Source: Anaerolineae bacterium
GTDB taxonomy: Bacteria > Chloroflexota > Anaerolineae > Aggregatilineales > Phototrophicaceae
Length of the DNA stretch: 64,000 nucleotides
Reading direction: 5' to 3'
Assembly: GCA_022841825.1 (NCBI GenBank)
Contig: JALHQT010000001.1
Span: forward strand, 682,001-746,000
Part shown: in pieces, positions 1 to 64,000 of the stretch
How positions within the stretch are numbered: position 1 is the first letter of the stretch
How the letters are laid out: every line of letters begins with the position of its first letter
The notes under the pieces: generated by a model
Databases searched by the model: none
What the model was told of the DNA's origin: nothing
The model's input: only the letters and a program-made list of their open reading frames with translations
Made by a program: the position numbers and the translations under genes

Positions 1-573
1 ATCCTGCCCGACAACACCAACAGCTTTAGTAACGCATCGGCGGCGGCCGAACCCGGATGGACCGCTGCCGATCTGCTCGACCCAAGTGTCGCTAACCCAG
101 CGATCTGCTCTGGGACAACACCACTTGCCTGCGAAATTGCGCGCAATCGTCCAAGCATCATGCTCATCAGTGTGGGCTACCACGATGCGCTCGCATCCAC
201 CGATCCATCCGTTTTCGCCGTCCAGCTTCAGGACATCATCAACACGGTTACGGCACAAGGCGTCATACCAGTACTGGTCACCGCGCCCCCGCGCAATGAC
301 GGCGACAGCGCACTCACACAGCGTATTGGTGCGATCAATGAGGTCATCATCAATACCGCGAATGCCAACAACGTCCCTGTCCTGAACCTCTATCGCCTCC
401 TGAGCGAACTGCCCAACTCAGGGCTGCAGGATGGCATTTCGCTGAGTTTTGATCCCTCGAACGGCAGTGGCAACCTGGCTGACAGCGCGACCACACAGTA
501 CGGCGAGAATGCTTTCAACAAGGCGCTGCTCGAAGTCCTGGCAGATCTCCGTTCAATCATCATTCAGCAATAG
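1..573 (+). CDS. SGNH/GDSL-like hydrolase, C-terminal part (5' end outside window)
   Basis: The reading frame is open from the left edge, so only about 190 C-terminal residues are present. The segment IMLISVGYHDA followed by GVIPVLVTAPPR has the layout of the third block of SGNH-fold esterases (normally a GxND core) followed by the strand that lists the next loop. The expected C-terminal catalytic D-x-x-H motif would fall at QDGISLS, where the His is Ser, and the GxND Asn is His. The fold assignment is therefore by pattern only, and activity is doubtful. It sits just upstream of surface lipoprotein and polysaccharide genes, which fits an envelope or secreted protein. The N-terminus, any signal peptide and the GDS nucleophile block are outside the window. 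Confidence 0.5.
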   Translation: MLPDNTNSFSNASAAAEPGWTAADLLDPSVANPAICSGTTPLACEIARNRPSIMLISVGYHDALASTDPSVFAVQLQDIINTVTAQGVIPVLVTAPPRNDGDSALTQRIGAINEVIINTANANNVPVLNLYRLLSELPNSGLQDGISLSFDPSNGSGNLADSATTQYGENAFNKALLEVLADLRSIIIQQ

Positions 574-584
574 ACGACCGATGC

Positions 585-632
585 TATAATGCTGACCGAA
601 ATCGAGAGTTGATCTCGATTTCGGTCAGCATT
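585..632 (+). promoter_or_regulatory. -10-like TATAAT overlapping a perfect 19-bp hairpin
   Basis: TATAAT lies at 585-590. Bases 588-606 are the exact reverse complement of 614-632, with a 7-base loop (607-613), giving an uninterrupted 19-bp stem. No T-run follows on either strand, so it is not a standard intrinsic terminator. It lies between the SGNH fragment and the lipoprotein gene. It could be a terminator of another type, an operator, or a 5' UTR stem; a transcript started from the TATAAT would begin inside the stem. No good -35 is visible. Confidence 0.4.
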
Positions 633-662
633 CGCATTCATGAAGCGCACTCAGCAAACACC

Positions 663-2270
663 ATGCAGTTTGTACCCATGCTCATAAGAAATTCTCTTGT
701 TTGCTTACTCATCATCGTGTCAATGGCGGGATGTACTCAAGCAACCCAGCAAGACCGCCTGATTGTGTCGCTTATGGTGGATGGTCGTGAGCGCACCTTT
801 GAGTACCCTTCACCGATTACGGTTGGAGAATTCCTGCGTGATGCCGACGTTACGCTCGGAGATCTGGATGATGTCAATCCACCGCCGTTCACCCAGATCG
901 CGGATGGGCTGCGTGTCACCGTTGTTCGAGTCACACAAGCCGAAGAATGTGTGGAAGAGATCCTCCCGTACCGTAGGCAGACATCACCCTACGAAGGACT
1001 GCAAGCCGGCGAAGAGCGAATCGCACGCCAGGGGCAGAACGGCGTGACCCAGATTTGCTTCAGCATTGAGATCAGGGACGGTGTGCCAGCGGGTCGTACC
1101 GAGACCAGCCGCACGATCATCACATCTCCCCTCGACGAAATCGTCTATGTCGGTCCCGCAGGAGAACTTGACGCAGTCGATGTTCCCGGAACCCTTGCCT
1201 ATGTGAACAACGGCAACGCATGGGTGATGGCAGGCAGCAGCATTACGAGGCGCAATCTCACCAACACCGGGGATGTCGATGGACGGGTGTTCAGTCTCTC
1301 GCCGGATGGCAGACGACTGCTCCTATCGCGCAGAGAAGCCGATGCGAGCAACGGTGGGTTCGCAAATCGGCTGTACTTGATCAGCAACACGAACGACAAT
1401 GCCGACCCGATTCCCCTGCAACCCAGCAATATCCTGGATGCAGTGTGGGTACCGGGAATGGAAAATACCATCGCCTACTCCACCGCCGAATCGCGCGCAG
1501 CGCCTCCCGGTTGGCAGGCATACAACGATCTTTGGATCATGCGCATCGATCCGGAGACGGGGGAAGCCCTGAGCGTGCAGGAAGTCGTCGAGAGCAACAA
1601 TGGCGGTTTCGCAGGATGGTGGGGCACGGGGTACTTCTGGTCGCCCGATGGCTCGCAGCTCGCGTTCTCACGTGCAAACGGTGTCGGCTTGGTCGATCTG
1701 AGCAGCGGCGAATTTCGGTCGCTCGTCCAATATACGCCGTTCAGCAGCCCGGCATCATGGTCGTGGCGCGCCCATGTGTCTTGGTCGGCAGATGGCAGTT
1801 TACTGCTCACAACTGTGCATGGCGCACCGATCGGCAGCGAGCCGGCAGAAGCCAGCCCCGCCTTCCATGTCGCGGTTACCAGCTCAACCGGTCAGTTCGT
1901 CGCGGAAATTGGCGAAAACGCCGGGATATGGTCGCATCCAGAGTATTCACCGCCCGTTCAGGACGAAGCGGGTGCTCTGCTCGACTCTCAAATCGCGTAC
2001 TTGCGTACACGCAATTTGAATAACAGTATCAGCGAAACTGCTGAGTACGATCTCGTCATCGCTGACCTTGACGGCAGCAATGACCGTGTCATCTTCCCAC
2101 CCGACCCGCTCCAACCAGGCTTGACCTCGCGCGAATTTGCCTGGAGTCCAGATGGTACTTCGATAGCACTCACCTACCAGGGGAGCCTCTGGTTAGTCGA
2201 TACCCAGGCAGAAAGCGCGTATCAGCTCACTTTGGATGGGGGTGCAAGCAGACCGGTCTGGGCACGATGA
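663..2270 (+). CDS. Lipoprotein with DUF348 (ubiquitin-like), G5 and PD40/TolB-type beta-propeller
   Basis: Predicted exported lipoprotein of 535 residues. The ATG at 663 (or 678) gives a signal peptide ending in the lipobox VSMAGC; an upstream TTG at 609 falls inside the hairpin loop and is less likely. Mature order: a DUF348-like beta-grasp domain (approx. residues 35-85, VSLMVDGRERTFEY...TVGEFL), a G5 domain (approx. 88-165, ending in PLDEIVYVGP), then a propeller with repeated WSPDG/LSPDG motifs (FSLSPDGRRLLL, YFWSPDGSQLAF, VSWSADGSLLL, FAWSPDGTSIAL). DUF348-G5 tandems are known from resuscitation-promoting-factor and surface proteins, where G5 is thought to bind amino sugars. Here the lytic domain is replaced by a propeller. 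The stop overlaps the next start by four bases (ATGA), so the two are probably translated together. Confidence 0.8.
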   Translation: MQFVPMLIRNSLVCLLIIVSMAGCTQATQQDRLIVSLMVDGRERTFEYPSPITVGEFLRDADVTLGDLDDVNPPPFTQIADGLRVTVVRVTQAEECVEEILPYRRQTSPYEGLQAGEERIARQGQNGVTQICFSIEIRDGVPAGRTETSRTIITSPLDEIVYVGPAGELDAVDVPGTLAYVNNGNAWVMAGSSITRRNLTNTGDVDGRVFSLSPDGRRLLLSRREADASNGGFANRLYLISNTNDNADPIPLQPSNILDAVWVPGMENTIAYSTAESRAAPPGWQAYNDLWIMRIDPETGEALSVQEVVESNNGGFAGWWGTGYFWSPDGSQLAFSRANGVGLVDLSSGEFRSLVQYTPFSSPASWSWRAHVSWSADGSLLLTTVHGAPIGSEPAEASPAFHVAVTSSTGQFVAEIGENAGIWSHPEYSPPVQDEAGALLDSQIAYLRTRNLNNSISETAEYDLVIADLDGSNDRVIFPPDPLQPGLTSREFAWSPDGTSIALTYQGSLWLVDTQAESAYQLTLDGGASRPVWAR

Positions 2271-5200
2271 GGCGCGATGGCGTCTTGCTGCTGGTCGCCG
2301 TGCTCGCCCTTTCTGGCGCGCTGGTGGCTGCATTCGGTACCCTGACAGAACGTGATGTGGCGCTGCACGGCTATCGCAACCCTGTCGTCGACACAGATAT
2401 TCCCTTCGCCCTCCCCCGCTTGGGGGTCAATGTTGACCTGACCCAGTACAGCGGGCAAGCGCTGCGCGAGCAGCTTCGGCTGATGCAGAATGCCGGTTTC
2501 GTCTGGATTCGCCAGCCCCTGGATTGGTCGGAATTTGCCGGCGACAGCAGCGGGGGGCGCTACCAGCCGATCTTCGCAGCGCTCATGGAGCAACCCACAC
2601 TCCGTCTCATCGCCGCATTGAGTGACTCGACAGGTACGCCACCCGATACAGAGCTGTTTACCCAGGCAGCCGCCAATCTCGCGCGAAATTACGGCGACAG
2701 CATCGCTATTTACGAGATATGGAACGAGCCAAACCTGGGTGTCATGTGGGGCGGCTCACCCAGCCCTGCTGCATATGCCGCGCTTCTGAACGCATCCTAC
2801 CGCGCCATTCATGCGCAAGACAGTAGCGCGCTGGTGAACAGCGCCGCGCTGGCACCTACGACAGAAACCAGACCCCAGAATATGAGCGACCTGGTCTACC
2901 TGGAAGCCCTCTATTCTCTTGGACTGCGCGATTTCAGCGATGGCATCTCCGCCAAGCCCTACGGGTTTTCCGACTCCCCCACTGCTGCCGCCGAGCAACA
3001 GACGCTGAACTTCAGGCGCGTAACCCTGCTGCGCGATATTATGCTGCGCCACGATGACGCCCACACGCCGCTTTGGGCGAGCGAATGGGGATGGAACAGC
3101 CTGCCCGACGACTGGCGGGGACAAGCATCGATATGGGGAGGCGTGACGCCAGAGGAACAAGCGGGCTACACGCTGGAAACCCTGAGCCTCGTCGAGACCC
3201 GCTATCCCTGGCTCGGCGGCATGATTCTATGCTGCTGGCAGCCGCTTGAACTCCCGCCAGAAGATGGGCGCTGGGGCTTCGCCATCCGCGACATCCAAGG
3301 CAGCGCCAGCCCACTCTGGAGTGCATTCGTCGCCGCCCGCTCGCAGTTGAACGCAGCTCCACAAGGTCTCCACCGACCGGACAATCCGTTTGCGCGCTAT
3401 TCGGGCGTTTGGTCATTTGGCGAATTGGGCGCGGACATCGGATGGGTCGGCGATAGCAGTCTCGAATTCACGTTTCAGGGTGATGCGCTCAGTCTGCTGG
3501 TGCGCGAAGGAAACTACACTGCGCATCTGTACGCGACGATTGACGGTCAGCCAGCCAATGCACTGCCCAGAGACAACAACGGCAACGCCTACCTGCTCCT
3601 CACCAGCGACACCCTCACGCCACAGGTTCAATTGGTTCCTATCGCCCAACATCTGGGCGAGGGACCTCACACCCTGCGAATCGTCGCGGAGCGTGGGTGG
3701 GACCAGTGGGCGCTGGTCGGCTTTGCTGTCGGCGGGTCGGATCTTGCCGCGCCTTACAACCGCCAGATAGTGCTCGCCATCATCAGCGCCATCATTGCTA
3801 CAGGTAGCGTCATGATCTTCGCTCGGCGGATCAAATGGGGCAATGCGACGCAGCCCGTAAGGTCCGCGTTCAAGCATATCTCTAATCTTGGAGTGCTGAC
3901 GCTTTCCGGGCTGGCAGCGGTCGTCATGATGCTTGGGATGCTCCTCACCTGGCGAAACGGACTGCCGGACATCCTCCGTCGGGAGCCTGTCCAGCTTGGC
4001 GTTGCACTGCTTACAGGCGGGTTGGTTTATCTGAACCCCGCATTCATTGTCTCGCTGGCGGCATCCGCTGTCCTGTTCATCATCTTCTTCCACAAACCCC
4101 TGATCGGCTTGACGCTCACCCTCTTCTTCGCACCATTCTATCTGTTCCCGGTCGAGCTGTACCGATTCGCCTTCCCGATGAGCGAACTCCTGATCCTGCT
4201 CACATTCGGTGCATGGTTGATTCGAGTCGGTGTGCATTGGGCACAGAATCGCAGCACTCCCACACACTCCGATCAGCCTCTTAAGTGGCACTCGGTCGAT
4301 TTGCTGCTCGTCGCATACATCGGGTTTGGCGTGCTGTCGCTGGCGTGGACAGAATATCGTTCGCCAGCCATAACGGAACTGAGGACACTCTTTGCCGAGC
4401 CTCTGATGTTCTACATTGTGCTGCGCACAAGCCGCCCCACCCCACGCGACATCCTGCGTCTGGTGGACACACTCGTCATCAGCGCTGCGCTCGTCGCCTC
4501 GATTGGACTATTCCTCTACCTCCGCGGGGATGCCATCATCACCGCAGAAGATGGAGTACGACGCCTTGCCAGCGTCTACGGCTCGCCCAATAATGTCGCG
4601 CTCTCGTTAGGGCGCGCGCTGCCCTTCGCGCTCGCATTCCTGCTCATTCGGTTGGACAGGCGTCGTCAGGTGGTCATGGCGATCCTGCTGCTGATCATGA
4701 CCACTGCGCTCATCCTCACGCTCAGTGCCGGGGCATTTTTCTTCGGCATTCCCGCTGCGCTCGTCGTCGTGGTGGTGCTCACCTTTCGGTCAAGAAGTAC
4801 CCTGCCTCTGCTCTCGCTGGGGTTACTCGGCGGCATTGCACTTCCGATACTCGCGCAATTCCCACGCTTTGCCCGTCTGCTCGAACCCACTGAGGGGACG
4901 AATTTCTTCCGAATTCGTGTCTGGCAGAGCGCGATTGCCATGATTCGCGACCATCCCGTCACTGGCATTGGGCAGGACCAGTTTCTACCCTACTTCCAGG
5001 GGCGCTACATACTGCCGGATGCCTGGCAAGAACCCCAGCTATCTCACCCGCACAATTTCCTGTTGGACATCTGGCTTCGGTTGGGGATGGGGGGCGTAAT
5101 CTGGCTTGGGGCGATCTTGTTCGTCCTCATCCGCAGCCTGCTTCGCACATATCATCGCTTTCACGATCAGCCAGGCGAAGGAAAGTGGGTGACCGCCATT

Positions 5201-5335
5201 TGCGTGGGCAGCCTGGGCGCTCTCGCGAATGTCGTCGCACACGGGTTGATCGACAACAGTCTGTTTGTCAACGACCTCATTTATGCGTTTGTACTTATCT
5301 GCGGGATAGCGTCCAGCATCGACCAGCAACCGTGA
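2267..5335 (+). CDS. Glycoside-hydrolase-like domain fused to an O-antigen ligase/polymerase (Wzy_C) membrane domain
   Basis: A 1022-residue protein with two parts. After one N-terminal membrane segment, residues about 45-370 form a TIM-barrel glycosidase-like domain with the clan-A signature EIWNEPN (Glu154, probable acid/base) and ASEWGW (Glu273, probable nucleophile). A beta-rich segment follows (about 375-490). From about residue 500 the chain is a multi-pass membrane domain with the Wzy_C/O-antigen-ligase region, including GIGQDQF and SHPHNFLLDIWLRLG near the C-terminus. This suggests a cell-surface protein combining glycan recognition or cleavage outside with glycan polymerisation or ligation at the membrane. 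It overlaps the lipoprotein gene by four bases. Each half is recognisable; the joint function is inferred. Confidence 0.8.
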   Translation: MRRDGVLLLVAVLALSGALVAAFGTLTERDVALHGYRNPVVDTDIPFALPRLGVNVDLTQYSGQALREQLRLMQNAGFVWIRQPLDWSEFAGDSSGGRYQPIFAALMEQPTLRLIAALSDSTGTPPDTELFTQAAANLARNYGDSIAIYEIWNEPNLGVMWGGSPSPAAYAALLNASYRAIHAQDSSALVNSAALAPTTETRPQNMSDLVYLEALYSLGLRDFSDGISAKPYGFSDSPTAAAEQQTLNFRRVTLLRDIMLRHDDAHTPLWASEWGWNSLPDDWRGQASIWGGVTPEEQAGYTLETLSLVETRYPWLGGMILCCWQPLELPPEDGRWGFAIRDIQGSASPLWSAFVAARSQLNAAPQGLHRPDNPFARYSGVWSFGELGADIGWVGDSSLEFTFQGDALSLLVREGNYTAHLYATIDGQPANALPRDNNGNAYLLLTSDTLTPQVQLVPIAQHLGEGPHTLRIVAERGWDQWALVGFAVGGSDLAAPYNRQIVLAIISAIIATGSVMIFARRIKWGNATQPVRSAFKHISNLGVLTLSGLAAVVMMLGMLLTWRNGLPDILRREPVQLGVALLTGGLVYLNPAFIVSLAASAVLFIIFFHKPLIGLTLTLFFAPFYLFPVELYRFAFPMSELLILLTFGAWLIRVGVHWAQNRSTPTHSDQPLKWHSVDLLLVAYIGFGVLSLAWTEYRSPAITELRTLFAEPLMFYIVLRTSRPTPRDILRLVDTLVISAALVASIGLFLYLRGDAIITAEDGVRRLASVYGSPNNVALSLGRALPFALAFLLIRLDRRRQVVMAILLLIMTTALILTLSAGAFFFGIPAALVVVVVLTFRSRSTLPLLSLGLLGGIALPILAQFPRFARLLEPTEGTNFFRIRVWQSAIAMIRDHPVTGIGQDQFLPYFQGRYILPDAWQEPQLSHPHNFLLDIWLRLGMGGVIWLGAILFVLIRSLLRTYHRFHDQPGEGKWVTAICVGSLGALANVVAHGLIDNSLFVNDLIYAFVLICGIASSIDQQP

Positions 5336-5393
5336 GAGTTTGATAAATCTTCGCAGTGAGCGCGCCTAATTTGAATATGCGAACACCCGCTCT

Positions 5394-5424
5394 ATTGACG
5401 TCAATCCTAAATTGATCGTTAAAT
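5394..5424 (+). promoter_or_regulatory. Candidate promoter of the macrodomain gene with a palindrome over the -35
   Basis: TTGACG (5395-5400), 18-base spacer, TTAAAT (5419-5424), then AGGGG (5425-5429) five bases before the ATG at 5435. The -35 is embedded in the perfect 12-bp palindrome ATTGACGTCAAT (5394-5405), which could be an operator. Not verified experimentally. Confidence 0.45.
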
Positions 5425-5434
5425 AGGGGTTACG

Positions 5435-6007
5435 ATGGGCGCAGTGGGTGACTTGGCGATGAAAGTGAAGATCAACAAAGTCACAATCCAGACGCAGGCA
5501 GTAGATTTATGGTCGCTCCGTGTTGCTGCCGCGGTCAATGCCACAGACACCGACCTCACCCTGCAACCGAAACTAGTCGCGCAGGCAGGGGCGGACGTTG
5601 TCCGTGAAATCTCCCTGGTTGGATACTGCCCTGTTGGCTCCGCCATTATGACGACTGCTGGCAGCCTGCCGTTCAACAAGATCATTCATGTCGTAGGTCC
5701 TCGCTGGGGCGAAGGCGCTGAACGCGGCAAGCTTGCCAGCGCCACCTATGAGTGCCTGCATTTGGCGGAGACAAATGGACTCAAGTCGATTGCGCTCCCT
5801 GCCATTAGCACCGGCACAATGGGCTATCCGCTCGAAAACTGCGCAACCACGATGCTCACAACCATCGTGGACTACACATTCGAAGACCTCAAGACCCTTC
5901 GGACAATCGTCCTGGCGCTGGAAGATGAGCATCACCTGGAAGTCTTCGACCGCGAGTTGAGCCGCCAGATTCAATCACTGGGCGAAGAAGGCGCAGCCGC
6001 AGTGTAA
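5435..6007 (+). CDS. Macrodomain (ADP-ribose-binding) protein
   Basis: 190 residues covering one macrodomain with little else. Recognisable elements are AAVNATDTDL (the adenine-proximal Asn/Asp loop), VGYCPVGSAIMTTAGSLP, IIHVVGPRWG, and the phosphate-binding loop LPAISTGTMGYP. Family members bind ADP-ribose and many hydrolyse ADP-ribosyl groups or O-acetyl-ADP-ribose. The usual Gly-rich loop after the NAANS motif is changed here (QAGADVVREISLVG), so catalytic activity is uncertain. The gene is monocistronic by spacing, with its own promoter and a good Shine-Dalgarno. No ADP-ribosyltransferase or DarT partner is visible next to it. Confidence 0.8.
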   Translation: MGAVGDLAMKVKINKVTIQTQAVDLWSLRVAAAVNATDTDLTLQPKLVAQAGADVVREISLVGYCPVGSAIMTTAGSLPFNKIIHVVGPRWGEGAERGKLASATYECLHLAETNGLKSIALPAISTGTMGYPLENCATTMLTTIVDYTFEDLKTLRTIVLALEDEHHLEVFDRELSRQIQSLGEEGAAAV

Positions 6008-6121
6008 TTCGTTTCGCAAAAGGCGATTCCCCCAAGTCTCTGACGAGCCATACTTTCTCACGCAACCTATTGTGATAAACTGAAAGTAGTCCCCTGACGA
6101 TTGATTATGGAGGGTGTTCCT

Positions 6122-7066
6122 TTGCGCGTTCTCATCACTGGCGCTGCAGGCTTTCTTGGCTCGCATCTTTGCGATCGGTTTCTTCGGGAAGGACATACCG
6201 TTGTCGGTATGGACAATCTCATCACGGGCAATACCCGAAACATCGCCCATCTTGCAGGCAATGATCATTTCACGTTCATCAAGTACAACGTCAGCAATCA
6301 CATTTTCGTCGACGGCAACCTTGACGCGGTGCTCCATTTTGCCTCACCGGCGTCTCCTATCGATTACCTCAAATTCCCAATCCAAACGCTCAAGGTAGGC
6401 TCGCTCGGCACCCACAACGCCCTGGGGCTTGCCCTTGCCAAGAACGCCAAGTTTTTGCTCGCGTCAACCAGCGAGATCTATGGCGACCCGTTGGAGCACC
6501 CACAGCGCGAGTCGTATTTTGGCAACGTCAACACAATTGGACCACGCGGATGCTACGACGAAGCGAAGCGCTTCTCGGAAGCACTCACAATGGCATATCA
6601 CCGCCAGCATAATCTTGCCACCTACATTGTTCGCATCTTCAACACCTATGGTCCGCGGATGCGCCTCGACGATGGTCGCGTCGTGCCAAACTTCATCGGT
6701 CAGGCGCTTCGTGGGCAGCCCCTCACGGTCTATGGGGATGGATCGCAGACACGCAGCTTTCAATACTGCGATGACCTTATCGAAGGGGTCTACCGCCTGC
6801 TCCACAGCGACTTCCATGAACCGGTCAACATCGGGACGCAGGAAGAAATGTCGATGGTCGAGTTCGCGCGCCGCGTCAATGAGATCACGGGCAATTCAGC
6901 CGGCATTATCTTCAAGGAAGATCTGCGCATCAAAGACGATCCCCAGACTCGTCGCCCCGATACCACCCGTGCCCAGCAAGTACTGGGTTGGGAGCCACAG
7001 GTTTCGCTTAAGGATGGTCTGCCCCGTACCATCGATTACTTCCGTAACGTGGTAAACGCGACCTGA
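6122..7066 (+). CDS. NAD-dependent epimerase/dehydratase, UDP-glucuronate decarboxylase (UDP-xylose synthase) type
   Basis: Extended short-chain dehydrogenase of 314 residues. Motifs in order: Rossmann [18 protein letters not shown], the Ser before EIYGDP, catalytic YDEAK (Tyr-x-x-x-Lys), [28 protein letters not shown]. The HFASPASP...STSEIYGDP...GPRxCYDEAKR pattern is typical of UXS enzymes that convert UDP-glucuronate to UDP-xylose. I chose the TTG at 6122 because GGAGGG (6109-6114) lies seven bases upstream and the protein then begins directly with the first Rossmann strand. It probably supplies nucleotide sugars for the neighbouring glycosyltransferases and polymerases. Confidence 0.88.
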
Positions 7067-7091
7067 GACGCGCCCCCCTTCTCTCCGCACC

Positions 7092-7139
7092 TTGCAACGA
7101 GTGCCGACATGCCGGTATAGTGTTCTGCACTAGCCGGCA
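7092..7139 (+). promoter_or_regulatory. Candidate promoter with hairpin over the -10
   Basis: TTGCAA (7092-7097), 18-base spacer, TATAGT (7116-7121), 33 bases before the O-antigen ligase start. The -10 lies in an imperfect stem: TGCCGG (7110-7115) pairs with CCGGCA (7134-7139) and AGTG with CACT inside. It could be an operator or part of an early 5' UTR structure. Confidence 0.35.
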
Positions 7140-7153
7140 GTCAGGGTACGCAG

Positions 7154-8695
7154 TTGAGTATCAGCGCGCCTCGTGTCTCAAGAAACACAGCAATAGCTCC
7201 CACACTTCCCCGTCTCCCGTTGCAGCGGTTGGCATGGGTCGTGGTGGCGCTCGCCGTCGGCGCAGCGGTGGTGATTGCCCCAATCACATGGCTGGCAGTT
7301 GGCGCAGTTGGCGCAGGAATCATCTTCTCCTTAGTCGCCCACCCCATCGGGGCACTAGGGCTTCTGCTCATAATTGCGCCGATCAGAACCCTCTACGCCA
7401 CAGAAGCGCCCAGGCTCGGCTTACCACAGATCCCCCTGGATTTCGGGCAGTGGCTGGTACTGGCATTTCTCGCATCATGGCTTCTCAATCAAGTGCGCCG
7501 GCGGCAATTCGCAACCGCCCTGTTCTCCAACCGAGGGTATCGAGAGCTTCATGTCCTGATTCCCCTGTTAACATTTGTGCTTGCCGCAGGGGTAAGCGCA
7601 TTCTCGGCGCAATCGCTGACATCCTGGCTGACCGAGTGGTTCAAGTGGCTGCAAATGGCTGCCATTGCGATTGTCATCGTTGATCTCTGCGTTGCAGGGC
7701 ATCGAAACTCTGTGGTCGTGCTCGTCATCATCGCGGGCGCAGCGAATGCGGTGATAGGTGTCTACCAGTACTTTGGTGGCAGCGGGGCACTTCACTTGCT
7801 GATCAATGAAAACAACTTTCGCGCCTTCGGCACGTTCGGGCAGCCAAATCCATTTGGCGGATTTATGGGCATCACCTTCCCGCTGGCGTTTGCGGGATTC
7901 CTCGCGGCACTTCACTCAACAATCCGAGTTGTCGCACAACGCGCAGTGCCCACTGCTCAGGAGGCAATCCCGCAGTTGGTGCTGTTTGGCGCTGGCGCGA
8001 GTGTCATTGCAGCGGGGTTGATCATGTCGTGGAGTCGCGGTGCGTGGCTGGGATTCGCGCTGTCGCTTGGTGTCATGCTTTTCGCGCTCCCGCGCAAGAC
8101 GAGTCATCAGATGCTGCTGACTGGTGCCATCGTGATAATCGTGGGACTCCTGTCCGCAAGTGGACGCTTGCCAACCGCCATCACTGCGCGACTTTCAACG
8201 ATCACCGAAGACATCTTTAATGTCCAGGATGTTCGTGGCGTCGACATCACGCCTGCCAATTATGCGGTTGTCGAACGCCTTGCCCATTGGCAGGCGGCGG
8301 TCAACATGGCAGAAAATCACCCCTGGATAGGCGTCGGGCTAGGAAACTACGAGATAGCGTACGCCGAGTATCGCTTGGCGAACTGGAAATTCCCGCTCGG
8401 TCATGCTCATAACACCTATCTGAATATGCTCGCGGAAACCGGCGTTTTGGGGCTGACCACGTACCTGTCTTTCCTATTCGCCGTTTTGTGGTATTCTTGG
8501 CGCGTCCGACGTCACCCAGATTTCCAGGCGCGCGCAATTGCAATTGGAATTCTCGGCGTCTGGACCTATCTGATCGTCCACAGCCTAACGGATAACTTGT
8601 ACGTCAACAATGTATTTATCCATTTGGGTGTTACGATAGGAATCCTCGCGTCGTTAGTGCGCGAGATTCCCCAGATAGCGTCAAGATTAAGGTAG
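7154..8695 (+). CDS. O-antigen ligase family membrane protein (Wzy_C domain)
   Basis: 513-residue multi-pass membrane protein starting with TTG. The C-terminal half has the Wzy_C pattern: GVGLGNYEIAY, then LGHAHNTYLNMLAETGVLGL, close to the HPHNFLLDIWLRLG motif of the fusion gene upstream. Family members join or polymerise lipid-linked glycans at the outer face of the membrane; the exact acceptor cannot be told from sequence. About 11-12 hydrophobic segments are visible. It heads a tight series with a GtrA protein (14-base gap) and a GT4 glycosyltransferase (10-base gap), consistent with an exopolysaccharide or cell-surface glycan operon. The alternative role is polymerase rather than ligase. 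Confidence 0.8.
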   Translation: MSISAPRVSRNTAIAPTLPRLPLQRLAWVVVALAVGAAVVIAPITWLAVGAVGAGIIFSLVAHPIGALGLLLIIAPIRTLYATEAPRLGLPQIPLDFGQWLVLAFLASWLLNQVRRRQFATALFSNRGYRELHVLIPLLTFVLAAGVSAFSAQSLTSWLTEWFKWLQMAAIAIVIVDLCVAGHRNSVVVLVIIAGAANAVIGVYQYFGGSGALHLLINENNFRAFGTFGQPNPFGGFMGITFPLAFAGFLAALHSTIRVVAQRAVPTAQEAIPQLVLFGAGASVIAAGLIMSWSRGAWLGFALSLGVMLFALPRKTSHQMLLTGAIVIIVGLLSASGRLPTAITARLSTITEDIFNVQDVRGVDITPANYAVVERLAHWQAAVNMAENHPWIGVGLGNYEIAYAEYRLANWKFPLGHAHNTYLNMLAETGVLGLTTYLSFLFAVLWYSWRVRRHPDFQARAIAIGILGVWTYLIVHSLTDNLYVNNVFIHLGVTIGILASLVREIPQIASRLR

Positions 8696-8709
8696 GCGTA
8701 GCCCAGTTA

Positions 8710-9276
8710 ATGAGCGTGAGAACCATTCGCACCCCACTCGATGCACCGATCGGCGCGATTTCAAGGCGCTTTGGAGAAAAGTCCAAGGAAGTTGAACGCT
8801 TCCTCAAATTCGCTATTGTAGGCGCATTTGGCTTCCTGGTCGATTTCTCGACGGTATTTGCCTTGCAGGCAACCATCCTTGCTCCCAAGCCAGGTGTACC
8901 CGATCTGAACGTCACCATTGCGACGACCATTGGCTTTGTTGCAGCAATCCTGAGTAACTTTACCTGGAACCGTATCTGGACATATCCCGATTCACGCTCC
9001 CGTTCAATGCGGCGACAGCTGTTTTACTTTGCCGCTATCAATGTCGTCGGTTGGCTGGGGCGCACGCTTTGGATCACTTTCGCGCATGAGCCGGTCGGCA
9101 ACTTCCTCTTGCCCCTCGTCCTACCAGAGATCCAACTACTGCGCCCCGGCTATATCCCTGGACCCGCCGCTGCCGCCAAACTCGGCACCATGGTTTGTCT
9201 CGTGACCGGCGTCGTCATCGTCATGGCTTGGAATTTCTGGGCGAATCGTCGTCTGACATACAACGACGTAGAATGA
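8710..9276 (+). CDS. GtrA family membrane protein
   Basis: 188 residues with four hydrophobic helices. The start of the domain, VERFLKFAIVGAFGFLVDFSTVFALQ, is the typical GtrA entry helix, and NFTWNRIWTY fits the conserved N-x-x-W-x-F/T position. GtrA-like proteins are thought to help translocate polyprenyl-linked sugars or to be partners of GT2/GT-C transferases. A long extracytoplasmic loop between helices 3 and 4 (about residues 120-160) is larger than in short GtrA proteins. Placed between an O-antigen ligase and a glycosyltransferase, it probably serves the same glycan pathway. Confidence 0.82.
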   Translation: MSVRTIRTPLDAPIGAISRRFGEKSKEVERFLKFAIVGAFGFLVDFSTVFALQATILAPKPGVPDLNVTIATTIGFVAAILSNFTWNRIWTYPDSRSRSMRRQLFYFAAINVVGWLGRTLWITFAHEPVGNFLLPLVLPEIQLLRPGYIPGPAAAAKLGTMVCLVTGVVIVMAWNFWANRRLTYNDVE

Positions 9277-9286
9277 ATCGCGTCTC

Positions 9287-10423
9287 GTGGCAACGATTGG
9301 CATCGACTACACCCCCGCCCATGAACAAGGCGGGGGCATTGGTCGTCTCACGCGCGAACTGGTAGCTGCACTTGCCCAGAACGGCGACAACAACACCTAC
9401 CAGCTCTTCGTCGCTGGTGCGCGCAAGTCACAACTAACTGCGCCAATTGCACCCAGAATGCATTGGAAAAATACGTCCATAACCCCGAAGAATTTGGCGC
9501 GGGTATGGCATCGACTGCAGTTACCGATACCGGTTGAAATTTTCACAGGGCGTCTTGACCTCTATCACGCAACAGACTTCACGCTTCCTCCCACGCTTCC
9601 GTCGACTCGAACGATACTGACGGTTCATGATCTCTCATTCGTGCGCGTGCCAGAAGCCGCCAGCCCTGCGCTTAAGGCGTACCTCGACCAGGTGGTGCCG
9701 CGCTCAGTCAACCACGCAGATCACATCATAGCGGACTCGCAGGCGACCAAAGATGACCTCATCAGCCTTTACCACGTAAATCCCCAGAAGATCACGGTGA
9801 TTCTTAGCGGGGTAAACCCGCGCTTCCAACCCATCGATAATCGACAAGCACGCGAGCGTGTTCGTTCCAAGTACGGAATTGGCAGTTTGCCCTTTATTTT
9901 CTGTGTAGGGACCGTACAGCCAAGGAAGAACTACGAACGTGTCATCCAGGCGCTGGCACGAATGCGAGACAAACACGACGTCACCCTGGTCATTGCAGGT
10001 GGCAAAGGGTGGCTTGAGGCGGATATTTATAGGACACTCGATACGCTCAACATGCGCGATTACGCCCACTTCATCGGCTTTGCGGACGATGAAGATCTCC
10101 CTGTGCTCTACTCGGAGGCGCGCTGTCTGGCTTTTCCATCCCTTTACGAAGGATTTGGGCTGCCAATCCTCGAAGCGATGGCTTGTGGCACACCCGTTTT
10201 GACTTCCAACGTTTCATCGATGCCGGAAGCTGCGGGCGATGCAGCGCTCCTGATCGATCCGTACGACACAAACGCAATTACTACCGCGCTCGCTTCCCTG
10301 ATAAGTGACGACACCCTGAGAGATACACTGCGGCAGCGTGGGTTTTCACAGGCTGCGCGTTTCACATGGGAACATGCCGCGCAACAACTTGCAGACCTTT
10401 ATGAGAACCTCTTGAAGAATTAG
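9287..10423 (+). CDS. GT4-type glycosyltransferase
   Basis: 378 residues with a GTG start ten bases after the preceding stop. The N-terminal half has IGIDYTPAHEQGGGIGRLTREL (Gly-rich acceptor-domain loop); the C-terminal half has FCVGTVQPRKNYERVIQAL and the E-x7-E signature in LYEGFGLPILEAMACGTPV, characteristic of retaining GT-B enzymes of family GT4. It transfers a sugar from a nucleotide donor, probably in the cytoplasm during assembly of the surface glycan. Donor and acceptor are unknown; mannosyl- or galactosyltransferase activity is common in this family. Confidence 0.87.
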   Translation: MATIGIDYTPAHEQGGGIGRLTRELVAALAQNGDNNTYQLFVAGARKSQLTAPIAPRMHWKNTSITPKNLARVWHRLQLPIPVEIFTGRLDLYHATDFTLPPTLPSTRTILTVHDLSFVRVPEAASPALKAYLDQVVPRSVNHADHIIADSQATKDDLISLYHVNPQKITVILSGVNPRFQPIDNRQARERVRSKYGIGSLPFIFCVGTVQPRKNYERVIQALARMRDKHDVTLVIAGGKGWLEADIYRTLDTLNMRDYAHFIGFADDEDLPVLYSEARCLAFPSLYEGFGLPILEAMACGTPVLTSNVSSMPEAAGDAALLIDPYDTNAITTALASLISDDTLRDTLRQRGFSQAARFTWEHAAQQLADLYENLLKN

Positions 10424-10513
10424 CATCGTCTCTTTATGCTATCTACATGACATTCGGAAATCCTGTGTCGAATCTCCCACTTTGGGGCGGCACAATCTCG
10501 ACCAATGTCGCGC

Positions 10514-10560
10514 TATAATCACAATTGTCACTTCATTTCTGCAATCATGTTTCTGCGGAG
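10514..10560 (+). promoter_or_regulatory. -10-like TATAAT and ribosome binding site for the following small gene
   Basis: TATAAT at 10514-10519 has no convincing -35 at normal spacing. GGAG (10557-10560) lies eight bases before the ATG at 10569 and decides that start over the in-frame upstream TTG at 10482. Confidence 0.35.
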
Positions 10561-10568
10561 CAACCCCA

Positions 10569-10964
10569 ATGATTCGACCATTCACGATCAACCCGGACAA
10601 ACCGTTTTTCGTCTTTGACACAGCGGGCGATTGGCAGGCGACAAAGCTCGGCGAATTCCTGTTTGATAGCCGAGGCGACTACATCGGGTTTGTGCGCGGT
10701 GAGCGCCATGATGTCTACACGGCGGACGGGGAATGGGTCGGCAATCTGTATCCGGACGGGAGAATTATTCGCAAGCGCAATTACGACCGCCCACCGCTCC
10801 TGCCCAACGTCCCTGCCAAGCCGATGAAACCGCGCAACTTACCCGGTCGCGCCCCCCTTCCTCCGATGACGGGAGACCTCGGCTTCGACAAGGTTGATGT
10901 CCTTGACTGGGACCCGGACGTCTTCAAGCGTTTGTCTGATCTCCGCAAAGACGCGGGCGAATAA
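10569..10964 (+). CDS. Conserved small protein of unknown function (131 aa)
   Basis: I do not recognise a family. The ATG at 10569 has GGAG eight bases upstream. The N-terminal 75 residues look like a small beta-rich unit: PFFVFDTAGDWQATKLGEFLFDSRGDYIGFVRGERHDVYTADGEWVGNLYPDGRII, with alternating strands and D-G turns similar to short repeat motifs for assembly or PRC-barrel-like folds. The middle is Pro/Arg-rich (RPPLLPNVPAKPMKPRNLPGR), and the end is acidic and helical. No signal peptide or membrane segment. It stands alone between the glycan genes and a thioesterase. Confidence 0.6.
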   Translation: MIRPFTINPDKPFFVFDTAGDWQATKLGEFLFDSRGDYIGFVRGERHDVYTADGEWVGNLYPDGRIIRKRNYDRPPLLPNVPAKPMKPRNLPGRAPLPPMTGDLGFDKVDVLDWDPDVFKRLSDLRKDAGE

Positions 10965-10987
10965 CCGATAGTTCTGAACCTTTGGCT

Positions 10988-11022
10988 GCCGGGAATGCGC
11001 CTAGTCCTACCCGCATCCCGGC
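10988..11022 (+). terminator. GC-rich hairpin between genes, no T-run
   Basis: GCCGGGAATGCG (10988-10999) pairs with CGCATCCCGGC (11012-11022) with a single bulged A. It lies 24 bases after the small unknown gene. The lack of a T-run on either strand makes it a weak terminator candidate; it may be an RNA 3'-end stabiliser. Confidence 0.35.
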
Positions 11023-11095
11023 GGCACAGTGCACCACTGCTGACGTCTGAACCGATCTTTTGCATTCACAGCACATTTGCGGTTCAATTTCAGGC

Positions 11096-11581
11096 ATGGA
11101 AACGATCACCCGAACCCAAAAACGAATCGTCGATTCACGTTTCACGCTCAGCGCCCTGATGGGACCGCAGGATGCGAATTCGATGGGCAACGTTCATGGC
11201 GGCGTCATCATGAAGATGGTGGATGAAGCCGGGGCGTTGGTCGCAATGCGCCACGCCAACACCATGGTCGTCACCGTCGCGGTAGACACCATGACCTTCA
11301 ACGAACCCATCTTTCAGGGCAACCTTGTTCTCTGCAAAGCAGAGCTGTCCTACGTAGGCAAGACATCCATGGAGGTCTACGTCGAGGTGACTGCGGAAAA
11401 TCCCCTGGATGGTTCATCGCGCGTGACCAATACCGCATACCTGGTCTATGTTGCACTCGGGCTGGACACCAAGCCGATGGTCGTGCCAGAACTTGTATAC
11501 GAAACCCCGGCTGAAGTCGGACGAGCGGCTCATGCGGCGGAACGCCAGGCTTTTCGCAAGCGTATGCGCACCACCCCGTAA
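11096..11581 (+). CDS. Hotdog-fold acyl-CoA thioesterase (YciA/ACOT type)
   Basis: 161 residues with one hotdog domain. The signature MGPQDANSMGNVHGGVIMKMVDEAGALVAMRHA has the N-x-x-G-x-V-H-G-G helix start and the Asp in MVDEAG expected for YciA/acyl-CoA hydrolase enzymes. It hydrolyses acyl-CoA to free acid and CoA in the cytosol; chain length is unknown. ATG 11096 is preferred over an upstream TTG at 11060 because the domain starts soon after it and the family needs no extra N-terminus. Its stop overlaps the next ATG by one base (TAATG), so it is probably translated with the AAA+ gene. Confidence 0.85.
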   Translation: METITRTQKRIVDSRFTLSALMGPQDANSMGNVHGGVIMKMVDEAGALVAMRHANTMVVTVAVDTMTFNEPIFQGNLVLCKAELSYVGKTSMEVYVEVTAENPLDGSSRVTNTAYLVYVALGLDTKPMVVPELVYETPAEVGRAAHAAERQAFRKRMRTTP

Positions 11582-12762
11582 TGCGCACAGAAAAGCCGAC
11601 TATGCTCGCCGATCTCGAACAAGGACAAAGCTCTCTGCTGCTGCGCCTGCTCAACCAGAGTGGCGCACGAGCGGTGCTGGCGACTGACGCGCCAGATCTC
11701 GGAATCGCCGAAATCAAACCCTACCCCTTCCTTGCGCTGGTCAGCCAGTATGAAATGCGCATCGCGCTGCTGCTCGCTCTCATCAATCCTGCGATCGGCG
11801 GGGTCCTCCTGATTGGACCACGCGGCACGGGCAAAACAACCGCGGTACGCAGCCTGATCGACATCCTGCCGGATACCGAAGTCAGCGACTGTGACGAAGG
11901 TGCACTCCCAGCGGATCTACAGAACGAAACCGCCCGACTTCTCTATCCCGATTGTTACGAGCGCTATCAGAGTGGCGCAGCGATTTCACATTTTGAGCGC
12001 GTCAAACTGGTTGAACTGCCGTTAAATGCCCGCCTCGAAGATGTCGTTGGCGGCATTAACGAGCGCGTTGCGGCACAGGGACGCATCAAGCTGGAGCGAG
12101 GCATCCTCGCTCGCGCCGACAACAACCTGCTCTACATTGACGAGGTCAATCTGCTTGACGACCAGATTGTAGATGCCATACTCGACGCTGCGGCACAGGG
12201 GTCCTATTCCGTTCGGCGAGGTGCGATGGTCGGCACCTACCGCGCGCGCTTCACATTGATCGGTTCGATGAATCCTGAAGAAGGGCGTCTTCGCCCGCAG
12301 ATCCTGGATCGTTTCGGGCTGCGCGTGACCGTGCGCGGGTTAACAGATAGCGTAGATCGAATGGAAGTCTACCGACGCGCGCGCCTTTACCGTACGAATC
12401 CTCATACATTTGTCCGCAGCTATGACCAAGCCACCGCAGAAGTCGCGCAGGATCTGGTCAACGCACGCGAGATCCTCCCTCAGGTCGCCCTGAGTGACGA
12501 GACGGTTGCCGTGGGAATGGCGCTGATCAATCAGCTCAGGATCGACTCGCACCGCGCTGAATACACCATGTTTGAAGCGGCTCGCGCCCATGCTGCCGCC
12601 GATGCCCGACTGACCACCACGCTGGATGATATTCGCGTTGTCGCGCCGCTCGCGCTTCGCCAGAGACAGAGTGAATTCATGGAGCACTTCTTTGAACAGC
12701 AATCTGTCGAAGACCAAACCATCAGCAGCAGCATCGACCAAATCATAAGCCCACCATCGTGA
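11581..12762 (+). CDS. Magnesium-chelatase subunit I-like AAA+ ATPase
   Basis: 393 residues. Walker A is GPRGTGKTTAVRSL, Walker B NNLLYIDEVNLLDD, sensor 1 LIGSMNPEEGRLRPQILDRFGL. The insertion ELPLNARLEDVVGGIN and the text around LYPDCYERY match BchI/ChlI and CobN-associated chelatase ATPases more than MoxR proteins. In chlorophyll or cobalamin synthesis this subunit drives metal insertion with D and H subunits, but none is present here. It could work with a distant vWA partner in another metal-insertion or protein-remodelling complex. One-base overlap with the thioesterase upstream and four-base overlap with the membrane protein downstream. Confidence 0.8.
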   Translation: MRTEKPTMLADLEQGQSSLLLRLLNQSGARAVLATDAPDLGIAEIKPYPFLALVSQYEMRIALLLALINPAIGGVLLIGPRGTGKTTAVRSLIDILPDTEVSDCDEGALPADLQNETARLLYPDCYERYQSGAAISHFERVKLVELPLNARLEDVVGGINERVAAQGRIKLERGILARADNNLLYIDEVNLLDDQIVDAILDAAAQGSYSVRRGAMVGTYRARFTLIGSMNPEEGRLRPQILDRFGLRVTVRGLTDSVDRMEVYRRARLYRTNPHTFVRSYDQATAEVAQDLVNAREILPQVALSDETVAVGMALINQLRIDSHRAEYTMFEAARAHAAADARLTTTLDDIRVVAPLALRQRQSEFMEHFFEQQSVEDQTISSSIDQIISPPS

Positions 12763-13367
12763 ACCGCTACACCACCCTCCTTGCTGCGCTTCTATTGACA
12801 GGGTATGGGCTGCCATGGGTGACTGTGCCGACCATCGGCGGCTTTACCAACAGCGCGTACGATCTTGCGGAATGGGTGAGCATTCATCCCGCCATCCGCT
12901 CAGATCCCTTCCTGGTCACTCCGCTCCTTCTGCGTCTTCCCCTGGTCGCAATGGCGGTCTACATCGCAGTCAGCAGCGAACGTCGGAGTACGATCTGGGC
13001 ACGCTTGATCGGTGTCGCACTGATTGGCATTGCTCTGCTACCCCCTTGGGAGTTCTTCAGTGGCGCCTTTGGTGACACCAACTATCAGCAGTCGTTCCTG
13101 CTCGGAGTCTCTGCATTGACCCTCGGAATGGCTGGGTTGTACGTGGCAGGGCATCGAAACTCTCGACTCACGTTGGCGGCAAGGGTTGGATCACTTATCC
13201 TCGGCGTGGCGGCAGGCGCTATCGGTCTGTCCAGCGCGCTGCCCGTCTTACAGTCTCTTGGACTGGGGGTTCAACCTGGCTTCGGAGTGATGATGTATGG
13301 GGCGGTTAACGTGCTGGCTATAGGGAACGCAATTCGTACGCAATCGCCCATCAGGTCACGTAAATGA
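12759..13367 (+). CDS. Multi-pass membrane protein of unknown function
   Basis: 202 residues, GTG start overlapping the stop of the AAA+ gene (GTGA). About six hydrophobic helices are visible (near residues 6-25, 55-72, 84-102, 112-130, 138-160 and 172-190), separated by short loops, with a basic C-terminal tail. No family recognised. The loop VAGHRNS is encoded by the same 18 bases as a loop in the O-antigen ligase at 7.7 kb. Translational overlap suggests membership of the thioesterase/chelatase-like unit. Confidence 0.65.
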   Translation: MNRYTTLLAALLLTGYGLPWVTVPTIGGFTNSAYDLAEWVSIHPAIRSDPFLVTPLLLRLPLVAMAVYIAVSSERRSTIWARLIGVALIGIALLPPWEFFSGAFGDTNYQQSFLLGVSALTLGMAGLYVAGHRNSRLTLAARVGSLILGVAAGAIGLSSALPVLQSLGLGVQPGFGVMMYGAVNVLAIGNAIRTQSPIRSRK

Positions 13368-13370
13368 AAG

Positions 13371-13390
13371 AGCGATCCCAAGATCGCCCT
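13371..13390 (-). terminator. Hairpin between convergent genes
   Basis: GCGATC (13372-13377), CCAA loop, GATCGC (13382-13387). Read leftward it is followed by TCTTTCATTT, a weak T-rich tail, so it can end the acpP transcript; read rightward the tail is C-rich. Confidence 0.45.
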
Positions 13391-13452
13391 TCCCATCCGG
13401 CTATTCTGTTCGTCAACCACACAGCCGCCCACCAGAGTTCAACACAGGTTGG

Positions 13453-13695
13453 CTAGCTCGGTCGCATGTGCGTATTGATGTAGTTGACGGCTTCACCTAC
13501 GGTCGTAATCTTCTGTGCGTCCTCGTCGGTGATTTCACCACCGAACTTCTCTTCGAACGCCATAATCAATTCGACGAGATCAAGAGAGTCAGCTTCAAGA
13601 TCTTCGCGGAAACGCGCATCAGGCACAACTTTGTCGGCGTCTACGCCAAGCAGGTCAACCACGATCTCTTTGATTTGATCTTCAACGGATGCCAT
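13453..13695 (-). CDS. acpP: Acyl carrier protein
   Basis: 80-residue acidic protein with the 4'-phosphopantetheine attachment motif [13 protein letters not shown] (Ser in EADSLD). It carries growing acyl chains in fatty acid synthesis in the cytosol. The ATG at 13695 is preceded by GGAGGG about ten bases upstream, which rules out the in-frame ATG at 13713. No fab genes are adjacent, so it appears to be a single-gene unit. A TATAAT on this strand at 13746-13751 is a possible -10. Confidence 0.95.
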
Positions 13696-13745
13696 TTTGA
13701 ATGTTCCCTCCATGCGGAGTAATGTTTGCGTTGCACATAAGCCCG

Positions 13746-13751
13746 ATTATA
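13746..13751 (-). promoter_or_regulatory. -10-like TATAAT for acpP
   Basis: TATAAT on the minus strand, about 50 bases upstream of the acpP ATG. The -35 region is GC-rich and does not match TTGACA well. Confidence 0.35.
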
Positions 13752-13789
13752 GCGACCTTTGCCCACGCCGCGCCACCCTTTGCATATGG

Positions 13790-13818
13790 TTGACACAAGG
13801 CACAGAGCTTTGTAGCAT
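13790..13818 (+). promoter_or_regulatory. Promoter of fni
   Basis: TTGACA (13790-13795), 17-base spacer, TAGCAT (13813-13818); the start codon of fni follows at 13849. AAGGA lies about eleven bases before the ATG. A consensus -35 with ideal spacing makes this one of the better promoter calls in the window. Confidence 0.6.
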
Positions 13819-13848
13819 AACCCAGACCAATTGAAGGAACACCAAACC

Positions 13849-14889
13849 ATGCCTGAAGTCACGGCAATTCCGGCTATCGAAGACCGCAAAGCAGATCATA
13901 TCCGCATCAACCTCGAACAGAATGTTCAATTCCCTCACGTTACCACCGGTCTGGAGCGGTATCGGTTCGTTCACAACGCCATCCCGGAAGTAAATCTCAG
14001 CCAGATTGACTCGACTGTCGAGCTGTTTGGCAAGCGTCTACAAGCCCCCATTCTGATTTCGTCTATGACGGGAGGGGCGGAAATGGCGAATCGTATCAAT
14101 CGTGCGCTTGCGGAGGCAGCGCAAGAGCATGGTATTGCCATGGGATTAGGCTCGCAGCGCGCGGCGCTCAAGAATCCAGAGGTCGCCTACACCTACCAAT
14201 TGCGCGATGTCGCCCCCGACATTCTGCTCTTCGGCAATGTCGGCGCAGTGCAGCTCAATTATGGCTACGGAATCGACGAATGTCGGCGACTGGTCGATAT
14301 GGCAGAGGCGAATGCCCTCATCCTGCACTTCAATGTCCTCCAGGAAGCCGTGCAACCTGAGGGAGACACCAATTTTGCAGGGCTGCTCACGCGCGTTGAG
14401 GACATCTGCACACGCCTCGAAGTGCCGGTGATTGCCAAGGAAGTCGGATGGGGCTTCAGCGAACAGAACTGCCGCGACCTGCAAAACGCGGGCATCGCCG
14501 CCATTGATGTCGCAGGTGCGGGCGGCACCTCATGGAGCGAGGTTGAGTATCACCGTGCGCCAACCGCGCGCCACGCACGAATCGCCCGCGCCTTTGCGGA
14601 CTGGGGCATTCCTACGGCAGATGCAATCCTCTTTGCGACGCGCGGTGCTCCCAACATCCCCATTATCGCCAGTGGCGGGCTGCGTGATGGCATCGACATT
14701 GCCAAGGCGATTGCCCTCGGTGCCTCGCTTGGCGGTTTGGCGGGTCCGTTCCTAAAGGCGGCTGACCAGACTGTTGACCATGTCTGCGATCTGATCATCG
14801 AACTCAAGGCGCAGATTCGAATTGCAATGCTCTGCAGCGGTGCCCGCGACATCACCGCACTCCAGAACACCCCCCTACTTAAGGACTGA
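13849..14889 (+). CDS. fni: Isopentenyl-diphosphate delta-isomerase, type 2 (FMN-dependent)
   Basis: 346 residues, FMN-dependent TIM barrel. Signature segments: [15 protein letters not shown] at the N-terminus, [34 protein letters not shown] (conserved Asn, Gln and metal-binding Glu), [23 protein letters not shown] and IASGGLRDG. It interconverts isopentenyl and dimethylallyl diphosphate. The next gene, four bases downstream, is a polyprenyl synthase that uses both products. Type 2 isomerases are common where the mevalonate or a modified isoprenoid route is used, but no other pathway gene is in the window. Confidence 0.95.
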
Positions 14890-14893
14890 CATC

Positions 14894-15904
14894 GTGCTGA
14901 AGACACTTGCTCAACGCTACTTCGCCGATCTCGAAACGCAAATGCGCGCCGTTGTCGCCCTTGCGCCCGCCGCCCCAGAATTCGACGTCTTGCTCAAATA
15001 CCCGCTCGGTTGGGTTGACCAGGGCGGGCACCCCTATGACCACCCAACGGGAAAACGTATCCGTCCGCTTGTCCTGCTGCTTTGCTGCGAGGCGGCAGGT
15101 GGGAATTGGCGCGACGCGCTTCCCGCCGCCGCTGCGGTCGAACTCTTACATAACTTCACGCTGCTCCATGACGACATCCAGGATGACAGCCCGCTCCGGC
15201 ATGGGCGTCCGACCGTCTGGAAGATCTGGGGACGCGCAAACGCCATCAATGCCGGCGATGCGCTCTTTACCCTCAGTTACTGCGCGCTCCATCAACTCGA
15301 GCAGACCACCCCAACCGCAACGGTTCTCGCCATTTGGCGCGTCTTCAATCAGACAATGCTCGACCTCACGCGCGGTCAGCATTTGGACATGCGCTTCGAG
15401 CATCAGCCCTCGGTGACAGTTGACGAGTATATCTCCATGATCGGTGGCAAGACCGCCGCGCTCCTGGCAGCCTGTGCCCAGATTGGTGCGCTTGTGGGCA
15501 GTGACGATGCAGCACGCTCACAGCACTTTGCCGATTTTGGCATGAATCTTGGCATCGCCTTTCAAATCCATGACGACATCCTCGGCATCTGGGGCGACCC
15601 TAAAGTCACGGGGAAATCTGCCGCCACCGATATTCTCGCCAAGAAGAAATCACTGCCAGTTCTGTACGGGCTTGAGCGAAATCAGGCGCTCAACGAGGTG
15701 TATAGAAGACCGCGATTCAGAAAGATAGATGTGGAACTCGCCATCACCCTTCTTGAAGAAAGCGGCGCACGCGAATACGCAGTCCAGCTCGAAAATGACT
15801 ACTATCATCGCGCACTTCAGTCGCTGGAAAGTGCGCAGCTACAGGGCGAGCCAGGTCACCAGTTGCGCAGTCTTGCCGCATGGCTGTTTCAGCGAGCGTA
15901 CTAG
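14894..15904 (+). CDS. Polyprenyl (geranylgeranyl-type) diphosphate synthase
   Basis: 336 residues. First Asp-rich motif DDIQDD (in LLHDDIQDDSPLRHGRPTVW), GKRIRPLVLLL substrate-binding Lys/Arg, Lys in GGKTAALLAA, and second Asp-rich motif DDILGIWGD. It condenses isopentenyl diphosphate onto an allylic primer; chain length is likely C20 or longer but cannot be fixed from motifs alone. The GTG at 14894, four bases after the fni stop, gives the normal family N-terminus; an upstream in-frame ATG inside fni would add unrelated residues. Convergent with hemW, six bases away. Confidence 0.92.
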   Translation: MLKTLAQRYFADLETQMRAVVALAPAAPEFDVLLKYPLGWVDQGGHPYDHPTGKRIRPLVLLLCCEAAGGNWRDALPAAAAVELLHNFTLLHDDIQDDSPLRHGRPTVWKIWGRANAINAGDALFTLSYCALHQLEQTTPTATVLAIWRVFNQTMLDLTRGQHLDMRFEHQPSVTVDEYISMIGGKTAALLAACAQIGALVGSDDAARSQHFADFGMNLGIAFQIHDDILGIWGDPKVTGKSAATDILAKKKSLPVLYGLERNQALNEVYRRPRFRKIDVELAITLLEESGAREYAVQLENDYYHRALQSLESAQLQGEPGHQLRSLAAWLFQRAY

Positions 15905-15910
15905 GCACCA

Positions 15911-17095
15911 TCAAACAAAGTCACGAAGGACAATGTTTGCCAGCATTCGCCCGCGTTCGGTGAGGCGCACGCGCTCGTCGTCCACCTCCAGCAGCCCAGA
16001 GCGGTGGTGGCGAGCGATTGGCTCGCCATGAATTTCCAACAAATCTTCGCCAAACCGGCGTCGAAATTCCGCGCGGCTGATTCCACCTTGTGTCAGCCGC
16101 ATCCCCATGATCAGCGTTTCGGCGATCAGATCATCGCGTTCAACAATATGCGCCTCTTCGGTAGCTGCCGTACGAGGATACTCAACGTTCGTATCAATCT
16201 CTCCATCCTGGCGGGTCAGTTTCTCAATGTAGCGGACGGGAGAGCGAAGAACATGGTAGCGGACACCTGCGGCAAAACCATGCGCCCCAGGACCCAAGCC
16301 CACGTAATCGAGGTTATACCAGTATTGCAGGTTATGCTGGCATTCCCGTCCGGGTTTGCACCAATTGCTGATCTCGTACTGCAAGTAGCCGGCTCCGCCA
16401 AGAAGCGCTGTCGCCAGATCATACATGTCAGCAGCCAGGTCGTCGTCAGGCTCAGGTAATTTTCCCCGCTCAACCCACGCGCGCATCGCCGTGCCTTCCT
16501 CCAAAGACAGCGCGTACAGCGAAATATGATCAGGTTGCAGTGCAAGGGTCTGCGCCAACGTGGCGCGCCAGGTATCGAGTGTCTGATGCGGGGAACCGTA
16601 GATGAGATCGAGATTGAGGTTGCGAATCCCACCCTGCCGTGCTGACTGTACGGCGCGCACGACCGCATCATTATCATGGCGTCGATCAAACAAACGGAGT
16701 TCAGTCTCGTTTGAGCTTTGCATTCCGATGCTCAAGCGATTTACACCAACGGCGCGCACAGCGGCACAATACTCACGAGACAAATCTGCCGGGTTCGCCT
16801 CCATCGTGATTTCGGCGTCCGCGCGAACGCGGAAATGTGTACGCAGCGCATTCAGGATACGTTCTATCTGCTGCGCGGATAACAAGCTGGGTGTGCCACC
16901 ACCAAGAAACATCGTGTGGACATCAACCGCGCCCGCACCATCAGCAACCTGGCGAATCTCTTCGCACAACGCATCGACGAATGGAGGTATCAGGTGTTCC
17001 ATGCTTGTGTAGGTATTGAACGCACAGTAGCTGCACTTGACCCCACAGAATGGGATGTGAAGATATACAGACAACGTCTTGGCAGGATCAATCAT
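15911..17095 (-). CDS. hemW: HemW-like radical SAM protein (heme chaperone)
   Basis: 394 residues. N-terminal radical SAM motif CGVKCSYC (C-x3-C-x2-C) in LSVYLHIPFCGVKCSYCAF, then FLGGGTPSLL, EANPADL, SIGMQSSNE and the C-terminal HemN-type domain (LIMGMRLTQGGISRAEFRRRFGEDL). The first motif lacks the fourth cysteine of true HemN (CxxxCxxCxC), where Phe is found instead, which places it with HemW. HemW proteins bind heme and a 4Fe-4S cluster and deliver heme to respiratory proteins. It shares the upstream intergenic region with the divergent kinase gene. Confidence 0.88.
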   Translation of the reverse strand: MIDPAKTLSVYLHIPFCGVKCSYCAFNTYTSMEHLIPPFVDALCEEIRQVADGAGAVDVHTMFLGGGTPSLLSAQQIERILNALRTHFRVRADAEITMEANPADLSREYCAAVRAVGVNRLSIGMQSSNETELRLFDRRHDNDAVVRAVQSARQGGIRNLNLDLIYGSPHQTLDTWRATLAQTLALQPDHISLYALSLEEGTAMRAWVERGKLPEPDDDLAADMYDLATALLGGAGYLQYEISNWCKPGRECQHNLQYWYNLDYVGLGPGAHGFAAGVRYHVLRSPVRYIEKLTRQDGEIDTNVEYPRTAATEEAHIVERDDLIAETLIMGMRLTQGGISRAEFRRRFGEDLLEIHGEPIARHHRSGLLEVDDERVRLTERGRMLANIVLRDFV

Positions 17096-17114
17096 CGATT
17101 TCGTTTACGCTCAA

Positions 17115-17143
17115 TTGCTCAATTGTCATGCTTAAAATATAAT
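17115..17143 (+). promoter_or_regulatory. Promoter of the kinase/phosphatase/vWA/FHA cluster
   Basis: TTGCTC (17115-17120), exactly 17 bases, TATAAT (17138-17143), with no other strong promoter up to the next gene. A start site near 17150 gives a leader of about 65 bases to the ATG at 17216. Confidence 0.6.
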
Positions 17144-17215
17144 GTGTGAGGATGAACCCACTCACCATTATCGCTCTTGTCGAAATCATTCTTACATACT
17201 CCTGGGCAAAAAGTC

Positions 17216-19195
17216 ATGCCTGAAACGCAACAGTTCGGTGGAAATCGTGAAGATCGCAGCGCCAGCACCGCCTTGCGACCCAATCAGGTCTTGCACAATC
17301 GGTACAAGATCATGGGAGTATTGGGGGGTGGAGGCATGGGTACTGTGTACCAGGCGCGCGACCTCAATTTCCCCGATGTGCGCCGATTGGTCGCCATCAA
17401 GGAGATGCAGCTCCTGAGTAACGACCCGGCGGTACGCGCCAATGCACTCAAGAATTTCCGCCGTGAAGCCAACATCCTTGCCACACTCAACCATCCGGCG
17501 ATCCCAAAGATCTTCGATTTCTTCGATATCAGCGACCGCGCGTACCTCGTCATGGAATACATCAACGGTGGCGACGTAGAGGTCATTCTGAGCAAAACTA
17601 AAGACCTGCCCGTCGAAAAGATCATCGAATGGGCAATCGACCTGTGCGATGTCCTCGAATACTTGCACAAGCACGACCCCGAGCCGATTATCTTCCGCGA
17701 TATGAAGCCGCCCAATGTCATGATCGACAGCCTCGGGAAAGTGCGTCTTATCGATTTTGGCATCGCAAAGGCGTTCACAACCGGTGTCAAACACACAATG
17801 ATCGGAACAGAGGGGTACTCTGCGCCTGAACAATACAAAGGCGACGTAACCCCTTTGAGCGACATCTACAGCCTGGGGGCGACTTTACATCACATTCTGA
17901 CGCGCAAAGACCCGCGCCTTGAACCGCCATTCAGCTTCCACGAGCGCCCCATCCAGAACTTCAACACCAAAGTCTCTGACGGGTTGGTTGCAGTTGTGGA
18001 ACGCGCACTGCAATTTAATCCGAAAGAACGCTATCAAAGCTGCTCAGAGATGAAAGCAGCGTTGGATGCATTGCGCTATCGACCGGCGATAGCAAACCAA
18101 GTGCCGCAGTCTAACAGCGGCGTCGGCGCGTTCTTACAGGGTGCCGCTGCAGCAGGCAGCACAGGAGCCGCGCAACCGCTCAACGAAACGACCACTTTCG
18201 AACAATCGAACGCAACAGGCGGCATTCAGCCGAAGTGGCTGTTCAAGTCCGAAGACGAGATACGGACTACACCTTCAAGCTGGCAGGACCTCGTCTTTGT
18301 CGGCTCCTATGATACTAACATCTGGGCGATCTCTGTTGAAGACGGAGCGCTTGCCTGGAAGTATGCGACACAGGGCGGAATTGCCTCGTCGCCAGTCATC
18401 GACGAGAGTAACCGAAGTGTCATATTCGGGTCTGAAGACTATCGACTTCTGTCACTCGACGCCCGCACAGGTCGGGTGAACTGGACATTTGGCACGAAAG
18501 ATCGCATTCGCGGCACACCCAGGGTTGAACACAACCACATTTTCTTTGGCAGCGACGACGGGAAGCTCTATGCCCTCAACGCAATCAATGGTCGCTCGAT
18601 CTGGAACTTCGATTTCGCTGCCCCGGTACGGTGTCGTCCGTTTGTGACGAACGAACTGGTTATCGTCGGCTGTGAGTCTGGTGAACTTAGCGCCCTCAGT
18701 CTGTCCGGGCAGCGCAAGTGGACGTATCGCAGCCGCAAAGGATTCAGTTCTGCTCCATATGTCGAGCCAAAAGAAAACATCTGCTACATCGGTTGCCAGG
18801 ACGGCTACATCTATGCCCTGGATGCCAGCACTGGCTACAATGTCTGGAGATTCCGTACAAATGGTCCGGTTTATGCCTCTCCTGTCATGCGCGGCAATTT
18901 CCTCTACATCGGTTCAGCCGACGGCGTACTTTACGCGATTAACGCACAGACCGGTAAAGAAAAATGGAAGTTCAAGACCGATAAACCCATAGTCGGATCG
19001 GTCGGCATTCATCAAGGCACGCTGCTTTTCGGCGGAACGGACGATCTACTCTATTGCCTTGACGCTGACAATGGCAAAGAAAAATGGCGATACAAGACCG
19101 GAGGTGCCATCGTGGCGGCACCGGTGGTGCATGGTGAAACCATACTCGTGGGTTCACTCGACCATACTCTTTATGCGCTTCCACTCGTAAACTGA
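17216..19195 (+). CDS. Ser/Thr protein kinase with C-terminal PQQ-type beta-propeller
   Basis: 659 residues from the ATG at 17216 (a TTG at 17177 would add 13). Residues 30-300 are a Hanks-type kinase: Gly loop GVLGGGGMG, Lys62 (VAIKEM), Glu84, catalytic Asp162 in IIFRDMKPPN (Phe in place of the HRD His), DFG Asp180, GTEGYSAPEQY. After a Ser/Gln-rich linker (about 310-345), residues 350-659 form a BamB/PQQ-like propeller with repeats such as LYALNAINGRSIWNFD, IYALDASTGYNVWRF and LYAINAQTGKEKWKFK. No membrane helix is seen between the two, unlike PknB-type receptors, so both parts are probably cytosolic. The propeller may bind partners or ligand. It heads a cluster with its likely counter-phosphatase. 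Confidence 0.92.
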   Translation: MPETQQFGGNREDRSASTALRPNQVLHNRYKIMGVLGGGGMGTVYQARDLNFPDVRRLVAIKEMQLLSNDPAVRANALKNFRREANILATLNHPAIPKIFDFFDISDRAYLVMEYINGGDVEVILSKTKDLPVEKIIEWAIDLCDVLEYLHKHDPEPIIFRDMKPPNVMIDSLGKVRLIDFGIAKAFTTGVKHTMIGTEGYSAPEQYKGDVTPLSDIYSLGATLHHILTRKDPRLEPPFSFHERPIQNFNTKVSDGLVAVVERALQFNPKERYQSCSEMKAALDALRYRPAIANQVPQSNSGVGAFLQGAAAAGSTGAAQPLNETTTFEQSNATGGIQPKWLFKSEDEIRTTPSSWQDLVFVGSYDTNIWAISVEDGALAWKYATQGGIASSPVIDESNRSVIFGSEDYRLLSLDARTGRVNWTFGTKDRIRGTPRVEHNHIFFGSDDGKLYALNAINGRSIWNFDFAAPVRCRPFVTNELVIVGCESGELSALSLSGQRKWTYRSRKGFSSAPYVEPKENICYIGCQDGYIYALDASTGYNVWRFRTNGPVYASPVMRGNFLYIGSADGVLYAINAQTGKEKWKFKTDKPIVGSVGIHQGTLLFGGTDDLLYCLDADNGKEKWRYKTGGAIVAAPVVHGETILVGSLDHTLYALPLVN

Positions 19196-19245
19196 TGTAC
19201 CCTTAATGTAGGCGGCGATCCACGCCGAACGGAGCCAAAACTGTG

Positions 19246-20196
19246 ATGAAAGGTATTCGCCGGATGCTGAAGAAGCGCGGCGTTGAGCAGTCAGCAACCA
19301 ACGCATCGGACACTGAGGCGGCTGGCGATACTGCATATAAAGTTGAACTCACGCCCCCTGTAGATTTACCTCTCAGCGTCCTGGAAGGGGCAACCCGTCC
19401 CCTACCATCTGATGAGGGTCCAAGCTTCGCCGGGGCACACCTGATGTTTGCGCAGGCAAGCGACGTTGGAATCGCAAGACAAATCAACCAGGACTCTGCG
19501 TTGTCCTTCTTTGCGACGTTGTCCAGCACCGAGAACCGCCCAGACTTCGGCATTTTTGTCATTGCTGATGGAATGGGTGGGCATCACGATGGTGAACGGG
19601 CATCGGCAGTCGCGGCACGCGCGGTCATGGTGGAACTGAACAGGCGCGTCTATTTACCCATGATGCTTGACGCCTCAGACCGTCCACCTGTTACAGAGGC
19701 GATCAACGACGCCATCCTTCGTGCCAACGCTGACGTCATCAGTCAGGTACCCGATGGCGGAACTACACTCACCGTCGTCGTGGTCGTCGGCGACCTCGCA
19801 CACATCGGGCACGTGGGGGATAGTCGCGCATACCTGTTCCACAAGGGTATCCCTGAACAGCTCACACGCGATCATTCGTACGTTCAGCGGCTGTTCGAAC
19901 TGGGACAACTCGATCAGAGTGAGCTGGACAATCACATTCAGAAAAATGTTCTGTATAAGGCACTGGGTCAGCCGGATCTCGCAGAAATCGAAATCATGAC
20001 ACGCCGACTTCCCGCTAATTCGACCTTGCTGCTGTGCTGTGATGGTCTTTGGGGGCAGGTGCGGGACCACGAAATCACACGCATCCTGAATGAGAACTCT
20101 GACCTTGAGTCTGCCTGCTCTGAACTCATTGATGCAGCAAACAAGGCTGGCGGGATTGATAACGTCAGTGTCATCATTGTGCGCGTTCCGAGCTAG
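19246..20196 (+). CDS. PP2C-family Ser/Thr protein phosphatase
   Basis: 316 residues. After about 65 variable residues, the PP2C domain shows ASDVGIARQINQDS, FVIADGMGGHHDGERAS (metal-binding Asp-Gly), GGTTLTVVVVVGDLAHIGHVGDSRAYLF, LLLCCDGLWGQV and GGIDNVSVIIVR (metal Asp-Asn). It removes phosphate from Ser/Thr and most likely reverses the kinase 50 bases upstream. The GTG at 19243 directly before the ATG is an alternative start. No membrane segment. Confidence 0.92.
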   Translation: MKGIRRMLKKRGVEQSATNASDTEAAGDTAYKVELTPPVDLPLSVLEGATRPLPSDEGPSFAGAHLMFAQASDVGIARQINQDSALSFFATLSSTENRPDFGIFVIADGMGGHHDGERASAVAARAVMVELNRRVYLPMMLDASDRPPVTEAINDAILRANADVISQVPDGGTTLTVVVVVGDLAHIGHVGDSRAYLFHKGIPEQLTRDHSYVQRLFELGQLDQSELDNHIQKNVLYKALGQPDLAEIEIMTRRLPANSTLLLCCDGLWGQVRDHEITRILNENSDLESACSELIDAANKAGGIDNVSVIIVRVPS

Positions 20197-20220
20197 CACC
20201 TTACGTGCTGGGAGAACACG

Positions 20221-21747
20221 ATGTCCACGGTGACTTTTGAGGGTGTTGACGCATACAGTATGTTGGGGATAGCCCCATCATCGACCTTTGATGACGTCAA
20301 AGCCGCCTATCGCCGTGCTGCGCGCCGGCTTCATCCGGATGTCAATCGTAACAACCCCGGCGCTGCCGCCCAGTTCCAGCAGATCACGGGGGCGTACGAG
20401 ATACTTGCCGATCCGGCGCAGCGAACAAAGCATGACGAGTACGTTCAGAAGATTCCACGCGATCAGCTTCACTTCTCGCTCCGCGTGATGCCCAGCAAAC
20501 GACGGATCACAACACTCACTGAGCCGCAGGTCATCTATATGCTGGCGGAGGTCTTCCCGGACCCGCGCGCAACACACGAGAGCCATAAACGCGAGTCGAG
20601 ACTCAACTTATGTCTTGTGCTTGACCGCAGCAACTCGATGAACGGACCCCGACTCAATCAGCTCAAGGTCGCGGCACACCAGATCATCGATCAGATGAAT
20701 GAGACGGACATCTTGTCGCTCGTCGCGTTCAATGACCGTGCCGAAGTTATCATCCCCGCCACTGCGGTCACAGACAGAGCAGCACTGAAAGCCCGCGTGA
20801 GCCTGATGTCCGCCAGCGGCGGAACGGAGCTGCTCCATGGGTTGCAGAGCGGAATCGGCGAGGTCCGAAAGTTCCTCGCGCCGAGGCTGGTGAACCACAT
20901 ACTGCTCCTGACTGATGGCAATACATTTGGCGACAATGCCACCGCCTTGCAGGCGTCGCGTGATGCCGCGAAGGAAGGCATCGCCATTAGCGCGATGGGA
21001 CTTGGGCAGGAATGGAACGATGACTTCCTGGACGAATTGGTGAGCGCCAGCGGCGGAAGTAGTTCCTACATCAATTCTGCTGGGGCAGTCGTGCGTTTTC
21101 TGAACAATCATGTCCGCAACCTATCGAAGGTGTTTTCGGACCGCATGTTTCTTTCCATCGCACCAGACCCGGACGTGAAACTCGAGTCGGCGTTTAGACT
21201 GGCACCCAGCCCACAACCACTCTCCGTAGAGCATGGATTTATTCCGCTGGGAACCCTTCAAAGAGGACGCAATATTTCCGTACTCATGCAGTTTGAAATG
21301 CCAGCCAACATGCCGCTTGGATTTCGGTCGGCGGCGCGCATTGTCGCCGTTGGAGATGTTTTTGGCGAAACTATTCATCGATTTCAGACCATCAGCGATT
21401 TGTCCCTGGAAGTAACCAATACGACAGCACAGGATAAGCCGCCAACCGCAATCCTGGAGGCGCTTGGAAAGCTCACGCTCTATCGAATGCAGGAACGTGC
21501 GCAGCAAGCGCTCGATGCAGGTGATGTCCGCCAGGCAACCCGCTCGCTGGAAAATCTGGCAAATCGTCTACAGGCGCTCGGCGAAAGCGACCTTGCGCAG
21601 CAGGCGCGTGCCGAAGCCCAGCAGGTAGCGCACACAGCCAACCTCACGGAACGCGGGCGGAAGTCGCTAAAATTCCACACTCGCTCGCTGATGAGTGGCG
21701 AAAACAGCGATTCGTCGACCAGCAGCAATAGCAATGGAGACCTCTAA
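20221..21747 (+). CDS. J-domain protein fused to a von Willebrand factor A domain
   Basis: 508 residues. Residues 9-75 are a J-domain with helix II Arg/Lys-rich and the HPD motif at 38-40; this part stimulates Hsp70 ATPase. Residues about 125-310 are a vWA domain with a complete MIDAS: DRSNS (Asp135, Ser137, Ser139), Thr202 in GGTEL and Asp232 in LLLTDGN. A beta-sandwich-like segment follows (310-420), and residues about 430-490 are Gln/Ala-rich helix, probably coiled coil. The combination suggests a factor that holds a client or a phospho-signalling partner through the metal site and brings DnaK to it. It lies between the PP2C and FHA genes in a tight same-strand run. Confidence 0.9.
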   Translation: MSTVTFEGVDAYSMLGIAPSSTFDDVKAAYRRAARRLHPDVNRNNPGAAAQFQQITGAYEILADPAQRTKHDEYVQKIPRDQLHFSLRVMPSKRRITTLTEPQVIYMLAEVFPDPRATHESHKRESRLNLCLVLDRSNSMNGPRLNQLKVAAHQIIDQMNETDILSLVAFNDRAEVIIPATAVTDRAALKARVSLMSASGGTELLHGLQSGIGEVRKFLAPRLVNHILLLTDGNTFGDNATALQASRDAAKEGIAISAMGLGQEWNDDFLDELVSASGGSSSYINSAGAVVRFLNNHVRNLSKVFSDRMFLSIAPDPDVKLESAFRLAPSPQPLSVEHGFIPLGTLQRGRNISVLMQFEMPANMPLGFRSAARIVAVGDVFGETIHRFQTISDLSLEVTNTTAQDKPPTAILEALGKLTLYRMQERAQQALDAGDVRQATRSLENLANRLQALGESDLAQQARAEAQQVAHTANLTERGRKSLKFHTRSLMSGENSDSSTSSNSNGDL

Positions 21748-21750
21748 TTC

Positions 21751-22269
21751 ATGACTAAGTGTCCCTATTGCGGAACGCAGAATCGCCCCGGCGCGCTTTT
21801 CTGCGATGACTGTGGGCAACCGCTGCTTGAAGATCCCAACTCACTGACACTGCCAACCAAGCAGATCGAGCTGGTGACGAGTGAGATCAACACGAAGGCG
21901 ACCTGGGGCACAGCGCGCTTCGCTGAAGACGCGATCATTCTTGTGCATATCCGCGACGCCACGGAACCTGTCCAGATCGTTCCTCGCGCACGAGTAGTCA
22001 TCGGGCGTGCCGATGCATCAACGCCGAATAAGCCCGACCTGGACCTGACTTCGTACGGAGCGATGGAAAAAGGTGTCTCGCGTAACCACGCGGCAATTTA
22101 CCGCAGCGAGGATACGCTCACATTGGTGGATCTGGGCAGTGCCAATGGCACACACTTGAATGGGCAGCGCCTCATTCCAGAACAACCGCGCGTGTTGCGC
22201 GACGGGGACGAGATTCGTTTTGGCAAACTGGTTGTGCACATTTACTTCAAGACCAGCGTGAGCATCTAG
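21751..22269 (+). CDS. Zinc-ribbon and FHA-domain protein
   Basis: 172 residues, starting three bases after the J/vWA gene. A zinc ribbon is formed by Cys4, Cys7, Cys18 and Cys21 (CPYCGTQ...FCDDCGQP). The FHA domain (about 70-165) has VVIGRADA, the phosphothreonine-binding SRNHAAI and the GSANGTHLNG loop. FHA domains bind phosphothreonine peptides, so this is a likely reader of phosphorylation by the kinase of the same cluster. No membrane or catalytic domain. Confidence 0.9.
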   Translation: MTKCPYCGTQNRPGALFCDDCGQPLLEDPNSLTLPTKQIELVTSEINTKATWGTARFAEDAIILVHIRDATEPVQIVPRARVVIGRADASTPNKPDLDLTSYGAMEKGVSRNHAAIYRSEDTLTLVDLGSANGTHLNGQRLIPEQPRVLRDGDEIRFGKLVVHIYFKTSVSI

Positions 22270-22287
22270 TCACTATAGGCGAAATCC

Positions 22288-22533
22288 ATGATCACCATCC
22301 TTGTACATCTCGCAGGTCGCGAAGCCATCAAGATGGATGTCGATGACCTTCCAAATCCAAACGATAACTGCGTCGTCGGCAAGAACCCACGCGAAAAAAC
22401 AGACCGCGAGGTAAATTGGATCGAGGATGGCGTGACGACTCTTGTGTTTCCCTGGCACCAAATCACCTTCCTGGAGGTGCTGCCTTCGGTCGAAGAGCAA
22501 GAGTCATTCCCGCTGCCATTCCGCAACGATTAG
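22288..22533 (+). CDS. Small conserved protein in the signalling cluster (81 aa)
   Basis: Acidic 81-residue protein without a family I can name. It begins MITILVHLAGREAIKMDVDDLPNPNDNCVVGKNPREK and ends with a second strand pattern TTLVFPWHQITFLEVLPS, suggesting a small beta-rich domain with Pro/Asn loop. No membrane segment or cysteines suited for metal binding. It starts 18 bases after the FHA gene and is probably in the same transcript; a role as an accessory or substrate of the kinase system is a guess. Confidence 0.6.
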   Translation: MITILVHLAGREAIKMDVDDLPNPNDNCVVGKNPREKTDREVNWIEDGVTTLVFPWHQITFLEVLPSVEEQESFPLPFRND

Positions 22534-22637
22534 CGACTGTCGACGAACGCGAACGCAGAATCTAACGACTCCTTTATCAAGCTGTGGTAGTCTCAGGGAG
22601 CAGGTTGACTCTTACACACTCCTGACAGAGACTACCG

Positions 22638-23390
22638 ATGACGACTCCTCCAAAACTGCCGCGCACAAACCTACGGGATGCCAAACGTATCCTCGTCGTT
22701 GACGATGAACCCCGCATGATCAACTTCATCCGCATGAACCTGGAGTTGGAAGGGCATCAGGTGGTGGACGCCCACAGTGGGCTTGAAGCACTCGAAGCGG
22801 TGCGCACGAAGCTGCCGGATGTCATTCTGCTAGACGTAATGATGCCCGACCTCGACGGCTTCGAAACCCTGCGACTGCTGCGCGAGTTTTCGACCATTCC
22901 AGTCATCATGTTGACTGCAAAGGGGGAAGAAAACGACAAAGTCTATGGATTGGAGCTTGGGGCAGATGACTATATCACCAAGCCCTTTGGACCCCGCGAG
23001 TTAAGCAGTCGCATCAAGGCTGTGCTGCGTCGGGCGGACATGCCATCCACAACACCCAATCAGGCTGTCCTGAAGATTGACGACCGACTGAGCGTTGATT
23101 TCAACCGACGTGAAGTCATCGTCCTGGGCGAACGCATCAAACTACGCCCAACCGAATACCGCCTGCTCTACCACCTCATCGAAAACGCCGGGTGGACGGT
23201 TCCGCATGATCAGCTCCTGGCAAAAGTGTGGGGCTACGAGTATCGCGACGAGGCACATTACGTGCGCCTTTACGTCAACTATCTTCGCGAAAAAGTCGAG
23301 GAAGATCCGTCGAATCCCAAGTACATCCTGACGGAACGCGGCGTTGGCTATCGCTTCATAGACTTTCGGCGCGAAGGGCAATCGAGCTAG
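22638..23390 (+). CDS. OmpR/PhoB-type response regulator
   Basis: 250 residues. Receiver domain with Asp22/Asp23, phospho-acceptor Asp66 (LLDVMMPD), Thr93 and Lys115 (TKPFGPREL), then a winged-helix DNA-binding domain (about 145-243: [33 protein letters not shown]...[17 protein letters not shown]...ERGVGYRF). No histidine kinase is adjacent, so the partner is elsewhere, or input comes from the Ser/Thr system upstream. Its TAG stop is shared base-by-base with the stop of the convergent gene (CTAG, 23387-23390). Confidence 0.93.
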
Positions 23391-24037
23391 GCGTCACCAC
23401 GACGTGCAATCGTATGCCCGCTGACAACAGCCTCATGCGCGCCCGACGGCGGCAGCGACAGTTCATACGACGGGACAATGGACAGAGGAGAGGCGGGGTC
23501 GCGGAGGTAGTAGACCGTCCATCGATTGCCACCTGGCACTTCCTGCAATCCTTCCCAAAGCGCCTGAGAGACAGGGAACTCGCGACGAGCGACAATCACT
23601 GAACAGAGCATGGATGTTCCTGAGACGAGATGACGAAAGCGGATTCGCCCTTCGACACACTCGATCCCCAGCGTGCCTTCCCGAATCCGCTTTCGGATCT
23701 GCTCTCCGATCTCCTCTGTCGTCGGCGTGATGGCAAGGATGCGCAGCATCCCACTAAGCACAACCAAAACACACACAAACAACAACGCAGCGCCACTCAT
23801 GACGACTACATCGAAAGCAATCAGCCGGGCATCCCGCCAGCCCCAGTACAGTCCGCCCCATAGGGCAAAGCAGGTGACCAGCATGACCATTAGCAAGCGC
23901 AAACGCCGGACTTGCGCACGGGTGATCGGAGTTTCAGGCTCAATCAGCATTTCGAACTGACGTCGGGTGATCTGACCTGCGGCGTTTAGACGCGACGCAT
24001 TCGCAGTATTTTCGTAAGGTGTTAAGAGGTGCGGCAT
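23387..24037 (-). CDS. Membrane protein of unknown function (two TM helices)
   Basis: 216 residues. Hydrophilic N-terminus with a basic stretch (RAQVRRLR), two adjacent membrane helices (about residues 47-65 and 73-97), then a soluble domain of about 115 residues containing the strand-rich [38 protein letters not shown] and WTVYYLRDP. The layout resembles many small Chloroflexi membrane proteins with a cytosolic tail. No named family recognised. Opposite strand to the signalling cluster, overlapping its last stop by three bases. Confidence 0.6.
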
Positions 24038-24220
24038 GGGTGTTTAGGTCTATAGCGCATGAATTCTCAAGTCCCTATCGCATGATACGTGACTTTTTTG
24101 TTTTTCGGTAAGGAAAGCGGCTACACTTCTAATGTCAATGTGTGGGATTCGACAAACTGAGTTCCAGCAGCATCTGGTCAACGTTGTGCGCGCGCCGCCC
24201 AGTCGATAAGATCGGCAAGT

Positions 24221-24937
24221 GTGAAACCACTCAATTACCACGATATCCTCGATGCATTCGCGCTTTCGGGCTGCCCAATTTGCCGACTGCTCAACTCAGA
24301 CGCGCATCGTTTCGTTGACCTGCTGCTCCACGAGAATGTCATGGATGGAGAGATTCAGCAGGATCTTCGCAAGGCACGTCTGCTCTGCAACACCCACTCC
24401 TGGCAGCTTCTGCACTTTCGAGGACACGCTGCTGACATTGCCGTAATGACCGAGGCAGTGCTGGACGAGCTGATCAAAGCGTTAGAGGCAGACGCTCCGG
24501 CACAGCGCGCTACGCGCCTGCTGCTGGGTCAACGTGCATCTCCTGTAGCAGCAGCGCTCGAACCAACAAAGCCATGCCTCTGCTGTGCCCACCTGGACCG
24601 GATGGAGTCAAACTATCTGGACACACTTGCATCGCACTTCCACGATCCCATCGTCCAGGAGACCTACGCCGTTTCCGAAGGCTTGTGTCTTCCCCACTTC
24701 CGTCAGTTCACGAAATTGCTGAAAAACCCTGCCGAAACGAAAATCGCAGTGCGTGCACAGGTCAATATCTGGAAGATACTGAAGGATGAGCTGGGTCTGT
24801 TTCTGATTCGAACGAGTCACGGCAGCAGCGACGACCAACCAATCGGTGCGGAAGCCGATAGCTGGAAGCGAGCAGTGAAACAAATCGTCGGAGAAAAGGA
24901 TGTCTTTGGACTGCGGAGGGGCGAAGGCAAGGATTGA
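24221..24937 (+). CDS. Cys-motif protein, DUF6062-like
   Basis: 238 residues, GTG start. Two halves each carry a pair of Cys and a Cys/His: SGCPICRLL with LLCNTHSW, and PCLCCAHL with GLCLPHFRQF. This duplicated C-P-x-C ... C-x-x-H layout is what I recall for DUF6062 proteins of clostridia and Chloroflexi; it could bind zinc or an Fe-S cluster. No DNA-binding or membrane part is visible. Function is unknown. A weak promoter-like TTGTTT-N18-TACACT lies at 24098-24127. Convergent with the ADA-like gene. Confidence 0.6.
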   Translation: MKPLNYHDILDAFALSGCPICRLLNSDAHRFVDLLLHENVMDGEIQQDLRKARLLCNTHSWQLLHFRGHAADIAVMTEAVLDELIKALEADAPAQRATRLLLGQRASPVAAALEPTKPCLCCAHLDRMESNYLDTLASHFHDPIVQETYAVSEGLCLPHFRQFTKLLKNPAETKIAVRAQVNIWKILKDELGLFLIRTSHGSSDDQPIGAEADSWKRAVKQIVGEKDVFGLRRGEGKD

Positions 24938-24960
24938 GCCATGCCCCTCATCGCGCGCCG

Positions 24961-25992
24961 CTAATTGTGAAGCGCGCGGAGCGTTTCATGCTCCGCCTTG
25001 AACTGCTCCATCATCGCCGCTTTGCCATCCTCGTCGAGCATACTGGCGCGCACAGCGTTTAGCGCGACATCTTCAAGCTCTTCAAGCGACAGCAGCTCTG
25101 CATCAAGCGCTAACTGATATTCGCGTGTCAGCGACGTGTTGTAGAAGGTCGGCATATCGCTGCACAGCACGAGCCGCACCCCAGCGTCGTAAATGGTCCG
25201 CAGCGGATATGCGCTGAGTTCCTTGACCCACCCGTTCTTCAGAGCGCGTGACAGATTGACCATCACGCTCACCCCGGTCTCGCGCAGCCGTGTCAGCAGT
25301 TCTGCGGATTCGGCAGCGCCGCGAGCATCGATAATGCGAGTGGGATTCAGCGTATCGACAGCCGCCTGAACACCCTGCGCGCCAAGGTCATCGCCCGCGC
25401 GGATGACACGAGCGACGTCCCGCTTTTCGACAGTCTTATACGGGCGCTCGAACTGTCCAACCGGGAGGATCGACTCCTTACCGCTCACGCCAACGCCGAC
25501 GATACCTGCTTTGCGTGATGCCATCGTTGACGCCCAGCGGAAGATTTCCTCCGCTTTGCGCGGTTCTTCCCGCGGGATCAGCATGACCCACGCGACCTTA
25601 ATACCCCAGGCGCGTTCTGCACGGTCGCGACCATCATTGATGATCGTCAGCAGGTCTTCTGGCGAAGTCGTCACAGCACTGAACAGTGTAGGATCGACGC
25701 TGATCTCTGCGTAACGCACATTCTGGTGATGAAGCAGTGTCGCCAATTCATAAACGATCAGCTTGAGATCGTCCGGCTGCTGGATCCAACCCATCGTAAC
25801 CCGCGAAACCTCGTCGAGTTTGTTCACATCCGGGGTCGTGTACTGCTTGATCCAGTTCTGAAAGTGTTTCAATTGATCGGTGATGTCATTCTGATCGGCG
25901 ATGGTCGCCAGCGTCTTCGGATGAATCGCCGCGTGAAGCAGCACATTCAATTCGACCTTCGGCATCACCTTGATATAGTCATTAAGCGCCAT
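24961..25992 (-). CDS. Adenosine-deaminase-like protein lacking most metal-site residues
   Basis: 343 residues aligned by eye along the whole length of adenosine deaminases, including GDDLGAQGVQAAVDTLNPTRI and NTSLTREYQLA. The normal catalytic set is mostly gone: the HxH zinc pair after MPKxEL is Asn16-x-Leu18, HAGE is RAGD (198-201), the His in RIGHG is Asp222, and of the DDP pair only one Asp remains (SDMP, 278-281). It is unlikely to deaminate adenosine. The fold may have been kept for binding a nucleoside or a protein. Its ATG overlaps the pyrG stop by 11 bases, so it is probably translationally coupled to CTP synthase. Confidence 0.78.
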   Translation of the reverse strand: MALNDYIKVMPKVELNVLLHAAIHPKTLATIADQNDITDQLKHFQNWIKQYTTPDVNKLDEVSRVTMGWIQQPDDLKLIVYELATLLHHQNVRYAEISVDPTLFSAVTTSPEDLLTIINDGRDRAERAWGIKVAWVMLIPREEPRKAEEIFRWASTMASRKAGIVGVGVSGKESILPVGQFERPYKTVEKRDVARVIRAGDDLGAQGVQAAVDTLNPTRIIDARGAAESAELLTRLRETGVSVMVNLSRALKNGWVKELSAYPLRTIYDAGVRLVLCSDMPTFYNTSLTREYQLALDAELLSLEELEDVALNAVRASMLDEDGKAAMMEQFKAEHETLRALHN

Positions 25993-27613
25993 TTGTCGTT
26001 ACCTCAGGGACATGATAATTCGCCGCAGCTTCAATCAAGGCACGAAAAAGAGGATGAGGGAGATTCGGGCGGCTCAGGAATTCCGGGTGAAACTGGGAAC
26101 CAACCATGAATGGATGATCCTTGATTTCGGAGATCTCCACCAGCAGTCCATCCGGACTGAGTCCGCTGAACACCATTCCTTGTGCTTCAAATTCGGAACG
26201 ATACATGTTGTTGAATTCGAAACGATGGCGATGGCGCTCCTTTACGGAAGCTTCACCGTAAGCAGCAGCAGCAGCCGAGCCAGGCACGAGCGTGCAGGGA
26301 TAGAGACCCAACCGCATCGTCCCCCCCATGTTGGCAATGCCCTGTTGTTCGATCATCAGGTTGATGACCGCATGTTCGGTGTTCGGCGAGAATTCGGTGC
26401 TGTTCGCATCTTCCATTCCAAGCACGTTTCGCGCGAACTCCACGCACATCGTCTGCATACCCAGGCACAATCCCAGATACGGCACGCGGTTTTCACGCGC
26501 GTAGCGCGCTGCCAGGACTTTGCCTTCGACACCACGGTACCCAAAACCGCCGGGTACAACAATACCATGCGCCGACCGCAGAGCAGTCCAGCCTTTTTCT
26601 TTTTCGAGATCGCCGGAATAAATCCACTCGATCTCGATGGAACGGTCGGCGGCGGTCGCAGCATGAAACAACGCCTCTTTGACACTGATGTAGGCGTCGT
26701 GCAGCTCAACATACTTCCCCACGATTGCAATACGAACCGGCGGGTTATCGCGCAAAGAGCGCATCTTTTTCGTCATTGCGCGCCAAGCATTCAATTCGGG
26801 TTTGTGTGCCTTCAGCGACAGCGACTTCACCACAAAATCGCCCAGACCGGCATCTTCAAGTGACAGCGGCACATCGTAGAGTAAGTCGGTGGTCTTCAAA
26901 GGGATGACCGCTTGCTCGTCCACATCACAGAACAGCGCGATCTTGGTGCAGATGTCCTTGCTGACATCGTCGTCCGTGCGGGCGATGATGACCTGGGGCG
27001 AAATCCCGATACCGCGCAGTTCACGAACGCTGTGTTGTGTGGGCTTTGTTTTCAGCTCGCCTGTTGCGCCGATCTTGGGCAGCCAGGTGACGTGGATGAA
27101 CAGCGTCTCGCTGCGACCGACCTGGTTACGGAGCTGACGAATCGCTTCGATGAACGGCTGGCTTTCGATATCGCCGACCGTGCCACCCACCTCGACGATG
27201 ACGACATCTGCCTGCGTCTGCTGCGCAACCTGGAGAATGCAGTTCTTGATCTCATTGGTGATATGAGGGATGACCTGAATCGTCCCTCCGAGAAAGTCGC
27301 CCCGGCGTTCCTTCTCGATCACGTTCAGATAAACCCGCCCCGCAGTGACGTTGCAGGTGCGGTTGAGATTCTCATCAATGAAGCGCTCGTAGTGACCCAG
27401 ATCAAGATCCGTCTCCGCGCCATCGGCAGTGACGAACACTTCGCCATGCTGAAATGGAGACATCGTACCGGGGTCCACGTTGAGATAGGGATCAAGCTTT
27501 TGAATGGCGACTTTCAGACCACGCGCCTTGAGAATACGACCAAGTGCCGCAGCCGTAACGCCCTTCCCCACTGAACTGACGACGCCGCCCGTGCAAAAGA
27601 TGTACTTTGTCAT
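25982..27613 (-). CDS. pyrG: CTP synthase
   Basis: 543 residues, the standard length when started at the ATG at 27613, which has GGGGAG just upstream. N-terminal synthetase domain with CTGGVVSSVGKG and the allosteric/substrate segments through ETDLDLGHYERF; C-terminal class I glutamine amidotransferase with Cys nucleophile in YLGLCLGMQ and the His/Glu pair in GSQFHPEFLSRP. It makes CTP from UTP, glutamine and ATP. Followed with overlap by the ADA-like gene and preceded by a hairpin-T-run element. Confidence 0.97.
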   Translation of the reverse strand: MTKYIFCTGGVVSSVGKGVTAAALGRILKARGLKVAIQKLDPYLNVDPGTMSPFQHGEVFVTADGAETDLDLGHYERFIDENLNRTCNVTAGRVYLNVIEKERRGDFLGGTIQVIPHITNEIKNCILQVAQQTQADVVIVEVGGTVGDIESQPFIEAIRQLRNQVGRSETLFIHVTWLPKIGATGELKTKPTQHSVRELRGIGISPQVIIARTDDDVSKDICTKIALFCDVDEQAVIPLKTTDLLYDVPLSLEDAGLGDFVVKSLSLKAHKPELNAWRAMTKKMRSLRDNPPVRIAIVGKYVELHDAYISVKEALFHAATAADRSIEIEWIYSGDLEKEKGWTALRSAHGIVVPGGFGYRGVEGKVLAARYARENRVPYLGLCLGMQTMCVEFARNVLGMEDANSTEFSPNTEHAVINLMIEQQGIANMGGTMRLGLYPCTLVPGSAAAAAYGEASVKERHRHRFEFNNMYRSEFEAQGMVFSGLSPDGLLVEISEIKDHPFMVGSQFHPEFLSRPNLPHPLFRALIEAAANYHVPEVTTNGA

Positions 27614-27629
27614 GGCTCCCCTGCCTAAA

Positions 27630-27661
27630 AACGGCGCGGCGGGGATATTTGTCCCCGCCAC
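27630..27661 (-). terminator. Intrinsic terminator (possible pyrG attenuator)
   Basis: On the minus strand an 8-bp perfect stem GGCGGGGA/TCCCCGCC (27652-27659 with 27638-27645) and 6-base loop is followed, after GCGCC G, by TTTTT near 27627-27631. It ends about 17 bases before the pyrG ATG. It can terminate the roadblock gene or serve as leader attenuator for pyrG. Confidence 0.6.
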
Positions 27662-27713
27662 GCGAATGCCTTATGCCATGTGGAGAGAGTGTACACCAAG
27701 AATCATGAGAAGG

Positions 27714-28085
27714 TTAGAGCAGTTTCACCAGGTCATCGACAGTGCGCCGCATGTCCAGCAAAATCAGACCCAGCTTGGCACCTTCGCGCACCAATGTCGT
27801 AAGAACAGCCTCGTCACCGACTGCCATCAGGATGACGTAGCCCATCTGTCCCTTAATATAGACCTGGTCAAGAACACCGCGCCCCAGCTCAGTAGAAATG
27901 CGGTCGCCCAGTGACAACATTGCTGCGCTCATCGCCGACACACGGTCTTCCTCAATCCCTGCGGGCAGCGACGAAGCCATGATCAAACCGTCTACACTGA
28001 CGACGGCTGAGGCTTCGATTTCCGGGGTCGTGGATTGGAGTTCCCGCAACCGACCTACAAGTCGCTCTGCGCGCGACATTGCCAT
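27714..28085 (-). CDS. Roadblock/LC7 domain protein
   Basis: 123 residues forming one roadblock/LC7 fold: SAVVSVDGLIMASSLPAGIEEDRVSAMSAAMLSLGDRI, then the GYVILMAVGDEAVLTTLV strand pair and a C-terminal helix. In bacteria such proteins (MglB-like) regulate small Ras-like GTPases or scaffold signalling. No MglA-like GTPase is adjacent. Start is the ATG at 28085 or the one two codons later, both with AGGA/GGAG upstream. Divergent from the MoxR set. Confidence 0.85.
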   Translation of the reverse strand: MAMSRAERLVGRLRELQSTTPEIEASAVVSVDGLIMASSLPAGIEEDRVSAMSAAMLSLGDRISTELGRGVLDQVYIKGQMGYVILMAVGDEAVLTTLVREGAKLGLILLDMRRTVDDLVKLL

Positions 28086-28204
28086 ATCCTGTGTCTCCTC
28101 TCGAAATCAGGCACCCACATGTTAATGGGAGATAGTAAGCTTGATGAGTATGAGCGTTGGTCTATCATCCATCACTCTTACACGAATTATACAGGAGGCG
28201 GGAC

Positions 28205-28330
28205 GTGGGACAAATTGAGACTCACGGTTGCTTGTCCCTACGCTCAACCTCTATCCGCCGTCCTTCCCTGTTCCTAATGGCAACTTCGGCTATACTCAAT
28301 GCTACAGGCAGCGCCATTACTGCTCCGTGA
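28205..28330 (+). CDS. Possible 41-codon leader ORF
   Basis: AGGAGG (28193-28198) lies six bases before a GTG (28205) opening 41 codons, MGQIETHGCLS..., ending 54 bases before the MoxR start. Composition is unlike neighbouring proteins and the downstream half overlaps a TATACT (28291-28296) that may be a promoter. Weakly supported: it may only be a chance ORF. Confidence 0.2.
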   Translation: MGQIETHGCLSLRSTSIRRPSLFLMATSAILNATGSAITAP

Positions 28331-28384
28331 TCAGCGGTTGCGTTGACTCGCGTGCCTCTATTGTTCACTCACGAGACAGACCTC

Positions 28385-29398
<1,014 letters not shown>

Positions 29399-29401
29399 CG
29401 C

Positions 29402-30655
29402 ATGGCAAACAGGAGAAATGCGGTATACCTTGTCCTGATCCTCTGCCTGCTTTCGGGCTTACTGACGGGTCGGGCATTCTTCTTCACGCTTGCCTACGTG
29501 TTTGGCGGGTTGATCGGCGTTTCGATGTTCTGGGCATGGCTCTCCGTCCAGTGGATATCGGTCAGCCGCCGAACGCGCAGCAGTCGCGCCCAGGTCGGGC
29601 ATTCGCTCGAAGAACATTTCGCGGTCACTAACCGTTCCTGGCTGCCCAGGCTGTGGCTCGAAGTGCGTGACCACTCAACACTCGCCAACCATCGTGCCAG
29701 CCATGTCGTGCCCTGGATGGCTGGGCGGCAGACCTATCGCTGGTCAGTCGAAACCCCCTGCACAGCCCGTGGCGAATTCCAGTTGGGACCCATGACCTTC
29801 ATTAGTGGCGACCCCTTTGGTTTGTTCAGCACGCCCCGGAAGGTAGACGCGACCTCAAGAATTGTGGTCTATCCTGCGACAGTGCCGCTGCATCGCTTCG
29901 ACCTGCCGACAGGAGTTCTAAGCGGGGGCGACGCACAACGGCAGCGTACTCACGTCATCACCACCAACGCAGCAGGCATACGCGATTACGTCACCGGCGA
30001 TTCGTTCAACCGCATCCACTGGAAGACTTCGGCGCGGCGCGATGCGCTCATGGTCAAGGAATTTGAACTCGACCCGTTGGTGGACATCTGGCTGTTCGTC
30101 GATTTCGACTCGGCTGCGCTTGTCGAAGACCCATCCGTACGCCGCATCAACATGACGGGACCCGTCATCACTAACACCCCCACCCTGTCACCATCGACGG
30201 AAGAGTACGCGGTCGTCGCCGCCGCTTCGCTGGCGAAGTACCTTCTGACGGGCGAACGTGCTGTTGGCTTCGCAGCCTATGCACCCCAGCGTATCATCCA
30301 CCAGCCTGAGCGCGGACCTCGACAGCTCAATCGCATACTGGAGAGCCTGGCACCCGCGCGCAGCCTGAGCGATACGACGCTTGCCAATCTGCTCACACTC
30401 GAAACACCCTATCTCTCGCGCGGCACCACACTGATCATCGTCACCGCTTCAGTCGATCCTCAATGGATCAGGGCAGCACAGATGCTGGGCAGCAAAGGCA
30501 TTCGCCCGCTCGTCATCCTGGTCAACAGCGCGTCCTTCGGCGGTACGCAGCCGATTGAACCCGCTCGCGCCCTGCTGCGGAACACCCGCACGCCACACCT
30601 CGTCATCGGGCGCGACGACGACATCGGCGCAATCCTCAATGCCGGCGCAATCTGA
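29402..30655 (+). CDS. DUF58 family membrane-associated protein
   Basis: 417 residues. Two N-terminal membrane helices, then the DUF58 signature IRDYVTGDSFNRIHWKTSARRDALMVKEFE. The vWA-like part begins IWLFVDFD. DUF58 proteins almost always follow MoxR genes, as here, and are thought to be the vWA-related client or adaptor of the ATPase. The C-terminal half is a degenerate vWA fold with LIIVTASVDPQWIRAA. The downstream gene starts inside this one. Confidence 0.9.
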   Translation: MANRRNAVYLVLILCLLSGLLTGRAFFFTLAYVFGGLIGVSMFWAWLSVQWISVSRRTRSSRAQVGHSLEEHFAVTNRSWLPRLWLEVRDHSTLANHRASHVVPWMAGRQTYRWSVETPCTARGEFQLGPMTFISGDPFGLFSTPRKVDATSRIVVYPATVPLHRFDLPTGVLSGGDAQRQRTHVITTNAAGIRDYVTGDSFNRIHWKTSARRDALMVKEFELDPLVDIWLFVDFDSAALVEDPSVRRINMTGPVITNTPTLSPSTEEYAVVAAASLAKYLLTGERAVGFAAYAPQRIIHQPERGPRQLNRILESLAPARSLSDTTLANLLTLETPYLSRGTTLIIVTASVDPQWIRAAQMLGSKGIRPLVILVNSASFGGTQPIEPARALLRNTRTPHLVIGRDDDIGAILNAGAI

Positions 30656-32501
30656 CTCGACCCAAATTCGACAGGCGGGCTACTACCTGGTCCCTGTAGT
30701 CGCCCTTCTGCTGTTCGTCGGAGCGATAGGCGCACCCCATCTCAATGGCGACGGTCTGTGGCTCGATGAATGGTGGTCGCGTTACAGCGCGGGCGCACCA
30801 GAGTTTGGCGAGCCGCTCTCGCTCGCGGGCATCTGGCAGCGTCAAGCCACCGAAGACCCATTCAACCTGCCTGGGTTCCCCTGGATGATTTCAATCTCCA
30901 GTCAGTTCCTCGGCTGGTCGGAATTCGCGGGGCGGGCTGTGTCATGGTTTGGGGGTCTGCTGGCGGTCGCCGTTATCGCGCGCGTCGGAGCGGACAGCGG
31001 TGGTTCGCGCCTGGGGGTGGCTGCCGCCCTCATTGCCAGCACAAGCGCGTGGCTCATCTATTACATGCATGAGCTGCGCACGTTCACCCTGGTCGCCGCT
31101 CTGACCGCTCTATTGCTGCTGCTTTACTTCCGTGCCGAAAGACGTTTGCGCAGCCGCGTCTTCTATGCCGCCTTAAGCCTCTGCTGCGCAGCGCTCGTGT
31201 ATCTGCATTACTTTGCCGCGCTGCCGGTCGCCGCACTCGGACTCTGGCATCTTGCGAACTTCCCACTACGTCGCACACGCGAGACATCGTGGGGGGCGAT
31301 GGTGGCGCTTTCGGTGGGCGTACTCACCCTGCTGCCCTGGCTGGGCACGGCGTTCAGCGCGATGCAAGACATGCAGGGTCAACAGCGACTGATCATGACC
31401 CCGGAACGACTCGCCCAGGTGGGTGCCAACATCCTGTTCGTCTTCAGCAGCGGCAGCGCCCTGCTCTTCTGCTTGCTCGCCGCGCTGGGTCTTTCTGACC
31501 GCAGCGGTTGGCGCTTCTGGCGCATAGGGGGACTGACAGTACTGCTCATCGCGTCCGCGTACGTCATGTTTTCGGTCGCCGAAGTCCGCTACGCGATTGC
31601 CCTGCTTCCTTTTCTCGCCATAATCGCAGGACTGGGAATCCTCCGGCTCACCCGGCGTGGCATCCCCTTCGCGCTCATCGCAGCGCTGATGATCCTCGGC
31701 AGTACGCTAATGGCAAACAGCGCTGAAGTCTGGCGAGTCATGCAGCGAACACCCCCGCAGCCCTTTCGCGAGATCGCTGCACACGTCGCGCCTCGGCTCA
31801 CCGCTGAGGATCGCCTGATTTATGTGCTCGCACACGATGCCGATACACGCGGCGTTCATCAATCGCCATTTGACTTCTACCTCGACCCCCTTCCTGCTGC
31901 GCACAGCCTCGCATCGCTCGATCATCTCACCTATGAATCAGCATCAGACGAATTCGCGCAGGTGACGGCGGACGCTGCGACCCTCTGGATAGCACACGGC
32001 AACTCCAGTGACCACGCCGACGCGCGCCTGATCGAGGGTCTGATGCAAGACATTGAATTCAGCCCATGTGCCGATTGGCACGCTGAACCGCGCTTCTCTA
32101 TCCGCCCCTTCGCCCGCGTCCCCCGAATGGCAGGTGCACAAGGTGTCACGGTCGCCAGCAGGCTGCACACGACTCCGACAGTGGCATCGGCATGGCTCTC
32201 GCTCGCGATCCCGCCGGATACCGCTGCCGATACCTATTCCGTAGGCGTTCACCTGTTGAATGCGGCGGGTCAGCTCCAGGCGCAGCAGGATTTCCCGCTC
32301 CCACCCACAGGGCAGCAGTGCCGCTTGATCGAGGTTCCCCTCAACACCCTGCCGCCAGGCGAATACTCAGCACAGGTCGTCCTTTACGAATGGCAAAGCG
32401 GCGAGCGCGTGCGGTTCAACAACGCCGATGGACAAAACAGCGATCTGATTCGACTGGGGAGCGTCTTCGTGAACGACCATATGTTACAATCGTCACCATG
32501 A
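30639..32501 (+). CDS. GT-C type membrane glycosyltransferase (ArnT/GT39/GT83-like)
   Basis: 620 residues. After the first membrane helix comes GDGLWLDEWWSRY, placing an acidic DE pair in the first external loop as in GT-C enzymes that use polyprenyl-phosphate sugars. About ten to twelve membrane helices follow, including the FYAALSLCCAALVYLHYFA region, then a soluble C-terminal domain (about 430-620) with a beta-sandwich pattern. The ATG at 30639 overlaps the DUF58 end by 17 bases. It probably glycosylates proteins or lipids on the outer face of the membrane. Confidence 0.75.
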   Translation: MPAQSDSTQIRQAGYYLVPVVALLLFVGAIGAPHLNGDGLWLDEWWSRYSAGAPEFGEPLSLAGIWQRQATEDPFNLPGFPWMISISSQFLGWSEFAGRAVSWFGGLLAVAVIARVGADSGGSRLGVAAALIASTSAWLIYYMHELRTFTLVAALTALLLLLYFRAERRLRSRVFYAALSLCCAALVYLHYFAALPVAALGLWHLANFPLRRTRETSWGAMVALSVGVLTLLPWLGTAFSAMQDMQGQQRLIMTPERLAQVGANILFVFSSGSALLFCLLAALGLSDRSGWRFWRIGGLTVLLIASAYVMFSVAEVRYAIALLPFLAIIAGLGILRLTRRGIPFALIAALMILGSTLMANSAEVWRVMQRTPPQPFREIAAHVAPRLTAEDRLIYVLAHDADTRGVHQSPFDFYLDPLPAAHSLASLDHLTYESASDEFAQVTADAATLWIAHGNSSDHADARLIEGLMQDIEFSPCADWHAEPRFSIRPFARVPRMAGAQGVTVASRLHTTPTVASAWLSLAIPPDTAADTYSVGVHLLNAAGQLQAQQDFPLPPTGQQCRLIEVPLNTLPPGEYSAQVVLYEWQSGERVRFNNADGQNSDLIRLGSVFVNDHMLQSSP

Positions 32502-34081
32502 CGACAAAACGCTATCTCTACCTGACAGTCTTCATCAGCGGCATGGTTACGTTGGCAGTTGAAATCACCGCCTCCAGGCTGCTCGGCAGCGTTTTTGGCA
32601 CCAGCAATCTGGTCTGGGCGAACGTGATCGGTTTGATCCTGTTATTCCTGGCTGCGGGCTACTTTCTTGGTGGACGATGGTCGGACAGGAACCCCGCGCC
32701 AGCCGCGTTCTACCAGCTCATCCTGTGGGGCGCGTTCTTCAATGCGTTGATCCCCCTTGCCGCCCGTCCAGTCCTGGCATTAGCCGCGCGTGCTGTCCAG
32801 GGCATCGAAGCCGCGCTCGCGCTCGGTTCATTCGCTGCCGTCCTCGTCTTGTTTGCAGCGCCCGTCACCCTGCTGGGCATGGTCTCGCCCTTCGCCATAC
32901 GCCTCGCCATCCAGAACAGCCCGCCCGAAAAACTCGGTGGTATCAGCGGTCGCATCTATGCCATCGGCACGCTTGGCAGCTTACTTGGCACGTTTGTGCC
33001 GGTCATTATCATCATCCCTGCCATTGGCACGTTCGGAACATTCTTGTTCTTTTCGTCCCTGCTCTTTGTAGTTGGACTCGTGGGGCTGGCACAGCAGGTA
33101 GGGGTGCGAGCCGCACGCTTCGCCTGGATGCCGGTGGTCGTGGCGCTGTTGGCGGTCATAGCGATGGCACAGCCCGTCCGAGCCGCACCGCCAGGGCAAA
33201 CAATCCTTTACGAAACCGAAAGCCCCTACAATTACATCCAGGTCGCAGAAGATAGCCAGGGCTATCGCTACCTGTATCTGAACGAAGGGCAAGGTGTCCA
33301 CAGCCAGTGGCACCCCACCCAAATCGCCTACGGGCGCACCTGGGACTATTTCCTCGCCGCGCCGTACTTCAATTCCGCCCCATTCACACCGCAGGATGTC
33401 CAGGCGGTCGCGGTGGTCGGGCTGGCAGCAGGGACCATCACTCGCCAGTATTCGGCGGTCTATCCGGGGCTGGCGATGGACGGCATCGAGATTGATCCCG
33501 CAATCATTGAGGTTGGCGCGCGCTACTTTGGCATGAACGCCCAGGAGCAGCCATCTCTGAATGTCCACATCGGCGATGGTCGTTACGTCATCAATCAGCT
33601 TGACCGCCAATACAGCCTGATTGCCCTCGACGCCTACCGCCCACCTTATATTCCCTGGCAGCTCTGCACGGTAGAGTTCTTCAGCGAAGTCCGCGCCAAA
33701 CTCGCAGACAATGGGGTCGTCGCCATCAATGTCGGGCGCACCAACACGGATCGGCGGCTCATCGATGCGCTGGCAGCCACACTGCTCCAGGTCTTCCCCA
33801 CCGTACATGCGATGGACGTACCCTATTCCTTCAATACCATCCTGGTTGCCACCCTGCATACAACCCAGGATGACAATCTGATTGTCAATGCGTCGCAGCT
33901 CACGCCTGATACGAACCCGATCCTGTTGAACACGCTGGCGCTGGTCGCCAGCACGATCGTACCTGTAACGCCCAGCGACCTGGTCTTCACGGACGACAAG
34001 GCACCCGTCGAGAATCTTGTTGACTCGCTTGTTCTCAACTTCCTCCTGAGTGACGACTTGAATCGACTGCGAGGTGAATAA
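32498..34081 (+). CDS. Membrane protein with spermidine-synthase-like domain
   Basis: 527 residues. Residues 1-220 hold about six membrane helices (YLTVFISGMVTLAVEITASRLLG is typical of the fused transporter/spermidine-synthase group). Residues 225-500 have the aminopropyltransferase-like Rossmann fold: QTILYETESPYNYIQVAED, the Gly loop VVGLAAGTITRQY, acidic MDGIEIDP, HIGDGRYVIN and LIALDAYRPPYIPWQL. Many members of this fused group are not proven to make polyamines. The ATG overlaps the preceding stop (ATGA). Confidence 0.82.
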   Translation: MTTKRYLYLTVFISGMVTLAVEITASRLLGSVFGTSNLVWANVIGLILLFLAAGYFLGGRWSDRNPAPAAFYQLILWGAFFNALIPLAARPVLALAARAVQGIEAALALGSFAAVLVLFAAPVTLLGMVSPFAIRLAIQNSPPEKLGGISGRIYAIGTLGSLLGTFVPVIIIIPAIGTFGTFLFFSSLLFVVGLVGLAQQVGVRAARFAWMPVVVALLAVIAMAQPVRAAPPGQTILYETESPYNYIQVAEDSQGYRYLYLNEGQGVHSQWHPTQIAYGRTWDYFLAAPYFNSAPFTPQDVQAVAVVGLAAGTITRQYSAVYPGLAMDGIEIDPAIIEVGARYFGMNAQEQPSLNVHIGDGRYVINQLDRQYSLIALDAYRPPYIPWQLCTVEFFSEVRAKLADNGVVAINVGRTNTDRRLIDALAATLLQVFPTVHAMDVPYSFNTILVATLHTTQDDNLIVNASQLTPDTNPILLNTLALVASTIVPVTPSDLVFTDDKAPVENLVDSLVLNFLLSDDLNRLRGE

Positions 34082-34085
34082 CGCG

Positions 34086-34739
34086 ATGCGTCTTGCCCGA
34101 TGGATCATCGCTGGTTCGATACCACTCCTCTTAGTCACGGCTAACGTCCGGCTCGTCATGTCGCCGCTCTGGCTTCAGGTCGAATACACCCGACCCGGTT
34201 TTCCAGCCGACCCGTTCGGCTTCACGACTTCAGATCGACTCACATTTGGGCGTTCTGCGGTCGATTACCTGGTCTTTCAGCAGGACATCGCCGCTCTGGG
34301 CAGCCTGCGCTTCGAAGACGGGCGTCCCCTCTTCAACGAGCGCGAACTTGTTCACATGCGCGATGTTCAAATTCTGACCACATGGGCTTTTGCCCTGGCG
34401 ATCTTCAGCGGATTCCTCAATCTGGCAGCCGTCGGTTGGTTGACAAGACGTGGTGATTGGCAGATCGCAAGGCGCGGACTCAAACACGGTGGATTACTGA
34501 CCATCGCCCTCCTGGTGATCATCGTCACACTGGCGATCCTGGGCTGGGAGTTTTTCTTCACCGGGTTTCACCAGCTCTTCTTTGCGGACGGAACCTGGTA
34601 CTTCCTGACGTCGGATACGCTCATTCGACTTTTCCCAGAGCAGTTCTGGTTCGACTCTGCCCTGGCTATCGGCGGGCTAACCATCCTGGAAGCGCTGGTG
34701 CTGATCGGGGTGGCAACGCGGCGCGGCAAACCTGCCTGA
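34086..34739 (+). CDS. DUF1461 (TIGR01906-type) integral membrane protein
   Basis: 217 residues with four membrane helices. Between helix 1 and 2 is the family's external region with YLVFQQDIAALGSLRFEDGRPLFNERELVHMRDVQ, and later FFTGFHQLFFADGTWYFLTSDTLIRLFPEQFWFD, the conserved His/Glu-bearing motif of TIGR01906 proteins. Function unknown. GAGGTG about eight bases upstream favours ATG 34086 over GTG 34074. Last gene of the overlapping series from MoxR. Confidence 0.8.
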   Translation: MRLARWIIAGSIPLLLVTANVRLVMSPLWLQVEYTRPGFPADPFGFTTSDRLTFGRSAVDYLVFQQDIAALGSLRFEDGRPLFNERELVHMRDVQILTTWAFALAIFSGFLNLAAVGWLTRRGDWQIARRGLKHGGLLTIALLVIIVTLAILGWEFFFTGFHQLFFADGTWYFLTSDTLIRLFPEQFWFDSALAIGGLTILEALVLIGVATRRGKPA

Positions 34740-34756
34740 AAAACACCTTTACGTCT

Positions 34757-34785
34757 TTGACTTATCCCTACATAGATGCTAAATT
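34757..34785 (+). promoter_or_regulatory. Promoter of the yvcK-like gene
   Basis: TTGACT (34757-34762), 17-base spacer, TAAATT (34780-34785), 33 bases before the ATG at 34818. Confidence 0.55.
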
Positions 34786-34817
34786 AGCGAGGCATCGGGG
34801 GATACGACTCGCCATTC

Positions 34818-36077
34818 ATGAGCATAATCAACCGTTTCACGCGCTGGCTCAAGCCAGGCTTGGGCATCAAACGCTGGTTCACATTACTCTCCAGTGGTGT
34901 CATACTACTGTCGTTGGCATTCACATTCCTGGTCGCCAGCCTCACCCAGCAAGTACAAATCGCTCCCCTGGAATTCATCGTCATAATGCTGTTTGGCTTA
35001 GTCGCAAGCCTGACATTAATCAGCCTCAGTATCGTCAACCTGGTCAGGCGATTCCTTGAGCCCTATCGCAACCGAAGAGACGACGAAGTCTTCGAAACGC
35101 TTCACCGCTACAGTGTCCGCGAAGGCGGATTAAAGATCGTGGCAATTGGCGGTGGCACGGGCATGCCCTCAGTTCTGCGCGCCTTAAAGCCCTACACGAA
35201 CAGCATCACCGCCATTGTAACAATGGCGGATGACGGCGGCAGCAGTGGACGACTTCGCCAGGAGATGGGTGTCCTGCCTCCTGGTGACCTGAGGAACAAC
35301 ATCGTCGCGCTGGCGGATGACGAGAGCCTGATGGCGAGACTGTTCCAGTATCGCTTCGAAACAGGCGACCTCAAAGGTCACGCATTCGGCAATCTGTTTA
35401 TCAGCGCCTTAGAAGCAGTTGCAGGAAGCATGGAAAGCGCCTTAATCGAGACGGAACGTGTTCTCAATATCGAAGGGCGTGTCTTCCCCTCAACGATGGA
35501 AGATTTGCGGCTGTCCGCCTGGGTCATACCGCCGGGAAAGACAGAAGCCGAATGGGTAGAAGGCGAATCGAACATCACCCACACCGGCGGACGAGTCCAG
35601 CAGTTATGTCTCGAACCCCCTGCCGCTGCGGCTTATCCTGGCAGCGTCGAAGCCATCCTGCACGCCGACATCGTCATCATCGGTCCGGGCAGCCTGTATA
35701 CCAGTATTCTTCCTAATTTGCTGGTGCAGGGCATTGCGGACGCGCTGCGAGCGACGGATGCCGACATCTACTATGTGTGTAACGTCGCCACACAACCCGG
35801 TGAAACGGAAGGCTTTACCGTTGCTGACCATGTGCTGGCGCTCGAAAAACACATCGGACGAGGGGTTTTTAGCACAGTACTGGCAAACAACGCTTATCCT
35901 GCCTTTAACGCGGGTGCCAATACGCACTACGTGGCACCGATGCCCCGTAATCATGATATGGTGCAGCGTTATGAGGTAATCTACAGTGACTTGGTTGACG
36001 CCGAGCGCCCTTGGCGTCATGATCCTGCCAAGCTGGCAAAGGCGATCTTTCGCCTGCGCCGGCAGGAACAAATGTAA
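34818..36077 (+). CDS. YvcK/CofD-like protein with N-terminal membrane helices
   Basis: 419 residues. Two N-terminal membrane helices (about 20-40 and 50-75), then the YvcK/CofD-like domain: IVAIGGGTGMPSVLRALKPY, IVTMADDGGSSGRLR, PPGDLRNNIVALAD, GHAFGNLFISALE and GPGSLYTSILPNLLV. YvcK proteins bind UDP-sugars and affect gluconeogenic growth and cell shape; they are not F420 transferases. Soluble in Bacillus, but membrane-anchored here, which may place it next to envelope synthesis. Followed by gap, pgk and tpiA. Confidence 0.88.
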   Translation: MSIINRFTRWLKPGLGIKRWFTLLSSGVILLSLAFTFLVASLTQQVQIAPLEFIVIMLFGLVASLTLISLSIVNLVRRFLEPYRNRRDDEVFETLHRYSVREGGLKIVAIGGGTGMPSVLRALKPYTNSITAIVTMADDGGSSGRLRQEMGVLPPGDLRNNIVALADDESLMARLFQYRFETGDLKGHAFGNLFISALEAVAGSMESALIETERVLNIEGRVFPSTMEDLRLSAWVIPPGKTEAEWVEGESNITHTGGRVQQLCLEPPAAAAYPGSVEAILHADIVIIGPGSLYTSILPNLLVQGIADALRATDADIYYVCNVATQPGETEGFTVADHVLALEKHIGRGVFSTVLANNAYPAFNAGANTHYVAPMPRNHDMVQRYEVIYSDLVDAERPWRHDPAKLAKAIFRLRRQEQM

Positions 36078-36111
36078 GAATTCGGCAGGCGGACATCAGA
36101 CTTCCGCAGGC

Positions 36112-36140
36112 TATAATTCATGTCAAACGTATACGAGGAG
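36112..36140 (+). promoter_or_regulatory. -10 element and ribosome binding site for gap
   Basis: TATAAT at 36112-36117, no clear -35, and GAGGAG (36135-36140) nine bases before the ATG at 36150. The strong Shine-Dalgarno rules out the in-frame ATG at 36120. Confidence 0.55.
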
Positions 36141-36149
36141 AACACTGCA

Positions 36150-37163
36150 ATGGCGAAGCTTCGCGTGGGAATCAACGGTTTCGGTCGCATTGGGCGTCAG
36201 GTCATGCGCGCCATCCGCGAAAACTACCCCAACGATGTGAACGTGGTCGCTTTCAATGATCTGGGCGACCTCCAGACGATGGCACACCTCTTCCGCTACG
36301 ACAGCAACTACGGGCGCTATCATGGCAAAGTCGAAGTCCGTGAAGACAGCCTGGTGATTGATGGCGATGTCATCAAAGCGTTGGCGATCAAAGATCCTGC
36401 CCAGCTCCCCTGGAAGGATCTCGGTTGCGACATTGTGATCGAAAGCACTGGCATCTTCACAGACAAAGAGAAGGCAGTCAAACACATCGAAGCAGGCGCG
36501 AAAAAGGTCATCATCAGCGCCCCTGCCAAAGGTGAGGACATCACGATTTGCCTGGGTGTCAACCAGGAAAAGTACGACCCCGCCAATCACCATGTCATCA
36601 GCAATGCGTCATGTACCACAAACTGCCTCGCGCCCGCAGCCAAAGTCGTGCATGACAATTATTCGATCAAGCGTGGCATGATGACCACCATTCACAGCTA
36701 CACCAACGACCAGCAAATCCTCGATTTGCCCCACAAAGACCTGCGCCGTGCACGCGCCGCTGCCTTGAGCATGATTCCGACGACAACCGGCGCGGCAAAA
36801 GCAGTGTCGCTGGTGATCCCGGATCTCAAGGGCAAGTTCGATGGCTTCGCCGTGCGTGTCCCCACCCCAACCGTCTCGCTGGTTGATTTTGTCTGCGAAG
36901 TCGAAAAGAGCACGACGGCAGAAGAACTGATCGCTGCCTTCAAAGCCGCAGCAGCAGGACCCATGAAGGGCATCCTCGGCGTCAGCGAAGAGCCGCTCGT
37001 CTCCATCGATTACAAGGGCGATCCCCATTCCAGCGTCATCGACGCCATGAGCTGCATGGTCATGGGCGGCAACATGCTCAAGGTCGTAAGCTGGTACGAC
37101 AACGAGTGGGGCTACTCCTGCCGTGTCGCAGACCTGGTCAAGTTCATCGGCGACAAGATGTAA
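36150..37163 (+). CDS. gap: Glyceraldehyde-3-phosphate dehydrogenase, type I
   Basis: 337 residues. Rossmann [15 protein letters not shown], catalytic Cys in [12 protein letters not shown], phosphate-site [24 protein letters not shown], and [11 protein letters not shown] near the C-terminus. It oxidises glyceraldehyde-3-phosphate to 1,3-bisphosphoglycerate. The helix position after the second strand in the NAD site reads [17 protein letters not shown], typical of NAD-dependent glycolytic forms. First of the gap-pgk-tpiA series. Confidence 0.97.
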
Positions 37164-37180
37164 TAAACAACTGAGCGAAC

Positions 37181-37268
37181 TGGCAGGTTAGGAGATGCGC
37201 TTCTGGGTCGGGCAATTGATTGCAGCCCAGAAGCGAACTCGCCGATTTGCAGAGTGGCTAACCTGCCA
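37181..37268 (+). promoter_or_regulatory. Nested inverted-repeat structure in the pgk leader
   Basis: Three nested stems occupy the gap-pgk interval: TGGCAGGTTAG (37181-37191) with CTAACCTGCCA (37258-37268), CGCTTCTGGG (37198-37207) with CCCAGAAGCG (37226-37235), and GCAA (37212-37215) with TTGC (37220-37223). All pairs are perfect. It ends 13 bases before the pgk Shine-Dalgarno. No T-run follows. It may be a processing site, a stability element or a regulatory leader. Confidence 0.6.
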
Positions 37269-37293
37269 TCCCGTTTCTCAAAAGGAGTTGCCC

Positions 37294-38481
37294 GTGACCA
37301 AGATGACCATTCGCGATCTCGATCTTAGCGGCAAGCGCGTCCTTGTCCGCGTTGATTTCAATGTCCCGCTCGATGGCACGACCATCACCGACGACACGCG
37401 CATCCGCGCGGCTGTGCCTACGCTTAAAGCGATCCTCGCGCAGAATCCGCGTTCCGTCGCACTCATGTCTCACCTAGGTCGCCCTAAGGGTGGACCCGAT
37501 CCCAAGTACTCGCTCAAACCTGTCGCACCCTCATTAGCGCAGCAGCTTGGTGTGCCCGTTGCCTTCGCGGAGGACTGTGTTGGTGAGGTGGCAGAGGCAG
37601 CCGTTGCAGCACTGCCTGTCGGCGGAGTCATCCTGCTCGAAAACACCCGGTTCCACCCCACTGAGGAAAAGAACGATCTCGAGCTTGCGCAGCAGATGGC
37701 AAAGCTCGGCGATGTCTTTGTCAACGATGCGTTCGGAAGCGCCCACCGCGCCCACAGCAGCACGGAGGGCGTTGCGCGCTATCTGCCTGCCGTCAGCGGC
37801 TTGCTCCTGGAAAAGGAAATCGAATACCTTGGCAGCGCTATCGAGAATCCCAGTCGTCCATTCGTCGCCATCCTCGGCGGCGCAAAAGTCAGCGACAAGA
37901 TCGCGGTCATTGAGGCGCTCCTCGGCAAGTGTGATAAGGTCTTGATCGGCGGCGGGATGGCAAATACCTTCTTCGCGGCACAGGGCATCGCACTGGGCAA
38001 CTCCCTCGTGGAGCCAGATGCGGTCGAAACCGCGAAAATGCTGATGGCGAAGGGTGGAGAAAAACTGATCCTGCCCGTTGACGCCGTCCTTGGCGATAAG
38101 TTCGATGATGCCGCAAACACGATGAAGGTGGATGTCAGCGCAGGCGTACCAGATGGCTGGGCGATCTACGACATCGGCGAGAAGACGGTTGCGTTGTTCC
38201 AGCAGACGATTTCCGGGGCGCAAACCATCGTATGGAATGGACCCATGGGCGTCTTTGAGAAGAAACCCTTTGCTGCCGGGACGCACGCGGTTGCGACGCT
38301 GCTGGCGGAACGCACGCGCCAGGGCGCGGTGACCATTATCGGCGGCGGCGACTCGGTTGCAGCAGTCGAAGATGCTGGTGTTGCAGATCAGATCACCCAC
38401 ATCAGCACAGGTGGCGGTGCCAGCCTGGAAATGCTCGAAGGTAAGGTGCTGCCCGGCTTGGCTGCCCTCAAGGACAAGTAA
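37294..38481 (+). CDS. pgk: Phosphoglycerate kinase
   Basis: 395 residues. GTG at 37294 chosen because AAAGGAG (37281-37287) is six bases upstream and the protein begins [28 protein letters not shown], the usual N-terminus. Other marks: [39 protein letters not shown] and the C-terminal [13 protein letters not shown]...[15 protein letters not shown]. It transfers phosphate from 1,3-bisphosphoglycerate to ADP. Lies between gap and tpiA. Confidence 0.97.
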
Positions 38482-38515
38482 CTTCATCCAGCGGTTTATC
38501 GAGAAGGTGACATTG

Positions 38516-39289
38516 ATGATGCGAACGCCAATAATCGCGGGCAACTGGAAAATGCATAAGACCGCCTCCGAGTCGGTCGAGTTTGTGCGAGAACTCGCGC
38601 CACGCCTCTCTGCTTACCTCGGACGCATCGAATGCGTCGTTTGCCCGACCTTCGTGGCACTGGGCGCGACCGCCCTGACACTGCAAGGCAGCGGGGTCAA
38701 GGTCGGCGCGCAGAATACGCATTGGGAAGAAAAGGGCGCATTCACGTCGCAGATCGCTCCCAACATGCTCGCGGGGTTGGCAGATTACGTCATCATCGGA
38801 CACTCGGAATGCCGCCAGTATCTTGGCGAGACCGACGAGATGATCAATAAGAAGGCACATGCCCTCGTCAAACATGCCCTTAAGCCGATCATCGCGGTTG
38901 GAGAGTCGCTTGCCATCCGCCAGGCGGGGGACGCGATGTCGTTCGTCGGCGCGCAGGTCGTCGCCGCGCTCAAGGACATTCCTGCTGAAGCCATGATGTC
39001 GGTTGTCATCGCCTACGAGCCGATCTGGGCAATTGGCACTGGCATGAACGCGACCAGCGCCGACGCCGCCCAGATTTGTACGGGCATTCGCGGCACCGTG
39101 CGCGGCATTTACGGTGATACGGTCGCCGATGCCGTGCGCATCCAATATGGCGGCAGCGTAAAGCCCGATAACATGGTCGAATACATGAGCCAGTCAGATA
39201 TTGACGGTGCCCTTGTCGGGGGTGCGGCGCTCAAGGTGGACGACTTCACCAAACTCATCGAACTGGCTGCCGAGGCGAAAGGCTTGTAG
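38516..39289 (+). CDS. tpiA: Triosephosphate isomerase
   Basis: 257 residues. IAGNWKMHKT (Lys13 region), catalytic His in IIGHSECRQYLGETDE, catalytic Glu in YEPIWAIGTG, and RIQYGGSVKPDN. AAGGTG (38504-38509) precedes two adjacent ATGs (38516 and 38519); either may be used. It interconverts dihydroxyacetone phosphate and glyceraldehyde-3-phosphate. The reading frame stays open after the TAG stop into the next gene. Confidence 0.97.
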   Translation: MMRTPIIAGNWKMHKTASESVEFVRELAPRLSAYLGRIECVVCPTFVALGATALTLQGSGVKVGAQNTHWEEKGAFTSQIAPNMLAGLADYVIIGHSECRQYLGETDEMINKKAHALVKHALKPIIAVGESLAIRQAGDAMSFVGAQVVAALKDIPAEAMMSVVIAYEPIWAIGTGMNATSADAAQICTGIRGTVRGIYGDTVADAVRIQYGGSVKPDNMVEYMSQSDIDGALVGGAALKVDDFTKLIELAAEAKGL

Positions 39290-39310
39290 GCTCTGGGCAT
39301 CCTCGGCACG

Positions 39311-40414
39311 TTGGCACCTGTCCTGGTGTGTCTCGCCCTGCTCTATCCGCTGGGCGAGATGCGCCGCTGGTTACAGCAGCATGTCTTCAAAGTCGGCTGG
39401 CTCGTGACCAAGAATATTCGCACGACCACTATCCTGTTCTACACCTTGTTTCTCCCTGGCGTCATCCTGTACGAATTCATCTACTGGATGATGGCGGGGA
39501 TACTCAACATACGCGCCGAGCGTGCGCTGTCGTGGCCAGATGCGCAGCAGGTCGCGGAGCTTCGCCTGAACTTTATCAAGTTGGGGCGCAACGTTGGAGC
39601 ATTCCGGCTTGCCATCATCAATCTCGCGCCGTTTCTCGTCGGCACGCTGGTGATCTGGTGGGCGGCATTCAACGTGCTCCAGATTGATCAGGCATGGGCT
39701 ATCCTGGAGGCAGAAGGGCTGCGTGGCGTCGGGGATGCCCTGACACGCCTGTTCAGCGCGCCCGACATTTACCTTTGGGTCTACATTCTGTTTGCCGTCG
39801 GCAATACCATGATGCCACGCTGGTCAGAACTCAAGGGCGCGCGAATCCTGCTCATCATCGCCGGGTTAGCGTTCGCCACCCTGTTAGTCCTGGGTGTCGC
39901 GGACGACTTCATCAGCAACGGGCTGCTCGACCCTTTCAACAATGCGCTAAACTACATCTCGACAGTATTTGTCACCGTCATCATCGTGAACTGTCTGATG
40001 ACTGCGGCGCTTGGCACGATTGAAGCGTTGATTGAGCGAATCACCGGCGATAGCGCAACGTTCGAGCGCGGCAAGCTGGTCGCAATCAGCCGTGCCGAAC
40101 GCATCGAGCAGGAGCGCGTCGCTGCCGAAAAAGCGCGCAAAGCGGCACAGGCTGCCCGCGAACGCAAGCCTGGCACCGCCAGCGGTCCACCCAGCATCTA
40201 CCGCTTTCCCCTGCCCACTCCACCTGCGGGCAGTCGTGACGAGACCATCTCCGTGCGGCGTGACGACGAGCGTATCCTGCCCAGTGGCGCGCCTACCGCC
40301 TCACCGCCTGCCCCACCCGTCCTTCCTAACCTTGCTCCGGTTGCGCCGCCCGCTCTATCCGCGTTACCCATCAACTCGGACGACGAACATACCGATCAGG
40401 AAACAGATGGTTAG
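39311..40414 (+). CDS. Membrane protein with proline-rich cytosolic tail, function unknown
   Basis: 367 residues from the TTG at 39311; the frame is open back to the tpiA stop, so a CTG at 39293 is also possible. About six hydrophobic helices (near 1-15, 32-60, 95-118, 145-162, 172-192 and 208-225 of the chain) are followed by a basic, Ala/Glu/Arg-rich helix (about 245-280) and a Pro-rich low-complexity tail (290-360) ending in acidic residues. No family recognised. It follows tpiA by 21 bases and overlaps the convergent WecA-like gene by four bases. Confidence 0.6.
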   Translation: MAPVLVCLALLYPLGEMRRWLQQHVFKVGWLVTKNIRTTTILFYTLFLPGVILYEFIYWMMAGILNIRAERALSWPDAQQVAELRLNFIKLGRNVGAFRLAIINLAPFLVGTLVIWWAAFNVLQIDQAWAILEAEGLRGVGDALTRLFSAPDIYLWVYILFAVGNTMMPRWSELKGARILLIIAGLAFATLLVLGVADDFISNGLLDPFNNALNYISTVFVTVIIVNCLMTAALGTIEALIERITGDSATFERGKLVAISRAERIEQERVAAEKARKAAQAARERKPGTASGPPSIYRFPLPTPPAGSRDETISVRRDDERILPSGAPTASPPAPPVLPNLAPVAPPALSALPINSDDEHTDQETDG

Positions 40415-41544
40415 CTTTTGCCGATGTTGATGCCTTTTCGATCACCATGCTTCTGAAGACGCTCAACCAGAAAAAAGCCGAGCACGACCAGCGCCATCAT
40501 CGCTAGAAGCGCCATCAGCTTGAAGAACTGGCTCTCGATGACCAGTGTCAATACGCCAAACAGTGCGCAAAACACATAGTAGAACGACACGATCTGCCGC
40601 TGGCTGAAGCCCATGTCCAGTAAGCGAAAGTGCAGATGACCGCGATCTCCGCGAAACGGGCTGCGTCCCTGCATCAGACGGTTCGCCGCCTGCCAGGCGG
40701 CGTCCAGCAGCGGCAGCGCGATCACAAACAGGATGGTCGCCATCTTCGCCCCGCCAATGATCGCCAATGCACCCAGGATGTACCCTAACGTGACCGCTCC
40801 GCTGCCCATGAAGATGCGTGCAGGGTAGAAGTTGAACAGAACAAACCCCAGTGCCGACCCCATCAGTGCCAGGTGCAGCAAACCAACGCTGGTTTGTCCG
40901 AGGATGAACACGCTGTTGACAAAGAGAACAATGCCCGCGATGAAAGCAACCCCGCCCGCCAATCCATCCAAGCCGTCAAGAAAGTTGACGGTATTCATGG
41001 TGACGACAAGCCAGAAGGCAGTCAATATGATCGTGACGAGCGGATGCCAGGGGTCAGTTTGCTGCCCGGTAAACGGATTATTGAAGTATTCAATGAAGAC
41101 CTGGAATCCAATCGCAATGGCGGCTGCAATGAACTGAATGGCGAACTGTGGCAGGGCTTTCAGCTCGTACCGGTCATCGATAACCCCGACCACCGAGAGG
41201 AACAACGCCCCGACGACCAGCCCCGCCAGGCGCGTAAGCTCATTCGGGTCAAAGCGCGGCACAGGGAGCTGCTGTGCCAGCAAAACGGTGATGACAAACC
41301 CCAGCGAAAGCGCCACGCCACCCAGCTTACTGACACGTCGGTAGTCCGCCTCGGCAGTGCGACGCCCACCCGCTTTAGACGTTATCCCCCATCGCTTCCC
41401 CACCCAGTCACAGACAGGCATGAGCAGCAGTGTCAGGCTGAGCGCAGTAGTAAACGTAATGACAAAGGCGAATACCTCAAGCAAGGGGTTATGTCCCAAA
41501 CTGGCGGTCGCCTGCGTCGCCCAGCCCAGGAACAATATAGCCAA
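40411..41544 (-). CDS. Undecaprenyl-phosphate sugar-1-phosphate transferase (WecA/TagO/MraY-like)
   Basis: 377 residues with about eleven membrane helices. Motifs: KLGG (KLGGVALSLG), IDDRYEL (Asp-Asp-Arg), NTVNFLDGLDGLAGG (Mg/nucleotide-binding) and the His-rich cytosolic loop FRGDRGHLHFRLLDMGFSQRQ. It attaches a sugar-1-phosphate (often GlcNAc) to undecaprenyl phosphate, the first step of many surface polymers. The ATG start overlaps upp by 56 bases; a TTG at 41484, just after the upp stop, would remove the overlap. It may prime glycans for the ligases and transferases elsewhere in the window. Confidence 0.88.
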   Translation of the reverse strand: MAILFLGWATQATASLGHNPLLEVFAFVITFTTALSLTLLLMPVCDWVGKRWGITSKAGGRRTAEADYRRVSKLGGVALSLGFVITVLLAQQLPVPRFDPNELTRLAGLVVGALFLSVVGVIDDRYELKALPQFAIQFIAAAIAIGFQVFIEYFNNPFTGQQTDPWHPLVTIILTAFWLVVTMNTVNFLDGLDGLAGGVAFIAGIVLFVNSVFILGQTSVGLLHLALMGSALGFVLFNFYPARIFMGSGAVTLGYILGALAIIGGAKMATILFVIALPLLDAAWQAANRLMQGRSPFRGDRGHLHFRLLDMGFSQRQIVSFYYVFCALFGVLTLVIESQFFKLMALLAMMALVVLGFFLVERLQKHGDRKGINIGKS

Positions 41545-42112
41545 TCTCGTTCAAATGATCGTCAATCGCCGCGAGATGGATCGGGACATCCGGATGTGCG
41601 TGGGAGAGGCGTTCCACGCCCTCAGGAGCGGCGATAAGTCCCACGTACTTGATGCGCTGCACACCCGATTGCTTGAGCATCTCAATCGCCGCCACCGCCG
41701 AACCGCCTGTCGCCAGCATCGGATCGAGGATCAGGCACAGACTTACGCTCGTCGCTTGCGGCAGACGGTTGTAGTAGAGTACTGGTTGCAGGGTCTCCTC
41801 GTTGCGATACAAGCCAATGTGCCACACCTGAACATTTGGCAGCAGCTCAAGTACGCCATCGACCATGCCCAACCCTGCGCGCAGTACTGGAACAACCCCG
41901 ATAGTCTCGACTGCTTTGGCACAGGTTGCATCACCCATCGGCGTCCGCACTGTCGCGGGCGAAAGTGCAAGATCCTGTGTCGCTTCGTAACACAAGAGCA
42001 GCGCCAGTTCTTTCATCAATTCACGAAAAGCACGGAAATCCGTATTGACATCGCGCAGTACCGCCAATTTGTGCTTTACCAGCGGGTGCGACGAAACATG
42101 TACTTGTGTCAT
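41489..42112 (-). CDS. upp: Uracil phosphoribosyltransferase
   Basis: 207 residues from the ATG at 42112 (the ORF extends further upstream, without support). VSSHPLVKHKLAVLRD at the N-terminus, PVLRAGLGMVDG, the PRPP loop DPMLATGGSAVAAIEML, and the uracil-binding C-terminus IPGLGDAGDRQFGT (here YIVPGLGDAGDRQFGT). It salvages uracil to UMP. Divergent from ruvB. Confidence 0.95.
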   Translation of the reverse strand: MTQVHVSSHPLVKHKLAVLRDVNTDFRAFRELMKELALLLCYEATQDLALSPATVRTPMGDATCAKAVETIGVVPVLRAGLGMVDGVLELLPNVQVWHIGLYRNEETLQPVLYYNRLPQATSVSLCLILDPMLATGGSAVAAIEMLKQSGVQRIKYVGLIAAPEGVERLSHAHPDVPIHLAAIDDHLNEIGYIVPGLGDAGDRQFGT

Positions 42113-42280
42113 GAGTCCCCCAGTTCCCAACCGTCTCGCACGCAGGCGAGCGCCGATCAACCGGGAGGTAAGGTTACCACAGCCAGGGCTGAATAGCACC
42201 CAACTCCCTGGTTGTTCCTTCTAGCCCCGGCGACTGTTGTGTATACTTTCATCAGACCATTTGTACGCATCGGATCAGCT

Positions 42281-43306
42281 ATGCAACCACCGAGACCTGT
42301 CAACCCCAGCCAGATCCCCGGCGATGATCGCGAAAACGTCGCGCTCCGCCCGCGCACATTAAAGGACGTCCTGGGGCAGGATGCTGTTCGTGCGCGGCTC
42401 GAAATCAGCATCGAAGCGGCAAAGGGGCGCGGCGAGCCTATCGAGCATGTGCTTTTCTATGGTCCTCCGGGGTTAGGCAAGACCTCATTCGCCCACATCA
42501 TCGCCAATGAGATGAAAGTCAACATCAAGATTACATCGGGACCCAGCATTGAACGGGCTGGCGACCTCGCAGCCATACTCACTGCCATCAAGCCCAACGA
42601 CATCCTCTTCATTGACGAAATCCACCGCCTGGGGCGCGCAGTCGAAGAAATCCTCTATCCAGCGATGGAAGACTTCGCGCTCGATATTGTCATAGGCAAA
42701 GGTCCAGGCGCAAAGTCGATGCGGTTACGGCTGCCCCGCTTCACGGTCGTGGGCGCAACCACCCGCCTTTCACTCCTCAGCAATCCGCTGCGCGATCGTT
42801 TTGGCATCCAGTTTCGTATGGACCCCTACGACCTGCGGTCTTTGGAGCAGATTGTCAGCCGAGCGGCTGCGATGCTCAATGCGGAGATCAAGCAGGAAGG
42901 GATTTCCGAGATCGCCCGGCGCGCGCGAGGCACGCCGCGCATCGCGCTCCGGCTGCTGCGCCGCGTCCGCGACTATGCCCAAGTCCGTGCGGATGGCATC
43001 ATCAACGGTCGCGTCGCAGGCGAAGCACTCAACATGATGGAAATCGATCATCTCGGTCTGGATGAGACCGACCTGCGCATCCTCCGCTGCATCATCGAGA
43101 AATTCAACGGGGGCCCCGTCGGTCTGGAGACCATCGCAGCCGCCATTAACGAAGACAGTGCGACGGTCGAAGATGTCTATGAGCCGTATTTGCTCCAATT
43201 GGCGTTCATCAAGCGCACACCGCGCGGGCGTGTCGCCATGCCCTCCGCCTATGAGCACCTGGGGCTGACTCCCCCGCCGACCTTTGAGCAGCCCCGCCTG
43301 ATCTGA
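42281..43306 (+). CDS. ruvB: Holliday junction branch-migration helicase RuvB
   Basis: 341 residues. Walker [30 protein letters not shown], Walker [17 protein letters not shown], the RuvB beta-hairpin region with [26 protein letters not shown], sensor FGIQFRM and the C-terminal winged helix ending [14 protein letters not shown]. It is the ATP-driven motor of RuvABC in homologous recombination. ruvA and ruvC are not in the window. A TATACT at 42242-42247 may be the -10. Confidence 0.97.
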
Positions 43307-43311
43307 GCAGT

Positions 43312-44694
43312 TCAGTTTCCAGGTGGCGGCAGTGGTGGCGCGTTCGGGCGGGAGGCTGCCACGCTTTCCAGAATCGCTCGCATTTGCTGCTTGGTGTCCA
43401 GTGGCAGACTCGACTGCTCGATCAGCGTGTTGATCTGGCTTTCCGCCGTCTGGGCGGTGAAGGATGCCATCTCTTGATCAATCAGACCCTGCCCCCACTG
43501 GTCGCTTTCCGAGGCAAATACCTGCTCACAAGCCTGGATCGTCTCGACAAAGTAGCTCTTTCGGTCAGGACCTTCACCATAAGTCAGCTTTGCGGAAGCG
43601 CCGCGAAGCTGTGCGACGGTATCATCGTAAACACGCTGCTGCCTGTCCCATCCATAGACCTGGTGAAAAGCGGCAAGTGCCGCCGCCAAAGCAGGCAGCG
43701 CCGTCGGCAGCAGTTGAATGATGAAATTGTCCGTAAGCTGCGCACTCAGGGCACCGATCAGACCCACGGCAGACACAAAGAGGGCAGAGATCAGCATCGC
43801 GAAATTGCTGTTGTACTCAAATTCCTGTTTTCGATTGCGGTACCACGTCGTCTGCGCCTGCAAGCGGCGCTCGCGATAGATGTACGTCAGAAACTCAAGC
43901 TCATCCTGACTCAGGCGCTTCTCTACGGGAATAGGTTGAACCTCTGGCAGAACCGAAGCCGTCTTCTGCGCCTCGTCCATATTTAATGACGACCCGATAT
44001 TCTCGATCTGGGTGATCACTTCCGCGAGTTTCGTGCGTCGCGCGGCAGGTTCACCGGAATAGGGTTCCGCACGAGTGATAAAGAGATAATAGTGTCGGCG
44101 CATCGCTTCCGCCTTGCGCCTGTTGACGAACCAGCGGAGCTGTGGGCGTCGCGACTGGTTCAGCGCGGATGCCGCCGCGGTGATGACACCGCAAACCGCC
44201 GTGATCAACCACGCAAAGCCACCGAGAGTGCCGCTTGGGTCAAAACGCGGACTTAGCACCCCGATCACACTCATGATCGTCGTGATGAAAGCACCGATGA
44301 TAAACACCCAGTTGAACCAGTAATAGCTGTTCTGGTAGTACAAGGCATCATGATCGAATTGATAGAGGCGATCCACGAAAGATGCATCGGCGATCTGGCT
44401 GATCGGTTCCTCAAGCATGAACTGGGCATCCGCACGCAGGCGCTTCAGCGCGCCCTCCGGCAGCCCGTTATCCTTATTGTGGCGCGCAATATCTTCCAGC
44501 GTGATGAAACCGCTTCGTATCAGGCGCTTACGATAACTCTCCGCATCGGCTGGACGCTGGTACTCGCGCGGAAATCCCAGTTTTGGTAGTCGGCGGATGA
44601 AGAACAGATCTTTGAACCCGATCTTCTCGGTCACGCCGCCGCTTGCTTCGTCCGGCGTCTTGATCACTTTGTTAGTTGGAGGTTGAGGAGTCAT
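43312..44694 (-). CDS. Membrane protein with two SLATT/DUF4231-like units
   Basis: 460 residues from the ATG at 44694. The chain holds two similar units, each with a helix carrying Arg/Tyr residues, a two-helix membrane hairpin and a cytosolic Tyr/Arg helix: first near 105-215 (YYWFNWVFIIGAFITTIMSVIGVL ... QLRWFVNRRKAEAMRRHYYLF), second near 265-385 (TWYRNRKQEFEYNSNFAMLISALFVSAVGLIGAL ... YGWDRQQRVYDDTVAQL). This fits SLATT/DUF4231 domains, which in conflict systems act as pore-forming effectors with nucleotide sensors. No CD-NTase or other sensor is adjacent, so a defence role is unproven. Confidence 0.6.
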   Translation of the reverse strand: MTPQPPTNKVIKTPDEASGGVTEKIGFKDLFFIRRLPKLGFPREYQRPADAESYRKRLIRSGFITLEDIARHNKDNGLPEGALKRLRADAQFMLEEPISQIADASFVDRLYQFDHDALYYQNSYYWFNWVFIIGAFITTIMSVIGVLSPRFDPSGTLGGFAWLITAVCGVITAAASALNQSRRPQLRWFVNRRKAEAMRRHYYLFITRAEPYSGEPAARRTKLAEVITQIENIGSSLNMDEAQKTASVLPEVQPIPVEKRLSQDELEFLTYIYRERRLQAQTTWYRNRKQEFEYNSNFAMLISALFVSAVGLIGALSAQLTDNFIIQLLPTALPALAAALAAFHQVYGWDRQQRVYDDTVAQLRGASAKLTYGEGPDRKSYFVETIQACEQVFASESDQWGQGLIDQEMASFTAQTAESQINTLIEQSSLPLDTKQQMRAILESVAASRPNAPPLPPPGN

Positions 44695-44785
44695 ATGCAC
44701 CTCGGCGCAAAGAATGAAGTAAAGACATGCTAGAATTCTACAATGGACGGCGGGATCACGCTGCATAGTTCAGGCGGGGACAGGC

Positions 44786-45028
44786 ATGGACTTAGGACAA
44801 ATCGGGCGAATTCTCCTGTTCATTGGCATCACCGTTGCACTACTCGGCGCACTGCTCATGCTGGCAGCGCGTATTCCCGCGCTTTCACGCCTTGGCAGCC
44901 TTCCGGGTGATATCCGCATTGAAGGCAGTGGTTTCACTTGTCTGTTTCCTATCGTGACAACGATTCTCCTGAGCGTCATCGCGACCATCGTCCTCAATGT
45001 CATCATTCGGATCATCAACCGACCGTAA
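44786..45028 (+). CDS. DUF2905 family small membrane protein
   Basis: 80 residues, two membrane helices (about 8-28 and 52-75) with the conserved loop LSRLGSLPGDIRIEGSGFTCLFPIVTTILLS. DUF2905 proteins are small integral proteins of unknown function and are often found next to queA or ruvB, as here. GGGG just upstream of the ATG serves as ribosome binding site. Confidence 0.85.
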   Translation: MDLGQIGRILLFIGITVALLGALLMLAARIPALSRLGSLPGDIRIEGSGFTCLFPIVTTILLSVIATIVLNVIIRIINRP

Positions 45029-45047
45029 CCGAAAGTAATCACCTCCC

Positions 45048-46112
45048 ATGCATCTGTCCGACTTCGATTACAATCTGCCACAGCTGTTCATCGCGCAAAC
45101 ACCCATTGAGCCGCGCGATGCCTCGCGTCTGATGCTCCTCGACAAAAAGACCGGCACAATCGAGCATCGTGTATTTCGAGACATCCTTCACCTGCTCAAT
45201 CCTGGCGATTTGCTTGTGCTGAATGATACGCGCGTCATCCCCGCGCGCCTGCACGCGCTTAAGCCGACGGGCGGCGCGGTCGAAATCCTGCTGCTGCGCC
45301 AAACCAGCACAACGGACTGGCAGGCGTTGGTGGGCGGGAGAGGAATCAACGCCGGGATGAAACTGAGTCTTGTCGGCAGTGATATTCAGGTGGAAGTCCT
45401 CGAAAACCTGGCAGAGGCAGAGCGGCTCATACGCTTCAGCGAGCCAATCAACCCATACCTGGTAGAACTGGGGGAAATGCCGCTGCCACCCTATATCACC
45501 GCACCGCTAGGCGATGCCGAACGCTACCAGACCGTCTACTCGCGCGATGAAGGCAGCGCAGCAGCACCAACAGCGGGGCTGCACTTCACCCCGGACTTGC
45601 TGATTGCCCTGCGGAATAAGGGGGTCGGCTTTGCCTACTGCACGCTCCACATCGGCTTGGGTACATTCAAACCTGTCAATGTCGAGCGAGTCGAAGACTA
45701 TCATATCCACGCCGAGCGCGCGCTGCTGAAACCCGATGATGCACGCCTCATCAACGACGCGAAACTCGCGGGTGGTCGCGTGATCGCCGTGGGGACGACG
45801 GTCGCCCGCACGCTGGAGACGGCGGGCATCCTCAGCGCGGGCGGCGACCCAGCCAACCCGAACGCAAACCAGGATACCTGTGCCTGGCGTCCCGTCATCG
45901 CCTTCGAGAGCAACACGACCCTGTTTATCTATCCTGGCTACACATGGCGCGTGGTAGATGCCATGATCACCAACTTCCATCTGCCGAAGTCGTCGCTGCT
46001 GATGATGATCAGCAGCCTGGTGGGGCGCGAACCCCTGCTGAATGCCTATGAAGTTGCAAAACGTGAAGGGTATCGCTTCTTCAGCTTCGGCGATGCCATG
46101 TTCATTTCATAG
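45048..46112 (+). CDS. queA: S-adenosylmethionine:tRNA ribosyltransferase-isomerase
   Basis: 354 residues covering the full QueA length. Motifs: FDYNLPQLFIAQTPIEPRDASRLM, LLVLNDTRVIPARL, GEMPLPPYI, DEGSAAAPTAGLHFTP, TLHIGLGTFKPV and the C-terminal TNFHLPKSSLLMMISSLVGRE. It transfers and isomerises the ribosyl part of SAM to make epoxyqueuosine in tRNA. Nineteen bases after DUF2905; likely co-transcribed. tgt is not in the window. Confidence 0.97.
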   Translation: MHLSDFDYNLPQLFIAQTPIEPRDASRLMLLDKKTGTIEHRVFRDILHLLNPGDLLVLNDTRVIPARLHALKPTGGAVEILLLRQTSTTDWQALVGGRGINAGMKLSLVGSDIQVEVLENLAEAERLIRFSEPINPYLVELGEMPLPPYITAPLGDAERYQTVYSRDEGSAAAPTAGLHFTPDLLIALRNKGVGFAYCTLHIGLGTFKPVNVERVEDYHIHAERALLKPDDARLINDAKLAGGRVIAVGTTVARTLETAGILSAGGDPANPNANQDTCAWRPVIAFESNTTLFIYPGYTWRVVDAMITNFHLPKSSLLMMISSLVGREPLLNAYEVAKREGYRFFSFGDAMFIS

Positions 46113-46126
46113 GCGCAGCGGCGGAT

Positions 46127-46954
46127 TCAGGGCAGAAGAACTTTCCCAACCTCGTTGGCGTACAGCAGCAGCAGCACCGCGGCGATGACGATGTAAGGAC
46201 CATACGGTAACGGCGTAGACCAACTGTACTGCCGCTGCGCCAGCGCATTCCAGATCAGCCATAAGATAGCGCCTGCCGCCCCGATGAACACGGTGATGAA
46301 CATTGCCAGGATCAGGGTCTGCCAACCGAGGATCAAGCCGACAATGGTCATCAGCATGACATCGCCATAGCCAAAAGCGACCGTATTCAGCTTGCGCTCG
46401 CGCATTTGGTTGGAGATGCTGACGAACAAGAACCCGCCCTGATAGAGGAGGAAAAACACCCCGAAGCCCACTCCCCCACCGATCAGCGCATTTACGAGTG
46501 TAGGTCCAAGCGGCTCGACCAGCGCATCAATCAGCGCAATAATGCCCATGGGGATAATCGTTACAAAGAGGATCAGCCGGTGCTCGACATCAATCACCGT
46601 GATCAGCATGAAGCCCGCAAGATAAGCCAACAAGAACACTAACCGCAGCAGGGTGTGCTGTTCGTCATCCACGCCCGCGACAACCGCAACCACGAAGAGT
46701 AAGCCAGTCCCGATTTCGGTCAGGGGATGACGCCACGACAGCTTACGCCCCTTGGGCGAAGCGCGTTTGCCAAGCAAAAATGCCAGAATACCCGACCAGG
46801 CTGATACAGCGCGCGGTTCATCATCTGGATAATGCGGCAGACGAAGCGCGCGGCGGCGCGGCAGGTCATCCGCGAGCGCATTTAAGACAATTCCGATCAA
46901 AAGACCTGCGATGAATACAGCGGGCAGCGGTAGCAAATACAAGATCGACTCCAA
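46127..46954 (-). CDS. Prepilin peptidase-like (A24) membrane protease
   Basis: 275 residues with seven to eight membrane helices. The two catalytic Asp contexts are TVIDVEHRLI and FGYGDVMLM (GxGD), and the N-terminal IGIVLNALADDLPRR replaces the usual GSFLNVVIxRLP. The cytosolic Cys-rich methyltransferase region of TFPP enzymes is absent, so it may only cleave. Substrates would be type IV pilin-like or archaellin-like signal peptides; none of those genes is in the window. Three bases from the JAMM gene. Confidence 0.75.
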   Translation of the reverse strand: MESILYLLPLPAVFIAGLLIGIVLNALADDLPRRRALRLPHYPDDEPRAVSAWSGILAFLLGKRASPKGRKLSWRHPLTEIGTGLLFVVAVVAGVDDEQHTLLRLVFLLAYLAGFMLITVIDVEHRLILFVTIIPMGIIALIDALVEPLGPTLVNALIGGGVGFGVFFLLYQGGFLFVSISNQMRERKLNTVAFGYGDVMLMTIVGLILGWQTLILAMFITVFIGAAGAILWLIWNALAQRQYSWSTPLPYGPYIVIAAVLLLLYANEVGKVLLP

Positions 46955-46957
46955 CGA

Positions 46958-47485
46958 TTATGGGGCTGGCACAGGTGGCGCGGGTGGAAGCAGCACCAAC
47001 GACAGCACAATCAGGATGATGACAGCCGTGAGCGCGCTCGCCAGCACAACGGCATTCCGATGCATATCAGGCTCGCGGACAGGCGGCATATCACCGATAT
47101 ACATCTCAACATGCTCGGCGCGTCCGTTTGCCAGCCGCCACGTAGTCAACGGCGGCTCACCGTTTAAGCCGATAATCAGATGCAGCGCTTCCGGATAAGC
47201 AGACTGGCGGATGTCCGTTTGCGACGGCATGGCGACACTACTGGGATGCGAGTGGTAGAAGCCAACCAGCGACATACCGCGTGCCTCTGTGGAAAACATC
47301 GCCCTCACGAATTCTCGATCATCCAGGCGATACGCAGTGCTGGGGTCGCCTGCACTGTTGCGCACCGGGATCACCTCAGTTACATCCGCGCCATGTCCTA
47401 CCAGCAGCCCGCACACCTCATAGGGCGCGCCCTCGCGAGCAAGGCGCATTAACTCCTTCACCAACTCCGGTCTGATCCACATCAT
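46958..47485 (-). CDS. JAMM/MPN metalloprotease domain with C-terminal membrane anchor
   Basis: 175 residues. JAMM site: Glu in YEVCGLLVG, HSHPSSVAMPSQTD (His-x-His-x10-Asp with the bridging Ser). A hydrophobic helix (about 145-167) followed by a Pro-rich end anchors the protein. Bacterial JAMM proteins cleave ubiquitin-like tails, ThiS/MoaD-like proteins or sulfur carriers; a membrane-anchored form is unusual. Its ATG overlaps the stop of the upstream gene, so the pair is probably one unit. Confidence 0.85.
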   Translation of the reverse strand: MMWIRPELVKELMRLAREGAPYEVCGLLVGHGADVTEVIPVRNSAGDPSTAYRLDDREFVRAMFSTEARGMSLVGFYHSHPSSVAMPSQTDIRQSAYPEALHLIIGLNGEPPLTTWRLANGRAEHVEMYIGDMPPVREPDMHRNAVVLASALTAVIILIVLSLVLLPPAPPVPAP

Positions 47486-47865
47486 CCGCCGTCGTCGTCC
47501 TCATCCGGGATATGATCAGGGATCTCGAATGCTTCGACGCGCGAATCCTGGGGCGGATTCCGGCTCTCGTAGAACAAGTCCGCTTCTACAGTGTAAAGCC
47601 CCTGTGGGTCGCCTTCCACACCACGCAGATGCATGGTGAATTCCATGTCAAAGTGCATGGTTTCGATGATGCTCAACTCCCCCACCAGCTTATCATCCGC
47701 ATTCCGAATACTGAGCAGAAGATTGGGACGCTCCAGAAACGGAGTCACCTGCACATGGATCAGAACACGCAGCCGATCCTCGTAAATTGCGACTTGCAGC
47801 GCCTCGATAGCGACTTCCTCGCGCGATTTTGGCGCATGTCCGAGCGGCAGTATTGGGATTTCCAT
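47482..47865 (-). CDS. Small conserved protein coupled to the JAMM gene
   Basis: 127 residues. Strand-rich central part (ALQVAIYEDRLRVLIHVQVTPFLERPNLLLSIRNAD... IIETMHFDMEFTMHL) resembling an immunoglobulin-like or bacterial beta-sandwich unit, acidic C-terminus (DDDGG). No family named. It overlaps the JAMM start by four bases and might be its substrate or adaptor; that is inference. A TATAAT ends eight bases upstream of the ATG, so the transcript may be nearly leaderless. Confidence 0.55.
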   Translation of the reverse strand: MEIPILPLGHAPKSREEVAIEALQVAIYEDRLRVLIHVQVTPFLERPNLLLSIRNADDKLVGELSIIETMHFDMEFTMHLRGVEGDPQGLYTVEADLFYESRNPPQDSRVEAFEIPDHIPDEDDDGG

Positions 47866-47872
47866 GTTTTCG

Positions 47873-47878
47873 ATTATA
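47873..47878 (-). promoter_or_regulatory. -10-like TATAAT very close to the start codon
   Basis: TATAAT on the minus strand with its downstream edge eight bases from the ATG at 47865. Either a leaderless transcript or a chance match; a GAGGAT just upstream could act as a Shine-Dalgarno if transcription starts further back. Confidence 0.3.
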
Positions 47879-47949
47879 TCCTCTAGTCCTCAATCACTTT
47901 CCATGAGCTTTAGTGCTGGACGCCATCGAGCGAATTCCTACCCGAACTC

Positions 47950-48756
47950 CTATTCATCAAACTGGTAGGTTGCCTCTGCGTAGTAGCGAATCTGACGGCG
48001 CGCGAGCTTCTCATGTATCCATTCCGCCAGAGCCGCGTTCTTCCCTTCCAGCGATTCTGAACCACGCAGCGCAGCCATCGGATAATTCACGCGAACTGCG
48101 CGCCCATGGACGATGTGACGGCTGACTCCGGGGGGAAGGAAATCGCGCGATTTTGCCGCATCGAGAATATCCTGCGGCGCGAGCGAAGGAAACCGTATTA
48201 CGGCACAAGCGTCGCGGTACAAAGCCCACAGCGCACTCGTGTCACCCAGTGCACTGCGATGGAGCGTCGCCTGGCGCTGGTATATCGACACAAAGCCTCG
48301 CACAACATCATGTGCTGGGGACCGCGTTCCAAACAAGGCATACTCGCTTCCATCCGGCAGTGCCACCGCCGCCAGCGCATGAGCATGTGCACCCTGCACC
48401 AACTGTGCGCCAGTCAGCATCGCCGCTTGTGATAACAACGCTTCCGAAGCCCAGTTTCCAACAATGTGGCTCCATGTGCCAAGTTCGACCCACCCACTCT
48501 CGTATGAGACCACCTGGACAAGAATATGGGGATAACCGAGATGCGAAAACGCATGAAAGCGATTCGCACCATCCAGAATGACGAAATTTTCGCCCAACGG
48601 TGCCACCACCGGCGGGTTGATCATCAGTGGCTCGTGGCGCAGGCGTTCGGCAAGGGGTTCGAACCGCTGTGAGTCGTGTTCTTCGTGCGGAAGCAGGCTG
48701 TTCGTGGGTACAATACGCAGCTCAGGCTGCGGAGCATCCAGGTAGAGGGTTTTCAT
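47950..48756 (-). CDS. ParB/Srx-fold protein related to SbnI/SerK
   Basis: 268 residues. N-terminal half has the ParB-like pattern HEEHDSQRFEPLAERLRHEPLMINPPVVAPL and VILDGANRFHAFSHLGYPHILVQVV, equivalent to the DGHHR motif of SbnI/SerK free-serine kinases and of ParB/Srx nucleotide-binding proteins. The His pair is replaced by Ala-Asn here. The C-terminal half (about 100-268) is a separate helical/strand region with no recognised family. It may be a nucleotide-dependent small-molecule kinase or a regulator. Divergent from a Nudix gene. Confidence 0.55.
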   Translation of the reverse strand: MKTLYLDAPQPELRIVPTNSLLPHEEHDSQRFEPLAERLRHEPLMINPPVVAPLGENFVILDGANRFHAFSHLGYPHILVQVVSYESGWVELGTWSHIVGNWASEALLSQAAMLTGAQLVQGAHAHALAAVALPDGSEYALFGTRSPAHDVVRGFVSIYQRQATLHRSALGDTSALWALYRDACAVIRFPSLAPQDILDAAKSRDFLPPGVSRHIVHGRAVRVNYPMAALRGSESLEGKNAALAEWIHEKLARRQIRYYAEATYQFDE

Positions 48757-48850
48757 GGTTATCAGCCATCGGTAATAAATCTGAAACGATTATAGCGCCG
48801 CTTGCGGATTAGCAGCCATTTCATCAGCAAACGCAGGGATAACGCCACCC

Positions 48851-49360
48851 ATGGGAGCTTCTGACCAAGGCGCGACTCAGATTGACGGGCGCTGGCTCAC
48901 CAGCAATCGAACGCTCTGCTTTCTACGCTGCGAAGACGACATCCTTCTTCTCAAGCGCTCGCTGAAGACGCGCATCTTCCCCGGTCGTTTCAATGGGGTC
49001 GGAGGGCACCTGGAACGCGGCGAGGACCCGCTCACAGGCGCTCGGCGGGAGATTCTTGAGGAGACAGGCATCCATATAAACGACCTCACGCTTCGTGCCA
49101 TCTACGCCATCGATGCGGGAGAAGCGGTCGGCATTATCGTCTACGTATTTCTAGGGACTGTCACGCAGCGCCAGGTCGTCGATAGTGACGAAGGGAAGCT
49201 GCACTGGGTGCCAATCAAAGCGCTGCCTGGCTACCCCCTCGTCGACGACCTCTATCAGGTGCTGCCGCGCATCCTCGATCAGCCAGCAGGGACAAACCCA
49301 CTCTTCATCCAGATGCGCTACAATGAGTCGGACGATCTCGTCCTCCAGTTTATCGAGTAA
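48851..49360 (+). CDS. Nudix hydrolase (MutT/8-oxo-dGTP-like)
   Basis: 169 residues. Nudix box GVGGHLERGEDPLTGARREILEETGI (complete G-x5-E-x7-REUxEExGU). N-terminal strand ...LCFLRCEDDILLLKRS, C-terminal WVPIKALPGYPLVDDLYQVLPRI. Likely hydrolyses a nucleoside triphosphate or dinucleotide. Start at the ATG 48851; gene order continues with two small genes and a HAD hydrolase. Confidence 0.9.
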   Translation: MGASDQGATQIDGRWLTSNRTLCFLRCEDDILLLKRSLKTRIFPGRFNGVGGHLERGEDPLTGARREILEETGIHINDLTLRAIYAIDAGEAVGIIVYVFLGTVTQRQVVDSDEGKLHWVPIKALPGYPLVDDLYQVLPRILDQPAGTNPLFIQMRYNESDDLVLQFIE

Positions 49361-49366
49361 CGATTG

Positions 49367-49807
49367 ATGCCAGACCATCGCCCCGCGCCCCAGGTGCGCT
49401 ATGTGCCCGCAGCGCCCCAAAAAACACCCGCTCGTAAGACGATTGTGCGCGCGGTGTTCGTCGCGCTCTGGTTGCTAATTCTGCTCATACCCGGATTCTT
49501 TATCTGGATGGTGATTAACGGCGAGTTCACGCTCTCACTGGGCAGCACCCCAGAGCAGAAGCTGCGCGTCTGGCTCGTCAGTGAAATTCGTGAGCGGGGT
49601 TTCGGCATCTCGACAGGCAGCGTCGCCTCACAGACTGAAACCGATGTCTGCGTTCAAACCGACCTTCGCTATCTGCTGTGGCAGGGATCGCAGGCACCAT
49701 CTACCTATTGTGAATGCTTCACGCGGACAACTGCCGAAGACACATGGTCATACAACGGGGGATGGGAAGGCATGTGCAGCGTCCCCCCACAGGAGCCTGA
49801 ATCGTGA
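49367..49807 (+). CDS. Single-pass membrane protein of unknown function
   Basis: 146 residues: basic N-terminus (about 1-28), one membrane helix (about 30-52), external part of about 90 residues with four Cys (in TDVCVQTD, STYCECF and GMCSV) that may form disulfides, and LRVWLVSEIRERG helix. No family recognised. A TTG directly before the ATG is an alternative start. Overlaps the HAD gene by four bases. Confidence 0.6.
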   Translation: MPDHRPAPQVRYVPAAPQKTPARKTIVRAVFVALWLLILLIPGFFIWMVINGEFTLSLGSTPEQKLRVWLVSEIRERGFGISTGSVASQTETDVCVQTDLRYLLWQGSQAPSTYCECFTRTTAEDTWSYNGGWEGMCSVPPQEPES

Positions 49808-50457
49808 GCAAGATCGCATTTTTCGACATCGACGGCACGATGATCACCGAAAGCATTTGGGATTATTTCCTGCGCCAACCGGAAATCGCACCCCAAAAGC
49901 GCGGCGTGTACGCCCGATTCCTCCCCACATTTGCCGCACGAAAGATTGGCATCCTCAAAGAGGCGAATTTTCGTGAAGCGTGGGTGCGCGAGATGGCACG
50001 CCTGATGAAGGGGTGGTCGCGCCAGCGTGTGGACGAACTTTTCGACCGCATCGTCTTTCACGAGTTTGGCGACCGCTTTCGCGCAGACGTCGCCGCCCGC
50101 GTCCGCGAACACACGACCAGCGGTGACCGCGTCGTCCTGGTCAGTGGCATGTTCGATGGCTTCGCACAGCGCTTCTCCAAATTGATCGGTGCAGAGGCAG
50201 GGCTGGGCACGGTGCTCGGTTATGCGCACGACACATGCACGGGCGCAATCGAAGGACGGGGTTGCGCGGGCGACGCAAAGCCCGATTTCATGCGCCGTTA
50301 TCTGGCAGATCATGACCTCACCAGCACACATGGTTATGCTGACAGCTATTCGGATGTTCCTATGCTGACTGCTGTAGGGACGCCCATCGCAACGTATCCC
50401 GACGACCAGCTCCGTGCCCACGCCCTGGCACACGGCTGGGCAATTTTTCCGAGGTAG
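49804..50457 (+). CDS. HAD-superfamily phosphatase, SerB/IB subfamily
   Basis: 217 residues, GTG start overlapping the previous stop (GTGA). Motif I FFDIDGTMI, motif II VVLVSGM, motif III Lys in GDAKPDFM, motif IV YADSYSDVPML. The helical cap between I and II fits class IB (SerB, phosphoserine- or lipid-phosphatase-like). Substrate unknown. Confidence 0.85.
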   Translation: MSKIAFFDIDGTMITESIWDYFLRQPEIAPQKRGVYARFLPTFAARKIGILKEANFREAWVREMARLMKGWSRQRVDELFDRIVFHEFGDRFRADVAARVREHTTSGDRVVLVSGMFDGFAQRFSKLIGAEAGLGTVLGYAHDTCTGAIEGRGCAGDAKPDFMRRYLADHDLTSTHGYADSYSDVPMLTAVGTPIATYPDDQLRAHALAHGWAIFPR

Positions 50458-50460
50458 CGG

Positions 50461-50769
50461 ATGGATCTTTCACAAATACTTCAACCGGGAAGCATTGTCA
50501 GTCTCGTCGTGATCTGTGTCGTGATCTTCATCATAGGGGCGATCCTTGGCTTTGTCGTGAACTTCCTGGGTTCGATCCTTGGCGTGATTGGCAGCACGTT
50601 TGGCTTGTTCACCGATTTTCTTGCCGGCGGACCGGTCGTCTGGTGCGGCTGCGTCGTCGGGATCGTCATCCTGGCGTTATGTGCCATCAGCATTGTCGGC
50701 GTTGGCACCATGCTCTCGTCATGCGGCACCCCAGAGGCAATCAATCTGTGCAGGCTTTTTGGCGGTTAA
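50461..50769 (+). CDS. Small membrane protein of unknown function
   Basis: 102 residues, three hydrophobic stretches (about 13-40, 42-55 and 58-85), Cys-rich near the end (WCGCVVG, SSCGTP, CRLFGG). GAGG six bases before the ATG, three bases after the HAD stop. No family recognised. Confidence 0.55.
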   Translation: MDLSQILQPGSIVSLVVICVVIFIIGAILGFVVNFLGSILGVIGSTFGLFTDFLAGGPVVWCGCVVGIVILALCAISIVGVGTMLSSCGTPEAINLCRLFGG

Positions 50770-50776
50770 ACCCAGG

Positions 50777-51853
50777 CTACTCGGCATCGCGCTCGATGAT
50801 GCCGCCACCCAGTACCTCATCGCCGCAGTAGAGAACCGCGCCCTGACCAGGTGTGATGTCGCGCAGCGGATCATCAAAGTCAGCCTGAATACGGGCATCG
50901 GACAAGAGCCTGATGCGCGCATGCACTGGCTTCGCCTTATAGCGTATCTTGACATCGGCATCGAACTCCCCGTCCGGTGCAGAACCCGCTACCCAGCTCA
51001 TCTGCCCAGCCGTGAGGCTGCGTCGCCCCAACTCATCGGCGTTGCCGACGACCAGCGCGTTACGATACGGGTTCATGCCAATCACGAACAGTGGCTCGCG
51101 CGCGGTAACCCCTAATCCCTTACGCTGTCCAATCGTGTAGTTCGACAATCCTTGATGCTCACCAATCACACTGCCGTCTTTGCGGACGATGGGTCCAGGA
51201 GTCATGATTTCCGGCGCGTGTTCACGCAGAAACCGCCTGTAGTCACCATCGCCGAGAAAGCATAAATCCTGGCTGTCGCCCTTACTCGCCGTCGGCAGCC
51301 CGAAGCGTGCCGCAATCTCACGCACTTGCGGTTTTGGATACACCCCTACAGGGAACAGCACCCGGCTCAACTGCGCCTGTCCCATCACGCTCAGGACATA
51401 ACTCTGGTCTTTGGCGTCGTCCAGCCCCTTGAGCAGGGCAAATCGGTCTTCACGGCGTTCGATGCGCGCGTAATGTCCGGTTGCCAGGTAGTCGGCATCC
51501 AGCGCGAGCGCGTTCCGCAGCAGCCAGTCAAAGCGAATATGACGATTGCATTCCATGCAGGGCATCGGCGTTACGCCCTGGCGATGTCCTTCGACGAAGA
51601 AATCGACGATCCTGTCATGAAACACATCGCGCGTGTCCAGCACATGAAATGGAATCCCAAGCCTACTGGCAATTCGGCGCGCATCCGCCATCTGATCAGG
51701 TGTGCAACAGCGGTTATGGACGCGCCCGCCGACGGTCGCCTCCGACCACAGGCGCATCATCATCCCGATGACCTCGTGACCTTGTTCTACCAGGAGGGCA
51801 GCAGCGACCGAGCTATCCACCCCGCCGCTCATCGCAACGACTACGCGTGCCAC
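50777..51853 (-). CDS. mnmA: tRNA 2-thiouridylase MnmA
   Basis: 358 residues from the GTG at 51853, four bases after the desulfurase stop. PP-loop MSGGVDSSVAA, catalytic Cys in MPCMECNRHIRFDWLL, second Cys in KGDSQDLCFLGDGDY, GLSNYTIGQRKGLG and C-terminal beta-barrel. It thiolates U34 of Lys, Glu and Gln tRNAs using ATP and persulfide sulfur. The adjacent desulfurase probably supplies the sulfur, a pairing found in many bacteria. Confidence 0.97.
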   Translation of the reverse strand: MARVVVAMSGGVDSSVAAALLVEQGHEVIGMMMRLWSEATVGGRVHNRCCTPDQMADARRIASRLGIPFHVLDTRDVFHDRIVDFFVEGHRQGVTPMPCMECNRHIRFDWLLRNALALDADYLATGHYARIERREDRFALLKGLDDAKDQSYVLSVMGQAQLSRVLFPVGVYPKPQVREIAARFGLPTASKGDSQDLCFLGDGDYRRFLREHAPEIMTPGPIVRKDGSVIGEHQGLSNYTIGQRKGLGVTAREPLFVIGMNPYRNALVVGNADELGRRSLTAGQMSWVAGSAPDGEFDADVKIRYKAKPVHARIRLLSDARIQADFDDPLRDITPGQGAVLYCGDEVLGGGIIERDAE

Positions 51854-51857
51854 TAGC

Positions 51858-53030
51858 TTATCCCCGGTGACTAAACTTGCGGACTTTTTCGACACATTCC
51901 GAGATGACCCGGACTGCGTACTCAACGTCGTCGGCGGTGGTATGCACGCCGACCGAAAGGCGGAGGCTGCTCGACGCCAGCTTGCGATCAAATCCCATCG
52001 CCAGCAGGACGCCGCTCGGCTCTGGGTTGCCCGTCTTGCAGGCGCTGGCGCTGCTGGCGGCGATGCCCTTCAGATCAAGGTGCAAAAGAAGCATATTCGC
52101 ATCCACACCGTCGAATACGAAGCTGGCGTGAGCCGGCAGACGCTGGGTCCGGTGCCCTGTAAGCATCGCGCCCGACGTTGTCGCCAGAATGCCATCAATC
52201 AGCCCATCACGCATCTGGCGGTAGTGTGTAGCTCGGGCATCATGCTCCTGGTATGCCAGTTCCAGCGCAAGCGCCATCCCGACAATGCCAGGCGTGTTCA
52301 GTGTTCCAGCACGCCGCCCCTCTTCATGACTGCCTCCGCTCTGGCTCGGCACAAGCTGAATGCCATTGCGCACATAGAGCGCGCCAACCCCTTTGGGTCC
52401 ATAAAACTTATGGGCGCTGATGCTCATCATGTCCACGCCAAGAGTCTGCACGTCCAGTGTCAACTGCCCCGCAGCCTGCACTGCGTCGGTGTGGAAGAGT
52501 GCGCCACGCTCATGGGACTGCTCGGCGAGCTGGGGGATCGGCTGAACACTACCCACTTCATTGTTGGCATACATAATGCTCGCCAGCGCCGTAGACTCGC
52601 TTAGGCTATCAGCGAACACCTCAACGTCAATCATGCCTTCAGCATCTACAGGCACAATCGTTTGCTCAAACGCCATCAAATCTGCAAGCTGTCCGACTGT
52701 CCTGATGACTGCGCTGTGCTCGACCGGGCTTGTCACGAGGTGTGTGCGCCCGCCGTGCTCACGCGCCCACCACGCGGCACCGCGCACCGCAAGATTATCG
52801 CTTTCCGAACCACCGCTGGTGAAGACAACTTCCCCAGGTGAGCAGGCGAGAATCTTTGCAATACGCTCACGTGCGTCTTCAATGGCATGTTCCGCGCGCT
52901 GACCAATGCTGTGGGCGGAATGGCTGTTTCCATAAATCTCACCGAAGAATGGCAGCATCGCTTCAACCACCCGAGGATCGGTAGGGGTCGTGGCGGCATT
53001 ATCCAGATATATAGAGCGCGGTATATTCAT
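51858..53030 (-). CDS. iscS: Cysteine desulfurase, IscS/NifS family (paired with mnmA)
   Basis: 390 residues. PLP enzyme: N-terminal YLDNAATTP, PLP Lys in ISAHKFYGPKGVGALYVR, catalytic Cys loop ASSASACKTGNPEPSGVLLAMG. It removes sulfur from cysteine as a persulfide. The stop is four bases from the mnmA start, so it is most likely the sulfur donor for tRNA thiolation. A second family member lies in the nad cluster at 60.2-61.4 kb. Confidence 0.95.
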   Translation of the reverse strand: MNIPRSIYLDNAATTPTDPRVVEAMLPFFGEIYGNSHSAHSIGQRAEHAIEDARERIAKILACSPGEVVFTSGGSESDNLAVRGAAWWAREHGGRTHLVTSPVEHSAVIRTVGQLADLMAFEQTIVPVDAEGMIDVEVFADSLSESTALASIMYANNEVGSVQPIPQLAEQSHERGALFHTDAVQAAGQLTLDVQTLGVDMMSISAHKFYGPKGVGALYVRNGIQLVPSQSGGSHEEGRRAGTLNTPGIVGMALALELAYQEHDARATHYRQMRDGLIDGILATTSGAMLTGHRTQRLPAHASFVFDGVDANMLLLHLDLKGIAASSASACKTGNPEPSGVLLAMGFDRKLASSSLRLSVGVHTTADDVEYAVRVISECVEKVRKFSHRG

Positions 53031-53071
53031 CGAAAGGTGCCTTATTCACGAACTTACCCGCGTATTTTACC

Positions 53072-53644
53072 TCAGTTTCGGGCGATGACGTGATGCTGGC
53101 GACAGCGCGGCTCATATGCCTCTTCCGCGCCGACTTTGATGATCGGGTCATCATAGCGCGCAGGCTGCCCGTTGACGAGGCGTTGAGTGCGACAAGCAGG
53201 ATTGCCACAGACCATACAGATCGCCTGGAGTTTCACCACTTCTTCCGCGCGGCACATCAGCGTTGGAATTGCGCCGAAAGGTTCGCCTCGGAAATCGGTA
53301 TCCAAGCCTGCCGCGATGACACGAACACCCCGTTCTGCAAGCTGGTCGATCACTGCGCTGATGCCCAGGTCGAAAAACTGAACCTCGTCGATGGCGACAA
53401 CGGTCGTACCAGGGCTGACCATCTGCAGCAGATCCCCCGACTCGCGCACGGGAGTTGCCTCGATGTTTTGCCCACTGTGGCTGATGACACGCACCTCGTC
53501 ATAGCGCGTATCCAGACTGTGCTTGAACACCTGCACAGTCTGCCGCGCAATCACTGCGCGTCGCACGCGGCGGATCAGCTCCTCAGTCTTGCCACAGAAC
53601 ATGCTGCCGCAAATGACTTCAACACGCCCGCTGTGATGAATCAT
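53072..53644 (-). CDS. tdk: Thymidine kinase (type II)
   Basis: 190 residues from the ATG at 53644, which has GGGGGAA upstream. P-loop [19 protein letters not shown], lasso with [26 protein letters not shown] and zinc-binding Cys in [13 protein letters not shown]...PRCRQHH. It phosphorylates thymidine in salvage. Between the desulfurase and the rpmE terminator. Confidence 0.96.
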
Positions 53645-53671
53645 GGCTTCCCCCTGAGGATGAATTGGCAC

Positions 53672-53747
53672 AAAAAAGCAGCCTTCAGTAATGGTCTATC
53701 GCCGGGCACTCCTCGCCCAGACACGACAGCCAAAGACCGAAAGCTGC
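53672..53747 (-). terminator. Branched terminator after rpmE, ahead of tdk
   Basis: On the minus strand an outer stem (53739-53747 with 53678-53686, one G-U pair), a middle stem GGTCT/AGACC (53734-53738 with 53693-53697) and an inner GGGC/GCCC (53715-53718 with 53704-53707) precede TTTTTT (53672-53677). It ends the ribosomal-protein transcript or attenuates tdk. Confidence 0.55.
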
Positions 53748-53773
53748 ATTCGACTGGCGTACGACTGCCAGCG

Positions 53774-54250
53774 TTATTCTGCGGTTTCGCCTTCTGACGC
53801 AGCGACCTTATAGCCCTTGTCGCGCAGTTGGCGCTTCACATCTGCAATCAGCTTGGCATTGATACCAGGGATCTCGGTGAGCGCACCTTCTCCGTCGCCC
53901 TCAACGCGGCTCAGGAAATCACCAGCGGTCTTGATACCGTTGTCCGCCAGGGTCTTGATATAGCGCGAGTTCAATTCAAGCTGCTCAATTGGGAATGTGA
54001 GCGGTGTCTTTGAGGCGGCGCGCTGTTCAGCTTCCGAGCGCTTGCTATCGCGCACCTGAAGCTTACGGATGAAGCGATCAATCTGACCTTCTGTATCGAC
54101 AATGCGCTGCTCGCCGGTGTAGAAGGGATGGCACGCAGAACAAATATCTGTGCGAATTTCAGCGACTGTTGCGCCGGTCGTCCAGGAATTACCACAGGCA
54201 CAAACCACATTTGCCTGCGGGAACCATTCAGGATGGAGCTTTTCTTTCAT
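53774..54250 (-). CDS. rpmE: Ribosomal protein L31 with C-terminal helix-hairpin-helix extension
   Basis: 158 residues, about twice the usual 66-70. L31 itself (1-70) has the zinc-binding CACG (Cys17, Cys19) and CSAC (Cys37, Cys40) plus HPFYTGEQRIVDTEGQIDRFIRK. Residues about 85-148 are an added domain, IEQLELNSRYIKTLADNGIKTAGDFLSRVEG...LTEIPGINAKLIADVKRQLRDKGY, which closely resembles the helix-hairpin-helix fold of the RNA polymerase alpha C-terminal domain. The tail could bind DNA, rRNA or RNA polymerase. It follows rpmA and rplU in the same direction. Confidence 0.93.
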   Translation of the reverse strand: MKEKLHPEWFPQANVVCACGNSWTTGATVAEIRTDICSACHPFYTGEQRIVDTEGQIDRFIRKLQVRDSKRSEAEQRAASKTPLTFPIEQLELNSRYIKTLADNGIKTAGDFLSRVEGDGEGALTEIPGINAKLIADVKRQLRDKGYKVAASEGETAE

Positions 54251-54301
54251 CGTTTCCTCTTCTTGCGCTGTGCTGCAATAGGTCACAGCGCGCTGGTAAG
54301 A

Positions 54302-55006
54302 CTAGTTCTCTTCACGACCGCCGACGAGCTTATCCTGATATGCCTTCAAGGCGTCAAAGTCGCCTTCCGCAGCAAATTTAGCCTGCTTTGCCCAGGTCGG
54401 GATGCTCGGCGCAAAGCGCAAGCCTGCCGCCTCAACCGCCGCATGGATTTGCTCCTCGGAAGCTTCGCTCAGTTTGGCGAAAGTATCGATGCCCGCCGCA
54501 ACGAGAGCCGCCGCCATCTTGGGACCAATGCCTTCGACAATCGTCAGGTCATCGCCTTTGTCAGATTTCTTGCTGCGCTTAGGGGCTTCAGCCTCAGCCT
54601 TCGCCACCGGCAGATCGACCATCGTCGCTTCACTGCTTGGCGCTGCTTCTTCCGCTTTTGCCTTCGGCGCACTGGCAACAATCTTTGTCAGCTCCGTAAC
54701 GCTCATAGGCTCAAGTTTCTTCGCGCCCCCGTTGCCGTTCTGAACAGGGGTCAGTTCGGGATAAACGCTGATGAAGCGCTTGCCGCGATACGGCTTTTCG
54801 AACACGACATACCCCACTGCTGTGGCGAAGAGGGTGTGATCTTTGCCCATCATCACGTTCTCGCCTGCAAAGAACTTCGTCCCGCGCTGGCGAATAAGAA
54901 TATTGCCAGGAATAACCAACTGCCCGCCATATCGCTTGACGCCGAGGCGCTGCGAATTACTGTCACGACCGTTGCGGCTTGAGCCGCCGCCCTTTTTGTG
55001 TGCCAT
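54302..55006 (-). CDS. rpmA: Ribosomal protein L27 with C-terminal helix-hairpin-helix extension
   Basis: 234 residues, versus about 85-95 for ordinary L27. N-terminal [37 protein letters not shown] and GRDH-like MGKDHTLFA are standard L27. From about residue 95 an Ala/Glu/Lys-rich linker leads to a helix-hairpin-helix ([28 protein letters not shown], about 152-183) and a C-terminal [29 protein letters not shown] motif like that of DUF4332/HhH domains. The addition mirrors that on L31 next door. Confidence 0.93.
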
Positions 55007-55024
55007 TTCGAAGCTTCTCCTCGT

Positions 55025-55336
55025 TTACGCCTGAATCGAGTCGATACGGAGGCGGGTATAATATTGACGATGACCGCGCTTGCGGCGGAAATTGGTGCGT
55101 TGACGATATTTGAAGACGATGATCTTGTCCGCGCGGTACTGGCTGACCACGGTGCAGGTCACTTTCGCGCCATCGACAACCGGTGAGCCAATGACGGTCT
55201 TATCGCCATCACCAATCAAAAGGACATCCGTGATGTCAAGCGATTCGCCTTCGCCAAGCGCAAGGCGCTCGACATCCACCAAACCACCCTGTACAACACG
55301 GTATTGCTTGTTTCCTGAACGGATAACTGCGTACAT
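55025..55336 (-). CDS. rplU: Ribosomal protein L21
   Basis: 103 residues of normal length: MYAVIRSGNKQYRVVQGG at the start, FKYRQRTNFRRKRGHRQYYTRLRI at the end. First of rplU-rpmA-rpmE on the minus strand. Confidence 0.97.
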   Translation of the reverse strand: MYAVIRSGNKQYRVVQGGLVDVERLALGEGESLDITDVLLIGDGDKTVIGSPVVDGAKVTCTVVSQYRADKIIVFKYRQRTNFRRKRGHRQYYTRLRIDSIQA

Positions 55337-55476
55337 AGAGACTCCAATGCTCGCTTGCCACCGCCGAACATGCTGAAAAGAGCTGTCCTGCGGGGAGAAT
55401 TGGGATGCTGAAAGGCATCACAATGTTTTGACGATCCAGACGGGATATTATAGGGGACGGCGCACCGCATCGTCAA
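55337..55476 (-). promoter_or_regulatory. Promoter and leader of rplU-rpmA-rpmE
   Basis: On the minus strand TTGACG (55471-55476), 18-base spacer, TATAAT (55447-55452). The leader of about 105 bases contains GATGC-CTTTCA-GCATC and further GC-rich pairing, and could be a site for autoregulation by a ribosomal protein. Confidence 0.55.
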
Positions 55477-55529
55477 TTGCGAAGTCGCCGGGCAAGTCTT
55501 TCTGCACTTCCGAATACACGAAATTGTGG

Positions 55530-56903
55530 CTAGCGGTTCGCCAACAGAGCTTTCGCCGCCGCGATCTGCCGCCGCACCGCCTCCGGAGCGGTCCCACCGG
55601 TCGTGCTGCGCATAGCAACCGAGCGCTCGAAGCTGAAGACATCGCGCACATCTTCATCGAAATGCGGTGACAACGCCCGTAAGCCCTCCAGGGGCAGCGC
55701 GGAGAGAACGACGCCCTCTGCCTGCGCCTCGCGGACAGCGCGCCCCACAACGTGATGCGCCTGACGAAACGGAAGCCCCTTGCGCACGAGGTATTCTGCG
55801 AGGTCGGTCGCCAGTAACTCCTCGCCCAGAGCGGCGCGCAGTTTCGCGGTATTCACCGTCATCGTACTGACGACTGCGCTTACGACGGGCAACAGGAGTT
55901 CCAACGTGTCGAACATCTCGAAGACAGCCTCTTTGTCTTCCTGGTAGTCCTTGTTGTATCCGGTAGGAGTCCCCTTGATCATACTGAGCAAACCCGTCAG
56001 CCGCCCCAGAAGACGCGCCGCCTTCCCTCGCGTCAACTCCATGGGGTCGGCGTTGCGTTTCTGCGGCATGATGCTGCTTCCTGTGCTGTAACGATCATCC
56101 AGCGTGAAGAAGCCAAGCGCCGGGTTGGTGAAGATCACCATGTCCTCGCCAAAGCGGCTCAGATGCGCTGCCATCAACGCCAGCCCGAAGCCTGCCTCTG
56201 CTGCAAAGTCCCTGTCTGCGACTGCATCAAGACTATTCTGACTACACGAAAGAAACCCCATTTCGTCTGCCAGAAGCTCCCGGTCAATGCCAAATGGATG
56301 ACCCGCCAGCGCCCCGCTGCCCAACGGCGAGACTGCTGTACGCCGCCAGGCATCGTGAAGGCGCTCGCGGTCACGCGCAAGCATCCAGAAATACGACATC
56401 AGCCAGTGGGCTACGGTGATCGGCTGCGCAGGCTGGAAGTGCGTATACCCTGGCATAAGCGTATCGATATGCCCTTCCGCAGATGCCACGAGCGCGGATT
56501 GCAGCGCTTTACCCAGCGCATCTACCCGTCTGAGCGCATCCATCGTCCACAAGCGAAAGTCCGTCACGACCTGGTCATTACGACTGCGTCCGGTATGCAG
56601 CTTTCCGCCGACCTCACCGACCAGTTCCGTCAGGCGGCGTTCGACGGCGGTGTGGATGTCCTCGTCCCCCGGCTGGTCCACGAACGCGCCGCTCTCGAAC
56701 TCCGCCAGCACGCGACGCAGTCCGTCAATCAGCACGTCCGCCTCTTCCACCGTTAGCACGCCTGCGCGCGCAAGCGCTCTGGCATAGGCAATACTGCCGT
56801 CAATGTCCTGCGCGTACATACGCCGATCAAAGCTAAAGCTGTCATTCAGCCGTCGCAGGCTTTCGTCAGGAGGAAGGTCGAACACACCACCCCAAAGCGT
56901 CAT
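55530..56903 (-). CDS. argH: Argininosuccinate lyase
   Basis: 457 residues. MTLWGGVF start, GKLHTGRSRNDQVVTDFRLW, TLMPGYTHFQPAQPITVAHW, SPLGSGALAGHPFGIDRE and the superfamily signature GSSIMPQKRNADPMELTRGKA. Splits argininosuccinate into arginine and fumarate. Third gene of argG-GNAT-argH. Confidence 0.97.
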   Translation of the reverse strand: MTLWGGVFDLPPDESLRRLNDSFSFDRRMYAQDIDGSIAYARALARAGVLTVEEADVLIDGLRRVLAEFESGAFVDQPGDEDIHTAVERRLTELVGEVGGKLHTGRSRNDQVVTDFRLWTMDALRRVDALGKALQSALVASAEGHIDTLMPGYTHFQPAQPITVAHWLMSYFWMLARDRERLHDAWRRTAVSPLGSGALAGHPFGIDRELLADEMGFLSCSQNSLDAVADRDFAAEAGFGLALMAAHLSRFGEDMVIFTNPALGFFTLDDRYSTGSSIMPQKRNADPMELTRGKAARLLGRLTGLLSMIKGTPTGYNKDYQEDKEAVFEMFDTLELLLPVVSAVVSTMTVNTAKLRAALGEELLATDLAEYLVRKGLPFRQAHHVVGRAVREAQAEGVVLSALPLEGLRALSPHFDEDVRDVFSFERSVAMRSTTGGTAPEAVRRQIAAAKALLANR

Positions 56904-56929
56904 GGCTCAATCCTGTTGCAAAGAGATAA

Positions 56930-57772
56930 TCAATTAGGTGCAGACGTAAGATCGAGGCGCATTTGCAATTGATGCAGCGCTTGCTTCACGAAGCCACACC
57001 GCTCGAAGAACGCACCAAATTCTTCTGGGCACAGCGCGGGCACAAACCACTTCCTGTCTGGAAACGCCGCCCACAGCGCGGAAAGCAACCGCCTACCCTG
57101 CCCATGCCCACGCGCATCCGGCAGTACCAACACCGCCCGCACAGCAATGGTTGCCGACGCAGGGTCGCCAAGGATCGCCAAGGCATCGCCAAGCTGATAA
57201 GCCACGAAGGGTGTCGCCATCCGGATGAGGTGGCTGCCGCTCGCCTGCCAGGGCAGATCAATCACGCTATGCGCACTCACCCCCCGCGCAGCCACCGCGA
57301 TGTCGATGAGCGTCAGTCCAGGCGACTCGGTACCCTGCGGGTTATCGACCGCGTAACTCATCAGTCTGCGCAGCGAACGAAAGCCGTGCTTCTCGTACAA
57401 CCGCACGGCGCGAGTATTCTGTTCAAACGCCTCAAGCTCTATCGCGCGCTCACCGCGCTCACGCGACTGATCCTTCAGATGCGTCAACAAGGCATCTCCC
57501 ACGCGCTGCCCCTGGGCATCCGGGGCAATTCCCATTGCGGCGATGCGGCTCGTCCACCCCTGGCGTGCGATCAACCCAAATCCGACGGGTTGATCATGCC
57601 GGTATGCGACCATACTCAGGTTCAGGTCAATGCCAGCCTGAGCGATCATCGATGACAACATGGAAGGAGTCATCGTCACACTGCCCGCAACGTAGCCGTC
57701 AAAGGCACGAGTAAAGAGATCGGCGAGGGCGGGTAAAGGCAATTCCCAAGCGGGCTTAAAGATCAGACTCAT
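56930..57772 (-). CDS. Double GNAT-domain acetyltransferase between argG and argH
   Basis: 280 residues with two GNAT-like halves. First: LSMVAYRHDQPVGFGLIARQ, MGIAPDAQGQRVGDALLTHL (acetyl-CoA loop Q-x-x-R-x-G), LYEKHGFRSLRRL. Second, weaker: TIAVRAVLVLPDARGHGQGRRLLSAL and FFERCGFVKQALHQLQMRL. Substrate unknown. Placement between argG and argH raises the option of an N-acetylglutamate- or arginine-linked role, but GNATs occur in many contexts. One-base overlap with argG. Confidence 0.82.
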   Translation of the reverse strand: MSLIFKPAWELPLPALADLFTRAFDGYVAGSVTMTPSMLSSMIAQAGIDLNLSMVAYRHDQPVGFGLIARQGWTSRIAAMGIAPDAQGQRVGDALLTHLKDQSRERGERAIELEAFEQNTRAVRLYEKHGFRSLRRLMSYAVDNPQGTESPGLTLIDIAVAARGVSAHSVIDLPWQASGSHLIRMATPFVAYQLGDALAILGDPASATIAVRAVLVLPDARGHGQGRRLLSALWAAFPDRKWFVPALCPEEFGAFFERCGFVKQALHQLQMRLDLTSAPN

Positions 57773-59022
57773 CAGTCGCGCTTGACCTTGCTGTAATCCA
57801 CGCCCTGCCCCGCTTCGACCTGCTGCTGCATCAGCCGCTCGATCTTGACAGGCAGCCCGAACAGCTTGATGAACCCCTCGGCATCCGCCTGGTTGTAGAC
57901 GTTCTCCTCACCAAACGAAGCGTAGTCTTCGCGGTAAAGGCTGAACGGCGATTTGCGCCCAACGATTGAGACGCTGCCTTTGTAGAGCTTGAGCCGCACC
58001 GTGCCTGTCACATTCTCCTGCGTCACCGCCACGAACGCATCGAGCGCCCTATGGAGGCGCGTGTACCACAGCCCGTTGTAAACCAGCTCGGCATACTTAA
58101 CCGCCAGAACATCTTTGTACTGGAGCGTCTGTTTATCCAGGCAGATGCTTTCGAGCGCCACCTGCGCACGCCGCAGAATGGTTCCGCCCGGTGTTTCGTA
58201 AACACCGCGCGACTTCATGCCGACGAGTCGATTTTCGACCATGTCAATTCGTCCGACGCCGTGCGCGGCACCGATCTTGTTGAGCATCATGAACAGGTCA
58301 ATCAGCGGCATGTTCGCCCCATCCAGAGCGACGGGGGTTCCCTGGACATACTCGAGTTCGATATACAGCGGTGTATCCGGCGCTTTTTCCGGCGCGGTCG
58401 TCAGGGTGTACATCTCTTCCGGCGGCTCATTCCAGGGGTTTTCGAGCGGACCTGCCTCATGGCTCATGTGAAAGAGGTTGCGGTCGCGGCTGTAGATCGA
58501 CCGCAGAGTCGCCGTCACTGGCACATTGAATTCTTCGGCATATGCCAGCAGATCTTCGCGTCCCTTCAGCGTCCACTCGCGCCACGGGGCGATGATCTTG
58601 AGCTTAGGATTGAGCGCCATCGTCGTGACCTCAAAGCGCACCTGGTCATTCCCCTTGCCCGTTGCACCATGTGCCACTGCGTCCGCGCCTTCCAGCTCGG
58701 CAATCTCGACCATGTGTTTGGCGATCAGCGGGCGCGCAAATGATGTGCCCAGCAGGTAATCGCGCTCATAGACCGCGCCCGCCTGAATGGTCGGCAGAAT
58801 GAAATCGCGCAGGAATTCCTCACGCAGGTCGCGGATGTAGAGTTTGCTCGCACCCGTCTTGAGCGCCTTCGCCTCAAGACCGTCAAGCTCCTCCTCCTGT
58901 CCTAGATCCGCTGTAAAGCAGATGATCTCCGCATTGTATTCGTTCTTGAGCCAGGTCAGGATGACGGACGTATCGAGACCGCCCGAATAGGCAAGCACAA
59001 TCTTCTTGACGTTGGATGGCAT
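57772..59022 (-). CDS. argG: Argininosuccinate synthase
   Basis: 416 residues from the ATG at 59022, with GGGAG ten bases upstream. PP-loop [42 protein letters not shown]-type [15 protein letters not shown], and [30 protein letters not shown]. It joins citrulline and aspartate. First gene of the arginine unit. Confidence 0.97.
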
Positions 59023-59144
59023 GGTCGCGCAGCTCCCAGAATTCTCTCGTAGGGGCAAGACGCATCGTACAAGACACGCCTTACGCTCAGTGGGAAATGA
59101 ATGGCGACAGATTGTAGCGTATTTTCAGGGTTTAACAGGGAGGA

Positions 59145-59549
59145 TCATTCGTCCACGCGCTCGAAGACTTCGGTCAGCGCATTCTCGGCATGTAGAGCAT
59201 ACTGGCGCTTGACGTAGCGGATGACCTTATCCTTATTCTGCGCACCAAACGTCACGACGCCAAAGCCACTGCCCCAGGCAGCACGTTCATCGGGCAGCGC
59301 TTCATGCACAGCGCGCTCCGTACGCTCCTTGATCTGCTGCACCCATTCCGCAACTGCCATGCGTGGCGGAATACTGACGGCAATATGCACATGATCAGGC
59401 AGCACGCTGAGGGCGAAAATCTTGCAGCCAAGCTTCTCACAGAGTTCATCGATCGTATCGATGATCACGCCAACATGCTCTCGCGTGAGCGTTGGCTGTT
59501 TGTTCGCGGTTGTCCAGACGAGGTGGTAGTAGGTGATGGCAAACGGCAT
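59145..59549 (-). CDS. Y1/HUH transposase-like protein (IS200/REP-associated type)
   Basis: 134 residues. YHLVWTTANKQPTL at the start, HUH metal motif in LPDHVHIAVSIPP, and candidate catalytic Tyr in VIRYVKRQYALHAE. Length fits IS200 TnpA or a REP-associated tyrosine transposase. No tnpB, target repeat or clear mobile-element ends are seen; a 24-bp palindrome and a shorter hairpin lie just upstream of the start. Could be a domesticated or degraded copy. Confidence 0.75.
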   Translation of the reverse strand: MPFAITYYHLVWTTANKQPTLTREHVGVIIDTIDELCEKLGCKIFALSVLPDHVHIAVSIPPRMAVAEWVQQIKERTERAVHEALPDERAAWGSGFGVVTFGAQNKDKVIRYVKRQYALHAENALTEVFERVDE

Positions 59550-59595
59550 GGAGCGCTTTCTCAGGTTCGGTCATCTAAGCCCCTGATCGTAACCG

Positions 59596-59610
59596 CAGAC
59601 ATGGCGTCTG
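59596..59610. repeat. Short inverted repeat
   Basis: CAGAC, five-base spacer ATGGC, GTCTG. Lies between the transposase-like gene start and the response-regulator stop. Confidence 0.4.
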
Positions 59611-59617
59611 TCCACCG

Positions 59618-59641
59618 CGCTTCAGCGTGCACGCTGAAGCG
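59618..59641. repeat. Perfect 24-bp palindrome at the end of a response-regulator gene
   Basis: Left half CGCTTCAGCGTG (59618-59629) is the reverse complement of the right half CACGCTGAAGCG (59630-59641). As RNA it can form a 10-bp stem with a TGCA loop. It includes the last codons and stop of the regulator gene. No T-run follows, so simple termination is not obvious. Confidence 0.6.
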
Positions 59642-60059
59642 TTCGCCCGCCATCACGAACGCGATTCAGGAGCCGCAGCAGTTCGTCGATGAATAGCGAG
59701 GGTGTCAAGGGCTTGCCCACCAAGTGGTCAAACCCGGCGAGTAGCGCGCGCTCGTGATTGGCGACATCACGATGCCCCGTCATTGCCACGACCGGGATCG
59801 ATGCCGTCTTCTTGTCCAATCTCAGTTCAATCAGCAGATCCCAGCCGTCAAGTGTCGGCATGGTCAAATCCGTGACGATGAAATCAGGCGAGAGCGCATG
59901 CGCAAGCGCAGCTCCCTCGCGCCCATCACAAGCGGTGTGGACGGTCGCGCCATAGTAATAAAGCACATCGGCTGTCATTTTTAGCACAGCCGGATCATCA
60001 TCAACCACCAGCACATCGCAGCCTGCCAGCACGCCGGTATTGGTCTGTCCGTCCATCAT
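59622..60059 (-). CDS. Stand-alone CheY-like receiver domain
   Basis: 145 residues. Acidic pocket VVDDDP, phospho-Asp in VTDLTMP, Thr in AMTGHRD, Lys in VGKPLTPSLF. No output domain. The extra 10-15 residues at each end are unstructured. No kinase nearby. The C-terminal RTLQRAR and stop are encoded by the palindrome. Confidence 0.88.
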   Translation of the reverse strand: MMDGQTNTGVLAGCDVLVVDDDPAVLKMTADVLYYYGATVHTACDGREGAALAHALSPDFIVTDLTMPTLDGWDLLIELRLDKKTASIPVVAMTGHRDVANHERALLAGFDHLVGKPLTPSLFIDELLRLLNRVRDGGRTLQRAR

Positions 60060-60189
60060 AAAAGCCCCGCTACTTTCACAATACCCCTTGCTTCAGTGTA
60101 GAAACGAAGACAAGAATGTATAGAAGAGCTGTTCCCAATTTTTCATTGAGAACGTATAGGGCGCATAAAGGACGGCGCGCTGATACCAT

Positions 60190-61368
60190 CTAAAGTGTTG
60201 GCACCATCTTCCGGTGGCGTTCAACCAGCGCTGCCAGATGGTAGACGAGTCGTTCGACGTGTTCGCGCTGGCTGTGTTTGCCCAACACAAAGCGCATCTG
60301 CCCCATCAGACAGTCCTGGTCGATCTCCATCGCCAGAAAGACGTGGCTCGGTTCCTGTTGCCCGGTTGTGCAGGCGCTGCCACCGCTCGCGCCGATACCC
60401 ACTTCGTTGAGGTCAAGCAGGATCGAGTCGCCGTTCAAACCACGCATGGCAAAACTGGCATGACCCGGCAGCCTTTCAGTCGGGTGACCCGTCAACTGCG
60501 CTTCCGGGATGAGCGACAAGACCTGTTCAATCAGCAGGTCTCGCAGCGGCAACAATCGCGCGACCGTCTCCGCGCGTTCTAGCTCGGCGAGGTGCAGCGC
60601 TTCGGCGATCCCTATCGCCAGCGGGATCGGTTCTGTCCCCGCGCGGCGATGCGCCTGCTGGTTGCCACCGAGCATCTGCGATTTGAGCGGCGCAGCGCGG
60701 CGCACATACAGCAAGCCGCTGCCCTTCGGACCATAGAACTTGTGCCCCGCCAGACTCATCAGATCGACATGCAGCGCCTTGACGTCCAGCGGCAGCAAGC
60801 CTGGTGCCTGCACGGCATCGACGTGAAAGGGCACCCGCCGCGCCTTGCAGACTGCGCCGATTTCTGAGATCGGATTGATCGTCCCGACTTCATTGTTGGC
60901 GTAGATGACGCTGACCAGGATCGTATCCGAGCGAAGTGCGGATTCAACCTGCGCGGCGCTCACACGACCATACTGATCGACCGGTAAGAACGTGACTTCA
61001 ACACCTTCCTCCGCCAGCGCTTTTGCCACATCCAGCACCGCGTGATGTTCGACGGCTGTGGTGATGACATGGTTGCCGCGCCCGCGCGCCTTTTGAGCAG
61101 CGACAACGCCGCGCAGTGCAAGATTGTTGCTCTCCGTTCCACCACTGGTGAAGAGTATTTCCGCGGGACCCGCCGGCGCGCAGTTCAGCACCGCCGCGAT
61201 CCTGGCGCGCGCAGCTTCTAACGCTGCCGCCGCCGCTTTTCCCACCTGATGCAGGCTGCTTGGGTTGCCGAATGTGTCCGTCCAATACGGCAGCATCGCC
61301 TGGACAACGCGCGGATCACAAGGCGTTGTCGCGCTGTGGTCAAGATAGATAAAGGGTTGACTGTTCAT
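60190..61368 (-). CDS. nifS: Cysteine desulfurase, NifS-type, in the NAD cluster
   Basis: 392 residues. YLDHSATTPCDP, TSGGTESNNLALRG, PLP Lys in SLAGHKFYGPKGSGLLYV, and catalytic Cys loop GASGGSACTTGQQEPSHVFLAM. It follows nadB by 23 bases on the same strand. In Bacillus and relatives a NifS-like enzyme beside nadA/nadB builds the 4Fe-4S cluster of quinolinate synthase; the same job is likely here. Distinct from the mnmA-linked copy (51.9 kb). Confidence 0.94.
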   Translation of the reverse strand: MNSQPFIYLDHSATTPCDPRVVQAMLPYWTDTFGNPSSLHQVGKAAAAALEAARARIAAVLNCAPAGPAEILFTSGGTESNNLALRGVVAAQKARGRGNHVITTAVEHHAVLDVAKALAEEGVEVTFLPVDQYGRVSAAQVESALRSDTILVSVIYANNEVGTINPISEIGAVCKARRVPFHVDAVQAPGLLPLDVKALHVDLMSLAGHKFYGPKGSGLLYVRRAAPLKSQMLGGNQQAHRRAGTEPIPLAIGIAEALHLAELERAETVARLLPLRDLLIEQVLSLIPEAQLTGHPTERLPGHASFAMRGLNGDSILLDLNEVGIGASGGSACTTGQQEPSHVFLAMEIDQDCLMGQMRFVLGKHSQREHVERLVYHLAALVERHRKMVPTL

Positions 61369-61391
61369 AGCGCTCTCCCAGTGTCGTTCTC

Positions 61392-63002
61392 TCAGCGGCG
61401 ACCCAGCAGGTCGCCGGTCACATTCGCTTCAGGGGCATCATCACGATAATGCGTACCTCGGCTCACCTTGTTGCGCATCGACGAAAAGGTGATGATGCGC
61501 GCCACCTGGATAGCATTACGCAGCCCAATCAGCGTGTCATTCAGGCGATAGCTGCGATAAAAGTCCTCGATCTCATGGTAAAGATGTCGAAGTTCTCGTT
61601 CAGCACGCGCAAGCCGTTCGCGGTTGCGGATCAAACCGACATAGTGCCACATCAGATTTCGCAGCGTCGCCATATCGCCTTCGATCAGCGCGGGGTCCGC
61701 TTCCTTGTCGCCCAGGTATATCCATTCCGGAACCCGGCTCAGATCGATGGGCTGGCGATGATCGTGGTCAAGTATGTGCCGTGCGCTGCGATCTCCCCAT
61801 ACCAGCCCCTCCAGGAGGCTGGTGCTGGCAAGCCGATTCGCGCCATGCAGCCCGGTGCAGCTCACCTCGCCAACCGCGTACAGCCCGCCGAAATTGGTTT
61901 GACCCCACTCATCGACCAGCACTCCGCCGCAAGCGTAATGGGCGGCGGGCACGACCGGTATCGGCTGCGTCCCCGGATCGATGCCATAGCGCAGGCAGCT
62001 CTCAGTCACCTGTGGAAAACGCTGGTGTATCCACTCCGCCGAGTGCTTGCTCGCCAGATCAAGCAGGACATTTTCGTAGCCGTGCTCCAGCATTTCGATG
62101 TGAATGGCGCGTGCCACAACATCGCGCGGCGAGAGTTCCAGCAGGTCGGGTGAATGCTGCTCCATGAAGCGCCTGCCGTCAGGCGTCAGCAGGATAGCCC
62201 CCTCGCCGCGTACCGCTTCGGTGATCAGCAAATTCGGTGCGCCGCGCACACTCAGCGAGGTCGGATGAAACTGCACATACTCGCAATTGGCAACGCGCAC
62301 ATTCGCACGCCACGCCATCGCCAACCCGTCGCCGCGTGCGCCCTTGGGATTGGTCGTGTTTCGATAGATCTGCCCAAGTCCCCCGGTTGCGAGGATGGTG
62401 TTGACGGCGAGAATTCGCTCGACCACCCCGGCATCGCGATCCAGCACGTAAGCTCCGTGACAGCGATATGGCTCATATGCGTCGAGCGGGTCGAGTGAAT
62501 GATGTGGAAATGTGATCAGGTCGATGGCAGTATGGCGCTTGAGAAGCGTGACATTCGGGCGGCTTTCCAGCATCTGAAGCATTTGGCGTATGATGGCGTC
62601 GCCTGTCTTGTCGCCCACATGAACGATACGGCGAACACTGTGTGCCGCCTCTAGTCCGTACTCAAGTTCGCCACCGGCTTTCACATCAAAGCGAACCCCG
62701 CAGCGGTCGATCAGCACCTCACGCACCAGCCGGGGACCCTCATCCGCCAGCACACGCGCCGCCGCGGGAGAGCTGACCCCCGCGCCCGCGAACAAGACAT
62801 CCTGCACCAGCAGTTCCGGGCTGTCGTCCAGACCGCGCGTCACGATTCCACCCTGTGCCCAGCTCGTACTGCCATCCAGCGCGTTGGTCGCGCGGGTCAG
62901 TACTGTGACATGATGATGCGGATCGTCGCTCAGGCGCAGGGCAGCAGCAGCACCCGCGATGCCGCAGCCGATGATGAGGGTGGAAGTCTGCAAGTCTGCC
63001 AT
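61392..63002 (-). CDS. nadB: L-aspartate oxidase
   Basis: 536 residues. FAD loop LIIGCGIAGAAAALRLS, SWAQGGIV, HVGDKTGDAI, LATGGLGQIYRNTTNPKGARGDGLAMAW, FHPTSLSVRGAPNLLITEAVRGEGAIL and active-site GVLVDEWGQTNFGGLYAVGEVSCTGLHGANRLASTSLLEGLV. Oxidises aspartate to iminoaspartate for quinolinate synthesis. Twelve bases from nadA. Confidence 0.97.
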   Translation of the reverse strand: MADLQTSTLIIGCGIAGAAAALRLSDDPHHHVTVLTRATNALDGSTSWAQGGIVTRGLDDSPELLVQDVLFAGAGVSSPAAARVLADEGPRLVREVLIDRCGVRFDVKAGGELEYGLEAAHSVRRIVHVGDKTGDAIIRQMLQMLESRPNVTLLKRHTAIDLITFPHHSLDPLDAYEPYRCHGAYVLDRDAGVVERILAVNTILATGGLGQIYRNTTNPKGARGDGLAMAWRANVRVANCEYVQFHPTSLSVRGAPNLLITEAVRGEGAILLTPDGRRFMEQHSPDLLELSPRDVVARAIHIEMLEHGYENVLLDLASKHSAEWIHQRFPQVTESCLRYGIDPGTQPIPVVPAAHYACGGVLVDEWGQTNFGGLYAVGEVSCTGLHGANRLASTSLLEGLVWGDRSARHILDHDHRQPIDLSRVPEWIYLGDKEADPALIEGDMATLRNLMWHYVGLIRNRERLARAERELRHLYHEIEDFYRSYRLNDTLIGLRNAIQVARIITFSSMRNKVSRGTHYRDDAPEANVTGDLLGRR

Positions 63003-63014
63003 GGTGAGTACGGC

Positions 63015-64000
63015 TCAGTCGCCGAGAATGACCTTCTGGTTATCGGGGATAGCAAGCATGTTATTGAGCGCGACAAGCGCGTTTGCCTTGACGTCAGCAG
63101 GCACATGGATCTGGTTGACCACCTCGCCCGCAACCAATCGCTCCAGGACATTCGCCAGGTCGAGCGGCGTGATGCGGTACATCGTGCTGCACAGACAAGA
63201 GAACGGTGAAAGGAGCGTCACGAACTTGTCGGGGTTACGGTTCTTGATGCGGTTGACCAGATGCACTTCCGTCCCCACGGCAAACTTGCTACCAGCGGGT
63301 GCAGCATCGATCACCTTGACAATGTACGAGGTCGAACCCACCAGATCTGCCTTATCGACCACGTCCATCATGCATTCGGGATGGACGATCACCTGGACAT
63401 CATCATGGTTCTTGCGCCACAGATCGACGTGCTCCGGACGAAACTGCTGATGCACACTGCAATGCCCCTGCCAAAGGATGACACGCGCGTTCAGGATTTG
63501 CTCGTCCGTCAGTCCGCCGTAAGGCTTGAAGGGATTCCACAGCACCATTTCTTCAAGCGGAATGCCCATGCGCTTGCCTGTGTTGCGCCCAAGATGCTGA
63601 TCCGGGAAAAAGAAGACCTTCTCGCGGAGCGCGAACGCCCATTCCAGTGCGCCACGCGCATTCGAAGACGTGCATACAGTGCCGCCATACTGACCCACGA
63701 AACCCTTGAGATTTGCCGCGCTGTTCATGTACGTCACCGGCATAACGCGCTCTTCCGTCGCGCTCCCCAGGACTTCCTCCAATTCCGCCCAGGCAGTCAT
63801 CACCTGCTCCAGGTTCGCCATGTCCGCCATGCTGCATCCGGCGTTCATGTTTGGCAGGATCACGACCTGATCGTCGCGCCCCAGGATGACCGCGCTTTCC
63901 GCCATGAAATGCACACCTGCGAACACGATGTACTTCGCCTTCACGAGCGCGCCCTCTTTGCTGAGTTGGTAGCTGTCGCCCTGGATGTCGGCAAACTGCA
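63015..64000 (-). CDS. nadA: Quinolinate synthase (start outside window)
   Basis: The frame is open to the right edge, continuing QFADIQGDSYQLSKEGALVKAKYIVFAGVHFMAE, so the 5' part is cut off. Iron-sulfur ligands lie in GGTVCTSSNARGALEWAF, GHCSVHQQFRPEH and CSCLCSTMYR, and LPNMNAGCSMADMAN is present. It condenses iminoaspartate with dihydroxyacetone phosphate to quinolinate on a 4Fe-4S cluster. First gene of nadA-nadB-nifS in this direction. Confidence 0.96.
   Translation of the reverse strand, partial: QFADIQGDSYQLSKEGALVKAKYIVFAGVHFMAESAVILGRDDQVVILPNMNAGCSMADMANLEQVMTAWAELEEVLGSATEERVMPVTYMNSAANLKGFVGQYGGTVCTSSNARGALEWAFALREKVFFFPDQHLGRNTGKRMGIPLEEMVLWNPFKPYGGLTDEQILNARVILWQGHCSVHQQFRPEHVDLWRKNHDDVQVIVHPECMMDVVDKADLVGSTSYIVKVIDAAPAGSKFAVGTEVHLVNRIKNRNPDKFVTLLSPFSCLCSTMYRITPLDLANVLERLVAGEVVNQIHVPADVKANALVALNNMLAIPDNQKVILGD

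Follow-up and report, generated by a model that had tools for sequence, protein, structure and literature searches.

The ribosomal protein bL31 encoded in the window (the whole stretch of DNA that was analysed, 64,000 nucleotides) was found to continue, behind a complete zinc-type L31 domain, into a C-terminal tail. Sequence comparison showed residues ~86–147 of this protein to be a (HhH)2 domain descended from the C-terminal domain of the RNA polymerase (RNAP) alpha subunit (aCTD). Our leading reading, which is tentative (probability roughly 0.42), is that bL31 with its aCTD-descended tail has gained a nucleic-acid docking module, most likely an rRNA clasp on the 30S head; the steps of this reading beyond homology and residue counts are ones that we infer.

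Reading frame and gene neighbourhood

The fused protein is encoded on the minus strand at positions 53774–54250, in an unbroken frame of 158 residues that begins with an ATG at 54250, ends with a stop codon at 53774–53776 and is preceded by a GAGG ribosome-binding site five bases 5′ of the ATG. An earlier note on this DNA had placed the gene, its frame and its ends exactly so. The gene is the third in the minus-strand order rplU-rpmA-rpmE and is followed by genes that, from their translations, we take to encode thymidine kinase, a NifS/IscS-type enzyme and MnmA. The features of the fused protein and its two ribosomal neighbours, with the evidence for each in brackets, are as follows.

54059–54250, minus strand: bL31 core, residues 1–64, zinc form, four cysteines (Pfam Ribosomal_L31, TIGR00105, translation)
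53996–54058, minus strand: linker, residues 65–85 (AlphaFold2 model; identity to 24 relatives 14–57 %)
53810–53995, minus strand: aCTD-type (HhH)2 domain, residues 86–147 (Pfam/NCBIfam, relatives' profile against the PDB, fold of the tail alone)
53810–53866, minus strand: second hairpin and last helix, residues 129–147, a basic face in relatives (residue counts, charges)
53777–53809, minus strand: C-terminal end, residues 148–158, of low model confidence (last block pLDDT 50)
54302–55006, minus strand: bL27 (rpmA); it has an HhH tail of another type, matched by Pfam HHH_5 at residues 153–188
55025–55336, minus strand: bL21 (rplU), 103 aa, without a tail (translation)

Among the matches listed, the window genome has a single bL31 match, with no tail-less second copy found, and one bL21 match, which covers query residues 1–102 of 194. 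The tail is not the C-terminal part of an RNAP alpha subunit: it sits on bL31, and elsewhere the genome encodes a normal RpoA that has its own CTD. Other HhH proteins of the genome (17 matches) appeared by eye to be mostly ordinary repair proteins.

The different HhH tail of the neighbouring bL27 was absent from all 17 distinct bL27 genes in relatives' loci. By eye, the same module is also seen on membrane-type proteins of the window genome (L241, L242 and L243) and on the bL21 of another genome, G096 (L340 911–1723, minus strand).

Domain composition of the fused protein

Residues 1–64 exceeded the curated cut-offs of both L31 models, with 86.6 bits against Pfam Ribosomal_L31 (cut-off 27) and 79.8 bits against TIGR00105 (cut-off 38.35), and all four zinc-form cysteines (CxC and CxxC) are present in this core. 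Beyond the end of the L31 domain the chain runs on for 94 residues, the last ~70 of which make up the second domain, with the folded part at residues ~86–147. Residues 79–143 matched Pfam RNA_pol_A_CTD at E 2.1e-4; the protein by itself scored 21.4 bits and the genome search gave 22.8 bits, both slightly below the curated cut-off of 23.8, and the general HhH model HHH_5 matched the tail about equally (E 2.9e-4, 21.7 bits). NCBIfam RpoA models matched the tail region with E-values of up to 7.9e-7, at scores far under their whole-protein cut-offs. Across the whole genome, RNA_pol_A_CTD at E≤0.001 identified two places, RpoA and the bL31 tail.

The L31 tails of all eight genomes sampled from family f2 exceed the Pfam cut-off on their own (30.9–42.3 bits), whereas that of the window does not, so the case for aCTD descent is carried by the family rather than by the window's tail by itself. 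A profile of the tails of 12 relatives, built without the window's own tail, found 49 PDB sequences at E≤0.01, all 49 of them RNAP alpha. The candidate assignment of the tail to another kind of HhH domain, such as the NusA acidic repeat, was dropped because this profile finds only RNAP alpha at that threshold. Among the 60 PDB matches listed (of 79), L31 chains align no further than query residue 75, and the tail is matched by RNAP alpha chains only. The main claim of the earlier note, an aCTD-like tail on a zinc-type L31, is thus borne out by the Pfam and NCBIfam matches and by the PDB matches of the relatives' profile.

Predicted structure

In the full-length AlphaFold2 model, residues 53–81 form one helix running out of the core, and the relative placing of the two domains is unsure (pTM 0.42). 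When this model of all 158 residues was submitted to Foldseek, the 50 matches listed of 280 were L31 and ribosome entries, so a separate model of the tail was made and used as the query. The tail model, built with 42 aligned sequences, reached a mean pLDDT of 77.5, and its top Foldseek match was the Thermus aCTD (E 4e-3, probability 1.00). The 50 matches listed of 91 comprised 48 RNAP/aCTD entries and 2 BAF entries, and none of the 91 was at E≤0.001. In VIA-align 2 the tail aligned with E. coli alpha at Z-scores of up to 9.1 (62 residues, 1.4 Å).

In the comparison with aCTD that the earlier note had proposed, the tail alone is thus predicted to have the aCTD fold. The HhH domains of RAD51/Dmc1 score close behind (Z 7.1–7.8 against the tail), so the fold by itself would leave the kinship undecided; it is the sequence profile that decides it.

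Distribution of the fusion

The earlier note had also pointed to the L31 genes of related genomes, and there, among 179 relatives from named genomes, the best 80 all have the same bL31 fusion. These 80 belong to the Chloroflexota, under the names Anaerolineaceae, Anaerolineales, Anaerolineae, their genera, Chloroflexi/Chloroflexota and one Chloroflexus sp., and the genera include Bellilinea, Longilinea, Leptolinea, Anaerolinea and Ornatilinea. Named carriers are Bellilinea caldifistulae GOMI-1, Anaerolinea thermolimosa IMO-1, Longilinea arvoryzae KOME-1, Leptolinea tardivitalis YMTK-2 and Ornatilinea apprima P3M-1.

Within the window's class, the fusion occurs in at least 47 of 199 sampled genomes. 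A genome was counted as a carrier if its L31 match reached query residue 136 or beyond, which gave at least 44 genomes in 12 families, and three carriers (G005, G018 and G080) were added from another list; with families f5 and f12 joining the 12, tailed bL31 is present in at least 14 families of the class. For the window's order, the tail was found in all 10 sampled genomes, the window's included. Among the matches listed, families f4, f6, f7, f9 and f11 of the class have bL31 without the tail, and those bL31 matches from outside the class that are free of stop codons end at residue 92 or before.

In family f8, bL31 has lost the zinc cysteines and kept the aCTD-type tail (L025 1501–1944, L172 1708–2229 and L278 1665–2168, all on the plus strand).

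Phylogeny and divergence of the tail

The tree of the aCTD-type domains comprised 68 rows and 67 columns, with RpoC, response-regulator, helix-turn-helix and unassigned rows left out by choice. A branch at 100/98 separates the 23 RpoA rows from all the other rows of this tree, and a set of 19 L31 tails, at 96/92, includes that of the window. Of the 21 L31 tails included, 19 group together and two long-branched rows (L161 and L163) fall outside; a single clade of all 21 was not rejected (p-AU 0.305, on 67 columns only). The candidate origin of the tail as a recent copy of the window genome's own RpoA CTD was dropped, as the tree sets all the RpoA rows apart.

The tails of seven relatives from the window's family are 31–42 % identical to that of the window, and their L31 cores 64–83 %. 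Among 24 relatives the corresponding ranges were 23–44 % for the tail and 50–83 % for the core. Low tail identity in the window's family may be read as a sign of weak constraint, and such fast divergence argues against a strictly specific partner.

Residues and charge of the DNA-binding face

For the E. coli domain, we take the DNA-reading residues to be R265, N268, K271, N294, G296, K298, S299 and E302, and in this presumed numbering 130 L31 tails were compared with 53 RpoA domains of the Chloroflexota. Sequence motifs were used to assign each protein to its type, except for 9 RpoA and 3 NusA that were assigned manually, and domains of <20 bits or <48 residues were dropped from the residue counts. 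In the 53 RpoA domains, R265, N268 and G296 are each present in 53, K298 and S299 in 52, and K271 and N294 in 51. The picture in the 130 L31 tails is different, with N268 present in 12 (E or D stands there in 84), K271 in 13 and N294 replaced by G in 129; R265 (122), G296 (123), K298 (111) and S299 (101) are kept. L270 is found in 128 of these tails, K304 in 127, K or R at position 305 in 123 and R308 in 123.

Mean charge over positions 294–312 was +4.23 in the L31 tails (n=130, range −3 to +6, a mutually related set with kinship uncorrected) vs +0.64 in RpoA (53); for the other carriers it was +0.93 in NusA (15), +1.0 in bL21 (2) and +0.14 in bS16 (7). The first part of the domain in the L31 tails, positions 256–293, is acidic (mean −3.45). 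The window's own hairpin is atypical, having N at position 296, L at 299 and a charge of +3 in 294–312.

The promoter-reading DNA face is therefore partly lost in the L31 tails, in which N268, K271 and N294 are mostly replaced, and the window's tail lacks G296 and S299 as well. As the charge at 294–312 shows, the bL31 modules typically have a last hairpin and helix that are basic.

Proposed role of the tail

On the ribosome, bL31 reaches from the 50S central protuberance to the 30S head. In published structures its C-terminal part lies on uS13, uS14, uS19 and 16S helix 42 of the 30S head (PMC7530986). Studies cited in PMC7530986 report weaker subunit association when bL31, or just its last seven residues, is missing. 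From this position of the C-terminal part on the 30S head, the tail would be expected to emerge on the 30S head too. The kept hairpin and the basic last helix would then dock the tail onto the rRNA backbone, and, once docked, the tail could serve as an additional clasp, stabilising subunit association or the L31 bridge. The tail would not be a promoter-DNA reader; it is more likely that the altered domain grips RNA on the ribosome. The partly lost promoter-reading face, the basic last helix and the place of the bL31 C-terminus together favour an rRNA-docking clasp.

Several observations stand against such a clasp. The window's own tail is atypical in the residues and charge given above, and the modules on bS16, bL21 and NusA are not markedly basic. 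The difference in identity between tail and core within the window's family points to weak constraint for an rRNA-docking surface. The long acidic linkers of several bS16 modules, described below, suit a free tether better than a clasp.

Modules on other proteins and transcription–translation coupling

Sequence comparison showed that aCTD-type modules on ribosomal and transcription proteins of the class form a set that includes the window's tail and that the tree separates from the polymerase's own aCTDs; all carrier counts are lower bounds. The module was found on bS16 at a minimum of 11 of the 30 loci examined (at least 11 genomes). The bS16 linkers vary, several being long and acidic, as at L170 1978–2598, L171 1615–2265 and L264 864–1478 (all minus strand), and others short. 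On bL21 it was found at a minimum of 4 of the 30 loci examined (at least 4 genomes); at two loci the tailed bL21 lies slightly upstream of a tail-less bL31 (L250 382–1113 and L251 318–989, both plus strand), and the bL21 linker at L250 is short and basic. A C-terminal module on NusA accounted for 15 domains in 13 genomes of the class, with two copies in G373 and G319. One genome, G367, has an RpoC (beta′) with a domain of this type inserted near open-frame residue 740 (L258 2–4141, minus strand). A response-regulator-like open frame of 1120 residues in G403 has three in a row (L252 313–3672, plus strand). One more copy follows a helix-turn-helix protein (G303), and another two proteins (G310 and G367) have three between them.

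Two tandem aCTD-type domains are present on the NusA proteins at L167 2119–4167 and L168 1858–3858 (both minus strand). At L167 a tailed bL31 (4999–5490, plus strand) lies ~0.8 kb from NusA, on the opposite strand.

Outside the class, aCTD-like domains occur on other proteins too (G023, G015, G062, G026 and G043), so the domain's spread is not confined to the Anaerolineae. One example, in G023, which belongs to a different class of the phylum, is an open frame of 148 residues with an aCTD-like domain at its end that scores 49.7 bits (L272 911–1354, plus strand).

The presence of the same kind of module on NusA, bS16, bL21 and one RpoC in sister genomes keeps a transcription link alive. On this explanation, the ribosome-borne module would meet RNAP, NusA or a shared aCTD-binding factor, keeping the leading ribosome near the polymerase. 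We rank such coupling next after the rRNA clasp, and consider it unlikely. None of the 11 bS16-module genomes is among the at least 47 with the L31 tail, and a tail-less bL31 is listed in 8 of the 11, which would suit coupling. This exclusion is an apparent one, however, drawn from few families, and G403, G421 and G438 have no bL31 among the matches listed. The three ribosomal carriers, bL31, bS16 and bL21, lie far apart on the ribosome, which tells against coupling, as does the fast divergence of the tail in the window's family. The window genome's own NusA (L271, G000:C8) keeps only a decayed remnant, a degenerate stretch of 2.2 bits where relatives carry the module. Moreover, other classes of the phylum have such domains on proteins of unrelated kinds, so the presence of one does not by itself imply coupling, and we know of no partner of the tail that would serve for it.

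A link between ribosome and RNA polymerase through the tail, or its contact with transcription factors, which the earlier note had raised, is accordingly unproven. The wider proposal is that in the Anaerolineae the aCTD became a moving module on the ribosome (bL31, or bS16 and bL21) and on the elongation machinery (NusA, once RpoC), physically linking translation and transcription; we hold it to be unlikely. If true, it would mean a lineage-specific translation–transcription link that other bacteria lack.

Other explanations of the tail

Lower in probability again is that the tail has kept a general nucleic-acid binding by which ribosomes would be held near the nucleoid or on mRNA. The predominant retention of R265, G296, K298 and S299 and the basic last helix of the L31 tails are in keeping with such a tether. 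So is the replacement of N294 by G in 129 of 130 tails, which gives the GxG of the general HhH hairpin motif. It is harder to reconcile with the replacement of N268 and K271 in most tails, with the acidic first part of the domain and with the window's own lack of G296 and S299.

Lower still, and improbable, is that a harmless fused aCTD-type fold persists as a nearly neutral passenger, or serves only protein stability or rpmE control. The contrast in identity between tail (23–44 %) and core (50–83 %) across 24 relatives and the existence of other families of the class that list bL31 without the tail would fit this. However, at least 14 families have kept an alignable domain; of 130 tails, 128 have L270 and 127 have K304, and the tail is found in every sampled genome of the window's order.

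A frameshift or chimeric assembly, by which the earlier note had thought the fusion might be undone, is refuted, to the point of a negligible chance, by the same fusion in all 80 of the best named loci (of 179), isolates included, and by the one continuous frame.

Comparison with known systems

Ribosomal proteins with added domains are known, but one would not expect to find an RNAP alpha domain on bL31 or, as in sister genomes, on bS16, bL21 and NusA. A search of the open-access literature, where most subscription papers are missing, found no description of an aCTD on bL31, bS16 or bL21. For annotation by domain match, the finding advises caution, as a match to RNA_pol_A_CTD is not always RpoA.

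Relative to the bL31 zinc form (TIGR00105, PF01197), residues 1–64 are alike, with all four cysteines. The alignment to solved L31 chains ends by query residue 75 (among the 60 PDB matches listed of 79), whereas the window's bL31 continues into the tail.

NCBIfam PRK12278 (bL21) and PRK12311 (uS2) resemble the fusion as ribosomal proteins with an HhH tail, the inclusion of the tail in these models being deduced from the matched positions. Their tails are of another HhH type, whereas the L31 tail matches RpoA models instead. Both models match the tail of the window's bL27 next door (E 1.5e-8 for PRK12278 and 1.6e-3 for PRK12311, both below cut-offs), so the HhH tail is already known as an addition to ribosomal proteins.

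NCBIfam PRK14906, which we take to be an RNAP beta′ with an alpha-type domain, is alike in that a further component of the transcription machinery bears an aCTD-like domain, and it matches the L31 tail weakly (E 0.056); it differs in being a polymerase subunit rather than a ribosomal protein.

The closest likeness is to the RNAP alpha CTD itself (PF03118), which the tail resembles in sequence profile, predicted fold and several hairpin residues. It differs from that domain in being carried by bL31, in the replacement of N268, K271 and N294 in most tails and in its basic last hairpin and helix, and the tree separates the L31 tails from the RpoA domains.
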